A stretch of DNA of 64,000 bases. Source: Caenorhabditis elegans. Its lineage: Eukaryota > Nematoda > Chromadorea > Rhabditida > Rhabditidae. The translations under genes were made by a program, and so were the position numbers. Location of the stretch: positions 11,098,001 through 11,162,000 of the forward strand of contig NC_003279.8 in assembly GCF_000002985.6 (NCBI RefSeq), in the 5' to 3' direction. The first letter of the stretch is position 1. Each line of letters begins with the position of its first letter. The notes under the pieces were generated by a model. It had not been told where the DNA came from. It saw nothing but the letters and a program-made list of their open reading frames with translations, and did no database searches. Below are positions 1 through 64,000 of this stretch, piece by piece.

Positions 1-350
1 CCGGAAATTTTCAAATTTAACAAATTGCCGGTTTGCCAAATTTCCGAAAATTCGAAAACTAGACAATTTGACGAGTTGCCGGAAATCTTCAATTTCGACA
101 AATTGCCGTTATGCTAATTTACCGGTTTGCCGAAAATTTTCCATTTTAGCATATGCCGGTTTGCCGAAAATTTGAAACCCCGGCAATTAGATGATTTGCC
201 GGAAAATTTCAATTTTAATAAATTGCCGGTTTATCAAATTTGCAGAAATTTTGAAAATCCGGCAATTTGACGATTTGCCGGAATTTTTCTATTTTAACAA
301 ATTGTCATTTTGCCAATTTGCCGGTTCGTCTTCAAAATCGTCAAAAAACC
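1..350. repeat. CCGGCAAATTGCCG-type satellite, block 1
   Basis: Tandem imperfect units built of CGGCAAATTGCCGGTTTGCC and AATTTTCAATTTCGG, entering from the left edge. Because units are quasi-palindromic they give spurious ORFs on both strands. Confidence 0.9.
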
Positions 351-756
351 AGATTCCTTTGATGATTTCTCTACCGTCGGCATTTCTCTTTTTTTGCACC
401 CACCGCCGCATAGTTAAAGGGTACTTTCCCCCTCCACCACAAGGCTGGTTACTACTATTTATTATCAAGTGGACACGGAGAAAGAGCACACCGGGAAAGG
501 CTCGAGTGGATGAGCAGGAGCAGCACGCGTAAAAAGAGAGCCGCGCGGTAGAGCTCAACAGATATATATGAGGGCTCGAGCCGGAGAAAGAGAGAGAGAG
601 AGAGAGCAACACGAGAAGAAGAAGACATTTTTTGCCTTGTTTGCGTGGTCACTCGCACTTAAGCGTGGACAACATCGTTACTCGGGAGCGAAAAAGCCGA
701 GAAATGAGGCGTTTTTCTCGGAATGAGCTTCAAGATTCAGGTGGAATCGGGGATGG

Positions 757-1400
757 TTGGGCGATTTTGAAAAATTCAGGCAATTTCGGAAATTGCCGGT
801 TTTGAAATTTTTGTTAAGTTCGGCAATTGCGGACTTTTTTTTTGAAATTTTCGCCATTTTCGGCAAATGTCGATTTTTGAAAAATTGGCCAATTTCGATA
901 AATTGCCGGTTTTTAAAATTTTCTGTAATTGGCTGTTTCGGAAATTGCCGAATTTTGAAAAATTCGGGCAGTATCGAGTATTTCCGATTTTTTGATAAAT
1001 TAGGGCAATTTCGGAAATTGCCGATTTTTTTTTCTGGAATTTTTGGCAATTTGAAAATTGGCGATTTTTTAAAAATTCAGCCGATTATGGATATTGTCGA
1101 TTTTTTTCTTGAAATTTTCGGTAATTTTGAAAATTGGCGATTTTTGAAAAATTCGGAAATTTCCGAAACAGCCAATTACAGAAAATTTAAAAAACTGGCA
1201 ATTTATCGAAATTGGCCAATTTTTCAAAAATCGACATTTGCCGAAAATGGCGAAAATTTCAAAAAAAAAGTCCGCAATTGCCGAACTTAACAAAAATTTC
1301 AAAAACCGGCAATTTTGGAAAATTTTCGGCAGTTTCAAAAATTGCCGATTTTCGAAATTTTCGGCAACTCCGGCAATTACCGAAACTACCAAAATCCCGG
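757..1400. repeat. Satellite variant block 2
   Basis: Units of TTTTGAAAAATTCGGGCAAT and TTCGGAAATTGCCGATTTTT. The order inverts near 1100-1200, so the halves are inverted copies. Confidence 0.9.
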
Positions 1401-1829
1401 GCTTGCCGGTCACTTCTGAGAGGAATCGTTGCGAGACCCAGCCACCCGGCAAACTCAAAGAAAACCAATTGGTCATCTTATAGGTGAGAAAAGTACTTCT
1501 TTCATCTTTTTTCCATTCTCCTCGTAAACGGGGGAGAAGAAACTAAAAAGAAAATTGAAAGTTCTTCCCCCTCTCCCCTTCATAATAAAATTGAGGGGGG
1601 CCTCGGAAACTCGAAAAGCGAGTGAGCAAACATACTTTTAGCAGGTCCCGACCTCAACCTACTTTGTATTCTAAATGGGCGGTGTAGGCACCATAAATAG
1701 CAAAAAAAAAGTGAGGGAATGAAAATTATAAAAGCGTAACGGGAATATTGGGTGTGAAATGGGTTAGCGACCTTGGGAAATTCCACAAAAAACTTCGGGT
1801 ATCGAGCCGGAAGTGGAATCAGGGAAACG

Positions 1830-2250
1830 ATTTTTTCCGGCAAATGGGCAAATTGCCGGAGATGACAATTTCCGGCAAATCAGCAAATTGCCGGAGTTGA
1901 AAATTTCCGGCAAATCGGCAAATCGTCAAACTGCCGGAATTGAAAATTTTCGGCAAATTGACAAATAGCCGGAATCGAAAATTTCTGGCAAACTGGCAAA
2001 ATGCCGAAAATGAATATTTTCGGCGAACTGGCAATTTGCTACAAATGAAAATTTCCGGCAATTTAGCCAATTGGCGAAAATGAAACTTTCGGAAGAACCG
2101 GCAAATTGGCAAAAGTGAAAATTTCCGGCAAATCGGCAAAGTACCGAAAATGAAAATTTCAGGCGATTGGGCAAAGTACCGAAAATGAAAATTTCCGGCA
2201 AACCGGCAAATTTCCGAAAATTAAAATTTCCGACAAATCGGCAATAGTTG
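1830..2250. repeat. CCGGCAAAT satellite block 3
   Basis: Repeated TTTCCGGCAAATCGGCAAA and TGCCGAAAATGAAAATTTCC units of about 40 bp. Confidence 0.9.
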
Positions 2251-2614
2251 ACTACAATCTCCAAAACTCTTCGATTTTATCGAAAAATCACTGGGAAAGC
2301 TCTGACTCATCACTAAAAAAGGAGTAGAAACAGGACAACCGCCTCTCTCACTCCAAAAACGGCAAAATGTGATGAGTCAGGCAGGCAGGCAGTGAGAAGG
2401 AAGTGGTGCAACTGGAGATGGACAAAATGTTTGAAAGGCCTTGTGCAGTAGTAGAGGATGTGTGTACAGAAGAACCAACAACGAACACCTGTCAGACAGG
2501 CAGAATGTGAACGTTTGAAATGGGAAAATGAACCAAAAAAGGAACACCTGGAGACAAAATTACTGTGGAATTTGAAATTTTCAGCGAAAAATGATGGAAG
2601 TAGCTTTTTTCAAG

Positions 2615-2900
2615 ACTCGGCAAATTCGGAAATTGCCGATTTTGAAAAATTCGGGCAAATTCGGAAATTGCCGATTTTTTTTTTGAAATTTTTGGCCACA
2701 ATTGCCGATTTTTGAAAAATTCGCGCAATTTCGACAAATGTCGATTTTTGAAAAATTCGGGCAAATTCGAAAATTGCCGATTTTTGAAAAATTCGGGGAA
2801 ATTCGGAAATTGTCGATTTTCGAAAAATTCGGCCAAATTCGGAAATTGCCGATTTTTTGAATTTTCCTGCAATTTCAACAATTGCCGATTTTTTAATAAA
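2615..2900. repeat. Satellite variant block 4
   Basis: Units TTGCCGATTTTTGAAAAATT, the same variant as block 2. Confidence 0.88.
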
Positions 2901-3790
2901 CCTAGCGCCTCTCAGTAATTCAAAACTATACAAATCGAAACGGAAAACACACACACACCTAACCCTCCGCCGAACGTATGTTTTAATGCATTTGAATGCC
3001 TTCTGCTATGCTAGCCGTAAGAATTTCAAATGAAAGGCAAACGGACGGAGGATGATGAGCGATTTGTTCTTTTTCTTTCTTATTCATCGTGTTCAGCGAC
3101 AAAAAAAAGAAGAGAAATCCAAAATGTGAAAAGGTTTCTTCATGTCTCAATTTCGAAATATAAGCGCACAATCGCACCGATGCATGGAGAAAGACGAAAC
3201 GAACGCGCAGTTGAAGCGTATGCGTGTGTGTGGGTGGAGGAAAGGCCACTTGAACAAACAAACAGACATTTATTCATATCACTGATACCTATCAGCGGCC
3301 GCAGGAAACAGTTTTTATATGACTCATACGTACAAAATGATGGCTCTTATCGATTCAATGTGCTCTTTTTATATAGTTTTTAGTCAAAAAAAACATGTTT
3401 TGTTGCCACAAAGCTTCCATGGTTTAAAGGGGTGTTCAGAAGTGCAGAGAAGTGATAAATCTCAAAAAAAAAAAGCTCAATTTTCCACTGGAACACGAAC
3501 ATTTTCCACCAAAACTTCCAGTTTCCTTTTCAAAACTGGCGTCAGAGTCAAGAAAATCGAAAAATTTCGTATTTTCGAAAAAAAAAATTCGATTTTTCAA
3601 AAATTAGCTCAATATTTTGGCCATTATTCTTCTTTTTAGAAGAATTTTTAATGTTTTTTCTTATCAATATAAATAAAATTTGATAAAAAATCATATTTTA
3701 TGGTTAATTTCCAGAACATTTTTTTCGATTTTTCGATTTTCCAGAGAATCGAAAAACATCGAGAAATCGAAAAAATCGAAAAATGACACC

Positions 3791-3963
3791 CTTGGTCAGA
3801 GTGTCCCATTTCGGTTTGATCTACGTAGATCTACAAAAAATGCGGGAGTTCAGACGCACAGTTCTCAACTGATTTGGCAAAGTGCTGACGTCACATTTTC
3901 CTGGGCGAAAATTCCCGCATTTTTTGTAGATCAAACCATAATGGGATAGCCTGACACCACGTG
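3791..3963. mobile_element. CACGTG-ended inverted-repeat element (copy a)
   Basis: Terminal inverted halves of the form GGTTTGATCTACGTAGATCT and AAATGCGGGA face each other around TGACGTCA. The right end is intact (GACACCACGTG); the left end has lost CACGTGGTG. Non-coding, MITE-like. Confidence 0.75.
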
Positions 3964-4139
3964 AAGATGGAAAAAATCGCAATAATCTGCACTGGAGCCC
4001 CTAATTTTTTCAAAGATTTTCAGATAAAAATTCCCAAAGTGTGAATACATTTCACACCTAATCAGATCTTCGGAAACGAAAAAAACAAGGCAAAGAGGAG
4101 ATGACATCACTAATTAATTATCGATGTGCCGAGTGGCAG

Positions 4140-4222
4140 TTCGGGAAGGTTCAGATTTTTTCGGCAAGCCGGCAAATTGCCGGAATTGAAATTTCCGGCA
4201 AATTGGCAAACCGGCAATTGCC
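4140..4222. repeat. CCGGCAAAT satellite fragment, block 5
   Basis: Two to three units (CGGCAAATTGCCGGAATTGA). A second fragment lies at 4855-4920. Confidence 0.8.
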
Positions 4223-4362
4223 ACCGACCACTGGAATTTTTTCAAATGAGCAGAAACTATTTTGAGTTTTTTGGAAACAATTATGGCTTTTCCGGATTTT
4301 TAGGGAAAATCTCGAAAAAAAAACTACAATTTTATCGAAAAAGAGAATTCTTTTTTTTTTCT

Positions 4363-4650
4363 AGATTTTCATAACAATTTCGTGAATCCAATGTAGAATA
4401 ATATTTGGAGAATTTCCTGATAAATTAGTTCAAAACCAAATGAGGTTATTCATGTAATATCGCGACATGTTGATATATTGAAATCACACATTATGACGTC
4501 ATCACATGTACATATTGTGACGTCATAAATTGGTTTTCAATACATATCGCAATATTAAATGAATAACCCCATAAAGTTTTGAACTAATTTATCAGGAAAT
4601 TGTTCAAATACTATTCTACATTGGATTCACGAAATTGTTATGAAAATCGA
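4363..4650. repeat. Palindromic element with TGACGTCA core
   Basis: The outer arms (GATTTTCATAACAATTTCGT and its complement) run inward for over 100 bp with few mismatches. The inner part has ATTATGACGTCATCA and TTGTGACGTCATAAA near the centre and GTTATTCAT/ATGAATAAC in the arms. Resembles the shorter element at 17746. Confidence 0.8.
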
Positions 4651-5619
4651 GAAATGAAATAAATTCCTTTTTTTGTGATTGTCTCTAGAAACTTTCTGTT
4701 AATTTTCCAACAATTCCAGAAAATTTTGGAAAAAAAATTCAAATTTCGAAAACCAGAATTTTTCTTTTGAAAGTATGGAAGGTAATTCAATTCCAAAAAA
4801 AAAGTTTGGAAAAATTGAAAATTCCGAATGAAGACTATAATTCTTTCAAGAATCATTTTCGGCAATTTGCCGATTTGCCGGAAAATTTCAATTCCGGCAA
4901 TTTGCCGATTTGCCAATTCAATGTCATAGCAAAGCAATAGCCGCTTCATGACGTGGCATCTATAATACCGTTCTATTCAAAAAAAAACACTGCTAGGCAA
5001 GAGGTACTAGAGATCGAACACAAAAGCCTTCATCTCTTCCTCAACACCAAAAAATCTGGTCATTGTCCTTGAAAAGGCTGTGGGCTCTTCAAGACCTCCA
5101 GCCTTTGGGGTTCAACGAGGAGGAGCTCTTCATCATAGCGAATTGGGGACAAAAAAAAGCCCACAGAGTGGCCGGAGCAAAAAAAAACGAGCGAAACCAT
5201 CGAGTGTGAACCTCTGCGCGAATCGAATAAATACACACAAACACAGTCAATGTTGACATGACAGCCTTCAGCATCAACTGAGGAGAAGCCGCGAATGACC
5301 AGTAGTACCCTCCCCGGCGCCCAGTTTTTTTTTCTTCGAGGAAGAACTGAGAGGAGTGGCTACTACTTGTAAAATGATGTGATGTATGCGGATGGAGGAA
5401 GACACCTAATTGCCAAACATTATTGCACTTTGAATGAATAAAGTTTTTAGGAGGATATATGCACGGTATTATGTACTTACAGTTATATGTAACAACTGGT
5501 TAAAGGTACAGCAGCTGGGGATTTTTCTTTTTAAAATTTTAAAATATTAAAAAAAAATATTTTAAAACATTTGTAGAATTTTACAATTTTTCAAAATTTT
5601 TTAACGACTGAATTAATGT

Positions 5620-6003
5620 GGCAATTGCGGTGCGGAAAATTGCCGGATTGCCGGAAATTTTGAATTTCGGCAAATTGCCGGTTTGCCGGTTTTCTGGAAA
5701 TTTTCATTTTCGGCAAATTGCTGGTTTGCCGGAAAATTTCAATTCCGACAATTTGCCGATTCGCCTGAAATTTTCATCTTCGCCAGTTTGCCGATTTGCC
5801 GGAAATTGTCATTTTCGGCGGAGAGTGCCGGTTTTCCAGAAAGTTTGAATTTCGGCAAATTGTCGGTTTGCAGGAAAATTTGAATTTTGGCAAATTGCCG
5901 GTTTGCCGAACATTTTGAAACTCGGCAAAGTGCCGAAAAATTCAATTCCGGCAAATTGCAGAAAAATTCAATTCCGGCAATATGTCGATTTGCCGGAAAA
6001 TCG
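5620..6003. repeat. CCGGCAAAT satellite block 6
   Basis: About nine imperfect units containing TTGCCGGTTTGCCGG and AATTTCAATTCCGG. Confidence 0.9.
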
Positions 6004-6614
6004 CTTCGAGACCCTATTTGAGTTGCCTTTCTCGAATCTTCGGAGAAATCGAAAATTATTCAATTTTATTCCATTTTTCTCAATTTTTATGAGAATTTCC
6101 GCAAAAATAAAACAGCAAATTTCGAGCGTTTGTCATAGGAAATAGCCAAAGTTCTGCCGCCCAGAACAACTTGTCTAATCAAGCCGGCAAATCTAGAAAG
6201 CCAGGTAAAACAATCATCCAACTTCTAGATTGCCAATCTAACACCTCTATTAGTGTGTGTGTTAGATAGAAATCTCCAGTGGCAAAAAATGCCTATTCTC
6301 CCATCATCACCTCATGGCTGTAATAGAACGTAAACTAGGTCAGGAGGAGAACACACAAATTGAATCATTTTGCAACAATTTGTAATTAGTCTCACCCCAC
6401 AACAACCCGTCGGCCTCAACTAACTGCGCCTAATTTCGTTGTTGTAGTTCATTAACAACTTCAGGGAGGAACGTTCAACTTTGAAAGGAATGGGAAAATT
6501 GGAAATTTGGCAAAAATTCGACCTTTTCAGATGCTAAAATCATATTTTTAGCTAAAAAATCGCGAAAAAAATATATCAAAATCGGAAGCTTCTAGTGTAA
6601 AATTTGAGAAAAAA

Positions 6615-7045
6615 ATTTTCCGGCAAAGCGGAAATATGCCGGAATTGAAAATTTCCGGCAAATCGCACGTGGTGTCAGGCTGTCTCATTGCGGTTTGATC
6701 TACGAAAAATGCGGGAATATTTTTCCATAAAAATTGTGACGTCAGCCCGCTCTTAACCATGCGAAACGAGATGAGTTGTCTGCGTCTCTTTTCCCGCATT
6801 TTTCGAAGATCAAAACGAAATGGGACTTTCTGACTCCACGTGCAAATCGGTGAATTGCCAGAATGGAAATTTTCCGACAAATCGACAAATCGCCAGAATG
6901 GAAATTTTCCGGCAAATCTGCAATATGCCGGAATTTGAAATTTCCGGCAAATCGGCAAATTGCCGGAATTGAATATTTCCGGCATATCGGCAAATTGCCG
7001 GAATTGAATATTTCCGACATATCGGCAATTTATCCAATTTCAACA
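6615..7045. repeat. CCGGCAAAT satellite block 7, split by element b
   Basis: Units CCGGCAAATCGGCAAATTGC on both sides of the insertion at 6666-6842. Confidence 0.88.
6666..6842. mobile_element. CACGTG-ended inverted-repeat element (copy b)
   Basis: Both CACGTG ends are present. Halves carry ATGCGGGAA and TTCCCGCAT with TGACGTCA between. It is inserted in a CCGGCAAATT satellite block, which resumes directly on both sides. Confidence 0.85.
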
Positions 7046-8334
7046 TTTTTCTTCGGAACAAAAACGCTCCAACGCCTTTCAAGAACGACTAAAACGCCAA
7101 ATTTTCGAGAAATTTCTCCAAAAGTTTGCTTTTTTCCAGAATGTTGCTAGCCGGAGCTCTGAAAAAAAAAACATAAAAGCCTTTAAATCAGAGCAAAGCC
7201 TAGAAAATCTAGCGAATGCACCATGCATTACAGGGTTTTAGAGAATTTTTCGCTAATTTTTAGCATTTTTTTCTCAGAAAACTGAAAATTGAAGCCAATT
7301 TTCCAGATTTTTTCCGCAAAATTGCCCAAAAAATGCAGTTTTTTTCGCAATTTTACCGGGAAGAAAATCACTACAAGAAGCTCACAGGCCAAAACAATAA
7401 AAATTGTCTGTACCTACTTGAGAGTCTATGCAGCCAATTTTCCTATTCTTCTCCATTCTCGTGCTGCTGCCTGGCCTCCTCCAAATCTTCAAAAACCAGT
7501 TGGTTCGGGAGAAGGGGGGCTTATACGCTTCTTTATTCAAAAAGACAAAAAAACGACCCTCGGAATACCACCGAACACCACCATACCGCCTTTTAATTAC
7601 ATACCTCTACCCAAAAAAAAAGACGGAGAGGAGGAGGCAGAACAACAGCCACAAAAAACGGCAATTTTCATGTGCTACCGGGTCCTTGGACCTCCAAAAG
7701 GACAGTCTGGGTGGCAACAATTCAAAAAAAAGCCGGCTGGTAGGTCGAAAGGGTAGGTGTGAACGAGAAGACAATAAAAAGTGATGGGTGCGGGGGTCAT
7801 CAATGAGACCTCCGCACACACACACATATTTTCTCGACCAATGTGTGCGGAATCACCTCGTAAATCACTCAATTAAATGACTTGGAAACCCTTTTTGCTG
7901 CTTCTGACACGCCGAAGGTGACGAAAGAACCTTATCAGATCTTGGGAAAATACGAAATTCCTGGAATTTCTGGTAGCAAGCTTTCTTGGAAAGGTTTCCA
8001 GATTTTTCGAAGAATTTTTTTGTTTCCACTTGTTAATATCAAAATTCCAAACTAGGAGCCGGGATTTGCTCCGGCTGAAAATGGCCAATTTTCCGAGACT
8101 TAAAGCTGGACATTTCAGATTTTCAGGTCTCTTGGAATTTCTCGCAAGCTTTCTTGGAAAGTTTTCAGAAAGTTTTCCAGATTTTTCAATGCAGTTCCCA
8201 TTCGGAAATACCTACATTTCAAAATTCGAAACCCGAATTTCTTCTTTTCAAGCTTTTTAAGCTGAAAGATCTAAATTTCCCGGGCTTTTCACGCTGAAAG
8301 ACTTAAACTTCCTGCTTTTTCAGGCTGAAAGTCA
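7046..8334. other. Gene-free stretch
   Basis: Mixed-composition DNA with pyrimidine runs and a T-rich part near 7950-8250. ORFs exist on both strands, but none has splice-consistent or domain-like sequence. Nothing supported. Confidence 0.5.
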
Positions 8335-8527
8335 CACGTGGTGTCGTCAGAGTGACCCATTTTGGTTTGATCTACGTAGATCTACCAAAAACTGCGGGAG
8401 TTGAGACGCGCAGAGATCTCAACTGATTTCGCTAGGCTAAGAACGTGATGACGTCACATTTTTTTGGGCGAAAAATTCCCGCATTTTTTGTAGGTCAAAG
8501 CGTAAAGGGACAGCTTGCCACCACGTG
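8335..8527. mobile_element. CACGTG-ended inverted-repeat element (copy c)
   Basis: CACGTGGTGTC on the left, CCACCACGTG on the right, ATGCGGGAG-type inner halves and a central TGATGACGTCACA. Flanked by unrelated AT-rich DNA. Confidence 0.85.
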
Positions 8528-9509
8528 AAGTCACAAAATTTCATAATTTTTTGACGTAGTTTTCAGGTTTCTCAGGCTGAAAATGGCTCATTTTCAGGTT
8601 GTTTTAGGCTGAAAATTTCGAAATTCAAGAATATTCAGATATTCTAGCGGAATATTCCCATTTTCAGGTTTCTCGGAACTGAGATATCACCCGAACGGAA
8701 ATTTTCTCCAGGAATTTTTTCCATGAAAGAAAACTAACATGAATTCCACGTGGATTTACGCAGAATTGAATTTCAGCTTTAAAAAAAGTGAATTTCTGGA
8801 TTTTTTTCCCCAAAATTTCACACTTTTAGGACGAAGCTTTGAATCGTAAATTTGGCCGAATTATTTTTGAAATTCCCCCAAATCTCCAGCCCGAATGCTC
8901 AAACAAGCGGCTCACTGACGTAGAAATCGGGCAAAAATCCAGATATTTTGCCCGTTTTTTCTCCAGTGATCTACCGCCGAGAGCCCCCGAAAGAACACGC
9001 TAATAGAGAGCAGAATCGACATAAAAAAGAAGTGATTGTTTCTTTTTATTCAATCCATTTTTTTTCCTTTCTTTTCTTGCTATTTCGTCCGTCTGTTGTT
9101 GCACCGTATTTCCAAGTATCAAGTTTCTTTACGGGCGGTGGCCCCGACAGTGAGGAAACAGCTCAAGAAGCGGATCATCTTGCGCTCGCTCGTAAATGGA
9201 AAGAGAGATTTACGATTACTTTGCCTCTTGTTTTACAAAGTTTTTGTGGCAGAAATTGGAAGCTTTCTTGGAAATCGGATTTATTCACTGCAGAAAGTAG
9301 GGGGGAAAACGAGTTTTTTTCTGAATTTCTGGGCTTTTTTCGGGTGTAAAACCAGAATTCCTTGTTGAATTCGAGGTTTTTTGGGAAAAATGTCCAAATT
9401 AAAAATATCAGAAGGGGCATTTTTCCCCCCGAAAAACCTCGAAATCGACAAGAAATTCTGGGTTGAAACTCGAAAAAAAAAACACAGATTTCAGGTGTTT
9501 AAAGCCCCG

Positions 9510-9795
9510 AAATTTCAATTTTTCCGGCAAATCGGCACTTCGACACAGTGCCGGAATTGATAATTTTTGGCAAATCGGAAAATTGTTGGACTTGAAATTT
9601 CCGTCAAATCGGAAAATTGCCGGAATTGAAAATTTCCTGCAAATCGGCAAATTGTCGGAATTAAAAATTTCTGACAAATTGCCGGAATGGAAAATTTCCG
9701 GCAAACCGGCACGTTGCCGGAGTGGAAAATTTCCGGCAAATCGGCAAATTGCCGGACTTGAAATTTCCGGTAAATCGGTAAATTTCCGAATCTGT
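9510..9795. repeat. CCGGCAAAT satellite block 8
   Basis: About seven units, including GAAAATTTCCGGCAAATCGG. Confidence 0.9.
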
Positions 9796-10238
9796 GGACA
9801 AAAAAATTGTCTGGTATTGAGGATTGAAAACTCAGCAGACATGGAAAACGGCGAAAATCTCGCGCAAAAGTGACACAAATCTGGGAGTGATAACACTAAC
9901 AATAATCATTATATGGATTATATGATGATGATCATCATCATCATCGCATAGTTATCGCTTTTCTCTCCACTTTTCAATTAGCAGCCCCTGCCAAATGGGG
10001 GAGGTCATAATAATCGGTTCGCATCTCTAATCTATTTCACTGGACAAAACTGGCTTATCCGAGAAAGAGAACCGAAGCTGGAGGCAGTAGAACGGCGCCC
10101 AGTTATGGAATATATAGTGTCCAGCTGTGAGACTTTTCGAGAAAAAGCTTGAAAATCGACTAAAACTACCAGTTTTGGGTCAAAATCCACATGAATTTTT
10201 TTTGCAAAAACTGGAAAACTCTCGAAATTTTGGGTCTT

Positions 10239-10412
10239 CACGTGTTGCCAGAGTGTCTCATTTCGGCTTGATCTACGTTGATCTAAAAAAATGCGGGAGC
10301 AGAGACGCAGTTTTCTGAACTCATTTTGCATGGTTAAGAACTTGCTGACGTCACATTTTTTGGGCAAAAAATTCCCGCATTTTTTGTAGATCAAAGTAGA
10401 TCAAACCGAAAA
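10239..10412. mobile_element. CACGTG-ended inverted-repeat element (copy d)
   Basis: Left end CACGTGTTGCCAGAGTG is intact; the right half reads TTCCCGCATTTTTTGTAGAT but its CACGTG end is lost. Central CTGACGTCACA is kept. Confidence 0.75.
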
Positions 10413-10814
10413 AGGACCCGAAATTAAAAACTATACTCCAAGACGAAAAAAAGTTTTATGACTGGTAGTATTGGTGGTGCGTGCGCACTTGTCGCGGATG
10501 AATAGAGAGAACCTTTCCCACCCTCTCTCTCTCTAGGGAGCTCGTCAAAATCGCATCAAACATAGCAAAAAGAGGATACTTCTTCTTCTTCTTCTGTGAA
10601 AGGACGTAAGAAGAAGAAGAAGAAGTCCTGAGCTCCGTGGCTCATCTGGGAGAGAGTACAACTATGACGGGCGGCGGCAACACACACACACCCCGGCCGT
10701 GTAAAAACCATTAATCATCAAAGTTTCCGGCACAAATCTTTTGAGATTTTTCTCCTACTATTTTTGAGAGGATTTTCTTGCATTAATCTAGGAGGACTAC
10801 AAACATCGGCGGCA

Positions 10815-11275
10815 GATGCAGTTCGGCAAATTTGCAGATTGCCGGAAATTTTCATCTCTGGTACACTCAAAATAATAAAACTGCGTGGCGTGTACTGCAG
10901 AAAACCTCATATTTAGGCCCCGCCTTTTTCTCGTCCACTCACGGAGAAAAGGCAAAAATTTGGGGACCAACCAATATCAGGCCGCCGACATCTCACGGGT
11001 TCCGCGCGCCGCTATGTTCAACTCGCAGCGGGCGGAGACAGCTCGCCACACCCACTGCGAGTTAAACATAGCGGCGCGCGGAACCCGTAGGATGTCGGCG
11101 GCCTGATATTGGTTGGTCCCCAAATTTTTGCCTTTTCTCCGTGAGTGGACGAGAAAAAGGCGGGGCCTAAATATGAGGTTTTCTGCAGTACACGCCACGC
11201 AGTTTTATTATTTTGAGTGTAACTTGCCGGTTTGCCGATTCGCCAAATATTTTGATTTTCGGCAAATTGCCGAAT
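10815..11275. repeat. CCGGCAAAT satellite block 9, split by a palindrome
   Basis: Satellite at 10815-10860 and 11222-11275 flanks the 360-bp palindrome. Similar units recur at 11395-11520. Confidence 0.8.
10862..11221. repeat. 360-bp near-perfect palindrome (foldback element)
   Basis: TACACTCAAAATAATAAAAC at the left end is matched by the complementary sequence at the right end, and the arms stay nearly identical inward for about 165 bp with a centre near 11040. The arms are GC-rich inside (CGCGCCGCTATG) and AT-rich outside. CCGGCAAATT-type satellite flanks it on both sides. Confidence 0.88.
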
Positions 11276-11943
11276 TCTTTTGGCATTTTCATAGAACATG
11301 CTTACTTTTCAAAATAGATGCAGCAACATTCATATGAGGCGTACAGTTTTGCCGATTAAAATTGAAATTCTGAAAATTTCAAAAAAAAAAGTGCAAAACT
11401 GCCGTTTTTCCGGCAAAATCGGCAATTTGTCGGTTTGCCAATTTTCCGGAAATTTGCCGATTTGCCGGAAAAAAATCGTTCGTTTGCCGCATTTCAAAAG
11501 TGAAGCAATTGTCGAATTTGCAAGAAGCTGAGCAATTTCAATGGAAAAACATCAAAAATGTCGATTTTTCGGAAAATCCCGGATTTATTAAAAAATTCAC
11601 CACTGGCTCGAATTTTCAAAGCTTTAATATACGTGAAGTTTTGCGATTTTTCGCCAAAAAATACGGTCTCGCCACGACAAAGTACGATTTTTGAAAGTTT
11701 TGTGTTTTAATATTAGTTTTCCAGATGAATAAATATGTTTTTCGTATTTTTGGCGCGAAAATCGCAAAATTTCGCTCCTGGGCAATTTGACAACTATTCA
11801 AAACTGCGCAACGTGTCTTTTGGAGTGAAAAACTCGAATTTTCGAGTATTTTTCTGGAAAATAGGCGAAATTTGAACGGAAAAAGGGCGGAAAACGAGAA
11901 AATTCAAATTACAGCTGAAAGCTCCATTTGAACGAATTTCGTG

Positions 11944-12086
11944 GATCTCAGTGTCTAATTTCAGCTTGATCTACGTAGATCTACAAAAATGCGGGAGAGT
12001 TCTCAACTGATTTCGCATGTTTCGCATGCAAAAAATTTCCCGCATTTTTTGTAGATCAAACCGTAATGGGACAGCCTGGCACCACT
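11944..12086. mobile_element. CACGTG-family inverted-repeat element (copy e), internally deleted
   Basis: Shorter than the other copies: it has GATCTACGTAGATCTACAAA and AATGCGGGA, then TTTCCCGCATTTTTTGTAGA, but the central TGACGTCA part is missing. Both terminal CACGTG motifs are eroded. Confidence 0.7.
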
Positions 12087-12392
12087 GGGGAACTTCAAGC
12101 GAACGAAATGGAAAATGGCATTTTTCACTGATTTTTTGACAAAAAAAATCTTCAAAACGTCTAGAAAACCTGGAGAAACAGTAATTCGAGGAGAATTCCA
12201 GGAATCTGGGTGATCAAAGTGAAATCTTTCACCCGGGAGAATAAGTGAAAATCTCTCCTAACAAGTAGTAATTTTCCAGTCGATAAAATGACGATAAAAG
12301 GGTCGCTGACGGATCCAATTGTCGAGAATTGAATGAAAATCGGGTAGAAGACACCCCCGCCCGCCACGGAGAGAATGGTAACGTCTTCCAAT

Positions 12393-12521
12393 TCATACAT
12401 TGAGATCCGAATCGCTTTTCGAGATGAAATCAGCCTCCGCCGAGTGAGAGACGCCGCCAAAACAACTAAAACGGAGATCTTCTAAAAGGGGCCGGAACGG
12501 GTTGACAAATGAATGATTCAT
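12393..12521 (-). other. Short ORF, possible cytoplasmic-tail exon or unrelated 42-aa ORF
   Basis: Open frame of 42 codons with coding-like composition (ends DFISKSDSDLNV, then TGA) in AT-rich DNA. A TTTTAG acceptor at 12481 gives a phase-1 start that would join the phase-1 end of the candidate at 14295-14376. The acidic, serine-rich end would suit a cytoplasmic tail. No polyadenylation signal is obvious. Evidence is limited to composition and phase. Confidence 0.2.
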
Positions 12522-13473
12522 GATGATCGTGGTGAGAATTCGAAGAAAACGCTTTTTTTATAATCGTGAGAACGTTTTTTGGGGTTTTTTCGGGGGAAAA
12601 TGATCAGAAATCAAGGTTTTCGGCGTGAAATTCGAGTATTTTTGGTTTTTAAATGAGAAAACTCGAGAAAAATGGGAAAATTAGCAGTAAAAAGTATTGA
12701 TAAAACACAAAAAAGCTTAAAAACCGAAGAGAAATTCAAATTTCCGCCGGAAAAGTCAAACTGAGCGGATTTGAGGCGATTTTATCAGGCAAAACTGCGG
12801 TTACTACTAAATTATTGATTAAAAATTCAATTTTTCACTCGAAAATCCAAAAAAACTACTGAAAAACCTACAAAAATCGAAAGAAATGAAGAAAAATGCG
12901 AAAAAACGAATAAAATTTAAATGGTTTGCTCGTCGGGTGTGGCGCCCAGTACGCAAACACCCTCACGTCAAAATGCACAGAAACAGATTTCAGTGAGAAA
13001 CAAATATTTGTTTTAATGGATTTTCGGTGATTTTACGAATTTTTCGGTGAATTTTATCGAATTTCTTTTCAAAAAATGTTAAATTCGTGCATAAATTCGC
13101 AAAACTAGTAGAAAAATGAGTCTTTGACAACTTTACATGAAAAATTTCCTAAAATTCACCTGAAAATTCGCAGAAAAGCTATTGGAATCGGAAAAACGTG
13201 ATCAAGAAACATGGAAAAAATCCAGTTGGACCAACAAACTTTGAGAGCCGATGAGTCGACATCACGACAGTTGTTCTCCGCGAATACTCTCACTTTTTTT
13301 GATTCTTTACAAATTTCCGAATGATTTATAACCTCCTACTAAATATTTGTGATGAAATAGTGATGAGCCGGAGCATCTGCCGAGTTGTAAAAGTGAATCA
13401 GCAGAACATTTCTGAGCAAAAAGTTGTAAAAGTGACTGTCTGTTGAGAAACTAGCAGAAAAACTAAGAAAATT

Positions 13474-13487
13474 GGGGGGGGGGGGGG
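13474..13487. repeat. Guanine mononucleotide tract (14 G)
   Basis: Uninterrupted G run. Similar C runs lie at 17985-17997 (13) and 60220-60235 (16). Confidence 0.95.
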
Positions 13488-13618
13488 AAAGGAGCGGATA
13501 ATTAGAGTTTTTTATGGCTGTGCGCCTCCAAAAACTTCACATTTTCCTTCTTTTTCAAGTGGATATTCCCCCAATGTTGGGGACCACTTTTTTATTCTTT
13601 TTTTTTGAGTTTTTCGGA

Positions 13619-13877
13619 TTAGGCTTAAGCTTAAGCTTGGACTTAGGCTTAGGATAAAGCTTAGGCTTGGGCTTACACGTAGTGTCAAGTTGTCCCATAA
13701 CGGCTTGATCTACAAAAAATGCGGGAATTTGTTCCCCAAAAAATGTGGAGTCAGCACGTTCTTAACCATGCGAAATAAGTTGAGAACTCTGCGTCTAAGT
13801 TCCCGCATTTTTTTGTAGATCACAACGAAATGGGGCATTCTGACACCATGTGGGCTTAGGCATAGGCTTAGGCTTTC
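13619..13877. repeat. Interstitial telomere-like TTAGGC block
   Basis: GGATTAGGCTTAAGCTTAAG and further TTAGGC/GGCTTA variants run from 13619 to 13676, then GGGCTTAGGCATAGGCTTAG from 13853. The nematode telomere unit is TTAGGC. The block is degenerate and interrupted by inverted-repeat element f. Confidence 0.7.
13676..13852. mobile_element. CACGTG-family inverted-repeat element (copy f) inside a telomere-like block
   Basis: Ends CACGTAGTGTCA and TGACACCATGTG; halves with ATGCGGGAATT and TTCCCGCATT. TTAGGC-like repeats flank it on both sides, so it inserted into them. Confidence 0.85.
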
Positions 13878-14294
13878 TAAAGTAGTTGGAGAAAATTGTT
13901 TATTTTGGAAGAAAACTTCTAAATGTGTAAACTTTAGTGGGGGAAAAACTAGAAAAGTTATGGGGAACTTCCAGCATTTGGAGAATAATTCTAGAAAAAA
14001 AAGTATAATTTTTATGGAAAAATCGAAAAATTTCACTACTTTCTACAAAAAAAAAACCGAAAAATCCGGAAAAAAATCTGATTTTCTTTCGGATTTTTCA
14101 CAACAACCTAAAACAAAACTTTGGATAATCGAAAAGAAAGGTCAAATCCGCGACAAGACCCTAAAATTCGCATAGTTTGTAGGCTGAGCCTAAACGAATA
14201 TGGTAATGCTCCACACACATGATGATTTATTACTGTAGTTTTGAATATGATGAAGAACAATTAGGACCCCCAGCAGCCAGCTGTCCAAAAAGAC

Positions 14295-14376
14295 CTTGAA
14301 TGACGAAGTGGTAGAAGTGGTGGAGGAGGAGGAATAAGAAAATAATGATGGGGGGGATAAAAAAAAGTGCAGAAAA
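14295..14376 (-). other. Possible transmembrane exon downstream of the cadherin exons
   Basis: Minus-strand segment with a TTCTAG acceptor and a CAAG/GTCTTT donor. In the phase left by the last cadherin exon it reads a strongly hydrophobic stretch (FFIPPIIIFLFLLL) followed by His/Tyr-rich residues. The acceptor and donor are both weak, and the preceding cadherin repeat would be cut in half, so a further exon would be needed between them. It may be only a pyrimidine-rich intron tract. Confidence 0.2.
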
Positions 14377-14642
14377 CTAGAACGATTAGTAATAAATCGG
14401 AGAAAAATTGCAACTTACCAGAGTAAAAAAACAAACGCCATATTAGTCAATTCCAACTTTAGAACTTTATACTTATTACCCAGTTGCCAAAAAAAAAATT
14501 TTTTTAAACTATTTTTTTTCTCAAATTGGTGCAATTTTGGTGTAAAAATTGAATTTTTTAAAATTGCAACCAGGCAATAAATATGACAAAAAATCTAATA
14601 TTTTTCTTTTTACAAAAAAAAACATTAAAAAAAAAAACATAC

Positions 14643-17600
14643 CTGCTTAACCCTCAAAACTCCAACAGACGACTGCTTTGAGTCCTTATCAGTGGTCACA
14701 TAGAAATAATCAGATTCTTCGGATAATTGATAAGTGAACACATTATCCTTCGCCTCCTCGTCCGCATCAAAAGCTGAGAAGCTCATTACAGCTGCTCCGA
14801 TTGGAGCAGTTTCTTCCACGGAGCCTTCGTAGCGGGTCTGGAAGAAATTTACATAAAGAGTGCGGGGCTACAAGCTTTTTGAGCTAGGCTACAAACTACA
14901 AAGTTGATAGATGCATAGACTACAAACTACAAAGTTAGTAGATGTCTAGACTACAAACTACAAAATTTTTGTTTAAATTTTGTGCCGGATTGTAGTTAGT
15001 TTTAGTGGCTGCCAATACTTACTTTACTTTGATACTTTGATGTCCGAGACACTACAAGCCAGGGGTGGCAAACGATTTTTTTCCGGCAAATTGGCAAATT
15101 ACCGGAACCGAAATTTCCGGCAAATTGACAGACTGGCAAATTGCCGATTTGCCGAATTTGCCGGAAAAACGGCACTTGCCATTTTTGTCAAATTGTGGTT
15201 TTGCACATTTTTTTCTGAAAATATCCGGCAAACACCAAATCGGCAATTTGCAGAAAATGAAAATTTCCGGCAAATCGGCAATTTGCTACAAATGAAAATT
15301 TCCGGCAAGTCGGCAAACCGACAATTTGCCGAAAATGAAATTTTCGAGCAAATGAGCAATTTGCCAGAATTAAAAATTTCCGGCAAATCGGCAATTTGCC
15401 GAAATTGAAAATTTCCGGCATTTTACCGATTTACCGATTTTTCGAAAACTTCAAACCAGGTAACTTGGCGATTTGCCGTTTTGCCGGAAATTTCAAACCC
15501 GGTAGTTTGCCCATTTGCCGAGCTGCCGGAAATTTCAAACCCGTCAATTTGTTGATTTGCCGATTTGCCGGAAATTTGAAAGCCGGTAGTTTGCCCATTT
15601 GCCGAGCTGCCGGAAATTTCAAACCCGGCAATTTGTTGATTTGTCGATTTGCCGGAAATTTTTAATTCCGGCAATTTACCAATTTGCCAGCTCTGGTTCT
15701 GGCCTTACTACAAACTACACCTTCCCTTCTAGCCTCACCAAATCATACTCACTTTCTCAAAGAATGGTGCATTATCATTCATATCCGTAACCTTAATTGT
15801 CACATTTGCAAAACCCTCCCGCGATGGGACACCTCTATCATTTGCCCGAACTTCGATGATGAACTCCCTCTCGGAACTGATCTCCCGATCCAGGGAACGC
15901 TGAAAATTTATCTAGTATCAACAAAAAATGTAAGTTTTTCCTACCATTGCGAAGATCTTTCCGGTGTTCTGATCGATTCGGAATACCGACTCTCCATTAA
16001 TCAGCTTATTCCTCACAATTCCATATTCGATATTCGCGTTTTCTGTCGTCGGATCGTCAAAGTCTCGGGCCTGCACGTCCATGAAGTAGACACCGTCGGA
16101 ATCTGAATTATTATAGGTCTAAGGAGGCTTGAAGTGAAAAGAGGTCTTACGAATTGGCTCCCGATTCTCCTCAATATATCCGAAAAGTCGTTCAGGGAAT
16201 ATCGGGGAGTTGTCATTGATATCTCGGACATTCACCTGGAAGAAAGTAGTACGATCTATGCGGCTTTCTCGGAAATTCAAACAATTAATGCAATATTTCG
16301 ATAGTTTTCACAATGCCTTAAACGCGACCTAGATCTAGGCCAAAAAGTAGGTATTCCAGGCCGGCTTAGCTGGCACAAAAAATTTGATGAACTTACCTAA
16401 AGTAATGAATACCACGTGTGTTATATCCAAAATGTAAATTTCTGAATTGCCGAAAAAATAAATCCCTTCACGTTTTTACAAGTTCCCAAGAAGTTTTACG
16501 CGGTAATATTTCTATTCATTGCTATAGTTTTTCTATAGTTTTTACAATCAAATGTCTTAAATCATAGTGACTATTTACTAGGGTAAGATAGTTGGTACAT
16601 TGCGAACAATACTATGTGCCAAATTTCGTAGCCGTCCCCCAGTTTATGACCCAAATCTCGTTTTTTTTGTGGTTTCCTTACCTGCACATCTGCATATCCC
16701 ACCAATCCATTCCCATCATCATCAATCGCCTGAACCACAAAATTCCATGACGGAACTCCTGCCGGAGGATCTCTATCCAACGCCTTGACCAACTCAATTG
16801 TCCCCGAATACTTTCCAATTCGAAACACTTCATCAGCTCCCTGCCCTTCAAGCCTGTACACTATCCTACTGCTCTTCTCATCCTGATCAGCATCCGTCGC
16901 GTGAACATTGAACAGAACCTTCGGAATATCCACGTCCTCCTCGATGACTGTAGTCGCGTACTTTTGCTGCTCGAACTGTGGAGCATTGTCATTAACATCC
17001 TCGATGTGAATGTAGACATTGGTGGTAGCGTTGTGGCGTCCATCAGAGGCGATAAGGACTAGGTGGTATTGATCGGAAGCTTCAAAGTCTAAGGGTTCCT
17101 TGACGAATATGGTACCGGAATCTGTTCGGACGCCGAAGGGGATCCGTCCACCACCGGCTCCGATGAGGTGATAGCGGAGGTTGGAATCTGGAATTATAAC
17201 TGTATGAGTCTTTTATCATCTAGTTGACTACAAACTACAAAGCCTTGTACTACTTACGTTTATCCAAATCATGTGCCTTGATAGTGATAACATCATGACC
17301 CTCTCCCTCCGATTCCTTAACCCTTCCGATATACTTTTGCTCCTCAAACGATGGAGCATTGTCATTAACATCATTGATAACTATTTGCACCTTCACATTG
17401 TCTGAAAATATTATAATTTGTAGTCAGAAGCCTAACTTCCAGTCAAACCCTTATTCGGCCCATTTGCTCCTGGCAGTGCTGAGACGGAACGATCACTGGC
17501 CTCCACCGTCAAAATGTACATGTCGATCTTTTCGCGGTCAAACTTTTCATTGGGGAATATTTCGCCGGTGAGCTCGTCGATTCGAAAATGTTTCGTTTCT

Positions 17601-20600
17601 TCGCCATTCGCTTCGCCTACAATTCGGTAGTGTACTTCGTTTTGTGGACCATCGGAGTCTGTGTCGATTGCTTTCACAGTGACGATGGGTTTTCCGTTTG
17701 TTCTGGAATTTCAGGAAACGTTGAGGATGTGACTATCATTACTATTATGGGGCTTTCAAGTAGTGTCAGAAAATTAAAAAGTGTAGAAAAATAACGTCAC
17801 AACTGTATTAAAATACATTTTAAAAAACATGTATGAGTTGTGACGTCATAAATGTATTTAAATACATGTTGCCACACTACTTGAATAGCCCCATAAGAAT
17901 ACACCATAGTTTGTATCTTATGTAGTCTTTGTGGTCTGTGACGTCACACTAAACTTCACTAAAAAATTGTGGGCGGGGTCCGCACCCCCCCCCCCCCTTC
18001 GTGGTGAGACCCTTCGAAAATATTTAGGCGTGGAATTTAAATTTTTTCAGAAAATCTTTTGCCGGGATAATAAAATTTTCTGAGGAAAATTTTGTGCCGG
18101 GAAATTCGAATTTCCTGAGAAAAATTTTTTGAGAAAATTTTTCAGCGTAAAATTCAAATTTTTAAAGAAACTTTTTTGGGGGGAATTCAAACTTTCTGAG
18201 AAAAAAACATTGGAGGGAAATTTGAATTTTTGCTGAACCATTTTGGCAGGAAATTCAAATTTCCTGATAGTGAGAAATTTTTTGACGGTAAATTCAAATT
18301 TTTTAAGAAATGTATGGAGGGAAATTAAAATTTTCAGTGAGAATATATTGGCGGGATATTCAAATTTTCTGACTTTTGGCTTATAACTACATTAAAGGTG
18401 AAGTAGCGTCAGTGGGGAAATTGCTTTAAAACATGCCTATGGTACCACAATGACCAAACATCATTGTAAAAAAATTCAAAAAAAATTTCTAAATTTTATA
18501 TGGTTTTTTGAAAATTGAAAAAATCTCAGTTTTTGCCTAATTCCTATTTGAATTACCGCCAATTGGATTTGTTCGATGGAGCGCGCTTGCACGTTTTTAA
18601 ATTTATTTATTTTATTTATTGTTATTTTCCACCGATTTTTAATGTTTTCGGTGTATTTTTGCTTGAATATTAGAGAAAAAGTCAAAATAAATGCAAATTT
18701 TCGATCAAAAAGCACGCTTACAGGCGTAAATCAGTGAAATTAATTAATTCAGGTTCGAAATCGTTTAAAAGCGTTACTTTTTCATTTTTGCGCCTGTCAG
18801 CGTGTTTTTAATCGAAAATTTGCATTTATTTTGACTTTTTCTCTAAAATTCAAGCAAAAATACACCGAAAACATTAAACATCGGTGGAAAATAACAATAA
18901 ATAAAATAAATAAATTTAAAAACGTGCAAGCGCGCTCCATCGAACAAATCCAATTGGCGGTAATTCAAATAGGAATTAGGCAAAAGCTGAGATTTTTTCA
19001 ATTTTCAAAAAATCATATAAAATTTAGAAATTTTTTCTGAATTTTTTTTTATCATGATACGTGTTTTAAAGCAATTTCCCCACTGACGCTACTCCACCTT
19101 TAAAATCCGAAACCCACTTCTCCAAATGCTCATTCGGCGTCATTTCCTCATCAATTGTCCCTGTGAACAGGTCGACCGTGAATTGAGGCACCACATCGTT
19201 CACATCCCGAACCTCTACCACAAATGTCTTCGTAGAAGCCACCCGGGATGTCATGTCCTGAAAATCAAACACACACACATTTTTTTCCTGGATCGTAGGC
19301 ACCCCTACCGTAGCCGTGAGTGTCAGGGTGTAATTGTTGACTTGCTCATAATCCAGACCCTCCATAATCACCACTTCGACCCACTCATTCCCATTTTCAA
19401 ATTTATTAAATTGCCGGAACTTGGACTCTGCCTTATTCCCAGGACCCCCAGAAGCTGTCAACTTGTAGATGACATCACTATTCCTGGAGTCTCCAGAAGA
19501 AACCGCGCGGCATCTCAAGATCACTTTATTCAACTCCACGTTCTCGTCTACAGTAATCCCTGGCTTGCAGTCCGGGGATGTCTGCCATTTTGGCGCCTTT
19601 TGTTGTTTGTCTAGCACATTCAATGTGACTTGAGCACTGGACTGTAAGGCTTCTGGGATGCCATTATCATCGGCTATCACGTTAAATATAAACTTTTGAG
19701 TCTTCATAGGAATCGGCTTGATCAATGTGATCTCCCCGGATCTTCTGTTCACCAACTCGAAAAAGTCCAGATCATTCTGATGTTCTTCTCCAGCAGTTGT
19801 ATCGATTTCCAGGGAATATGTGATTTCAGCATTGTGAGCTGCGTCGTTATCAAATGCAAATACAGTGATCACAGATGTCCCTACAGCTTCAAATCTGGAC
19901 ACTGATGTTTCATAGGAAGGTCGTTCGAATTGTGGGGAGTTATCATTGATGTCGACGACTTCCACAGAGAACTGACAGAAGCCAATAAGTGGGCGGTCAC
20001 CACGATCAGTTGCCTGGAAAATTGGAAATCATTGATTTCAACATTAAACTATCAACAAAAAAAAGTGAGAATCGAGAATACAAGTTTGACTAACATTTAT
20101 TGATTTGGTAAGCAAGTTTTAAACAGAATTTTGAGCGCAATTTTTCTTCCACTGTTGTTTTGTAGTCTATTCAATATACTGAGACTACAAACTAGACTAC
20201 AAAATACAAACTACAAAACATGGCTCACGTCACAAAACCATATGCATTCTTATTTCATATTAATTAAGTTTGAATGCTATTTGTTATGATAAATCTCAAA
20301 ACTACAGACTGAAAGTTTCAACTACCAACTATAAACTATAAACTACAAACTACAAACTACAAACTAAAAACTAAAAACTACAAACTACAAACTAAAGCCT
20401 ACACACTACACTCTGCACACAATTACAAACTTCAATTTGCAAAGTCAGAAGTTTTGATAAATTTCGAGATAGCGATTTAAAAAAAGAAACTTTTATTGCT
20501 TGCACGTTGTTGCAAACAAACTACAAACTACAAACTACAAGCTACAAGTTAAAGCCTACACGCTACACTCTGCACACTACAAACTAGAATTCCAACAGTT

Positions 20601-23600
20601 AACCCCCAATGGCAATTTATATTTTAAACCCTTTTAGGTAATAACGTTATTGGTTTAAGATAGTGGCTTGTGCCTACAGACTACAAACTACAATGTAGTG
20701 GTTGTGCTATCGAATACATTGAATATGAAGTACTTTTCCAACTTTTTTTAAATAATCAAATTATAGCTCGATTTGTTATGCCTAAACCTAAAAATGTGTA
20801 GCTTTAAATCCTACTAGAAAGTTGCACAGTTTGTACACCTATTGTAGTTTGTAGTTTATATTTTGTACCCACCTTAACAGTAACATCCTCCCTGGGCCGT
20901 GTCTCCCTATCAAAAACAACATGTGGAGAAGGTGTTAGTACTCCGGTCTGTCTATCAATCACGAAAGCTTTTCGGCTTTCAGACTGTGTATAATATAGTG
21001 AATATACAATATCCCCATTGGCCGAAGAATCATCATCAGTCGCTTCAACCTTTACAATAGTTGGAGGATCGGTTTTATAGGTTCCCTCCATGATTTTCGC
21101 AATATCGGAGTACTTGGCGCAGTCTGAATAGGTAAATTTTGATGAAAAATTGAAAGTTGAAAACTGAGGCACCTGGAAACTCTGGCTTATTATTATTAAC
21201 ATCCTCTATTCCAATTAGCAACGTGGCATACGAGGTATGTGTCTTCGATGGGTACACACAACAACTCCCATCATCCTGCACAATTACAGTCAGATTAATC
21301 GGGTTCTCAGCTTCAGCCAAATCGGCTGCTGAAACTCCATGTCTCAGCTTAACCAAGCCAGTGTGCTCGTCGATTGAGAATAGGTTCATTTTTTGCGTAG
21401 ATCGGCCGTTTTTATCCATAAATGAGTAGGTCACCTCGTCGCGGTCGGCGTCACGGGCCTGAATTTTTTGAATTGAAGTATATGTTATGAGATGATTGAT
21501 ATTCAATTCGGCATATTGCCTGTTTTTGCCGATTTTCCGAAAAATTCAATTTTCGGCAAATTACCGGTTTGTCGATTTGCCGGCAATTTCTAACTTTGGC
21601 AAATTGCCGATTTACCGTTTGCCGGAAATTTCACTTTTTGACAAACTGCTGGTTTGCCGATTTGCCGAAAAATTCAATTTTCGGCAAATTGCCGGTTTTT
21701 CGATTTGCCGAAAATTTCAATATTGGGCAAATTGCCGCTTTGCCGATTTGCCGAAAATTTCAATTTTCGTCAAATTGCCGCTTTGCCGATTTGCCGAAAA
21801 TTTCAATTTTCGGCAAATTGCTGGTTTGCCGATTTGCCGAAAATTTCACTTTTCGTCAAATTGCCGCTTTGCCGATTTGCCGGAAATTTCATTTTTCGTC
21901 AAATTGCCGCTTTGCCGATTTGCCGGAAATTTCATTTTTCGTCAATTCGCCGATTTGCCGGAAAAAATCGTTTGCCGTCCACGCCTGATTTCCTACTCAC
22001 CTGTATCTGAATAACCGGCGTTCCACCCTGAGCATCTTCAGCCACAAAAGCGGTATATTGGCTCGTCGGCAGGAAAACAGCACTCTCGTCATTCGTATTC
22101 TCAGTTCGAATATGTATCATTGCACTGCTGCTCAACGACACGGGCTCCCCGTGATCACGGGCGGTCACATTAAATCGATAAACAAAATGACGCTCGTTCA
22201 GTTGATCAGCGTCCAGGCGAACTTTTGCACTGATTTCTCCGTTTGAGTTAATGGAGAAGTTATGATTATCAACGGAATAGGTGATACGTGAGTTGTCCCC
22301 AGTGTCCTTGTCAACTGCGGTCACTGGAAAATTTAAATTTCAGTTTTTCGTGTTGGAAAATGACACCAACCTAGTAGTTTTTCGTAGATTTTAGTATAGA
22401 ACCTTTGGTTGAGGCCTAACGACTACAAACTACAAATTTTGTTGTTTTTAATTGGTTTGTAGTTTGTAGTTTTTGTAGTTCTTGTAGTCTCTAGTCGCCC
22501 ACCTAGAGACTACAAACTATACAAGTTATCTGAAATTGTTTGCAACATGTTTTAAATCAGGTTAAAAGCGGTAAACTAAAATTCTTTCTGCAAACTACAA
22601 ACTACAAACTACAAACTATAAAGTACCAACTACAAACTACAAAGTATAATGCTTACTCCTATTTCGAATTAATTTAGTTTCCACGTTGTTGCATAATTAT
22701 AAAACTGCAATCTAAAAACCACAATCTATAATCTGCAAACTACAAACTACAAACTACAAACTAATAACTGTAAACTACAAACTACAAAATACAAACTACA
22801 AACTAAAAACTACAAACTGAAAGGTCTATTTTTCTTTCAAGATGATGGGAATTTTTATTTTGTACTAGGCCTGCCAGTTTTTCTGTAATGAAACTAACAA
22901 TAACTACAAACTACAAATTGCAAACTACAAACTACAAACTACAATTCACAAAGTCAGATTCTTGTCAATTTCAGGACACTGATCCCACGTGGAACTTATA
23001 TAGTTTAAATGTTGTTGCAGAATTATGCAACTAAAACTAAAAAAATATAAGCTGTAAATTACAAACTACAAACTACAAACCATAAACTACAAACTACAAA
23101 CTACAAACTACAAACTACAAACTACAAACTACAAACTACAAACTACAACCTGCAAACTATAGGTTTTCTAGTAATTTTCAATGGAATTTTTCAACTAAAA
23201 TGTTTTTTTCGCAAAAAGCCAAACCTTTCAAAATAGTCTGATTCAATGGAATATCTTCTCTAACTTGTGCTGTATACAATGGCCTTGTAAATGTAGGTAC
23301 ATTATCATTGACGTCATCTATTCGAATCGTCAAATCCACGTGGCTTTCCCTATTATCCTCCCGTGCAGTCACTTTAAGCTTGTGCAATTTTGGAAGAGCT
23401 GGATCATCGAAGTCCAAAAGACGTGTCAAATGAATTATTCCAGTTGATGGGTCGATTCGGAACCATTTTGTCTCATCTTCCGGGGTGTCTCCCTCCAAGG
23501 AATAGGTTATTGGGCCTTTAGACCGCCCGTCTTCGAAGGATCGGAATGATTGGGCTTTCACGTCTACCACGCTGGAAATGGAAGAATTTGTGCGGGAATT

Positions 23601-26600
23601 GAGATCAAAATTAAAGAAAACGATCGAAAATTGAGAGAGTAAGAGGGTTTTTGAAAATTTGATTTTTTTGGCACTTTTTCACACCCATCTAATTCGGTTA
23701 GCTATTGCGTTTTTTTGCAGATTTTTAAGAAAACTATAGTAAAATCTTGAAAACTTGATAAAATTACACGTACTAGTTATGAATTAAAAGAAAATCTGCA
23801 TTAAAAAATCAGATCAAATTATTTTTTGGAAAAATTTCAAACCGCTCTAGTTTTGTCAATTTATAGTTTTTTTTTTAATTTTCGAAACTTAAATATTTGA
23901 AAATGTTTGAAAATTGTATGTTTTATGCTATAAAATGCTATAAAAAATTATACAAAAATTTTAGAAAAAAAAATCGTTAAGAATCAAAAACAATTTTTTT
24001 TTTGAAATTTCAAATCCCTCTAATTCTGTTATTCTTCTAGATTTTTACATAATTTTTTCGATAAAACAGTCAAAAAAAAATTCAAATTTGAATAAAATGT
24101 TACCAAGTAAATTTCGTTTTTTTTTATTCATGTTAGTTTTAAATCGCTCTAATTTTGCTAGTCTCCCAGATTTTTGAATAATTTTTTTTGTAAAAAAAAT
24201 GTGGAGATTCTTTTAAAATAATGCTTGATTGATTCAAATAAAACCTAATCAAATTATAAAATAATTTCAATTTTTAAAAATTGCAGTGTTGGAAAAAAAC
24301 ATTTTTTTTCGGAAAAAAAATTTAAATTCTAAAATTTTCAAATTACTGTAACTTTCTTTGTACTCACTATTTTCAGTCATTTTTGACTCAAAATAAAGGA
24401 AATTAAGTTTTCTTGAAAATGTATACAATATTTCTAAAAAACCAACCTATAGTCCACCAAATTATCCTCTGAAACCGTGACTTCATACTCTTGTTTCGCA
24501 AATTGCGGCGGCCGTTCATCAGCTAAAATCTCCAAAATCGCAACTTCAGAAAGCTGTGAGGTAGTATTATCAGATGGCGATAAATCCATAGCTTGAGCTG
24601 ATATACGGTAGGTATCACCACGTTCATATTTACTCCATCCAGTACGTACAACACCAGATTTCGGGTCAACTATGAAGGATCCGGCGGCTGGAAAATTGAT
24701 TGATTTTTATGAAAAATTGTGATAATGTTAAAATTTGAAAAATTCTGGACATTTTGTATTAAAAAATAAAGGAATATCTTGAAAATTGAGAAAGTTATAA
24801 GAGTTTGAAAATTTTGAGAAAAAATTTTCAAAAAAAAAATTAATAATTTTTTTCCCAATTTTTTAAATTTCAAAAAAAAACATACGTATAACATCAATAG
24901 TTTTATAAAGAACATTTGAATCTCCATCTCCATGTTCATCTCTAGCCACAAATTGATAGACTATACGTCCAATTGTCGGGTTCAATGGGACCACTGCGAG
25001 CATCGGGAGCGGCGAATTCACGAAGCTCGGGGGCTCATCAATGTCTGCCACGTGGATTCTGATGGTTTGGGTGCGGGCTGAAAAATATTTGAAATCAATT
25101 TTTATACAGAAACTTTCATTTTTTTCAATTTTTTTTTTCGAAAAAAAAATCGAAAAAAATCTTGAAAAATTTTTTTTTTTCAAAAATTTAAGGTTATTTT
25201 TTTCTGATTTTTTGCTGATTTTTTGATATATTGTGTATAGCTGTCATGTATATATATATATATATATAATATTATCAACATCATAAATCCGTTCCATATC
25301 CTCCCTCCCATCTTTCCTTATCAATGGGAAAAAACCAGCCTGATAAACTTGATATTTGGGGTACAAAACTAGACATTTTCGCCGTCCCTAGCGATTTTAG
25401 TCATCTTTTTTGCATGTTTCTGAATGTTTTTTCATTTTTATAATATTTTTGTTGTAAAGTCTTATCAATATAAAAGGAAAAAAAATTTTAAAAAAATTTT
25501 CTTTTGAAATTTTTTTTTGGAAAATTTCTAAATTTCAAAATTCCATACTTCACCTACTTTAAATAATTTTTCTTGGAATTTCAATGTACTAATAAATTAA
25601 ATTTATCCAAAAAATTTGTGCAAAACTATAATAAAACACAATTTTAAAAAATCCAAAAATTAAAAAAACAATTTTTCGAAATTTTCCTCAAAAACCGCAA
25701 ATTTTTCTCTTAAAATTACCCTTAACTCATAAAATTTTCAGATCTCTTTCCCGTCAAGCCATGCGTTATTATTTCCTTATTCTCCTAATCATATCAACCA
25801 TCCTTATCACTTTAACCGTAACCGCGCCAGACAGAAAATCCAAAAACTCGGAAAAATCCGACGACGAAGAATTATCAAATCTTCAAATTCAAGTCAATGC
25901 TCCAGATGGAAAGGGTTTTGTGCATTCAGCGGTAAACTAGACTACAAACTACAAATCTGGTTAGACTACAAACTACAATTTTCCAGCTGCCAATTGAAGC
26001 CCGAGCTCACGGAGCCCGTTTGCACGGTGGACAATCGAAACCAAGTATTGGAGATGATGTACTAATTCCATTTGATGATCCAAATTTTGAATAGAAAATG
26101 CATAATAAATTGACTACAAACTACATTTTTGGCTTTTATGCTGTGAAAATGCCCAGAAAATCGATTTGTAGAAGTCTATGTATCTTTAAAATTGTTTACA
26201 ATAACTTATTGGAAAAAAGAAAATTCAGCTGTGAGGGTTCGAACCCCGGTGTTGTGCGCGGTAAGTGTTGTGCAAAAACCCACTAGGCCACGCGGACAAT
26301 TTTTCGAAAAATTCCAGAATATGGATTTCCAGATGTCTAAATGATTTTGAACTGTAGTTTACAGTAAATTCAGTTGTTAAAAAAATAATTCCGGGTAGGT
26401 GGACTCGAACCCCGGTGTTATGTGTGGAAGGTGTAGTGCCGAAACCCACTAGGCCATCCAACATTTTTTTAGGAACGTTCGAGAAAATGGATTTCCAGAT
26501 GTCTATGTGAATTTAAAATTGCTTTCGTAACTAATTACAGCAAGAGAAAGAATATGTATCGCATGGGGGTTCGAACCCCGGTGTTGTGCTCGGTAGTTTT

Positions 26601-29600
26601 TGCGAAAACCCACTAGGCCACGCGGACATTTATATGAAAAACTTTAGAAAAACTTGACTTTTATCGTTTTATACTCCTTTTTTGCTTTTCTTAAGGTGTT
26701 TTAACAAAAATTTAGGAGGTATTTCCAATTAAAATCATGCTTTTTCAGTAAAAAGCAAAGCCCCCGCCGTTCAATATCATCCATTTTAATCCCAATATTT
26801 GTTTGTATTACCATATGCTTTCACTTATGAATATGCGCGCGCACGCAGACATATGCTCTATTGTTTTGTGTGTTAATCCAATTGACGAGATAGTATGGGC
26901 AAGCGGGGAGACGCAGAGTGAGATAGCTGCACAGTGGGAGTACTGGTACTGAACAGATTGCAAAAGTTCTTTATCATTACAAAAAGTATCCCGAACTACG
27001 AACCATAAACGAAAACTGCGAAAATATCTAATAAAAAATACATTTGGCGAGTTTTCCGAAAAATGTCCGAGTGGCTCAGTTGGATTTCGGACAAAACCCC
27101 CTTTGCGCTCACAACACCGGGGTTCGAGACCACCGAAGTGCAAATAGTTTTTTTATTTTTTGAGGTTATCATCTAACCTATTTAAAATGTGTTCTAGTCT
27201 TTAAATTTGTGGTTTTTTCCCACTTTTTTTTTGAAAACCACCCTCTCTTGAGCCTCTCCCTAAAAGGTGGTGACACCCAATTTACCAAAAGTAGCTCCAA
27301 TTCCGGCTCACTCACTTGTCATTTAGAAACGAGGAGCAGATGGTTTTTAAGGCGAGTGGTTGAGGGGCTAAGGATTGATGATGGTGCAACTGACACCTAA
27401 TTTGGGATTTCGAGAGAGAGAGTAATCCCTCTTACGCTTCACTTGGTTGAGGCTAAACAAACAGCTGTAGTTTGTAGGGAATTTTGAAAAAAAAACAACA
27501 CTGTAGTTTGTAGTCCCTGAGCCTCAACCAACCCGATTTCCGCGCAATAAAGCCCGGAGATGAAGATGAATCGGGGGCTTATGTCATGGAAAACAAGCGG
27601 TCGGCGGGAAAAAAGGAGCCGATGGCTCCGTTTTGTCGCCTTTTTGCATAATGTATTTGAAGTAATAAGCACAATTATGGTGGAAAGTGGTCCGGAAAAT
27701 CACAAAAACAATGGTTGAGGCTCAGGGACTACAAACTACAAATGGGCTGAGCCTCAACCAGGTTTTGGAATTTTTCAGAACCGATACAAATTTTTTTTTT
27801 AATTTGTCTTGAATTTGCATATGTTTTCTTAAATATTAAATCGACACCATATTTGGCTCAGCTGGGATGGATCGAGGATTTCGAGGATTGCGAACTACAA
27901 ACTACAAACTACAAACTATAAACTACAAACTATAAACTACAAACTACAAAAAAACCTCTAATTTCGGAGTGAATATGAAGCATCAATTAAAAAAATATTT
28001 TGTGTAAAAATCCCAGACTACAAACTACAAACTACAAACTAAAAACTAAAAACTACAAACTACAGTTTTTCTGCAAACTTTAATTTCAGAAACTTTTTTT
28101 TTGTTGAAAAAACCTAAATTGTTGAATTTTTTGAAAATCTAAATTTAAACTTTCAAATAATTTTGGAAGAAACAAAATTTAAAATATTATCCAAAAAAAA
28201 AAGAAAAAATTACAATTTCAATTACCCGCCAAAAAATTTAAAACTCAATATTTAATCTTCCCTGCAATTTTTTTTTCGAAATAAAAATTTCAATTTTTTT
28301 TGTCTCAAACTTCAAGAGTACTTGGTTGAGGCTCAGTGACTATAAACTACAAAAGTGACCCCTTGAAATTGTCCTTTTTGGTCCCCTTACTTGCACAAGT
28401 ATCAATTAAAAATCGTGAGGGTTCATCTTGGAGTATGCCCCCCCATCCAGTCCCTTTCAACGTAATTGTATTAGGATCTTGTCCTGTGTTGGTCTCTGGA
28501 GACCCCACCGAGTGACCCTTTAACTGACTGACATCCGGAAAATGTTGACGACGGATGGTGGGTGCTTCAAGATGCAATTTGATTAGCCAACAACCATCAT
28601 CATCTCAAAACTCCAAATTCCAAATCAAAATTGCATCGCAGACAGACGTATGTTGGCCTTGAAACTAGTCAGTATAGTTAGTTACAAAAATTTAAAAAAA
28701 ATTGGTGGCACTGGGGTTCGAACCCTGGAGCTGTGGGTGGTAGCTTTTGCAAAAAACCCACTAGGCCACCGGGACAATTTCTTGAAAAATTCCAGAAAAC
28801 GGATTTCCAGAAGTCTATGCTCCTTGAAACTAGTCAGTATAGTTACCAATAATAAATAAAAAGAATTGGTGGCACGGGGGTTCGAACCCCGGAGCTGAGG
28901 TTGGAAGCTTTTGCAAAAAACCCACTAGGCTACCGGCGCACTTTTTTTTTGAAAATTTTTTGAAAACTCAAAATTTTAAATTTTAAATTTTATTCCCTCC
29001 TATTTTTGTCCACAAAATTAACTTTTTGGAAACTAGGTCACACTACAAACTACAAAACCTACAAAATTTAAGCCAAATTTACTTCTAACCTTCAAGTTTT
29101 CCGCATCCCCCGCTTTTCCTAAATTTTTGGTTGAGGCTGTCCTCCTACAAACTACAAATTCCTAAATTTCCCTTTTCCAAAAGAAGTAATGATGATTGAT
29201 GACACGTGGCACCCCGCCCCGACCCTCCGCAACGGACACCTAATTTAGATCAATGAGGTCCGAGCAGGTGGCCCTAACGTGATTGACGGGGAGACTACAA
29301 ACTACAATGTTTGCACAGCCTCAACCAAGTGTTGATTAATATGCACAATTTTTGAATACTGGGATTTGATTGGAATTTTTTTTGATTTCAAAAAAAATTT
29401 TTTTTTTGAATTTTTAAAAGAAAATTTCCAAAATTTTTAGAGGTCTATATGCTTGTGAACTATTAGTATAGCATTTAACAACAAAAAAAAATTCGTGGCA
29501 TGGGGGCTCGAATCCCGGAGCTGTAAGTGGTAACTTTTACCAAAACCCACTAGGCCACGCGGGCACTTCTTTGAAAAATTCGGGAAACTTGTTTTCAGGC

Positions 29601-32600
29601 TTTTATCTAATATTATATGAGCAGTATAGAATTTAACAACAAAATAAAAGAAAGTTCAGGGCAGTGGGGCTCGAACCCCGGAGCTGTAAGCGCACCGCTC
29701 CTGCAAAAACCCACTAGGCCACCGGTGCATTTTTTGATATTTTTAATGTAAATTCGAAATTTTCAGTTTTTCTTGACATTTCTTGTAATATTTTCAAAAA
29801 CTCACTACTCTGCAATCCATTAATAGGCACAGTTGCGATGATGGAACTAGTTTTTTCGTAGTTTAATGGCTTCAAAAGGTGAATTTTCCCGTCATCGTCG
29901 ATTTTTAGCCATTCCTTGGCAACATTGATCTCTCCAATTGTTTCACCAGCAAACAAAGGAATTTTCTGACAAAAAAACTTAAGTTGGTTGAGGCTCACAG
30001 GCTACAAACTACACATATTTTCAAGCTTGGAGCAAAATTCGAAAAATTAAAATTTTTAATGGTCCATAAAAACTTGGTTGAGATCTAAACTAAAAGCTAC
30101 AGATTACAGGCTACAGACTACGGGCTACAAACTACAAATTACAAGTTTTTTGCTTTTGAAAAATCCCTAGGCTTTGAGCAATACCAAACTAATGGCAGTG
30201 CTTGAAAAATGAGTTGAGGCACTTACTACAAAAATCAGCAAAAACTATAAAATACTAACTACAAACTACAAACTACATAAACTACAAATTACAAACTATA
30301 AACAAAAATGCGTTAAAATTTCAAATTAGGGGATTTGAGATACACCAACTACTTTTTCAGCAATTGTTCTAATATTTGGTTGAGGCACACAGACCACAAA
30401 CTACAAAAGCTACAAACTACACATACCATATCCTTCTTCTCAATGTCCTCCATAGTCGTATTCTCCGGAATTCGAAATACAATATCATCCAGATGCCGCC
30501 GCGAACGTGATGATGTCATCGGCTCCAGCTTCTGCTCTTTTTTCACCGAAATCTCGAGCCAAGCATCGGATCTTTGTTTTTTCTGGTTTCGGGCGACCAC
30601 GTGGATATGGTAGGTACCGTAACCTACTGGGAGTACGGTAGAAACTCGGCCAGAGAATTGATCAATTTTGAAAAATCGGGATGGCTCTTCAAGGTGAAAG
30701 AGGAGGGGCTCCGAGAGGTTTCTGCAAAAAAGAGATGTTGTAGTTTGTAGTGTAGACTGCAGACTACACGTTTTGAGTGAGGCTATAAAATTGTGTAGTT
30801 TGTAGTTTGTAGCCTACCTTTTTTCCACGTCAAACACCGTTGAATTGGCCGGAATTGCAGATGCGAACTTTGCGATCGATTTTTTGGATTTCAGCAGAAA
30901 ATGCACATCTCCAGAGTCGATAACGTCAATGATCACTTTGGTTTGGGCAATCTGAAATTATAAAAATCGATATTTTTTAAGTTTTAACACTACAAACTAC
31001 AAAAAAGTTTAGCCTCAGGTAAAGTTCGAGGCCAAACATTTGGTTGAGGCTAAACTAAAATTGTAGTTTGTAGTGTAAGGTTTGTTTGTAGTCGACAAAG
31101 TGTTGAACTACAAACTACAAACTACAAATTATAACCTACAAACTACAAACATCCTACTTGTAAGCCATATCCCCTTCCCATTTCACCTGGCTCCTCAATG
31201 CAAATTTTCGGTTTGTAGTTGTAGTTTTTATTTTGTAGTTTATAGCTTAATGTTTGCAGTTTGTAGTCCACAAATTTTCAAGTATTTAAATACTACAAAC
31301 TACATTATTTTCGACACTTGCCATTTCCCCTGTCTTCTCTGTAAATGCTCCGAGAAAAATAACGTGGCGCGTGATGTCATCCTCCTCAAGCTTCTGCTTC
31401 ATCATCACAATATCGACTGATTTTCCACGTGTCATCACGGAAAACGGACTGCTGTATTTACTGATTTTATCGATTTTCGAAATTGGAGAAATCACGAAAT
31501 TTTTCCGATTCCTAACTGTAATCGGCTTCGAGAAAACTACAGTACTCCCGGGCTGCTGTGACGTGTATACGGTAGCATGGTATACGGTAGATAGAAAAGT
31601 TGCCGGCTGCTGGGATGTACCACGTGGATCTACATAGACGTGGAGAGTTACCAGGCGTTGGAAATTTTGCTCTTTTACGTTCAAAAATAGTTCGAAGAGC
31701 TCTCCGTGGAATTGGGTTACGGTAGTGTTGGTGATTATCTGAAATTTTTATAGTTTAGTGAGGCTAGGAGACTACAAACTACAAATATCCCGTCAAAAAA
31801 CTGCCTCGAAAAATTTGAATTTCCACCTAAAACTTTTTTCAGAAAATTTGAATTTCCCGCCAAAATGTATTTTTCAGAAAATTTGAATTTCTCGCCAAAA
31901 AGTGTGTTTTTTTGAATAAAATTTGAATTTCCCGTCAAAACAATTTCCAAAAATTTAAATTTGAATTTCCCGCCAAAAAGTATTTTCTCAGAAATTTAGA
32001 ATTTCCCTCCAAATTTTCTGAAAAATCAAATTTTGAATTTCGCGCCAGAATTGTTTTCTCAGAAAATTTGAATTTCGCGCCAAAATTTCCGCAAGACTTT
32101 TCTGCAATAAAATTACGAAATTTTAAAATTTTGAATTTCGCGCCAGGCTCATGGACACTACAAACTACACAAATACCTTACCCTGTACCCATCCTCCACT
32201 TCAAAATTTGTGCTAAAAATCGATGGCTGCAACGTGGCGATTTCCGAGTCGCCGATGAGATTTTGAAATTGAAGATCACTGATTAGCCATCCGGGCGGCG
32301 CATTTGACGGCAGTTTCAGCAGGGTTTTTGCCTGATAATTAAAAAATGAATTAGAGTAGACTACAAACTACAACACTCTGTGAGCCTCACTCAAGCTGAA
32401 AACTGGTCCAAAACGCTCCGTTTTTTCAAAATTTTTTTCTGAAAAAATTCCCCATTTCCGAATTCACTGCTCATTTCGCTAAATTTCATGAAAATTCGAA
32501 TGCGTACCCAGGGAGTGCGAGTCATAATTCATGTCATTTGATATATTTGTTCGAGTTTTGGTGAATGAATTTATGGGCTCCGGCAGGGGGATGCATGTTG

Positions 32601-34352
32601 ACACCCCACGTATTCAATTTGTAACTTATAGTTACTATGTATGTGTTGAATTACATGGTTGAGGCTCGGAGGCTCAAAGACTACAAACTACAAAGTTAGG
32701 ATATTTTAAGAAAAAAAGTTGTAGTTTGTAGTTTGTGAGCCTCAACCATTAATAATTTTTGAAATTTAAAAAATTGGTTGAGGTTTGTGTAGTTTGGGTA
32801 GTTGAGATAAAAACTACAATTTGATTTTTTTAGGTCTGTTAGCTTGTAGTTTGTAGTTTGTAGTTTGTAGTTTGTAGTTTGTAGAGTGTAGTTTGTAGTT
32901 TGTTGTTTGTAGTTTGTAGTTTGTAGTTAGCAGTGGTTGAGGCTAAAAAGCTACTTTGTTATATCAAAGATTTCATGTTTTATGTTTTATGGAATTTTTT
33001 CCACCAGCTTGTTTATTTTTTCAAATTTTGGTTAAGGCTTTGACCATGAAAACCACAAACTACAAACTACAAACTACAATGTTCTCTGTAATCATTTTTC
33101 ACTAAAAAATAAATAAAAATACAACTTTCAACCGGTTTTCATTATTAAATTTGCATTACAGAACGATCATTTCAGATGCAATTGAAAATTGAAATTTTTT
33201 GGTTGAGGCTCACAGACTACAAACTACAACTTCCCCAAGCCTCAACCAAATTCAAAATTTCTTAAAAATTCTAATTTTTAGAATTTTTTTCCAGTTTTTT
33301 GTTTTTTTAAAACGTATAGAATTTAACTGGGTCCGCTATTTTCTACAACATGCTCCATGAGCCTCAACCAAAAGTCCCTTCAAATCAGTGCTCAGCTTCA
33401 TGTCGACCGCCCATGTCCTGGAGGGGTGCGGAAGCCCTGTGGCAACAAGAGATGGGGATCATAAAGGACCCTTTAGACTACTACTGGTTACTATGTGTTC
33501 AATTGAAAACGGGGGTACACCCCTCATAAACATATGCTTACACACACACACACACACTTTTTCCCGCACACCTGCGTCTCTCACTCTCTCTCTTTCTATG
33601 CTGCTGAGCCACACTTGGATGTGCTCTTGGAGTACACCGGAAATTGAATAAAGGGTACATGAGCAGTTGTGGCTTAGGGACACTACAAACTACAACATTT
33701 CCAGCCCAGAATTATTTATTGAAAAAACGAAAAAAAATTTTGGAGGCAAATTTGGAATTTTTCGTGGAAATTATCGAAAAATTAAAATTCAAATTTTGTG
33801 AAAATAGTCGTTTTTTTGAGACTACAAACTACAAACTACAGAATTTAAAGTTTTCTTGAAGCTTAGTGAAACTACAAACTACAAATTTACCCTCAGCTGT
33901 GAAATTGTTTTTGATGGGAATTGCTAAATTAACTAAGAAAGTTGAGTTCCTAAATATAATCGAAGTTTTCTTAGGACTACAAACTACAACCTATAAACTA
34001 CAAACTACAAAAATCCCATATTCTCAACCATTGTTTCAAAAATGTTAGATAAAAATGCTAACTAGTCTGAAAAAGTAAAGTTTTTTTTCCGTAACTACAA
34101 ACTACAAATTGGAACTACAAACTACAACAATTTTTGAAATAAAACGCACTAGTGGAAAAATTAAAATTTAAAATTCAATTTTGCTGAAAAATTGTTGGAA
34201 ATTTTGATTTTCGTGACAAATGTGAAGTAAATTTTGTGTCAATTAGTATCGAAATTTTAAAAATTTTTTGATGATTTTTCCAAATTTTTTGTGCCTTGCC
34301 GTCCTCCGCCAATCCTCAACCAGTTACATCCATTAGGCGATTTCATTTCCAT

Positions 34353-34383
<31 letters not shown>

Positions 34384-36559
34384 CTCTCTACTCTAAAAAC
34401 ATTAACAACTAAATAAATATACACAATGGAATGTGTTACATTATGCCCCCCATATCCATTTGGGGCTACCCCCCTCCCTATCCGCCAATAAATGAAAAAC
34501 AAGAAGCAGGGAAAGGCAGATGGTATTAACACAGGAGGATAGGCTCTGTCTCGTGTCCAGATGTGCGAAAAGCTGAGTAATCCCGGCGTGTAAATCATCT
34601 CTCTGTGTTGGGTGAGGCTACAAACAACAGGATATGGCACAGAGTTATGGTGCACCCTAAACAGTTTTTTTTTTTTGGTTTTTAGGTGAAAACTTTGAGT
34701 TAGATGTGTTCGATATTGCTAGAAATTGATAAAATTCAGAATTTTTAAATTTTGGTGAGGCTCACTGACTACAAACTACAAAATACAAACTACAAACTAG
34801 CACTGTTTTTACTGGGGTTATTATCTAAAGGTTTTTCTCCAGATTTTGCAATTTTTCATAATTGTTTTTTTAGAATTTTGGGACCAAATTTGAAGCTATC
34901 ACTATATTTTGGGAAAAATTGGGTGAGACCGACAGACTACAAACTACAAACTTCAAACTACAAACTAAGGCTTAACACAGTTTTACTGGAGTTATTAACT
35001 AAAGGTTTTTCTCCAGATTTAGCAATTTTTCAAAATTGTTTTTTTAGAATTTCGGGACCAAATTTGAAGCTATCATTAAATTTTGGGAAAAAAATTGGGC
35101 GTGGCCGACAGACTACAAACTACAAACTACACAAATATTGCCCCTCTAACATGTGTGTGTGTGTTTTCCAGATTTTCAGATTTTTACTCGGACCAATTTT
35201 TTTCGGAATTTCGGAAGCTTCAATTTAAAATAAGGTTTTGGGTAAGACTGCCAGACTACAAACTACATACTACAAACTACAAACTACAAAATCCCCAGAA
35301 CCTCTCAACCAAGTAAAAAACTCCTACACAACTTGAAAAATGTTTCAAAAAAATTTGAAATTCATGGGAATTTTTTCGCATTTCTTACATTTCTTACATC
35401 TTCCGTGCCAGTTTTTGACAATTTGTCATTCATTTTTCAAATTTTTGACAGGGACGCCAGTACACTACAAACTACAAAGTCCCCTTGAGCCTCACCAAAA
35501 AAAAATTACATTCTCATTTACATGCCGGACATCTGCCGTCATTCCCAGCGGCACTTTTTTGCGCATTTGACCTATTAGCTGGTCTCCGTCCCTCCACTGG
35601 ACATATCATATCGAAAGTGGCGTAAATTGTACGCTTTTTTTCCGGATAGATGAGACCGATGGATGCGATAATCGGAAATGGGAAAGGCGAAACGGGCAAT
35701 GTTGCGTGAAGCTATTCGAAAAGAAAAAAGACTAGAAACTACACAAATTCCTAAGCCTCACCCAAGCTGTCAGACTACAAACTAAAATTCTTCCACTACA
35801 AACTAGAAAATGTTCAGCCTCAACTGAATATCGGTAGTTGATTGATTTACTCGGAGACTTGAAACGTCAAGAATTGAATTTTGAGGGGGCAGATAGCTCA
35901 GTCGGTAGTGGTGGCCGCTAGCAGTCTGGAGGTCACGAGTTCAAGTCCGGCCTCACCCACTAGGTTCACCCAGCCTCTATTGGGAAGTGGAGCAATCCAC
36001 GACTGGATTATCGGCCACAGTCCCCGGCTAGGACGTGGCTTAAATTACAGCCCAGAGGGATCACCACCAGGCAGTGTACCTGAATCCCAGATCCGCAGTG
36101 CATAGCACTTGAAGAACGGATCGTCCTTTAATCCTTTTTAAAAATACAATCTTTAGACTACAAACTACAATTCTTATACTACAAACTACAATCTAAAAAC
36201 TACAAACTACAATTTAAAAACTACAAACTGCAATATTAAGACTAAAAAATACAACATTTAAATTACAAATGCAAAACATTACTTCAAACTACAGTAGCTG
36301 CCAAATTTCATATTCTATAGGGGAAGCTGAGAAGATATGAAATTTAAGACTACAAACTACAATGTACACTACAAACTACAGTGTAGTCTGTAGCGTAATA
36401 GTTGTAGTTTGTAGTCGAAAGATTATAGCCTTGAATAGCCCAAATTTTGAAGTGAATTTTCAGATTTTTTTTTTCAAAATTTTCAAAAAAAATTGGAATA
36501 CTTACCAAAACTTCGTCCAAATTCGAAATGAGTAATATTAATAAAATGTTCCAACTCAT
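14643..36559 (-). CDS. Large cadherin-repeat cell-adhesion protein (3' end outside the visible exons)
   Basis: This gene encodes a secreted or type I membrane cadherin, which would mediate calcium-dependent cell contact. Exons, 5' to 3': 36559-36506, 35711-35522, 33436-33369 (tentative), 32331-32182, 31738-31304, 30951-30818, 30721-30427, 29965-29806, 25077-24886, 24687-24447, 23571-23225, 22323-22001, 21458-21173, 21123-20873, 20013-19309, 19257-19118, 17702-17437, 17401-17258, 17187-16682, 16235-16151, 16102-15945, 15899-15753, 14837-14643. I checked reading phase at every junction and it is consistent, giving about 1,824 codons. The start is a signal peptide (MSWNILLILLISNLDEVL). Repeat linkers with cadherin calcium motifs include DDVNDNVPTF, EDVNNNKPEF, VDINDNSPQF, RDVNDVVPQF, NDVNDNAPSF, EDVNDNAPQF, RDINDNSPIF and TDMNDNAPFF, implying about a dozen repeats. 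The N-terminal ~450 residues are divergent. The last exon stops inside a repeat at a GTATGT donor, and no transmembrane or cytoplasmic part is securely seen. Family membership is certain; the orthologue is not assigned. Confidence 0.93.
15065..15700. repeat. CCGGCAAAT satellite block 10 in a cadherin intron
   Basis: About 15 units. In the second half a 110-bp higher-order unit (GTAGTTTGCCCATTTGCCGA) is repeated. Ends 53 bp before cadherin exon 15753. Confidence 0.9.
17746..17895. repeat. 150-bp inverted repeat in a cadherin intron
   Basis: Ends ATGGGGCTTTCAAGTAGTGT and ACACTACTTGAATAGCCCCA are inverted copies. TGACGTCATAAATG lies inside. Probably a small non-autonomous element related to the one at 4363. 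Confidence 0.75.
18010..18370. repeat. GGCGGGAAATTCAAATTT minisatellite
   Basis: Inverse orientation of the array at 31795, adjoining the palindrome at 18392. Its left end carries TCGTGGTGAGACCC, as does the array at 51475. Confidence 0.8.
18392..19103. repeat. 710-bp palindrome ending 15 bp from a cadherin exon
   Basis: Left end TTAAAGGTGAAGTAGCGTCA, right end its complement (TGACGCTACTCCACCTTTAA). Arms stay matched to a centre near 18750. The right end lies within 15 bp of exon 19118-19257. A relative is at 54031. Confidence 0.88.
20329..20600. repeat. CTACAAA tracts
   Basis: Two tracts, 20329-20405 and 20515-20600, separated by AT-rich sequence; variant units include CTAAAAA and CTATAAA. 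Confidence 0.85.
21495..21975. repeat. CCGGCAAAT satellite block 11 in a cadherin intron
   Basis: About 12 units of TTGCCGATTTGCCGAAAATT; the block stops some 25 bp from the donor of exon 22001-22323. Confidence 0.9.
22589..23160. repeat. Dense CTACAAA tracts next to cadherin exon 23225-23571
   Basis: Tracts at 22589-22640, 22733-22822, 22896-22945 and 23055-23160. The last has over a dozen perfect heptamers and ends about 65 bp from the exon. Confidence 0.88.
25761..26094 (+). CDS. Small secreted protein, 92 aa, nested in a cadherin intron
   Basis: Two exons, 25761-25931 and 25987-26094, are separated by a 55-nt intron (GTAAAC...TTTTCCAG) that itself holds CTACAAA repeats. The protein starts MRYYFLILLIISTILITLTV, a clear signal peptide, followed by a charged stretch (KSKNSEKSDDEE) and a Gly/His segment, ending DDPNFE. 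It has no cysteines after the signal and no domain I recognise. A TTTTCAG at 25735-25741 just before the ATG could be a trans-splice acceptor, and AATAAA lies a few bases after the stop. It is on the opposite strand to the host gene, inside the 4.7-kb intron between cadherin exons at 29806 and 25077. It could be a peptide precursor, but there are no dibasic-bounded repeats to show it. Confidence 0.72.
26228..26297 (-). repeat. tRNA-like module copy 1
   Basis: Reading leftward it starts GTCCGCG, has an A box (TGGCCTAGTGG) and, about 35 nt on, a B box inside CCGGGGTTCGAACCC. It looks like a tRNA-derived pol III unit. First of three copies about 165 bp apart in the large cadherin intron. Confidence 0.65.
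26396..26462 (-). repeat. tRNA-like module copy 2
   Basis: Same A box (TGGCCTAGTGG); the B box is GGGGTTCGAGTCC, matching the consensus. Separated from copy 1 by a spacer containing ATGGATTTCCAGATGTCTA, which recurs between copies. Confidence 0.65.
26560..26627 (-). repeat. tRNA-like module copy 3
   Basis: Starts GTCCGCGTGGCCTAGTGGG and carries a perfect B box within CCGGGGTTCGAACCCCC. Spacing of 165 bp to copy 2 equals that between copies 1 and 2, so the unit repeated is module plus spacer. Confidence 0.65.
27064..27135 (+). repeat. tRNA-like module, plus strand (Ser/Leu-type resemblance)
   Basis: Starts GTCCGAGTGGCTCAGTTGG, which fits an A box, and has the B box GGGGTTCGAGACC. It differs from the other copies in orientation and in its A box, so it may be an older tRNA-like relic. 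No acceptor stem of full length forms. Confidence 0.5.
27893..28066. repeat. CTACAAA tracts
   Basis: Tracts at 27893-27955 and 28014-28066 in the large cadherin intron. Confidence 0.85.
28703..28775 (-). repeat. tRNA-like module copy 4
   Basis: A box TGGCCTAGTGG and B box AGGGTTCGAACCC. The ends GGTGGC and GCCACC are complementary, so the unit can close into a stem. Paired with the next copy at a 166-bp spacing. Confidence 0.65.
28868..28941 (-). repeat. tRNA-like module copy 5
   Basis: A box TAGCCTAGTGG, B box GGGGTTCGAACCC. Ends with GCCACC like the previous copy. The spacer (CCAGAAGTCTATGCTCCTTG) matches the spacer between other copies. Confidence 0.65.
29494..29566 (-). repeat. tRNA-like module copy 6
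   Basis: Starts GTGCCCGCGTGGCCTAGTGG; B box GGGATTCGAGCCC. Ends CGTGGC and GCCACG are perfectly complementary. Paired with the next copy 163 bp away. Confidence 0.6.
29657..29729 (-). repeat. tRNA-like module copy 7
   Basis: A box TGGCCTAGTGG and B box GGGGTTCGAGCCC, ending 77 bp before the next cadherin exon (29806-29965). Confidence 0.6.
31795..32150. repeat. GAATTTCCCGCCAAAA minisatellite
   Basis: About nine units of AGAAAATTTGAATTTCCCGCC spaced near 40 bp in a cadherin intron. Related arrays, some inverted, lie at 18010-18370, 47930-48200 and 51475-51600. Confidence 0.82.
32840..32935. repeat. TTTGTAG tract, inverted orientation
   Basis: About a dozen GTAGTTTGTAGTTTGTAG units, opposite to most tracts in the domain. 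Confidence 0.88.
33369..33436 (-). other. Tentative small cadherin exon
   Basis: The exon at 35711-35522 ends in phase 1, while the exon at 32331-32182 must start in phase 0, so something is missing between them. This 68-bp segment lies between a TTGCCACAG acceptor and a GTTGAG donor, is open in the needed frame, and restores phase exactly. It is richer in GC than the surrounding DNA. The donor is part of a GGTTGAGGCTC repeat, which weakens the call. Another unseen exon could do the same job. Confidence 0.35.
35883..36130 (+). mobile_element. tRNA-related SINE
   Basis: Head region has an A box (TAGCTCAGTCGG) and a B box (GAGTTCAAGTCCGG) about 40 nt apart, as in a tRNA-derived promoter. A roughly 180-bp unrelated body follows, including GGCTAGGACGTGGCTTAAAT, and the element ends at a T/A-rich tail. 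It lies in the first cadherin intron, antisense to that gene. Confidence 0.65.
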
Positions 36560-39500
36560 TTTTTTTCCTTCAAAATCGATCTGATTTACCAGATATTTTC
36601 AAAGATGCTCCCTTCGAGGTTACTGTAGGTGTCTCCGGGTTTCCATTTGTGAAATGTAGATGATACTCTGAAAAATTTGGAATTTTTTAGGAAAAAAATT
36701 AGATAATTTGAAAGAAAATTAAGGAAATTGGAGGGTAGAAAAAAATTTCGGAAAAAATTTTTTTGGAAATTTTTTTTTTTGGATTTTTTTTTTCAAAATT
36801 TTAAAAACTTCCAAAACTTTAAAATTTCAAATTCCAATTAATTCTGACATACTACAAACTACAAAAGTACGTTAGCCTCACCCAAAACGTCAACTAAACA
36901 AAATATGTACTAGTGGTTGATGATGGGGGTGGTAAGTAACAAGAAAAGAGAGAGAGACACTCACAAATTTCATTCAATTTTATTCATTCAAAGAAGTTAG
37001 ATAGACATCCTTATGCCAAATACACTGGATGATGAAGCATTCATCACCAATTTCGGCGAAAATTTGGTGAAATTCCTCATAAAACTAATGAAAATTGCTG
37101 AAAACTAGCTTGGGTGAGGCTGAGGAAAATTTGTAGTTTGTAGTCTCTGAGCCTCAACTATTTTCGTAGTTTGTAGTTTGGGAATTTCAATTTCAATTTT
37201 TTTTGACTTAACTTATAATTTAAAAAACCCATTTTTTGAAATTGTTGGAAAAAAAAATATTTTTTTTCTTGAATTGGGTTAACTAATGTTTATGAATAGC
37301 CGAAACTACAAACTACAAACTACAAACTACACATTACACACTAAAATAATTTTGGCAATAAAATCCAACAAATTTTGGAAGACATTAAGAAAAAAAACTC
37401 GCACTAGCAATAATCTTCATACTGAAAACTACAAACTACAATCTACTTAGTACAAACTACAAACTACAATCTACATAGTACAAACTATAAACTACAAAAT
37501 ACAAGCTATAGACTACAAACTATGAACGACAAGTTCATTTATTTTGGGCGAAAAAAAAACCAGTTTCTGAAAGAAATTTTTTTTTTTTGAAAATTTTCAA
37601 ACACTGGATTTTTCGAAAATTGTTTAAATTTTGTGTTTATCAAAGCTTGAAACTTTGTAGTTTGTAGTCGATGAGCCTCACTGCATTGTGGCTGAGGCAA
37701 TCTGACTTGTAGTTTGTAGTCTCTACGAACCCAAAAATTGAACGAAAAAACTTTGAAAATTTCTGTTTTTCTTTTTGGGAAACTCTTTGATAGTGTCTCC
37801 ACTAATCCCCAAAATGTTCATTTTTGCCGCCGCTCCATGGAGAAATAGTGTGGAATTGGTGGAGACGGAGACACTAGTGAAAGTCCATTTTTAAGGACAA
37901 AATGGGTGGAATAGATGGCAGGGGGATGGCATTGATGAATTGGGCTCTTAGAAGTTTCGGAGAAAACGACAAAAAAAATTCGTCGAATTCGAAATTTGGT
38001 GAGGCTCAGGGGCTACAAACTACAAACTACAAACTACAAACTTTTGCACCAATCTTAAAACGAATAGTAAGTGTTGTTAGCTTTTAAAAAAACTGAAATG
38101 CTCTCGGGGCCAAAAAATCAGGTAATACAAAACTTGGGATTCCAGCAACTATAAACTACAAACTACACACTACACACTACAAACTACAAACTACAAACTA
38201 CAAACTACAAACTGTGTCAACCTCAACCGACTCCAAGATTAGTAGACTTTTCTTGGAGCAAATGCTCTCGGAGCTAAGAAATTCTCACCCCACCTGTCTC
38301 CTCCTCTCAGGGGTACCGTAATTACCAGCCGATACATTGTACAAGACAGGGGGAAATTAAAAAGGAGTGGCACATACATACACATACATATGTATGTCAA
38401 GAATGTTTTGGAGCATTCACAAAACATTGGAAAGAGCAGGTGCTCCTGGAGAATGGAGAAGGTAATGAGAGAGGGTTAGAGAGACGCAGACAGTGAAAGA
38501 AACAGGGGGAAATTAAATTATATTTGGAATTTTGACTCTTGCTTGACTTACGGCATTGCATGGTTGAGGCTTATAGGCTACAAACTACAAAAGTTGAATT
38601 TTTTTTTTCGAAAAAATTTTGGTGAGGTTCTCGAGAAAATCAAATTTCAACTTTTCAAAAAAAAAAACAAATTTTTAATTTGGCAAATACTACTATAAAT
38701 CACATCAAGCAACAAAAAAAAACTGGTTGAGGCTAAACAATTATTGTAGTTTGTAGTCCGTGAGCCTCAACCAAAACCGGGTTGAGAAGGAGAAGCCGGA
38801 AAGAAGAGTAATGTAGTTGTGAATAATGGATGGGACGATGCTTTTCAGAAGAAGACGGGGGGACGGATGTGTGGACATAAAGCATTGGGTGTTCATTTAT
38901 TACTTGTTGGTTGATGTTCAGAGACACTACAAACTACAAAATATTCACTACAAACTACAAAAATTTCAACCGAAATTTGAAAATCTGAATCGAGAACATA
39001 GATTTTTCACTCGAAATTATTGGGTTTTTGGAACTATTTAGTGTTGGTGGATGCTAAACTCCAGACTACAAACTACAAACTACAAACTACAAACTACAAA
39101 CTACAAACTACAAGCCAAAACTACAGACTATAACTGCTTTCAGCCTCAACCAAAATGTTTTGTTGTGTAAGGCTAAGCATCATTATAAGTCCGGACCAAA
39201 AATATAGTGGAGACTACAAAATTTAGACTACAAACTACACTACAAACTACAACAATTTTAGTCTCTTGGTAATGGCTGAGGCTCAGAGACTACAAACTTC
39301 AAAAATCCTAAAGCAAATGTTTCAAAGACGTGCAAATTTCCGAATTCAATTCAAGTAGACAAACAATTTTAGGGCTACAAACTACACTACAAACTACAGA
39401 AAAATTAATGAGAAATCTCACTAAGACCTAACAATTAAAGACTAATACACTACAAACTACAAAAATCGTAAAACCTCCAAAAAAGCTGCTCTTTCTCGGA

Positions 39501-42500
39501 AGGAACAAAAATTGGATTTGGATCATCCTCTCCTTCCACTTGGAAAATGATCCGAAAGTGGTTTTGCATGAAATAGTAGAAGCCAGTAGAGACGCAGACA
39601 CTCTAACAAATAAAAGTGGGCGGAGCCATCTGGAGTGACCGGTGAGAGAGTGTGGAGACGCAGAGATGCGCAGGGGGGATTGTTTTGGGAAAAACACACG
39701 GGGGAATCTATATACTAATACCTCGAGCTGAAAGTAATTACGAAATCTGAAAATAGCCTGCGTCGAAAAAGGCTACAAACTACACTTTTTCAGCCTCACC
39801 AAAATAGGGTTAGAGGACTGTAAACTACAATATCGTTAGCCTCTAGCAAAATTGATTCAAAAAATGGTTAAGGCTCACGGACTACAAACTACAAAAATTT
39901 TGAAATTCTGGACCCAAACTTGTTGTGTAGGCAAGTTTTCCAGTGTGGGGGTTTAGTAGGCATTTGAACTATAAGCCACAAACTACAGGCAACAATTTTC
40001 ACGCTACAACTATAAACTATAAACTACAAACTACAAACTACAAACTCCAAAACCCGTGCAAAAAGCAGAATCACAAAAAAAATTGACGACGATGTTTCAA
40101 GATTTTTCATGAAATTGCATACTGTGGTTGGGGCGGTAAGAACTCGCAGACTACTAACTACAAACTACAAACTCCAAACTACAAACTACAAACTACAATG
40201 CTCGAAAACAACAAACTACAATGCTCGAAAACAACAAACTACAAATATTTAGGTAACCACAACCAAACTGCAATTTATAGTACTAATTTAGAAGGTTATA
40301 GCAGTTTAAGCTCACAAAACTACAAACTACAACCCCATCTTAGCCTCACCCAAGTTCCAAACCTGGTTTTGAGCCCAGAGCCTCCCAAAAATGGCTCATA
40401 ACTAGGTTAAAATTGCACTTTTTTTTGCCATTTGCCTCCCGTATTGCCTTCTTCTCACTTCTTTTTCGCTTTCCGTGCTCTCAAATTCAATTTCGAAACA
40501 TCCTTCTCCTTATGTATAGTGCACACAAGGCTTCTCCATTTTCTAGAAGAAGCTTGACTTGAGAAGAAGCACACGGAAAAGAAGAAAATGTGAAGAAAAA
40601 GAGGCAAAAAAGGCGATAAATTTCGTATTGGAAGGAGTGGGAGGGGGGAGTATGAAATTAAATGTCACCCTTACCACAACCACTCGACGACAACCTTGAT
40701 GCTCCGAAATTTTATGGCTCTTTTTTTGGCGGAGGCTCAGAGACTACAAACTACATTTTCAGTAGCCTCACTTAAATTTTCTAAAAATGGGCAGCAATTG
40801 CCATTCGGTAAATTAAATCGGGCATATTGCCGGTTTGCCGATTTGCTTTTTTTTTCACCCCTGCTACAAACTACAAAAATGTTAGCCTCAACTAAAATTG
40901 CGTTGCTGGTTGAGGCTGGAAGACTACAAACTACATGTTTTCAAAATTTTGTTTTAAAAAATACAAAAAATTAATAAAAATTTTGGTCGAATTCAGAATT
41001 TTCTCGCCAATAGAATAAAAAAACGATTAGCTCAAATGCTCAAAATGCTCAAAAAACTTGAAAATTTCAAACTTTCAGACTACAAACTACAAAATCTTTA
41101 CCAACACAATATAAAAAATCAAAAATTTTAGCTGAAAATTGCAGACTACAAACTACAAACAATTACTCATCATTTTTGGATTTCGTAACATGCTCATTTC
41201 CGTCTCAACAACCTCTTTTACCACATTTAAATTAAATTCCAAGTAGGAATTTCCTACCCAAAAAAAAAAAAACAAATAAGGTGATGAAATATTTTCAGAG
41301 AGAGCCCCTGAAAAATTGCTCGGGTGAGTCATGGTTTAAGGGCATCCGGGGGACCAATTGGGAACTCGAGAACCCTGAAACTTCTACAACAAAACGCGAA
41401 GTAAACAACAAAAAAAAACCCGGTCCGTTGGGGGGCTCAAAGACTACAAACTCTAATGTTATTTGACCCATAAATTTATTCTAGAAACTACAAACTACAA
41501 AAGACCAGAAATGTGCGCCCTAACCGATCAGGGCATTTAATATCCGGTACTCATCTTGGAAGGGGGAATTTAATTTAATTAGGCATAGCCTTTTCAATAT
41601 TGAGAAAAGAGGAAAATTTGAAGAGCCCACTGGGTTTCGGCTTAATGTGACAAACAATTTTTGTTGAGGCTGAACCAACTTTTGTAGTTTGTAGCCCTTG
41701 AGCCTCAACCAATAGCGTTTTCAAAAAGCTTACTTCGCACTTTCAAGAGTTCCCAATCAGTCTCTTGAGAATGATTATTTTCTTTTTTTGGCCATGACTT
41801 ATTTGAGCTCAGTTTTGTGGCGCCTTAATAATTTTCGGCTCACTACAAACTATAAACTACAAACTACAGACGACCGATTCGGTGTAAGGCATCTTTAACC
41901 TTGTAGCTTATGGTTCTATAAGTTGCATGGAGAGTTTGGTTCACTTTGAAAAAATGAGATTTTTAACTACAAACTACAAACTACAAACTATAAACTACAC
42001 AATTACTATTCAAATTAAGGTCCATTTAATCGACATACGTTGTAGACATTTTTTACAAACAATGAGAATTTTCATGGTCAGGGAAAGACTAAAAAAAACA
42101 CACTTAAATAACTACAAACTACAATAACTACAATCCACAAAGTGGCTACTGTATACACTTCTCAGCATGTCAGACTGTTTTTGTAGTTTGTATTCTGTCA
42201 GCTACAACCAGTCAAAACATTTTGTAGTTTGTAGTTTGTTTTTTCAAACCTGAAATAACTAGAAACTATAATTCTTAACAAATGGATTTGCAGAAAAATT
42301 CAAAATTTCCAATTTAAAAAATAATTCGGCGGAATCTATTTGAACCACCGTTTTTGGAGTTTGGTCAAGAACTTTTGCTGAAGGATTTTTGTAGTTTGTA
42401 GTGAGGACCTCCCAAACACCTGTAATATCCGGTCATTCACACCCTACCCAAGAAGTGCAAGACGGAAAAGGAAATGAGTATCTTTAAGAGATGGAAATCT

Positions 42501-42944
42501 AATTAATCCTTTCTCCTTTCAACACACACCCCCCATCTCCCAAAAATACTCTTTTCTCAGGAAGGGACATATATATAGAAAGAAAAAGGAAAAAGAGGGT
42601 AAGCACATCCTATTAAAAGAGTCAAAATATATATGCAGGAGAGGATGGAGAAGAGCACATCAAATTTCAACGTACGCCTTTAAGCTTTTGGATTAGTCAT
42701 GCGATCTGGAGAGTGGGGATAAGATGGAAATTGAATTGGAACCAAAACGGGGTAGATTAGGGGGAATAGGTAATTACTTCCAACTAGGCAAGGTGTTAGG
42801 AAAAATCGATAATTTTAGGCTGAAAATTAGATAGCCTTGGATATCACAATTAAATTTTTAGTCTGAAATTTCCAAAGTCCTCCTCGTTTTCAGCAAAAAG
42901 TTTTCGTTTTCCGATTTTTATTCCAGCTTTTAACTCACATTCAG
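36560..42944. other. Intergenic DNA upstream of the cadherin gene
   Basis: No exon I can support. Holds scattered CTACAAA modules, purine-rich stretches (42480-42660) and one two-unit satellite fragment. A possible 5' UTR or trans-splice acceptor for the cadherin gene ends at 36667 (TTTTTCAG on the minus strand), with a short upstream ORF. Confidence 0.5.
38145..38217. repeat. CTACAAA tract
   Basis: About nine heptamers; similar tracts at 39060-39115, 40010-40050 and 40150-40250. Confidence 0.85.
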
Positions 42945-43465
42945 GGGTGGGCGGAAATTGCCACTCGACAAATTGCCGGTTTGCTGATTTGCCGGAAATG
43001 TTCAATTCCGACAATTTGCCGATTTGCCGGGAATTTTCAATTCCGACAATTTGCCGGCTTGCCGATTTGCCGGAAGTTTTCAATTTCGACAATTTGCCGC
43101 TTTGCCGATTTGCCGGAAATTTTCAATTTCGACAATTTGTCGGTTTGCCGATTTGCCCGAAGTTTTCAATTCCGACAAATTGCCGGGAATTTTCAATTCC
43201 GACGATTTGCCGGTTTGCAGATTTGCCGGAAATTTTCAATTCCGACAATTTGTCGGTTTTCCAATTTTCCGGAAGTTTTCAATTCCGGAAATTAGCCGGA
43301 AATTAGCCGATTTGCCGATTTGCCGGAAATTTTCAATTCCGGCAATTTGCAGGTTTGCCGATTTGTCGGAAATTTTTAATTTTGGCAATTTGCCGGTTTA
43401 CCGGAAAATTCGGCAAATCGGCAATTCGCCAGTTTGCCGGATATCAAATTTGCCGGAAATGTTTT
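42945..43465. repeat. CCGGCAAAT satellite block 12
   Basis: About 13 units (TTGCCGGAAATTTTCAATTC) in the intergenic DNA left of lectin 1. A two-unit fragment is at 40798-40855. Confidence 0.9.
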
Positions 43466-44056
43466 GAGGTTTTTTATTAGACAGAAACATTAAAAACTGT
43501 GCCTTTCTGATTTTTTTCCGTTTTCTTTAGATATTTTTATAGAATTTTCTTCATAGGATTCATATGATTTTTGCCGATTAAGATTGAAATTTCCAAAAAA
43601 AATGTTCAAAACCACATTTGTCGAAACTTTTAGGCAATTGCTGTTATCTGGCAAACTCTTGTACATATTTTTACAGTTTGCACATCATCACAGATCTGTA
43701 GGTTTTCGTTGTATATAACTTTTAGCGATGTATGTATATTGGTTACTGAAAGTCACGGAAACATAAAGAAATTCTGCAGAATGTGCTTTGAATTTGAAAA
43801 AAAATCACACAGATGAAACTATACACGTTCAAGAAGCCCTGGGGTACTTCAACTTCTTAAAAGCACCATAATATAATTTTTGATGAACACGTAAAAAAGG
43901 TTACCTAGGCACCGACGGTACTGCACCTTTAAAAATTTTTTTCACTGCTAAATGAAAAATTTAAATACTTTTCGACTACCTCCTCTATTTCTCCTTCTGC
44001 AAAACTTGCGTATTTTTGAAAAACCAGCATATAAAAAAGTTATGTATCGTTTGGAG

Positions 44057-44063
44057 TATAAAA
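44057..44063 (+). promoter_or_regulatory. TATA box of lectin 1
   Basis: TATAAAA, 50 bp before the ATG; the short gap implies a short 5' leader. Confidence 0.7.
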
Positions 44064-44112
44064 CAGAGTTCGGAGCATAAGCACACCTGTAAAACTCCAA
44101 CACTTTGCAAAA

Positions 44113-44244
44113 ATGATAAAGATCATATTATTGGCAGTATTGGTTATTGGAGCAGCTACTGCAATTGGTTTTAGCTCTTCGTCGAGTGAATCTTGTGAAG
44201 GTTGGTTTTTCTATGATGATGTATATATGTACGTATATATTATG

Positions 44245-44282
<38 letters not shown>

Positions 44283-46090
44283 TGCTCCACATAATGATAC
44301 GGCCACCCCCAAATTTTGGTATAACTCAAAACTGGGTTGAGATAGCAAAACATAGTTTCTTGTGAAAATGTTCGCTATACTAACTTGCTTTCAGATAAGT
44401 ATTGGAAATATACCTGAACCGTTCGTAAAAAAGATAAACCATTTTTTCATGAAAAACCATATTAAAAAATCCACAAAATGATACGGCCACCCTTGGTTTT
44501 TGTTGTCTTTTTTCGTTTTCTTTGCAATTTTTTTTGCTAAACGTTAAGTTTCATGTTCGTTTGTGTTTTTACAGCTATGTGGTCGTGGAATAACTTCAAC
44601 TGACTACGAAAAAGGACAAATTGTGCCAAATTATCTCAAGGCTTCTCGAATCGTCAAATTTTTCGTGATTTGAAACTTTCGAGAGATATGATCACTCGAT
44701 ATGCTTCCAATCCTGCCGCTTATTGCACAAAAAAGTCTTCTGGTCGCACACCTTTTCTTTCTGTCAGACCCAAGCGAAAAATCGTTCGTCGTGCATCCAA
44801 TTGAACAGTGACTTGCTCGAAAAGTAGGAGCGAGATGAACCTGGCAGTGTCAGTTGAGGCCGTACGACATGTTCTTTTGAAGTCTCAGTTTAACAAAAGA
44901 CGAAAATTAAGAAAGGCTCCATTCATTACCAAAAAAACCGCCAAAACCGTATTCAGTTTGCTAAAATCAGTCAGGGAACTAACTGAAGACAAGTGAGGAT
45001 TACGGTATAATCATTCAAGCCCAGTTTTTGGTTTCAGTTCATCTTCAGTGACGAGAAAAAGTTTAACTGTGATGAACCAGATTACTACCGTGATTAGTGG
45101 CACGATTTGAGAAAAGAAAAGATGAACTGAAACCAAAAACTGGGCTTGAATGATTATACCGTAATCCTCACTTGTCTTCAGTTAGTTCCCTGACTGATTT
45201 TAGCAAACTGAATACGGTTTTGGCGGTTTTTTTGGTAATGAATTAATTACAACTTAAGACAAGAAATGCCCAGAAAAAAATTCGGCTGCCGAAAATAATG
45301 CTTCCTAAGTTTAGTTTTTGCCTCTGAGATGTTTTGTCAAAATGAAGTATATGAAGTTCCGAAGTTAGGTATTCAAAAACCATTCTCACCTATCGATTTG
45401 TAATAATTACTATTTTAGGTGGCCGTGGAGGTGGCAATGGAGGTGGAAGACCTCCAGGCGGCGGAGCAAATGTAAGCTGGTACATTAGAATAATAATAAT
45501 GCCTATACGTATCTATTCCAGGGCGGCTGTGGAGCTGGATGGCGTCGATTGAACCGTCCATCTGGTGGCTGGTGTGTCCGAGCATTCGGTGGGTATCTAA
45601 CTCAAGCAAATGCAGAGATTCAATGCAAATCCCATGGCGCAACACTTTCCGGACTGCAAAATATGGAGGAAGCACGTATTATATCCAGTATGCCTTATAC
45701 AGGAGCCAGTTAAGTGTAAAATTTTCAGACATGGCTCTTTCCGTGCTCAACCGAGCTAGTGGTTCCGTCTGGATCGGTGCAAAGCGGACTGCTGCTTGCA
45801 CAAGAAATGGCATAAGCTCCCAGTGCACCGCTACCAACTCCTTCTACTGGACTGACAACTCAGCATCCGGAATTGCTGGATTCGTTAGGGCCCACCAGCA
45901 GCCAGACAATGCTCATGGAAAGACTCAGTTGTGGGCAATTCTTCTCTCATCGAGAACTTCGTTGAGAGTGAAACATGTGATGTGGCAGCCTGGAATGCTA
46001 GATGACGTGGCATGTGTCATGAATCCCTCGGATCCCAGTCCGAGAGCTGTGTCGGGCTATGTATGTGGAAAGAAGAGCTCCCGACGATAA
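44113..46090 (+). CDS. Secreted C-type lectin 1 (222 aa), one conserved Cys replaced by Trp
   Basis: Four exons: 44113-44200, 45419-45471, 45522-45687, 45729-46090. Order: signal peptide (MIKIILLAVLVIGAATA), an SSSSSESCEG segment, a Gly-rich linker encoded by exon 2, then one C-type lectin domain. Domain landmarks are GCGAGWRRLNRPSGGWC, ATLSGLQN, GSVWIGAKR, NSFYWTD, QQPDN (a QPD-type sugar/calcium motif), LDDVAC and GYVCGKK. Two conserved positions differ from all neighbours: the Trp of GFVW is Arg (AGG at 45887) and the Cys in the QxCAxLL strand is Trp (TGG at 45932), leaving a partner cysteine unpaired. TATA box at 44057; AATAAA just after the stop. Intron 1 carries a TA microsatellite and a broken Tc1-like element. 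Confidence 0.9.
44248..44279. repeat. TA microsatellite
   Basis: About 15 TA units directly abutting the TA-CAGTG end of the Tc1-like relic. Others at 25248-25268 and 34355-34384. Confidence 0.9.
44278..45245 (+). mobile_element. Degenerate Tc1/mariner-like element with an inverted duplication
   Basis: Begins TA then CAGTGCTCCACATAATGATA, a Tc1-type terminus with a TA target. Inside are frame-broken relics of a transposase: a helix-turn-helix region, a basic stretch, and FSDEKKFNCDEPDYYRD followed by WHDLRKEK, the region of the first catalytic Asp in Tc1-like enzymes. Stops and frameshifts make it inactive. The right end is not a terminal repeat; instead 44930-45045 recurs inverted at 45119-45242. 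A second partial terminus is at 44471. It sits in intron 1 of lectin 1. Confidence 0.75.
44930..45242. repeat. Near-perfect inverted duplication (hairpin) inside the Tc1-like relic
   Basis: Arms 44930-45045 and 45119-45242 are reverse complements with no mismatch seen by eye over about 116 bp, around a 73-bp loop. Both arms come from the transposase relic, so one arm arose by inverted copying. Confidence 0.85.
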
Positions 46091-46609
46091 TTTGTGAATA
46101 AATATTTTGGAATTTGGAATAAATTTTCATTGCAAGCTAAAACTAGAATTTCAATCGATTTTTGATATTATTGTGTCTAAGAAACTGGTAAAGTTTTTGA
46201 AAAAGTTGTGTTTTTAGTTTTGGAGAAAATATTATTTTTTTGCAATTTTGAATAAAATTTCATTGGCAGCTACCCTAAAACTGGAATATCATTCAAATTT
46301 TGAACGTTGGGTATCGATTTTCTGTGGACATATGTATATTATTGTACCAGCAAATTGCGCAGCGTTTTTATTTTCTGAACAACTAAAAAAAGTTAGTAAG
46401 GGTTGGCGAAAGTTGGGGAAAGTTGGCTTAGAAGTGGCCACGAGATGCCGAGTCATTTGTAGAGTACAGTCCCACTACTTGTTGCATTCGTTTATAGTTT
46501 CATTCTTGTGGTTCTTTTAAAAATTCAAAGCACATTCTGCAGAACTTCTTTATGTTTCCGTGACTTTCAATAACCAACATACATAATGCAAAAAACCACC
46601 GTGATGAAG

Positions 46610-46616
46610 TATAAAA
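46610..46616 (+). promoter_or_regulatory. TATA box of the lectin 2 pseudogene
   Basis: TATAAAA, 36 bp before the ATG, 25 bp after the inverted 65-bp module. Confidence 0.65.
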
Positions 46617-46849
46617 TGTGATGTACCCACATCAGAATTGCAAAGTCTAAAATGTTCAAGGTTTTGTCAGTGACAGTATTAGTAATTGGGATATCCTATA
46701 CAGTTGCTTCTTCGTCGAGTGAATCTTGTGAAGGTCGGTTGTTTTGAAAGTATTCGTTTCATATCTAGTACATTTCCAAAATAATTTTGAAAATATCAAC
46801 AAATGTTTTATCAAAACCGCCATAGTTGCTAGCAACCTGTGGCAAGGAG

Positions 46850-47085
46850 TGGTGAGACCCATCGTGGTGAGACCCATCGTAGTGAGACCCATCGTAGTGA
46901 GACCCATCGTAGTGAGACCCTTCGTGGTGAGGCCAATCGTGGTGAGACCCTTCGTGGTGAGATCCATCGTGGTGAGACCCATCGTGGTGAGACCCATCGT
47001 AGTGAGACCCTTCGTGGTGAGGCCAATCGTGGTGAGACCCTTCGTGGTGAGATCCATCGTGGTGAGACCCATCGTGGTGACCCCA
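46850..47085. repeat. 15-bp minisatellite (GTGGTGAGACCCATC)
   Basis: About 15 copies, with variants CATCGTAGTGAGACC and CTTCGTGGTGAGGCC forming a higher-order pattern of 120 bp that itself occurs about twice. In intron 1 of the lectin 2 pseudogene. Long ORFs here on both strands are artefacts of the repeat. Confidence 0.9.
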
Positions 47086-47518
47086 TCGTCATGTGTTTTG
47101 GCCCCTGGCAAATTAAAATTGATAAGCGAACTGTGCTCACAGCTCGAAAAGTGATACCAGCAGTGTTCGGTGGAGCGCATTTGCACGAGTGTACCAATTG
47201 TCGGGCCGTGTTGTAAACATTAAATTTACTGCTATGATTTTCAGATAGCCGCGAAGGTGATAGAGTTGGCAGAGAAAACGTAAGGCCCATTACACCAATG
47301 ATTAGATCAACGTCCTCAATATTTTATAGGGTGGTTGTAGCCCTGGATGGCGCCGATTCAACCGTCCTTCAGGTGGCTGGTGTGTTCGAGTATTCGCCGG
47401 AATCCTTACTCAAGCAGAAGCAGAGATTAAATGCAAATCCCATGGTGCAACACTCTCCGGACTGCAAAACATGGAGGAAGCACGTAATATATCTGGTATG
47501 CAGGAACTATATACAGGA

Positions 47519-47523
47519 ACACT

Positions 47524-47592
<69 letters not shown>
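47519..47592. repeat. ATACAT hexamer array
   Basis: About 12 copies of CATATA/ATACAT in intron 3 of the lectin 2 pseudogene. Confidence 0.9.
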
Positions 47593-47593
<1 letters not shown>

Positions 47594-47929
47594 TGCAGGA
47601 ACTTGTTAATTATATGAATTTGCAGACATGGGCTTACCTGTGCTCAACCGAGCTAGCGGCTCCTTGTGGATCGGTGCAAAGCGGATGCCTGTATGAAGAA
47701 GACTATAACTTCCCAGTGCACGGCTACCAACTCCTTCTACTGAACTGACGGTTCAACTACCGGAATGCTGGTTATGTATGTGGAAAGAAAAGTTCGAGAT
47801 AGTTGTATTGTTAATGAATGATGAATTTTCAAGGATATATATTTGTTGTCAAGTGTTATTTCGAAAAAAAAAATTCCGTTGGTGATGCGCTTATTTGAAA
47901 TATTCACAATATTTGAATTTCCCTCGAAA

Positions 47930-48200
47930 ACTTTTTTCAGCAATTTCGAATTTATCGCCAAAAAAATTTTTGGGCGAAGTTATAACTTCGCGCCCATTGT
48001 TTTCTTAAAAAAATTAAACTTCTCGCTAAAATATTATTCTTAAAAAATTTGAATTTCCCACCAAAAATTTTCAACCGAAAATGTTTAAAGTCCCGCTAAT
48101 AAATTCTAGGAAAAATAATAAATTTTAATTTGCCGTCAAATTTGTTTTCTAAGGAAACTTGAATTTTTCGCGAAAATTTCAGTTTCCCGCCGAACTTTTT
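47930..48200. repeat. GAATTTCCCGCC-type minisatellite
   Basis: Degenerate units between the lectin 2 pseudogene and lectin 3. Confidence 0.75.
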
Positions 48201-48416
48201 TTGGGTGCAATACTAATAGAACAAAATGTTGAAACATCTTTCTTGATTGTATCGTCCTAAACTCAAGGGTACTAAACCATTAAACATCCGGAATCCATCT
48301 GAAAATTTCAGCGCGAAAAACTGGTCATAAACGCTACCCGCGGAACTTTTTTGAAAAAATTTTCGCAGCTCTCAAAAAAACCATCACATATAAAATTTAT
48401 GTACCATCACGAGGAG

Positions 48417-48423
48417 TATAAAA
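48417..48423 (+). promoter_or_regulatory. TATA box of lectin 3
   Basis: GGAGTATAAAATGTG, sharing GGAGTATAAAA with the lectin 1 promoter. Confidence 0.7.
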
Positions 48424-48462
48424 TGTGCAGATCTTTGATAGGGAAGTATTGCAACTAGCAAA

Positions 48463-50282
48463 ATGGTCAAGCTCATATTGTTAACAGTACTTGTCATTGG
48501 AGCAACCAATGCAATGTTCTTCATTCCTTCGAAGGTATCCTGTGACGGTTGGTTTTTTTTTTTGAAAGTTACTTGATTTGTTATATTAAAACCACAACTT
48601 TAACGAAAAGTTGCTAGTAACTTCTCTTAAGTAAGACAAAAAAAACATAATTAATACTTACAATAATGAGTTCAACTCTCCACCACGGCAAAACTTTTTT
48701 TAGAATTATGAGTAAGTTTCTGGGTCTAGAAATTCGATTTTGGCCCCGCCAGAGGCGCTAGAGGCGAATGGGAGGTGGGAGGGGGGATGGGATGAGTTCA
48801 AGTGAGTTCAGTGAGTTCAGTTCAGTGATATTATTAATAATAAGAAGAACCACAGTCATTTAAAAAAACCCTTTGCCGATCATTGATTTATTGATTTCAG
48901 ATAAGAACGGAGGAGGCGAAACAAATGTAAGTTGGACGGTATTTTTATCGGTAGCGGAATACTTATGACCTTTGTATTACTCATATATACTATCTGTGCA
49001 TCTTCGACACTGACCACTTACGTTGAGACTTAATACCTGTGGAAATATGTTAGGAGTACTGTAGGGTTATTGTACACCAGCCGTACACCGCACCTCCGCC
49101 GCGGCCCCCGACTTCTGGGGCTCAAAACTAACTTTTTCTGAAACTACCGTAACCCTACAGTATTCCTACGGTACCACTATTGTACCACTACAGTACCCCG
49201 ACTATATCCCTACACTAACCCCAACTCACTATCCCTCCATAAGCTAAAACTTCACAGACTACAAAGACTACATAAACTACAAACTATGGACAAACGGAAT
49301 AAGCGCTTTATATATAGTAAATGATAATTTATTTCTTCTATAAGATCCTTTCAAGATTTTGATCAAGATCAGGAGTAAAATCTCTGACAAAAAAGCTTGA
49401 GTACTAATTGTAAGTTCAGAATGTGGAGCATGCAGGAGTTGTTTCAAACTACACAAGACTCCAGAAAAGCTAAGCAAGATTGTCTTTAATTTCTGTTAAT
49501 TTCTATGCAAGAATACGTAAAACGTTTCACTAGGACTTCATCAAGTCTATACAGAAGATTCACTTCATTTATATTTGTTATACTTTTTTATTTTTGCCAG
49601 AGATATAGTTTTAGATTTTATACTGCAAAACTTATGAAATAATTTAGGTATATTTTTGGGTCAGGCTTAAAATAGGCGCAATTTAAGGTAAAGCCTATGT
49701 GTTTCAGGGTGGCTGTGGAGCTGGATGGCGTCGTCTCAACCGCCCATCTGGTGGTTGGTGTATCCGAGTATTCGAAGGAGTACTTACTCAAGCGGACGCC
49801 GAAGCTAAATGCAAATCCCGTGGTGCAACACTCTCCGGACTGAAAAATGCGGAAGAAGCACGTATTATAGCTGGTATGCTACGAGCTTGTGAATTGTATA
49901 ATTGTATATCCTTCCAGACATGGCTTTACCTGTGCTCAACCGAGATAGCGGATCTGTATGGATCGGAGCTAGGCGAACTGATGCCTGTATGACTAAGAGC
50001 ATAACATCCGACTGCACGGCTACCAACTCCTTCACCTGGACTGATGGTTCAACTTCTGGAACCGCTGGATTCGTGTGGGACTCTAGACAACCAGACAATG
50101 ATTATAAGAAACAACCATGTGTGATCCTTCTCTCCTCTAAAACTCCTGAAACTCCGGTGTCAGTGAAGAATCGTCCATGGCTACCCAGAATGATTGATGA
50201 CGTTGCATGTAGTCTTGACCCGGCAGAAGGCAGTGCAAGAATTGTGGCTGGTTACGTGTGTGGAAAGAAAAGTTCGCAATAA
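48463..50282 (+). CDS. Secreted C-type lectin 3 (213 aa)
   Basis: Exons 48463-48547, 48901-48926, 49708-49873 and 49918-50282. Signal peptide MVKLILLTVLVIGATNA, then a shortened linker (DKNGGGETN) without the serine run of its relatives, then a complete lectin domain: GCGAGWRRLNRPSGGWC, ATLSGLKN, GSVWIGARR, NSFTWTDGS, GFVWDSRQPDN, QPCVILLSS, IDDVAC, GYVCGKKSS. All cysteines expected from the neighbours are present. TATA box at 48417, 46 bp before the ATG, and AATAAA soon after the stop. Intron 2 is 780 bp and holds only AT-rich DNA and scattered CTACAAA fragments. Probably extracellular; its ligand cannot be read from sequence. Confidence 0.9.
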
Positions 50283-50943
50283 TTGGTTTTGTCAATGAAT
50301 AAATGTTTATTTGAAGTATTCTATAGTAGATATGATGTATGGAAAAAACTTTTTTTGGTCAATTTTCTCAAAAAAAAAAATTGAAAAAAAATCAATTTCA
50401 ATTTTCATACAACTTTGTTAAATAAGTTAATCTGTATGTTTTCCATATTAAAAACCTATTTAAAATCTATGATTGTTACTGAGAATTCAAAAATATTGAA
50501 GTAAACTTAGCGTTTTTAAGTTGAAAACAGTAGGTTCACATATGCAATCTTTTATAATTCAAAGAAAAAACACATGGTTTTGTTGAAAAACTATCAAAAA
50601 CTTTTCCATACATTTTACTTTCAGAAAATATGTTTAAAATTTTTGTAGCTAATCAGGTTCAAAAGTTACGTCAGTTTTGACTAGAGGTACTCTTTCCCGG
50701 CCAATGTTAGAATTAACCTCCCAAGCTTTGATCTAGAAAAATTTGAGTTTCAGGTGGATTTTCCAACAAATAGCATAACTTTTATCCTTTTTTTTTATTT
50801 TTTTTGATAGCTTGAACGATTCAAACAGCCTTTCGATCACATACTGCTTCTGATGCTGATCTTAAACATCCAAACCCATGCAATAAATTTTGCAAGCCTC
50901 CGCTCACCACACACATAAAACTTTTAAAAGTTCCGGTATCACG

Positions 50944-50950
50944 TATAAAA
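50944..50950 (+). promoter_or_regulatory. TATA box of lectin 4
   Basis: TATAAAA, 33 bp before the ATG. Confidence 0.7.
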
Positions 50951-50982
50951 CCCCTCGCTGTGACAAATTTCCGTTCTGCAAA

Positions 50983-52261
50983 ATGACCAAGTTTATTCTT
51001 TTAGCCCTAGTTGGGCTTGCAGCTGCAATTGACTTTGACTCTTCATCCAGTGAATCTTGTGAAGGTAAGGCTGATTGAAAGAGGATTTAATGATGGAAGA
51101 AATGGTTTAAGATGGCAACGGTCATGGTCATGGTCACGGTAATGGAAATGGTAATGGCAATGGCAATGGTAATGGCAACGGAGGGCGGGCAAACGTGAGT
51201 TACTCATAAAATGCCCCATTTCTGTTTGATATACGAGAATTGCGGGAATTTAGACGCAAACTTCTAAACTCATTTCGCATGGTTAAGAGTGTGCTTACGT
51301 CATCCCTTTTCCGTGAAAAAACTTCCCGAATTTTTTGTAGATCAAGCCGCGATGGGACAGCCGGACACCACGTGTATATCATCATTTCTTATATAAAAAA
51401 TAGCGTCCGTTTGTTCCATTTGCCTGCTTGTTTTTAGTGACGTCACAACGTTGTGAGACCCATCGTGGTGAGACCCATTTTGGCGGGAATTCAAATTTCT
51501 TCGTAAAAATTTTGGCGGGAATTCAAATTTCTTCTGAAAAATTTTGGCGGGAATTCGAATTTCTTTAGAAAAATTTTTGGCGGGAATTCAAGTTTCTTGA
51601 GGCGCGGCCAGCGGCTGGTATAGATATAAATTTCCGGGTTTTTATCGTCTTACAAAGCTTTTCCTCTACCGAAAATGAAGATTTCCGTTCCAGGGTGGCT
51701 GTGAAACTGGCTGGCGTCATTTCAGACGTCCATCTGGTAGTTGGTGTGTCAGAGTTTTTGGCGGAAGACTAAACCAAGGAGCTGCACAATCTCAATGCCA
51801 ATCCTTCGGAGCTACCCTTTCAGGACTTCGGAATCTCGAGGAAGCGCGCACTATTTCCAGTAAGCCCATTTTATCAGTCTTACTTTTAAAGTTTTGTTTT
51901 AGATCTGGCCCTCAGTGTGATTGGCCGTTCAAGCGGAGGAATATGGCTCGGAGCACGTAGAACCACTGCCTGTGCCAAGCAACACAAAACTACATCATGC
52001 TCCACAACTAGCTCCTTCCGATGGACAGATAGCTCGGCATCCGGGACTGCTGGATTTGTATGGAATAATGTTCAACCAGACAACTCGGATTTGAACTCCC
52101 AATGTGCCGTATTACATGCCGGAAGCTCTGCAGCTACAGTTAGTAATGCTGTTTGGCAGCCAGCCATGATGGATGACGTCACTTGTTCCTTTGATCCAGC
52201 AGGAAGAGATCCAAGATCTATTTATGGATACGTTTGTGGAAAGAAGCCAAGTAGAAGATGA
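50983..52261 (+). CDS. Secreted C-type lectin 4 (229 aa) with a Gly-Asn/His linker
   Basis: Exons 50983-51064, 51112-51194, 51694-51859 and 51903-52261. Signal peptide MTKFILLALVGLAAA, then DFDSSSSESCE, then an exon-2 linker of alternating Gly with His and Asn (GHGHGHGNGNGNGNGN), then the lectin domain: GCETGWRHFRRPSGSWC, ATLSGLRN, GGIWLGARR, SSFRWTDSS, GFVWNNVQPDN, QCAVLHA, MDDVTC, GYVCGKK. All conserved cysteines and the QPD motif are kept. The linker DNA is a near-perfect GGTAAT/GGCAAT hexamer run, so its length probably varies between strains. Intron 2 contains an inverted-repeat element at 51209-51374. TATA box at 50944. Confidence 0.9.
51209..51374. mobile_element. CACGTG-family inverted-repeat element (copy g) in lectin 4 intron 2
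   Basis: Left half starts ATGCCCCATTTCTGTTTGAT without the CACGTG end; right half ends GGACACCACGTG. It begins about 15 bp after the donor of lectin 4 exon 2. Confidence 0.75.
51450..51600. repeat. GTGAGACCC motif plus GGCGGGAATTCAAATTTC array
   Basis: Two GTGAGACCCAT units followed by four GGCGGGAATTCAAATTTCTT units in lectin 4 intron 2. Confidence 0.8.
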
Positions 52262-52699
52262 TATTTTGTTGATTCAAAGAATAAAAGTAATAACTGTTTA
52301 AATTTTTCGATTGGAACAAATTTCAAAATGCCAGTATTTGAAAAAAAATCATCAGTTATTAACGGTGGCGTAGCCGAAAATATTTTATTGTTTTATTAGA
52401 CTCGAAATTGTCTGAAAATACCGAATTTCAAAATGAAACTGCTTGAATTGTTTTCAAAAAAAGAGGACTAACTTTTTTTTTGATATACAAGTCAATAATC
52501 TTGTATTTACGGTATGTTTAAGGTTTACGAATCACCAGATTTGGTAAGATTTTGTAACTTTTTGGTAACAGGCGTTACTCAAAAACCGTTTTCGCATCAA
52601 AAATGCTACTGACAAATGACGTATAGGGTAAAAGGAACATTTTACAGTTTTCGTCTAACATTTTATTGAACTGCGGATCTATGACGACGAGCTGTCGTC

Positions 52700-52960
52700 A
52701 CGTTGGAGAGTTAGGAGTCAAATATTAACAAAAAAATTAAAAAATTAGAGATCATTTTCAGACTGCTCGTAAAAAGACGGAAAACAAAGATTTTGCAATG
52801 AATCACAACACATTCGATTTACAGTGACAAGATCTTTAATAAAACTATAAACATTTTGAAAGTTAGGTGTCAAATATTTTTATTTTTTATTTAAAAAAAA
52901 TTGGAGTGTAGGTGATAATGAGAGCATTTTCAGACTGCTCGTAAAAAGACATTAAAATAA
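52700..52960. repeat. Direct duplication between lectins 4 and 5
   Basis: GTTAGGAGTCAAATATT...CAGACTGCTCGTAAAAAGAC occurs near 52708-52790 and again, diverged, at 52860-52950. Nothing else is seen in the 970 bp between these genes except the lectin 5 promoter. Confidence 0.7.
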
Positions 52961-53184
52961 ATGTGTTTTTTTGGGTTTTCTGAGATGAATAGGGTAGTTA
53001 CAGAGACGGTAATATATCGGCCTGAAAGATCAAAAACTACATACATTTTTCATTCTTGAACACCTGAACTGTCATCCTTTCTGCAAGAAACCGCGAGAAA
53101 ATCAAAAATCAAAAATAAAATCAAACACCAAATATTTCTCACTGAATTAACATATTCTAAGTTGGTTCCCAGTAAGAATTTTTG

Positions 53185-53191
53185 TATAAAA
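53185..53191 (+). promoter_or_regulatory. TATA box of lectin 5
   Basis: TATAAAAGAG, 44 bp before the ATG. Confidence 0.7.
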
Positions 53192-53234
53192 GAGTGATGC
53201 GGCGCGAGCTAAAGTATCATTCTCTGGTTGATAA

Positions 53235-53939
53235 ATGACAATGTTACTTCTACTAGCAGTTTCTCTCCTTGGCACTGTCACTTGTCAGGTAAGTAAAGGT
53301 AACGGTGACACTTTTCTCAAGGTAGTATTTACATCTCAGACGTGCGAAACTGGATGGTCTGTCCAAGGTTTGCGCGCTTCTGGGTTCTGGTGTGTCAAAG
53401 TATTCCTTGGAACTTACACTCAACCTCAAGCCCAAGCTCAGTGTGAAGCAGTTGGGGCGACTCTCTCTGGAATTCAATCCGCAAATGACGCACAAGTGTT
53501 TCAATGTAGGTTTCTAACTAACGAGTCACTTTTAATTTTTATAACCACAAGACAATAAGTGCCAACATATTCAATTTTTTCAGCTTTGGGACTGGCAGCT
53601 CTAGGTGGGCAGTCAGGATCATTTTGGATTGGAGCCCGTAGAAGAGCTGCGTGTCAGACACAACGCATCACTGCTGATTGCACTGCGCAAAATTCTTTCG
53701 AGTGGACTGATGACACTGTAACTGGAACTGATGGATTTGTTTGGAACGATAAGCAACCTGATAACTCGGATCTCAACTCAGGATGTGCAGTTTTGCTGGC
53801 ATCAGGACCACCAGTACAGTGGGGAAATGGCATGTGGGCCGGAGCGAAATTAGACGATCATGTTTGCGACTTCGTTGATAAGACACCCGCAAATCCAAGA
53901 CGTATTCGTGGTTATATTTGTGGAAAAAGGTCTAATTGA
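53235..53939 (+). CDS. Secreted C-type lectin 5 (191 aa), no linker
   Basis: Three exons: 53235-53288, 53340-53505 and 53584-53939. The first intron is 51 nt, GTAAGT to ATCTCAG. A signal peptide (MTMLLLLAVSLLGTVTCQ) leads straight into the domain (TCETGWSVQG...SGFWC), so the serine/Gly linker exon is absent. The domain keeps ATLSGIQS, GSFWIGARR, NSFEWTDD, GFVWNDKQPDN, GCAVLLAS, LDDHVC and GYICGKR. LDDHVC instead of the DDVxC of genes 1-4 marks a second subfamily shared with the next gene. TATA box at 53185, AATAAA at about 53956. Confidence 0.9.
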
Positions 53940-54030
53940 GTTTTCGAGCGTCGATAATAAATTTGTTCTGGCATTTAGCAGAGGGTAGGCATGCATCAAA
54001 AGAGTGGAAGTCGTGTGGACTAGCATTAGT

Positions 54031-54445
54031 TTAAAGGTGGAGTAGCGGCAGTGGGGATTTTGTTTGAATACACTTATAATGATCCCAAACGACCGAATAT
54101 CATAATGAGACACTACAGAAAATTTTGGATTTTCCATAATTTCCGGTCAAAGTTTTGGAAAATTTCCAAAATTTTGAAAACTATGAGCTTTTGAGGAAAT
54201 CCAAAGATGCTCCGACTCCTACAATGTTTTTATACGATTAATTAAAACAAAATTACAGTACAAAAAATGTAGAAATTTTTTTTGTCGACTTTAAAATTAT
54301 GAGGAGCAAAAACTGAGTCACTTTTTGACTGTAAATAAAAAATTTTCAAAAAATTGTTGAAAAGTTTTATTATGATATTCGGTCATTTTGGGGCCTATCA
54401 TAGTGGTTTTTAACAATTTTCAGACTGGCGCTACTCCACCTTCAA
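54031..54445. repeat. Palindromic element of the TTAAAGGTGGAGTAGCG family
   Basis: Ends TTAAAGGTGGAGTAGCGGCA and GGCGCTACTCCACCTT match the palindrome at 18392. Arms are only partly complementary inside. Located between lectins 5 and 6. Confidence 0.8.
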
Positions 54446-54685
54446 GTGTTTCATTTAAAAAACAGGACATTATTAAAAAAGTGCAAGTTTAGAACATGTT
54501 TTGATAATCGATGCTCACAGGTTTTTACAGTCACTTTTATAATTTCAAAATATTTTTTTTCTGTTCATGAGCAAACTCCATCCATTTTTTTGTTCAAAAA
54601 CTGTCTGTGAACACTTGAACAGTTATGTCTTTTGTTGAAAAATCACAAAAGAATGTAAATTTTTTTGACAATGGGTATAAATTTA

Positions 54686-54692
54686 TATAAAA
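54686..54692 (+). promoter_or_regulatory. TATA box of lectin 6
   Basis: TATATAAAAGAG, sharing TATAAAAGAG with lectin 5; 27 bp before the ATG. Confidence 0.7.
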
Positions 54693-54718
54693 GAGCCATT
54701 TTGTTTTCTGGTGGGAAA

Positions 54719-56262
54719 ATGGCAATGTCCCTTCTGCTGGCACTTTCTCTTCTTGGTGTTGCCACTGTGACTTCGCAGGTAAGGGTTACTGTAACATTGT
54801 TACTAGATACTATTAGTTAACTGATTGTTTTTTTGGGTTCGTTTTGGGCCTCTGGAAAGTTTTGTTTTAATTACGATATACATATTCGATAATGTGTATT
54901 AATAAGGAACTAGTTTAATGGTTGGTAAGAAAATTTGAAAATTTCATGAACCGGTTTCAATACATATGACTCCACTTATTTCCAGACTTGCGATACTGGA
55001 TGGCAACTATTCAGTCGGCCTTCTGGAGAATGGTGTGTCAAGGCATTCGCAGGAGCTTACACTCAACCTCTAGCTCAAGCACAGTGTATTTCTGCTGGGG
55101 CGATACTTTCAGGAGTTCAGGGACACAATGAAGCTGCTGCTTTTTCGAGTATGTTTTTGGGGGCACGGGTGGCTGAGTGGTAGTGGTGTAGCACTACCTT
55201 GCCGGATCGGAAAGTATGTAGTGAATTTGGTTCGCGAAAGGTAAATCGGCCATACCGCTAGTCCTGGTACGGCTTAAAATCAGACTTGTCCGCAGGAGAC
55301 GTAATACTACAAAAATTCAATAAATACGACTTTTTCCATATTCTTAAAGAAAACGGTGTCAGCGAATTAGCTTTGGCATGAGCCAAACTTGGATGCCGGC
55401 TAACAGAACAAGCTCGACTGAACCAGCTTTAAATTCCCAATCACAGTCTCCTCAGCTGGAAATCGGTTTGTTGGCGCAATTCTCGTGCAATGCGTGGGAA
55501 TTTGAGGAAAATCCGAAAATGGTTAATTTTGTGTTTTTTCTTCATATTTTCATTTAATCGGGTTCAATCAAAAACTATATTTCAAATAGAAAACAGTTTT
55601 ATACCGAAAACTGATGATGAACATGAAAATTTTGAGAAAAACTCGAATTTTTGGTTGATTTTACTTTTCTAGGCAGTGTCTTTATTGTTGCACTAAATTC
55701 AGAATTTCTTTTTACTCCACCTTCCTTTCAGTCACATGAACAATTGTTAGCTAATTAAAAACCATGAAACCGACTTTAATGTAACAAACAATGAAGGAAA
55801 TCGCTTTTCAACGGTAAAACTTTCCCACGCTCACGAGAAACGCGCAAGCCCCCTTGTTGGGTCATTTCCACGTGAGGAGACTGTGCCAATCTCGACTCCA
55901 TTCCAGACCTTGGCCTTACATCCCTTGGTAATCAATCTGGATCATTTTGGATCGGAGCCCATAGAATCACTACTTGTATGACACAAATCATCACCGCTCA
56001 ATGCACACCAACCAACTCTTTCTCCTGGACCGACAACTCTGCAACTAGAACCGATGGTTTCGTCTGGGAAACTCAACAACCAGACAACTCGGATTTCAAC
56101 TCATCATGTGCAGTAATTCTCGCAGCGAATGTTCCAGTTATGGCGGCGCAACGTTGGTGGTCGCCGAGCAAGTTAGACGATCATGTGTGCGGTTATGTTG
56201 ATGAGGATGTTTCTAACCCGAGACGTGTTCGTGGATACATTTGTGGAAAGTTTGCGACCTAA
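54719..56262 (+). CDS. C-type lectin 6, linker-less; frame break at the exon 2/intron 2 boundary
   Basis: Exons 54719-54778, 54986-55147 and 55907-56262. Signal peptide MAMSLLLALSLLGVATVTSQ, then TCDTGWQLFSRPSGEWC, ILSGVQGHN; the last exon keeps GSFWIGAHR, NSFSWTDNS, GFVWETQQPDN, SCAVILAA, LDDHVC and GYICGKF. In every other family member this middle exon ends in phase 1; here it is one base short (GCTTTTCGA before GTATG), so the last exon would be read out of frame and stop early. Either the gene is a recent pseudogene in this strain or a different donor is used, for example inside the SINE that begins just after the donor. TATA box at 54686. Closest relative is lectin 5. Confidence 0.7.
55155..55340 (+). 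mobile_element. tRNA-related SINE in lectin 6 intron 2
   Basis: Starts about 8 bp after the donor of lectin 6 exon 2. A box TGGCTGAGTGG; the B-box region GGTTCGCGA is imperfect. The body includes CTAGTCCTGGTACGGCTTAA, similar to the body of the copy at 35883, suggesting the same family. Confidence 0.55.
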
Positions 56263-57369
56263 TTGAGAAGCCTAATTGAGTTGAAAAATAAAGGATTGCA
56301 AAAGGATTACAAATAAAGTTCATATAAGCATAGGCTCTCAGAGCTCTTGCAGCACTCTCCCCACCAGAAGCAGCACACTGCACATCATCCATCCGATTTG
56401 CGTACCATGTCCATTTATCCTGGATCGAGGAAGCACGGGATGCAAGGAGCACTAAGCACTGTTGACTCCTTGAATCTTTATTATCAGGTTGATTAGTATT
56501 CCATACTAAGCCAGCAGTTCCTGTCGTAGATCCATCCGTCCATTGGAAAGAGTTCAAGGATCCGCAGGAAGTGGACAGAGCCGAGTTCCGACACGCCTGG
56601 GTTCTCCTTCCCCCGATCCATATAGATCCACTGGCTTCTGAGATTAGATCCAAAGCGGATTCTGGAAATTGAATTATGGTATAGCTCTGAATATTAAACC
56701 TTAAAGTTCATAGCCAACTAACTAGTAATGAAGTTGATCTCCACTTGATTCTGCACTCCTGACAGCGTGGCCCCCACATTTTGGCGGCAACGGTTTTCGG
56801 CGTCAGCTTGAGAGTGAGTTCCCCGGTATATACGAATGCACCAGGCACCGGATGGACGGTTGAAGCGTTTCCAGCCAGAGTCACAGCCTCTCTGAAATTT
56901 TGAACAGAAGAGCTCTGGGTTCAAACGTGCAAAACCGCTTTTTCAAGATGGATTAATGTCAGATCTTTGAAAAATTCACGGCTATATCAACTACTAAATA
57001 CTAACTACTAACTACTAACTACAAACTACAAACTACAAACTATCAACTACTAACTACTAACTACTAACGACTAACTACTAACTACTAACTACTAACTACT
57101 AACTACTAACTACAAACTACAAACTACAAAATATGAAGCCTGTGGAGACTACACACTACAGCGTACCGTTTCCTTGTATTGCGCCACGTGGCTACTTACA
57201 TTACTTTGGTTGCTCCCCCCTCTGCCGTTTCCTCCGCCATTACCTCTACCGTGGTAATCACCTGAAAATTAATATTCGATCAAATTTCCACAAACTCAAA
57301 GTTATACAAACCTCCATGAGAAGCCACTGCTCCAATAAAAATCGCTAACAGAACCAGGAGACTTGTCAT
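56213..57369 (-). CDS. C-type lectin 7 (245 aa as read) with a replaced C-terminus
   Basis: Minus-strand exons 57369-57312, 57261-57200, 56891-56723 and 56661-56213. Signal peptide MTSLLVLLAIFIGAVASHG, a Gly/Asn/Arg linker (GRGNGGGNGRGGSNQSN), then RGCDSGWKRFNRPSGAWC, ATLSGVQN, GSIWIGGRR, NSFQWTDGS, LVWNTNQPDN, QQCLVLLAS, MDDVQC. After RAYA the usual CGKK end is missing; the frame runs on through unrelated residues (YMNFICNPF...) to a stop at 56213. That extension is antisense to the 3' UTR and last 50 bp of lectin 6, with which this gene is convergent. The final disulfide cysteine is therefore lost or replaced. TATA box at 57400 reading leftward. Possibly functional, possibly a truncation allele. 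Confidence 0.8.
56990..57130. repeat. CTACTAA/CTACAAA heptamer tract in lectin 7 intron 2
   Basis: A mixed run in which CTACTAA has replaced CTACAAA in most units; isolated from the main heptamer domain. Confidence 0.85.
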
Positions 57370-57399
57370 TTTTTGCACATCAGTCTCGGCAAACGGGGG

Positions 57400-57406
57400 T
57401 TTTATA
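57400..57406 (-). promoter_or_regulatory. TATA box of lectin 7
   Basis: TATAAAACCCCCG reading leftward, 31 bp before the ATG. Confidence 0.7.
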
Positions 57407-57801
57407 GTACAGACCCCTCGGTTACATAAAAACTTGCAAGCAAACCCCCCACCCCTGAATGAAATTTTTTGAACCTGAGCTATAGTTAATGATTTCAGGA
57501 TTAAATTTGCAAAATTTTGTATCCAAAAAAAATATATCGCTACATAAAACCAAAGACCTCCTCTTCCCGCGTAATTGTCGTTTGGCGTCTTCCAGAGGCG
57601 GTTTTGGTGGTTTTTGTCGTACAAGAGGGGAGGTGTTGGATAGAAACGTGAACCTTTACTAGTTATCGACGTGAGCAAAGGGTCACTGTGAACTCTTCTT
57701 GTATTTTGAATTATTCCACCCTTCTCCGGTTTAACTAATAAACCTTCTTATTATTCTCTATCGTCGTCACGACACAACAAAAAATTATATACTCCTGAAA
57801 C

Positions 57802-57990
57802 CACGTGGTGTCAAGCTGTCCCATTACGGTTTGATCTACAAAAAATGCGGGAAATTGCTCCCCCCATTAAAATGTGACGTCAGCACAATCCTTACCATGC
57901 GAAATCAATTGAAAAGTCTGCGTCTCTTTTCGCGCATTTTTTGTAGATCTACACAAATCAAGCCGAAATGAGACATTCTGGCACCACGTG
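57802..57990. mobile_element. CACGTG-ended inverted-repeat element (copy h)
   Basis: Both ends read CACGTGGTGTCA/TGGCACCACGTG; central TGTGACGTCAGCAC. Lies between lectins 7 and 8. Confidence 0.85.
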
Positions 57991-58141
57991 TGATGTATAA
58001 AGTGTGAGCTCTGCAGTCTCTTATAGGAGCAAACTCCATCCATCTTTTTGTTCAAAAAACAACTACACCAATTAGTACTATTAAAGCACTTACATAAAAA
58101 AACAACACGCATATAGCGGTTTTATACCTATATTACTATCG

Positions 58142-58328
58142 CACGTGGTGTCAAAGTGTCTAATTTCGGTTCGATCTACGTAGATCTACAAAAAATGCGG
58201 GAGAAGAGACGCAGACTTCTCAACTGATTTCACATGGATAAGAACGTGCGCTGACGTCACATTTTTTAGGCAAAAATTCCCGCATTTTTTGTAGATCATG
58301 CCGTAATGGGGCAACCTGGTACCACGTG
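58142..58328. mobile_element. CACGTG-ended inverted-repeat element (copy i)
   Basis: Complete element with CACGTG at both ends and GCTGACGTCACA in the middle, 152 bp from copy h and in the opposite internal order. Confidence 0.85.
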
Positions 58329-58412
58329 TTATTGTTAAAAACTTGCATGGATGGAACTTCAAGGTGATCTTTGATTGTGATGTCATTCGGCTGACGGGGC
58401 TATAAAAGATTG

Positions 58413-58673
58413 ATGGAAGAGGGTTGCAAGTTGGTCATGATTTTTGTTGACGACGGCGCATGTGTGGAAGCTAATGATTTAATGAGACAGAACTCAGTGC
58501 GACCCCTTAATGTTTGCGTTGTACCACATTCTGAAACTTTTATTAAAAAATGGTTAATGCCATTGGATTCTAAATGTCAAAAAACCCCCTGTCCAAAATT
58601 TTTTATGAAAATATATGGGAAACTACCGAAATTAGGCCAAAAAATCATCAAAATGACCGTCCAACTTCTATAG
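58413..58673 (+). other. Unassigned 86-codon ORF after a TATA-like site
   Basis: Open frame from ATG at 58413 (or the inner ATG at 58437) to TAG at 58673. The first half looks coding-like (IFVDDGACVEAND); the second half is low-complexity and Lys-rich. A TATAAAA at 58401 is too close to the first ATG but 36 bp before the second. There is no signal peptide and no recognised domain. It sits between two lectin genes beside a CACGTG element. Chance is not excluded. Confidence 0.2.
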
Positions 58674-58769
58674 CGCCCCTCTCAGATTTTTTACATTTTT
58701 TACAGTGTGCAATATTTTGCTTCAAATTAAATAATATAACTTTCATTTTTATTAATGCTCTCACACAAT

Positions 58770-60831
58770 TTAGCTTCTAGCCTTCTTTCCACAAGCGTAT
58801 CCTCTAACAGTCCTCGCCACATTCGACCCGGCCGGAACCTGGCATTGCACATCATCCAGCCGATTTGCCTGCCACGTCCATTTATCCACTACCGTTGGAG
58901 TATGAGCAGCTAGGAGTACAGCACATTGTTGAGTGGCAGCATGTGCATTATCTGGTTGATTGTTGTTCCAGAGAAGCCCATCAGTGCCGGTCGTTGAGCC
59001 ATCTGTCCAGTGGAAGGAGTTCATGGAATTGCATGAGGAAGAGATTGGAGATTTGGAGCAAGCGGGGGTTCTGTGGAGGCCAATGTAGATGGAGCCACTT
59101 TGTTGGGAGATTTGAGGAAGGAGCAGGCCTGGAAAGTTTTGGGAACCTTTAAGGATGGTCTACATCAGTGAGAAGATACTGGGAAAAATGAAAAAATTTG
59201 AAGGTTTTTGGAAATTTCAAAGCCCCTAGAATATTGAATTTCAAATTTTTAGTCTCGCACATTTTTTTAAAATTTTTTGTCCATTTTGAGTTCAACTCTC
59301 TCTCTCCCACACGGTCAATTTTTTAAACGAATTTTTTTTCAAAAAAATGGAAACTCGTCGTTCGGCAATTTTTTTTCTTCTGACAAATTCGGCAATATGG
59401 TAAATTGCCGGTTTGCCGTTTTCCGGTAGATTTTCAATTTGGGCAATTTGCCGATTTGCCGGAAATTTTCAATTTCGGTATTCTGCCAATTTTCCGGAAA
59501 TTTCGAATTCCGGCAAATTGCCGATTTGCCGGAAGTTTTTACAGGGATTTTTTATAAGATGGAAACACTTAAAACAGTGCATTTTTTCAAATTTTCTTCC
59601 CGGTTTCAAAAAAAAGTGCAAAACCACAACTTGCCGAAATTTGTCGGCAATTGCCGTTTTTCCGGCAAATTCGGCAAATCGCCAATTTGCTGGTTTGCCG
59701 GAAATTTTCAATTCCGGCAATTTGCCGATTTGCCAGAATTTTTCAATTCCGGCAATTTTCAGATTTGTCGTAAATGTTCAATTCCTGCAATTTGCCGATT
59801 TGCCAGAAATTTTCAATTCTTGCAATTTTCCGATATCCCGGAACTTTTCTATTCCGGTATTTTGCCGGTTTGTCGATTTGCCGGAAATTTTCAATTCCGG
59901 CAATTTTCAGATTTGTCGTAAATGTTCAATTCCTGCAATTTGCCGATTTGCCAGAAATTTTCAATTCTTGCAATTTTCCGATATCCCGGAACTTTTCTAT
60001 TCCGGTATTTTGCCGGTTTGTCGATTTGCCGGAAATTTTCAATTCCGGCAATTTTCAGATTTGTCGTAAATGTTCAATTCCTGCAATTTGCCGATTTGCC
60101 AGAAATTTTCAATTCTTGCAATTTTCCGATATCCCGGAACTTTTCTATTCCGGTATTTTGCCGGTTTGTCGATTTGCCGGAAATTTTCAAAAATTTTTAA
60201 TTACAGCATGTGACTGATTCCCCCCCCCCCCCCCCGATCCCCCACTCACTTGCAATTTTCTTCGCCTCCTCCTGATTCTGCACTCCGGTCAGGACAGCTC
60301 CTTGTGATTGGCAGCGAGATTCGGCGAGTGGTTGGTGATAAGTTCCTGGGAATACTCGAACACACCAGCCACCGGAAGGACGGTTGAATCGGGTCCAGCC
60401 AGCGTCACAGCCCCGCTGTAAGGAAGACGTTGAAGCTTGAGCCTCTTGGTTCAGAAACGCACTTACATTATTACCACCTCCGTTATTGCCGCCTTCATGA
60501 CCACCACCATGCTTATGCTCATGACTCTCTGAAACCATATATCAACATAGTTATATATATATAATTTGATCTACATATACTGCGGGAGATATTATTTTCC
60601 TAGAAATTTTTTGACTTCACTGCAGTGCATTGGTGGCTCAGTGGTAGAATGCTCGCCTGCCACGCGGGCAGCCCGGGTCCAATTCCCGGTCGATGCACCA
60701 TGTGGAGGCCGTACGGTAGGCCTGCCTGCACACCTACCTTCACAAGACTCACTGCTACTTGAATCGAAATCAATGGCCACAAGGGTTCCGATCAGAAGTG
60801 AAAAGCATAGCAAAAACGATAGCGAAGACAT
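58770..60831 (-). CDS. Secreted C-type lectin 8 (226 aa) with a His-rich linker
   Basis: Minus-strand exons 60831-60738, 60528-60467, 60415-60250 and 59128-58770. Signal peptide MSSLSFLLCFSLLIGTLVA, DFDSSSSESCE, a His/Gly/Asn linker (HEHKHGGGHEGGNNGGGNN), then the domain: GCDAGWTRFNRPSGGWC, AVLTGVQN, GSIYIGLHR, NSFHWTDGS, LLWNNNQPDN, QQCAVLLAA, LDDVQC, GYACGKKARS. All conserved cysteines are present. Intron 1 (60529-60737) contains an antisense tRNA-Gly-like sequence; intron 3 (59129-60249) contains a long satellite block. TATA box at 60869 reading leftward, 38 bp from the ATG. Confidence 0.9.
59380..60195. repeat. CCGGCAAAT satellite block 13 with a 148-bp higher-order repeat
   Basis: Ordinary units to about 59740, then three nearly identical 148-bp copies, each starting near TGTTCAATTCCTGCAATTTG. 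Entirely within intron 3 of lectin 8. Confidence 0.9.
60627..60697 (+). tRNA. tRNA-Gly (GCC)-like gene or pseudogene with encoded CCA
   Basis: A 71-nt cloverleaf: acceptor GCATTGG pairs with TCGATGC, D arm GTGGCTCAGTGGTAGA, anticodon stem CTCGC/GCGGG with loop CTGCCAC (anticodon GCC), discriminator A. It is followed directly by CCA (60698-60700), which eukaryotic tRNA genes normally do not encode. The B box reads GGTCCAATTCC rather than GGTTCGANNCC, and no T4 terminator follows for over 150 bp. These points favour a retroposed or decaying copy. It lies in intron 1 of lectin 8, on the opposite strand. Confidence 0.65.
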
Positions 60832-60868
60832 TTCTTGTACAACTAGCCAAAATTTCAACTTTACGCTC

Positions 60869-60875
60869 TTTTATA
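60869..60875 (-). promoter_or_regulatory. TATA box of lectin 8
   Basis: TATAAAAGAGCG reading leftward, 38 bp before the ATG. Confidence 0.7.
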
Positions 60876-60984
60876 CCTTCCGGTAATAAAACCTACAGCG
60901 TTCGACAAAAGAATAAAACTTTTGTTGCAAGTGTGATATTGTTCTATGATTTCAATTCGTACTATAGGGTTTGACATATGGCTT

Positions 60985-61665
60985 CCATGGAAGGCAATTT
61001 GCCGGTTTGCCGATTTGCCAGAAATTTTTAATTCCGACTACTTGCCGGTTTGCCGGAAACTTAGAATTACGGTAGCTTGCCGGTTTGCCGGAAACGTTTA
61101 TTTTCGGGAAATTACCTATATCTGATTTTCCGGAAATTTTCAATTCCGGGAAATTGCTAACTTGCCGTATATCAGATTCGCAGGAAATGTTCATTTTTGG
61201 GAAATTGCTAATTTGCCGAATTTCAGATTTGCCGAAAATTTTCAAATCCGGCAATTTGCCGATTTGCCGGAAATTTTTATTTTGGGGAAACAGGAAATTT
61301 TCAATTTCGACAATCGGCCGACTTGCCGGAAATATGCCGATCTGCAGGAAATTTTCAATTCCGGCAAATGGCCGATTTGCCAGAAATTTTCAATTCCTGC
61401 AATTTGCCGATTTGCCGGAAAATTTAATCCCTAAATTTCCGACAACTTGCCGATTTGGCGGAAATTTCCATTCCGGCAATTAGCCGATTTGCCGGAAAAT
61501 TTCGATCCCGGCATTTCCGACAACTTGCTGATTTGCCGGAAATTTTCAATTCCGGCAATATGTTGATTTGTCGGAAAATTTCAATTCCGCCAATTTGCCG
61601 AGCTGCCGGAAATTTCAATTCCGGCAAATTGTCGAATTGCCGGAAAAAATCGTTTGCCGCCAACC
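60985..61665. repeat. CCGGCAAAT satellite block 14
   Basis: About 16 units between lectin 8 and the membrane-protein gene. Confidence 0.9.
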
Positions 61666-61999
61666 CCTGCTGCAAACGTTGTTTATTTCGCCGCGGCCGA
61701 CACTTCCCGGGTTCCGCGCCGCACTCTGCAGGAGGTGCGGCAGGCTTGTTGGTGCCTATGACTAGCTTGACAACCGGAATCTCTAAACACAAAATTTCAA
61801 AAGCTCAAAAATTTTAACGTTTTAAAGTTTTTTTTTTAATTCAAAATTAAAAAAAATAAACAAAATTAAAGCCAACACGTTGAAAAAAAAAACGACGCCA
61901 ACTCGTACTTCTTGCCCTTTTCCAAAATTATTTCCTATCAATTTCAATTGAATTTCAATCATTTCACTGCAAATCTCATCAATCTTCACAAAAAAAGCC

Positions 62000-63270
62000 A
62001 TGTGCAACAACGCAGATTTGTCTCAAAAGATTTGGCGATGGACCGCGATGAGGCATATTCTCATTGCTGCCGGTATTAATGCAGCCCTCGCTTTGTTATA
62101 TCTTCTGGCACTTTTTGATTTGTGAGTTTGCCGGTTTGCCGATTTGCCGGAAATTATTGATTCCGGCAATTTGACGATTTATTGGAAATAATCATTCTTG
62201 CCGATTTGCCGATTTATCGGAAATTCTCAATTCCGGCTATCAGCTGATTTGCCGGAAGATCTGATTTTCTGCAATTTGTCGATTTGCCGGAAGTTTTAAT
62301 TTTCGTAAATTTGCCGATTTGCTGGATTTTTGATTTTCGGAAACTTGCCGGTTTGCCGGAATTTTGATTTTTACCAAATTGTCAATTTTCCGGAAATTTT
62401 GGTTTTCATAAATTTTCCGATTAATCGGAAATGTTAATTTTTGGAACTTTGCCGAATTGCCGGAAATATTGATTTTTTGGCATATTGGCGGTTTGCCACA
62501 AATGTTGATTTCTGGCAAATCGCCGATTTGCCGTATGCCGAACATCAATTTGCCGGAAACTTTGCCGGAAGTTTTCATTTTTGGCAAGTTACCGATTTGC
62601 CGGAAATTTTGATTTTCGGTAAATTGCCGGTTTGTTAATTTGTCAAAAATTGTCAATTCCAGCAAATCGCCGTTATTCCAGTAAATTCGACAAATCGGCA
62701 ATTTGGGCTTGGTATTCCACGGCATTTGGCTTCAACTTTTTGTTGGAGTTTGGCAAACCTTGGGCAAAAGTTGAGCAAGACTTTAGCACTAGTTCAAGTA
62801 AAAAATTGTGGGCATAAGTCTGACAAGAGTTCGGTCAAATTTGGGTTAAGCTTTGGCGCTTCATAAATCCAAGTTTAGCAAAAGTCTTGCCCAACTTTTG
62901 CCCGAATTTTGCCCGTTTTGCCCAACTTTTGCCCAAGTTTAGCCAAAGTCTTGCCCAACTTTTGCCCAGTTTTTGCCAGATTTGCTCAACTTTTCCAAAG
63001 TTCTGCCAACTTGCCCAAAGAAACTGGAACCAAAGTTGGCCAAAATCCTCTACTGAAATCGACATTTCAGTGCTGGATTTACAAAAGATGAAGTGATAAA
63101 GTATAAAGATGTCTTCTATGGATATCTCAACGTGTGTGTACTTCGAGTAAGCTATTATCTCTAATTTACACTAGAAGTTACCAAAATTTCAGCTCATCTA
63201 CGCCGCCTTCATCGTCGCCTTGCTCATGTGTCCCAGTAAAGTCTGGTATGGAATTGTGTCTGTGTTGAAG
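62000..63270 (+). CDS. Multi-pass membrane protein, 5' exons only (continues past the right edge)
   Basis: Exons 62000-62121, 63071-63146 and 63193-63270 join in phase (2, then 0, then 0) and encode 92 residues. The N-terminus is short and polar (MCNNADLSQKIWRWTAMRH), then a hydrophobic helix (ILIAAGINAALALLYLLALF), a charged loop (FAGFTKDEVIKYKD), and a second hydrophobic region (LIYAAFIVALLMC) followed by a GTAGGT donor. Intron 1 is filled with satellite and a TTTTGCCC-rich repeat; the sequence after 63270 is satellite to the window end. The two helices suggest a polytopic protein, but I do not recognise the family. Confidence 0.7.
62125..62705. repeat. CCGGCAAAT satellite block 15 in intron 1 of the membrane-protein gene
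   Basis: Units begin 4 bp after the exon 1 donor. More diverged than block 14. Confidence 0.88.
62740..63020. repeat. TTTTGCCCAAC minisatellite
   Basis: Repeated CCCAACTTTTGCCC units with intervening AGTTTAGCAAAAGTCTTG, in the same intron as block 15. Confidence 0.75.
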
Positions 63271-63289
63271 GTAGGTATGGGATAGGCGG

Positions 63290-64000
63290 TGTTCGGCAAA
63301 CGATTAGCCGGAATTGAAAATTTCCGGCAAATCGGCAAAATGGCGGAACTGCGAATTTCTGGAAAATCAAAAAGTTGTGGCAACTGAAAATTTCGGGCAA
63401 ATTAACAAATTGCCGGAACTGAAAATTTCCGCCAATTCCAAAAATTGCCAGAACTGAAAATTTCCGACAAATAGGCAAACCGGCAATTGCCAATCTGCTG
63501 GAAAAACGGCAATTTTCCGAAAATGAAATTTTCCGGCAAGTTAGAAAATTGCGGGAACTGAACATTTCTGGCAAATCTGCCAAAAGGCAGAATTGTAAAA
63601 TTTGTCGGAAAATCGGCAATTTGCCGGAACTAAAAATTTCGTGCATATTTGCAGACCGGCAATTCGCATATTTGCCGAAATTTGCCAGAAATTCGGAAAA
63701 TCGCCGGAACTTAAAATTTCCGGCAAACCGGCAAATAGGCAAATTGCCGGAACTTAAAATTTCCGGCAAATCAGCTTTCCGTCTATTTGCAGATTTGCCA
63801 AATTTATCAGAAAGTCAGCAATTTGCAAACAATTAAAATTTCCGGCAAATCGGCAAAAGGGCAGATTGCCGGTTTTCTAAAATTTGCCAGAAAATCGGCA
63901 AATTGCCGAATTAAAAATTTCCGGCAAATCAGCAAGTCACCTGAACTGAACACTTCCGGCAAACCGGCAAAAGGGCAGATTGACGAAAACAAAAATTTCC
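63290..64000. repeat. CCGGCAAAT satellite block 16, running off the right edge
   Basis: Units AATTTCCGGCAAATCGGCAA to the last base. No exon of the membrane-protein gene is seen in it. Confidence 0.9.

Follow-up and report, generated by a model that had tools for sequence, protein, structure and literature searches.

The window analysed here, a 64,000-nucleotide stretch of C. elegans chromosome I (11.098–11.162 Mb), contains a cadherin gene on its minus strand, and one intron of this gene hosts an array of tRNA-like modules at I:11.124–11.128 Mb. The host intron is 4.7 kb in size and spans positions 25078..29802 of the window on the minus strand, with a GTGAGT donor near 29802 and an acceptor, TTTTTCAG, ending near 25078. 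These limits were judged by eye from splice-like sites and a continuing frame, and cadherin-like ORFs lie farther out on both sides, which upholds the cadherin intron that the initial annotation had named as host. hmr-1 is a cadherin gene on chromosome I and would be a candidate for the host gene. A short nested gene was also read by eye, from the sequence and its ORFs, in the same intron on the plus strand (25759..26110), with two exons and a signal-peptide-like start.

Seven minus-strand modules carrying both an A box and a B box are arranged as one triplet and two pairs, just as annotated initially. Pair 1 consists of module 1 (29642..29729; A box 29721, B box 29677) and module 2 (29480..29565; A box 29557, B box 29514), pair 2 of module 3 (28853..28940; A box 28932, B box 28888) and module 4 (28689..28776; A box 28768, B box 28724), and the triplet of module 5 (26543..26628; A box 26620, B box 26577), module 6 (26378..26460; A box 26456, B box 26411) and module 7 (26212..26298; A box 26290, B box 26245), where A boxes are given by their upper coordinates and the extents come from model R1, itself built from the modules that it delimits. 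The A box TGGCCTAGTGGG was exact in six of the seven modules, the copy at 28932 starting with TAGCC, and the B box was present in all seven, with GGTTCGAACCC exact in four and one or two changes in the remaining three. Within groups, the A-to-A steps were 164, 164, 164, and 166 bp. The A-to-B distance was 43–45 bp in every minus-strand module, which is the spacing of class I tRNA genes. When at most two mismatches were allowed per box, seven A and B box pairs were found in the window vs. none in 60 dinucleotide shuffles of it, confirming the tRNA-like pol III boxes.

Further, an eighth and more diverged module, overlooked by the initial annotation, lies on the opposite, plus strand (27064..27156) and includes an exact ACACCGGGGTTCGA. 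It was detected with the triplet as a DNA query (window 27049–27127, 78% identity, E 4.7e-8), and its 62.1 bits against model R1 are by construction, as module 8 was in the model.

A locus-private spacer follows each of the seven minus-strand modules, for example at 28779..28851, and the others are located at 29568–29639, 29419–29481, 28615–28687, 26467–26540, 26301–26371, and 26140–26208, all on the minus strand. A profile of the seven spacers recovered those seven, by construction, with the next match in the window at E 0.15, and it found no orphan copy of the spacer lying apart from a module there; module plus spacer is retained as the local tandem unit. The shared spacer claimed earlier stood in that the whole spacer is recognisable in all seven copies, but the word quoted from it was exact in just two. 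Because the seven minus-strand copies have the same private spacer at a fixed step, DNA duplication is indicated. A spacer common to all clusters was rejected, as 36 spacers from other loci gave no match above shuffles. A spacer motif searched with at most three mismatches gave 21 matches vs. 2 for the control; three of them, including the best, belong to the cadherin-intron locus, and none of the other 18, with two or three mismatches, lies within 10 kb of the family copies among the matches listed.

Genome searches placed the modules in a wider family. One extended A box had 221 genome matches vs. 3 for the control, and family copies among the matches listed were on all five autosomes, plus one on X. 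With three patterns, 32 of 34, 45 of 46, and 9 of 9 of the matches listed fell in the arms I-right, II-left, III-left, IV-left, and V-right, which make up ~21% of the genome. Among 100 listed of the 221 matches, head-to-tail steps of 143–168 bp were common elsewhere and steps of 285–318 bp recurred as well, so a tandem arrangement peculiar to this locus, as had been supposed, is not supported. In the same 100, neighbours 400–5000 bp apart elsewhere were on mixed strands (19/45 on the same one); together with module 8 on the other strand, this indicates that the seven modules share the sense-strand orientation as a consequence of their duplication in tandem. The extended A box TGGCCTAGTGGGTTT has six copies genome-wide, all six in the cadherin-intron locus, and the local A box reads CCTAG vs. 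G/TCAG in the copies listed elsewhere, a variant that could differ in binding. The array modules are a locus-private subfamily of the genome-wide repeat.

Conservation among the seven minus-strand copies (21 pairs) was then compared with the same segments shuffled. The mean pairwise identity was 0.98 for the A box (shuffled 0.34) and 0.90 for the B box (0.29), while it was 0.69 between the boxes (0.56), 0.58 in the 12 nt before (0.26), 0.63 in the 24 nt after (0.56), and 0.68 in the spacer (0.61); the baselines differ since short segments were compared ungapped and long ones gapped. No box-less module copy was found in the locus. As these copies are related, gene conversion could account for part of the box conservation. 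Across clusters, the module was more alike than the spacer in 10 of 10 cluster means and in 17 of 20 adjacent pairs, with the provision that the final flank of a cluster of two copies may fall outside the duplication. The support from conservation across clusters is thus weaker than within the cadherin-intron array.

Neither ARAGORN nor Rfam called a tRNA at the array, and no other Rfam family matched there, a result that concerns described RNA families. The tRNA models that had been suggested for the copies therefore recognised no tRNA, and functional tRNA genes were rejected because the modules are unrecognised by structure-aware tRNA models. Although the A and B boxes 43–45 bp apart are like those of class I eukaryotic tRNA genes, the modules differ from such genes in this lack of calls.

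A class of sites with comparable properties has been described in C. elegans. Stutzman et al. (2020; PMC6950938) report 1029 TFIIIC sites and 504 extra-TFIIIC sites; of the latter, which are over-represented in introns and clustered in arms, 90% have a Box-A and 87% a Box-B, with TFIIIC sites lacking Pol III found in the arms I-right, II-left, III-left, IV-left, and V-right; 214 of the 225 repeat-overlapping sites are CeRep3, "putative tRNA pseudogenes". Like these, the array is tRNA-pseudogene-like, clustered in cis, intronic, and located towards the right arm of chromosome I, with both boxes in 7/7 minus-strand modules (the eighth being included by similarity), no tRNA or Rfam match that would indicate a described non-coding RNA gene there, and related copies among the matches listed concentrated in the same five arms. 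The CeRep3 name would apply to the modules because of box content and distribution rather than a consensus match. Unlike the known sites, the array has a locus-private A-box variant, and TFIIIC binding to it is putative; the word 'tandem' is absent from the main text of PMC6950938, which does not describe the head-to-tail step under that word. Most yeast and human extra-TFIIIC sites have a B box only (PMC6950938), and in carrying both boxes the array modules differ from most of the yeast sites. They resemble yeast extra-TFIIIC sites or TFIIIC insulators in that clusters of TFIIIC sites are proposed to bound chromatin domains, a role that is putative in the worm (PMC6950938).

Based on these comparisons, the array is probably an extra-TFIIIC (CeRep3-like) cluster of decayed tRNA-like repeats which, if it acts, does so as a DNA platform for TFIIIC, and the observation is mostly explained by a repeat class already reported in C. 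elegans. A module with its flanking spacer would have been duplicated head to tail within the cadherin intron and the copies would then have diverged, losing the tRNA fold but keeping both boxes as far apart as in a tRNA gene. Direct results of this analysis are the anatomy of the array, its growth by tandem duplication, its family and genome-wide distribution, and the concentration of conservation in the boxes. TFIIIC binding without Pol III is published for the extra-TFIIIC class and, by analogy, may be carried over to the locus: the working part would likely be the DNA, with TFIIIC landing on each module and Pol III being recruited little or not at all.

It is also possible, though somewhat less likely than not, that the modules, while belonging to the same family, are inert remains of tRNA pseudogenes, duplicated in tandem by unequal exchange and drifting without a role, any TFIIIC binding being incidental. 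This alternative shares the family assignment with the platform explanation and differs on role only, so that the confidences in the two overlap. It agrees with the modules being unrecognised as tRNAs, with parts outside the boxes that diverge about as much as the spacer, and with the three adjacent pairs, out of 20 in the 10 clusters, whose spacers are as alike as their modules or more so, and local tandem duplication needs no function. However, boxes that are 0.90–0.98 identical vs. 0.58–0.69 elsewhere, and the failure to find a box-less copy in the locus, argue against mere drift.

That each module is an active small pol III gene, giving a 70–90-nt RNA that ends at the downstream T run, appears improbable. 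In its favour, the boxes are near-consensus and at tRNA spacing, and a run of at least four T starts 11–17 nt after the B box in 6/7 minus-strand modules, module 5 being the sole one without such a run in the 50 nt past the B box. Compared with 33% in matched 21-nt windows of the host intron (a looser background, 55% of 40-mers, was judged too loose), this is an excess, with a P of 0.007 that is naive because the related copies are not independent; the excess fits a transcribed ancestor. However, near-intact boxes do not imply transcription, and with fold z-scores of -0.06 to -2.28 over the eight modules, RNA structure is not clearly kept.

A terminal stem also lends the active-gene alternative no support. 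The ends CGTGGC/GCCACG, annotated initially as closing into a stem in the later copies, were exact in one unit (29557), whereas unit 28768 has GGTGGC/GCCACC and unit 28932 a version with one mismatch. Of the triplet units, 26456 and 26290 form no stem longer than four pairs and 26620 has a different 7-pair match. At least five pairs occurred in 5 of the 8 window modules vs. 4.29 expected with permuted partners, and the stem was rejected as a feature of the locus.

As a separate observation on all 43 modules examined, the terminal stem was present in 28 vs. 22.3 expected, a number reached by 8 of 500 permutations; this family-wide excess is weak.

Several insertions of a tRNA-derived SINE by retrotransposition are very improbable: a tRNA-like internal pol III promoter inside a repeat, and a family dispersed over five autosomes and one X site among the matches listed, are as expected of SINEs, but the locus copies arose by duplication of the DNA in place, sharing one private spacer at a constant step, all six genome copies of the extended A box are in the locus, and no common body or tail rose above shuffles in the 36 outside spacers (a short or very diverged tail would escape), in keeping with the initial view that this is not a classical dispersed SINE.

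Under the platform explanation, the cluster may have a part in demarcating chromatin or tethering it to the nuclear periphery near the chromosome I centre/right-arm border, any boundary function of the array being one that we infer. According to PMC6950938, C. elegans has no CTCF, and extra-TFIIIC sites are candidates for its boundary elements. This candidacy is sharpened by array boxes that resist divergence far more than the remainder and by the way in which family elements multiply, head to tail at a nearly constant step. With eight modules in one intron, the locus offers a compact test case, and its private sequence should give little cross-mapping in ChIP after deletion.

A broader generalisation, which we consider doubtful, would have the extra-TFIIIC elements of C. 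elegans evolving as satellite-like local arrays whose preferred step is close to one nucleosome repeat (143–168 bp, and double), the spacer differing per locus and the boxes staying most constant. Of such platforms found on chromosome I, the cadherin array, with its genomically unique extended A box, would then lie closest to the chromosome centre, and it would mark the chromatin border between centre and arm. The stretch immediately left of the window had no match to the family. In a background scan of chromosome I (20 stretches of 10 kb), the 15 stretches left of 11 Mb and four of the right-arm stretches gave none, and the one other right-arm stretch gave a single weak match of 15.6 bits, near 13.16 Mb.

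The window covers C. elegans chromosome I, 11,098,001–11,162,000. A box search of the window recovered, all on the minus strand, the seven tRNA-like modules described in the initial annotation, with A-to-A steps of 164, 164, 164 and 166 bp within the groups (a triplet and two pairs) and A-to-B distances of 43–45 bp in array modules. The box pairing exceeded shuffled controls, as 60 dinucleotide shuffles of the window produced 0 such A+B pairs. Further, an eighth module was found on the plus strand at 27064–27156, between the triplet and the second pair, using the triplet as a DNA query (78% identity, E 4.7e-8). A profile built from all eight modules, which detects those eight by construction, gave no additional match above 8.6 bits over the window; with filters off, the remainder at 25–31 kb scored at most 8.6 bits, and the top one was the known B boxes on the reverse strand.

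ORF and Pfam searches placed cadherin-like minus-strand ORFs on both sides of the array. In detail, the Pfam cadherin matches of the ORFs at 16571–17212 (E 4.9e-24) and 19066–20028 (E 3.4e-15) were above Pfam's own cut-off score, and those at 24434–24706 (E 0.0028) and 30349–30813 (E 0.0012) were under it, while no Pfam match was found for the ORF at 31286–31747 or for those at 29714–30001 and 24863–25243, the exons directly bordering the intron. Read by eye, a GTGAGT donor close to 29802 joins in frame with an TTTTTCAG acceptor close to 25078. Because cadherin-like ORFs lie on both sides and the donor and acceptor join in frame, the array very probably sits inside a 4.7-kb cadherin intron. 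Apparently nested in this intron on the opposite strand is a short gene of two exons whose start resembles a signal peptide (25759–26110, plus strand), also read by eye.

Neither ARAGORN nor Rfam, run with its curated threshold, recognised the modules as tRNAs; both found only a tRNA-Gly at 60627 window-wide. An Rfam scan of 26–30 kb at E up to 5 listed nothing, and the folding-energy z-scores of the eight modules ranged from −0.06 to −2.28. The initial annotation had also proposed a stem closing the module ends, which was exact in one unit and variant in two; at the locus a stem of 5 or more pairs was no commoner than with permuted partners (5 of 8 modules vs. 4.29 expected), and across 43 modules a weak excess was observed (28 vs. 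22.3). The observation of modules was confirmed and its interpretation supported in part; the stem was not supported as a feature of the locus. T runs starting 11–17 nt after the B box followed 6 of the 7 minus-strand modules, vs. 33% in matched windows; this agrees with a pol III gene as ancestor and is uninformative on present transcription of the copies.

Among the seven local copies, identity was 0.98 in the A box (shuffled baseline 0.34), 0.90 in the B box (0.29), 0.69 between the boxes (0.56), 0.58 in the 12 nt before them (0.26), 0.63 in the 24 nt after (0.56) and 0.68 in the spacer (0.61), the baselines differing since short segments were compared ungapped and long ones gapped. This contrast between boxes and the rest is not merely an artefact of the box search, because a spacer profile matched only the seven known spacers, each attached to a module. 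In ten clusters chosen by us, module identity exceeded spacer identity in 10/10 cluster means and 17/20 adjacent pairs, which supports module conservation weakly, since the final flank of two-copy clusters may lie outside the duplication. With conservation centred on the boxes and no fold retained, the modules would on balance be better explained as DNA-level TFIIIC sites than as an RNA gene.

Genome-wide, an extended A-box pattern matched 221 times vs. 3 for its reversed control. The local A-box form TGGCCTAGTGGGTTT occurred six times (control 1); as all six lie in the array locus, the array is, by this A-box form, a locus-private subfamily. Three patterns were listed completely, one for the B box and two for narrower forms of the extended A box (subsets of it); 32/34, 45/46 and 9/9 of their matches fell within five autosome arms, which make up 21% of the genome with the arm limits used here. 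The array locus supplies 4 of the 34, and without it 28/30 remain in the five arms; the matches outside are at II 14.97 Mb, III 11.25 Mb and X 1.53 Mb. The 100 listed matches of the 221-match pattern, spanning chromosome I and part of II, were located at ≥12.0 Mb on I and ≤3.03 Mb on II.

Among these 100, 30 neighbouring pairs were ≤400 bp apart, 27 of them on the same strand, with steps of 143–168 bp in 13 and 285–318 bp in 12; neighbours 400–5000 bp apart were of mixed strands (same in 19/45). The 165-bp period also occurred outside the locus, as five same-strand steps of 163–168 bp on chromosome II among the matches listed, so the objection that no other copies share it does not hold. The spacer profile related the spacers within the array locus to one another, and 0 of 36 spacers from other loci beat shuffles against it. 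A 10-kb stretch of chromosome V (17,745,001–17,755,000) was dense in related modules, with 20 profile matches at 18 separate places and a row of five A boxes in 143-bp steps.

The 504 sites bound by TFIIIC without Pol III (extra-TFIIIC sites) in C. elegans embryos are reported to carry Box-A in 90% and Box-B in 87%, to be over-represented in introns and on the right arm of I, the left arms of II, III and IV and the right arm of V, and to be clustered at a median interval of 1207 bp; 214 of the 225 overlapping repeats overlap CeRep3, termed 'putative tRNA pseudogenes' (Stutzman et al., 2020, PMC6950938). The array, a candidate member, agrees with this class, as described there, in the features compared. 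No description of the family's tandem step was found in literature searches or in the part of PMC6950938 consulted; for the years since 2019, these searches returned one further paper naming both extra-TFIIIC and elegans, its subject being human and mouse, and CeRep3 was named in one paper only within the literature searched. On the features compared, the array is a locus-private addition to a known class. Two results are worth retaining: conservation centres on the boxes, and head-to-tail steps near 143–168 bp recur across the family.

Elsewhere in the window, a plus-strand repeat at 35885–36140 (ends set by eye) has a tRNA-like head with A box TAGCTCAGTCGG and B box GAGTTCAAGTCC, followed by a body of ~180 bp. 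Of 350 genome candidates, the 40 scored were 98–100% identical and present on all six large contigs, and the repeat looks like a young tRNA-derived SINE separate from the array. Between 45 and 61 kb, segments of the type GWRRLNRPSGGWC recur in several ORFs, which look, by eye, like a run of putative C-type-lectin-like genes.
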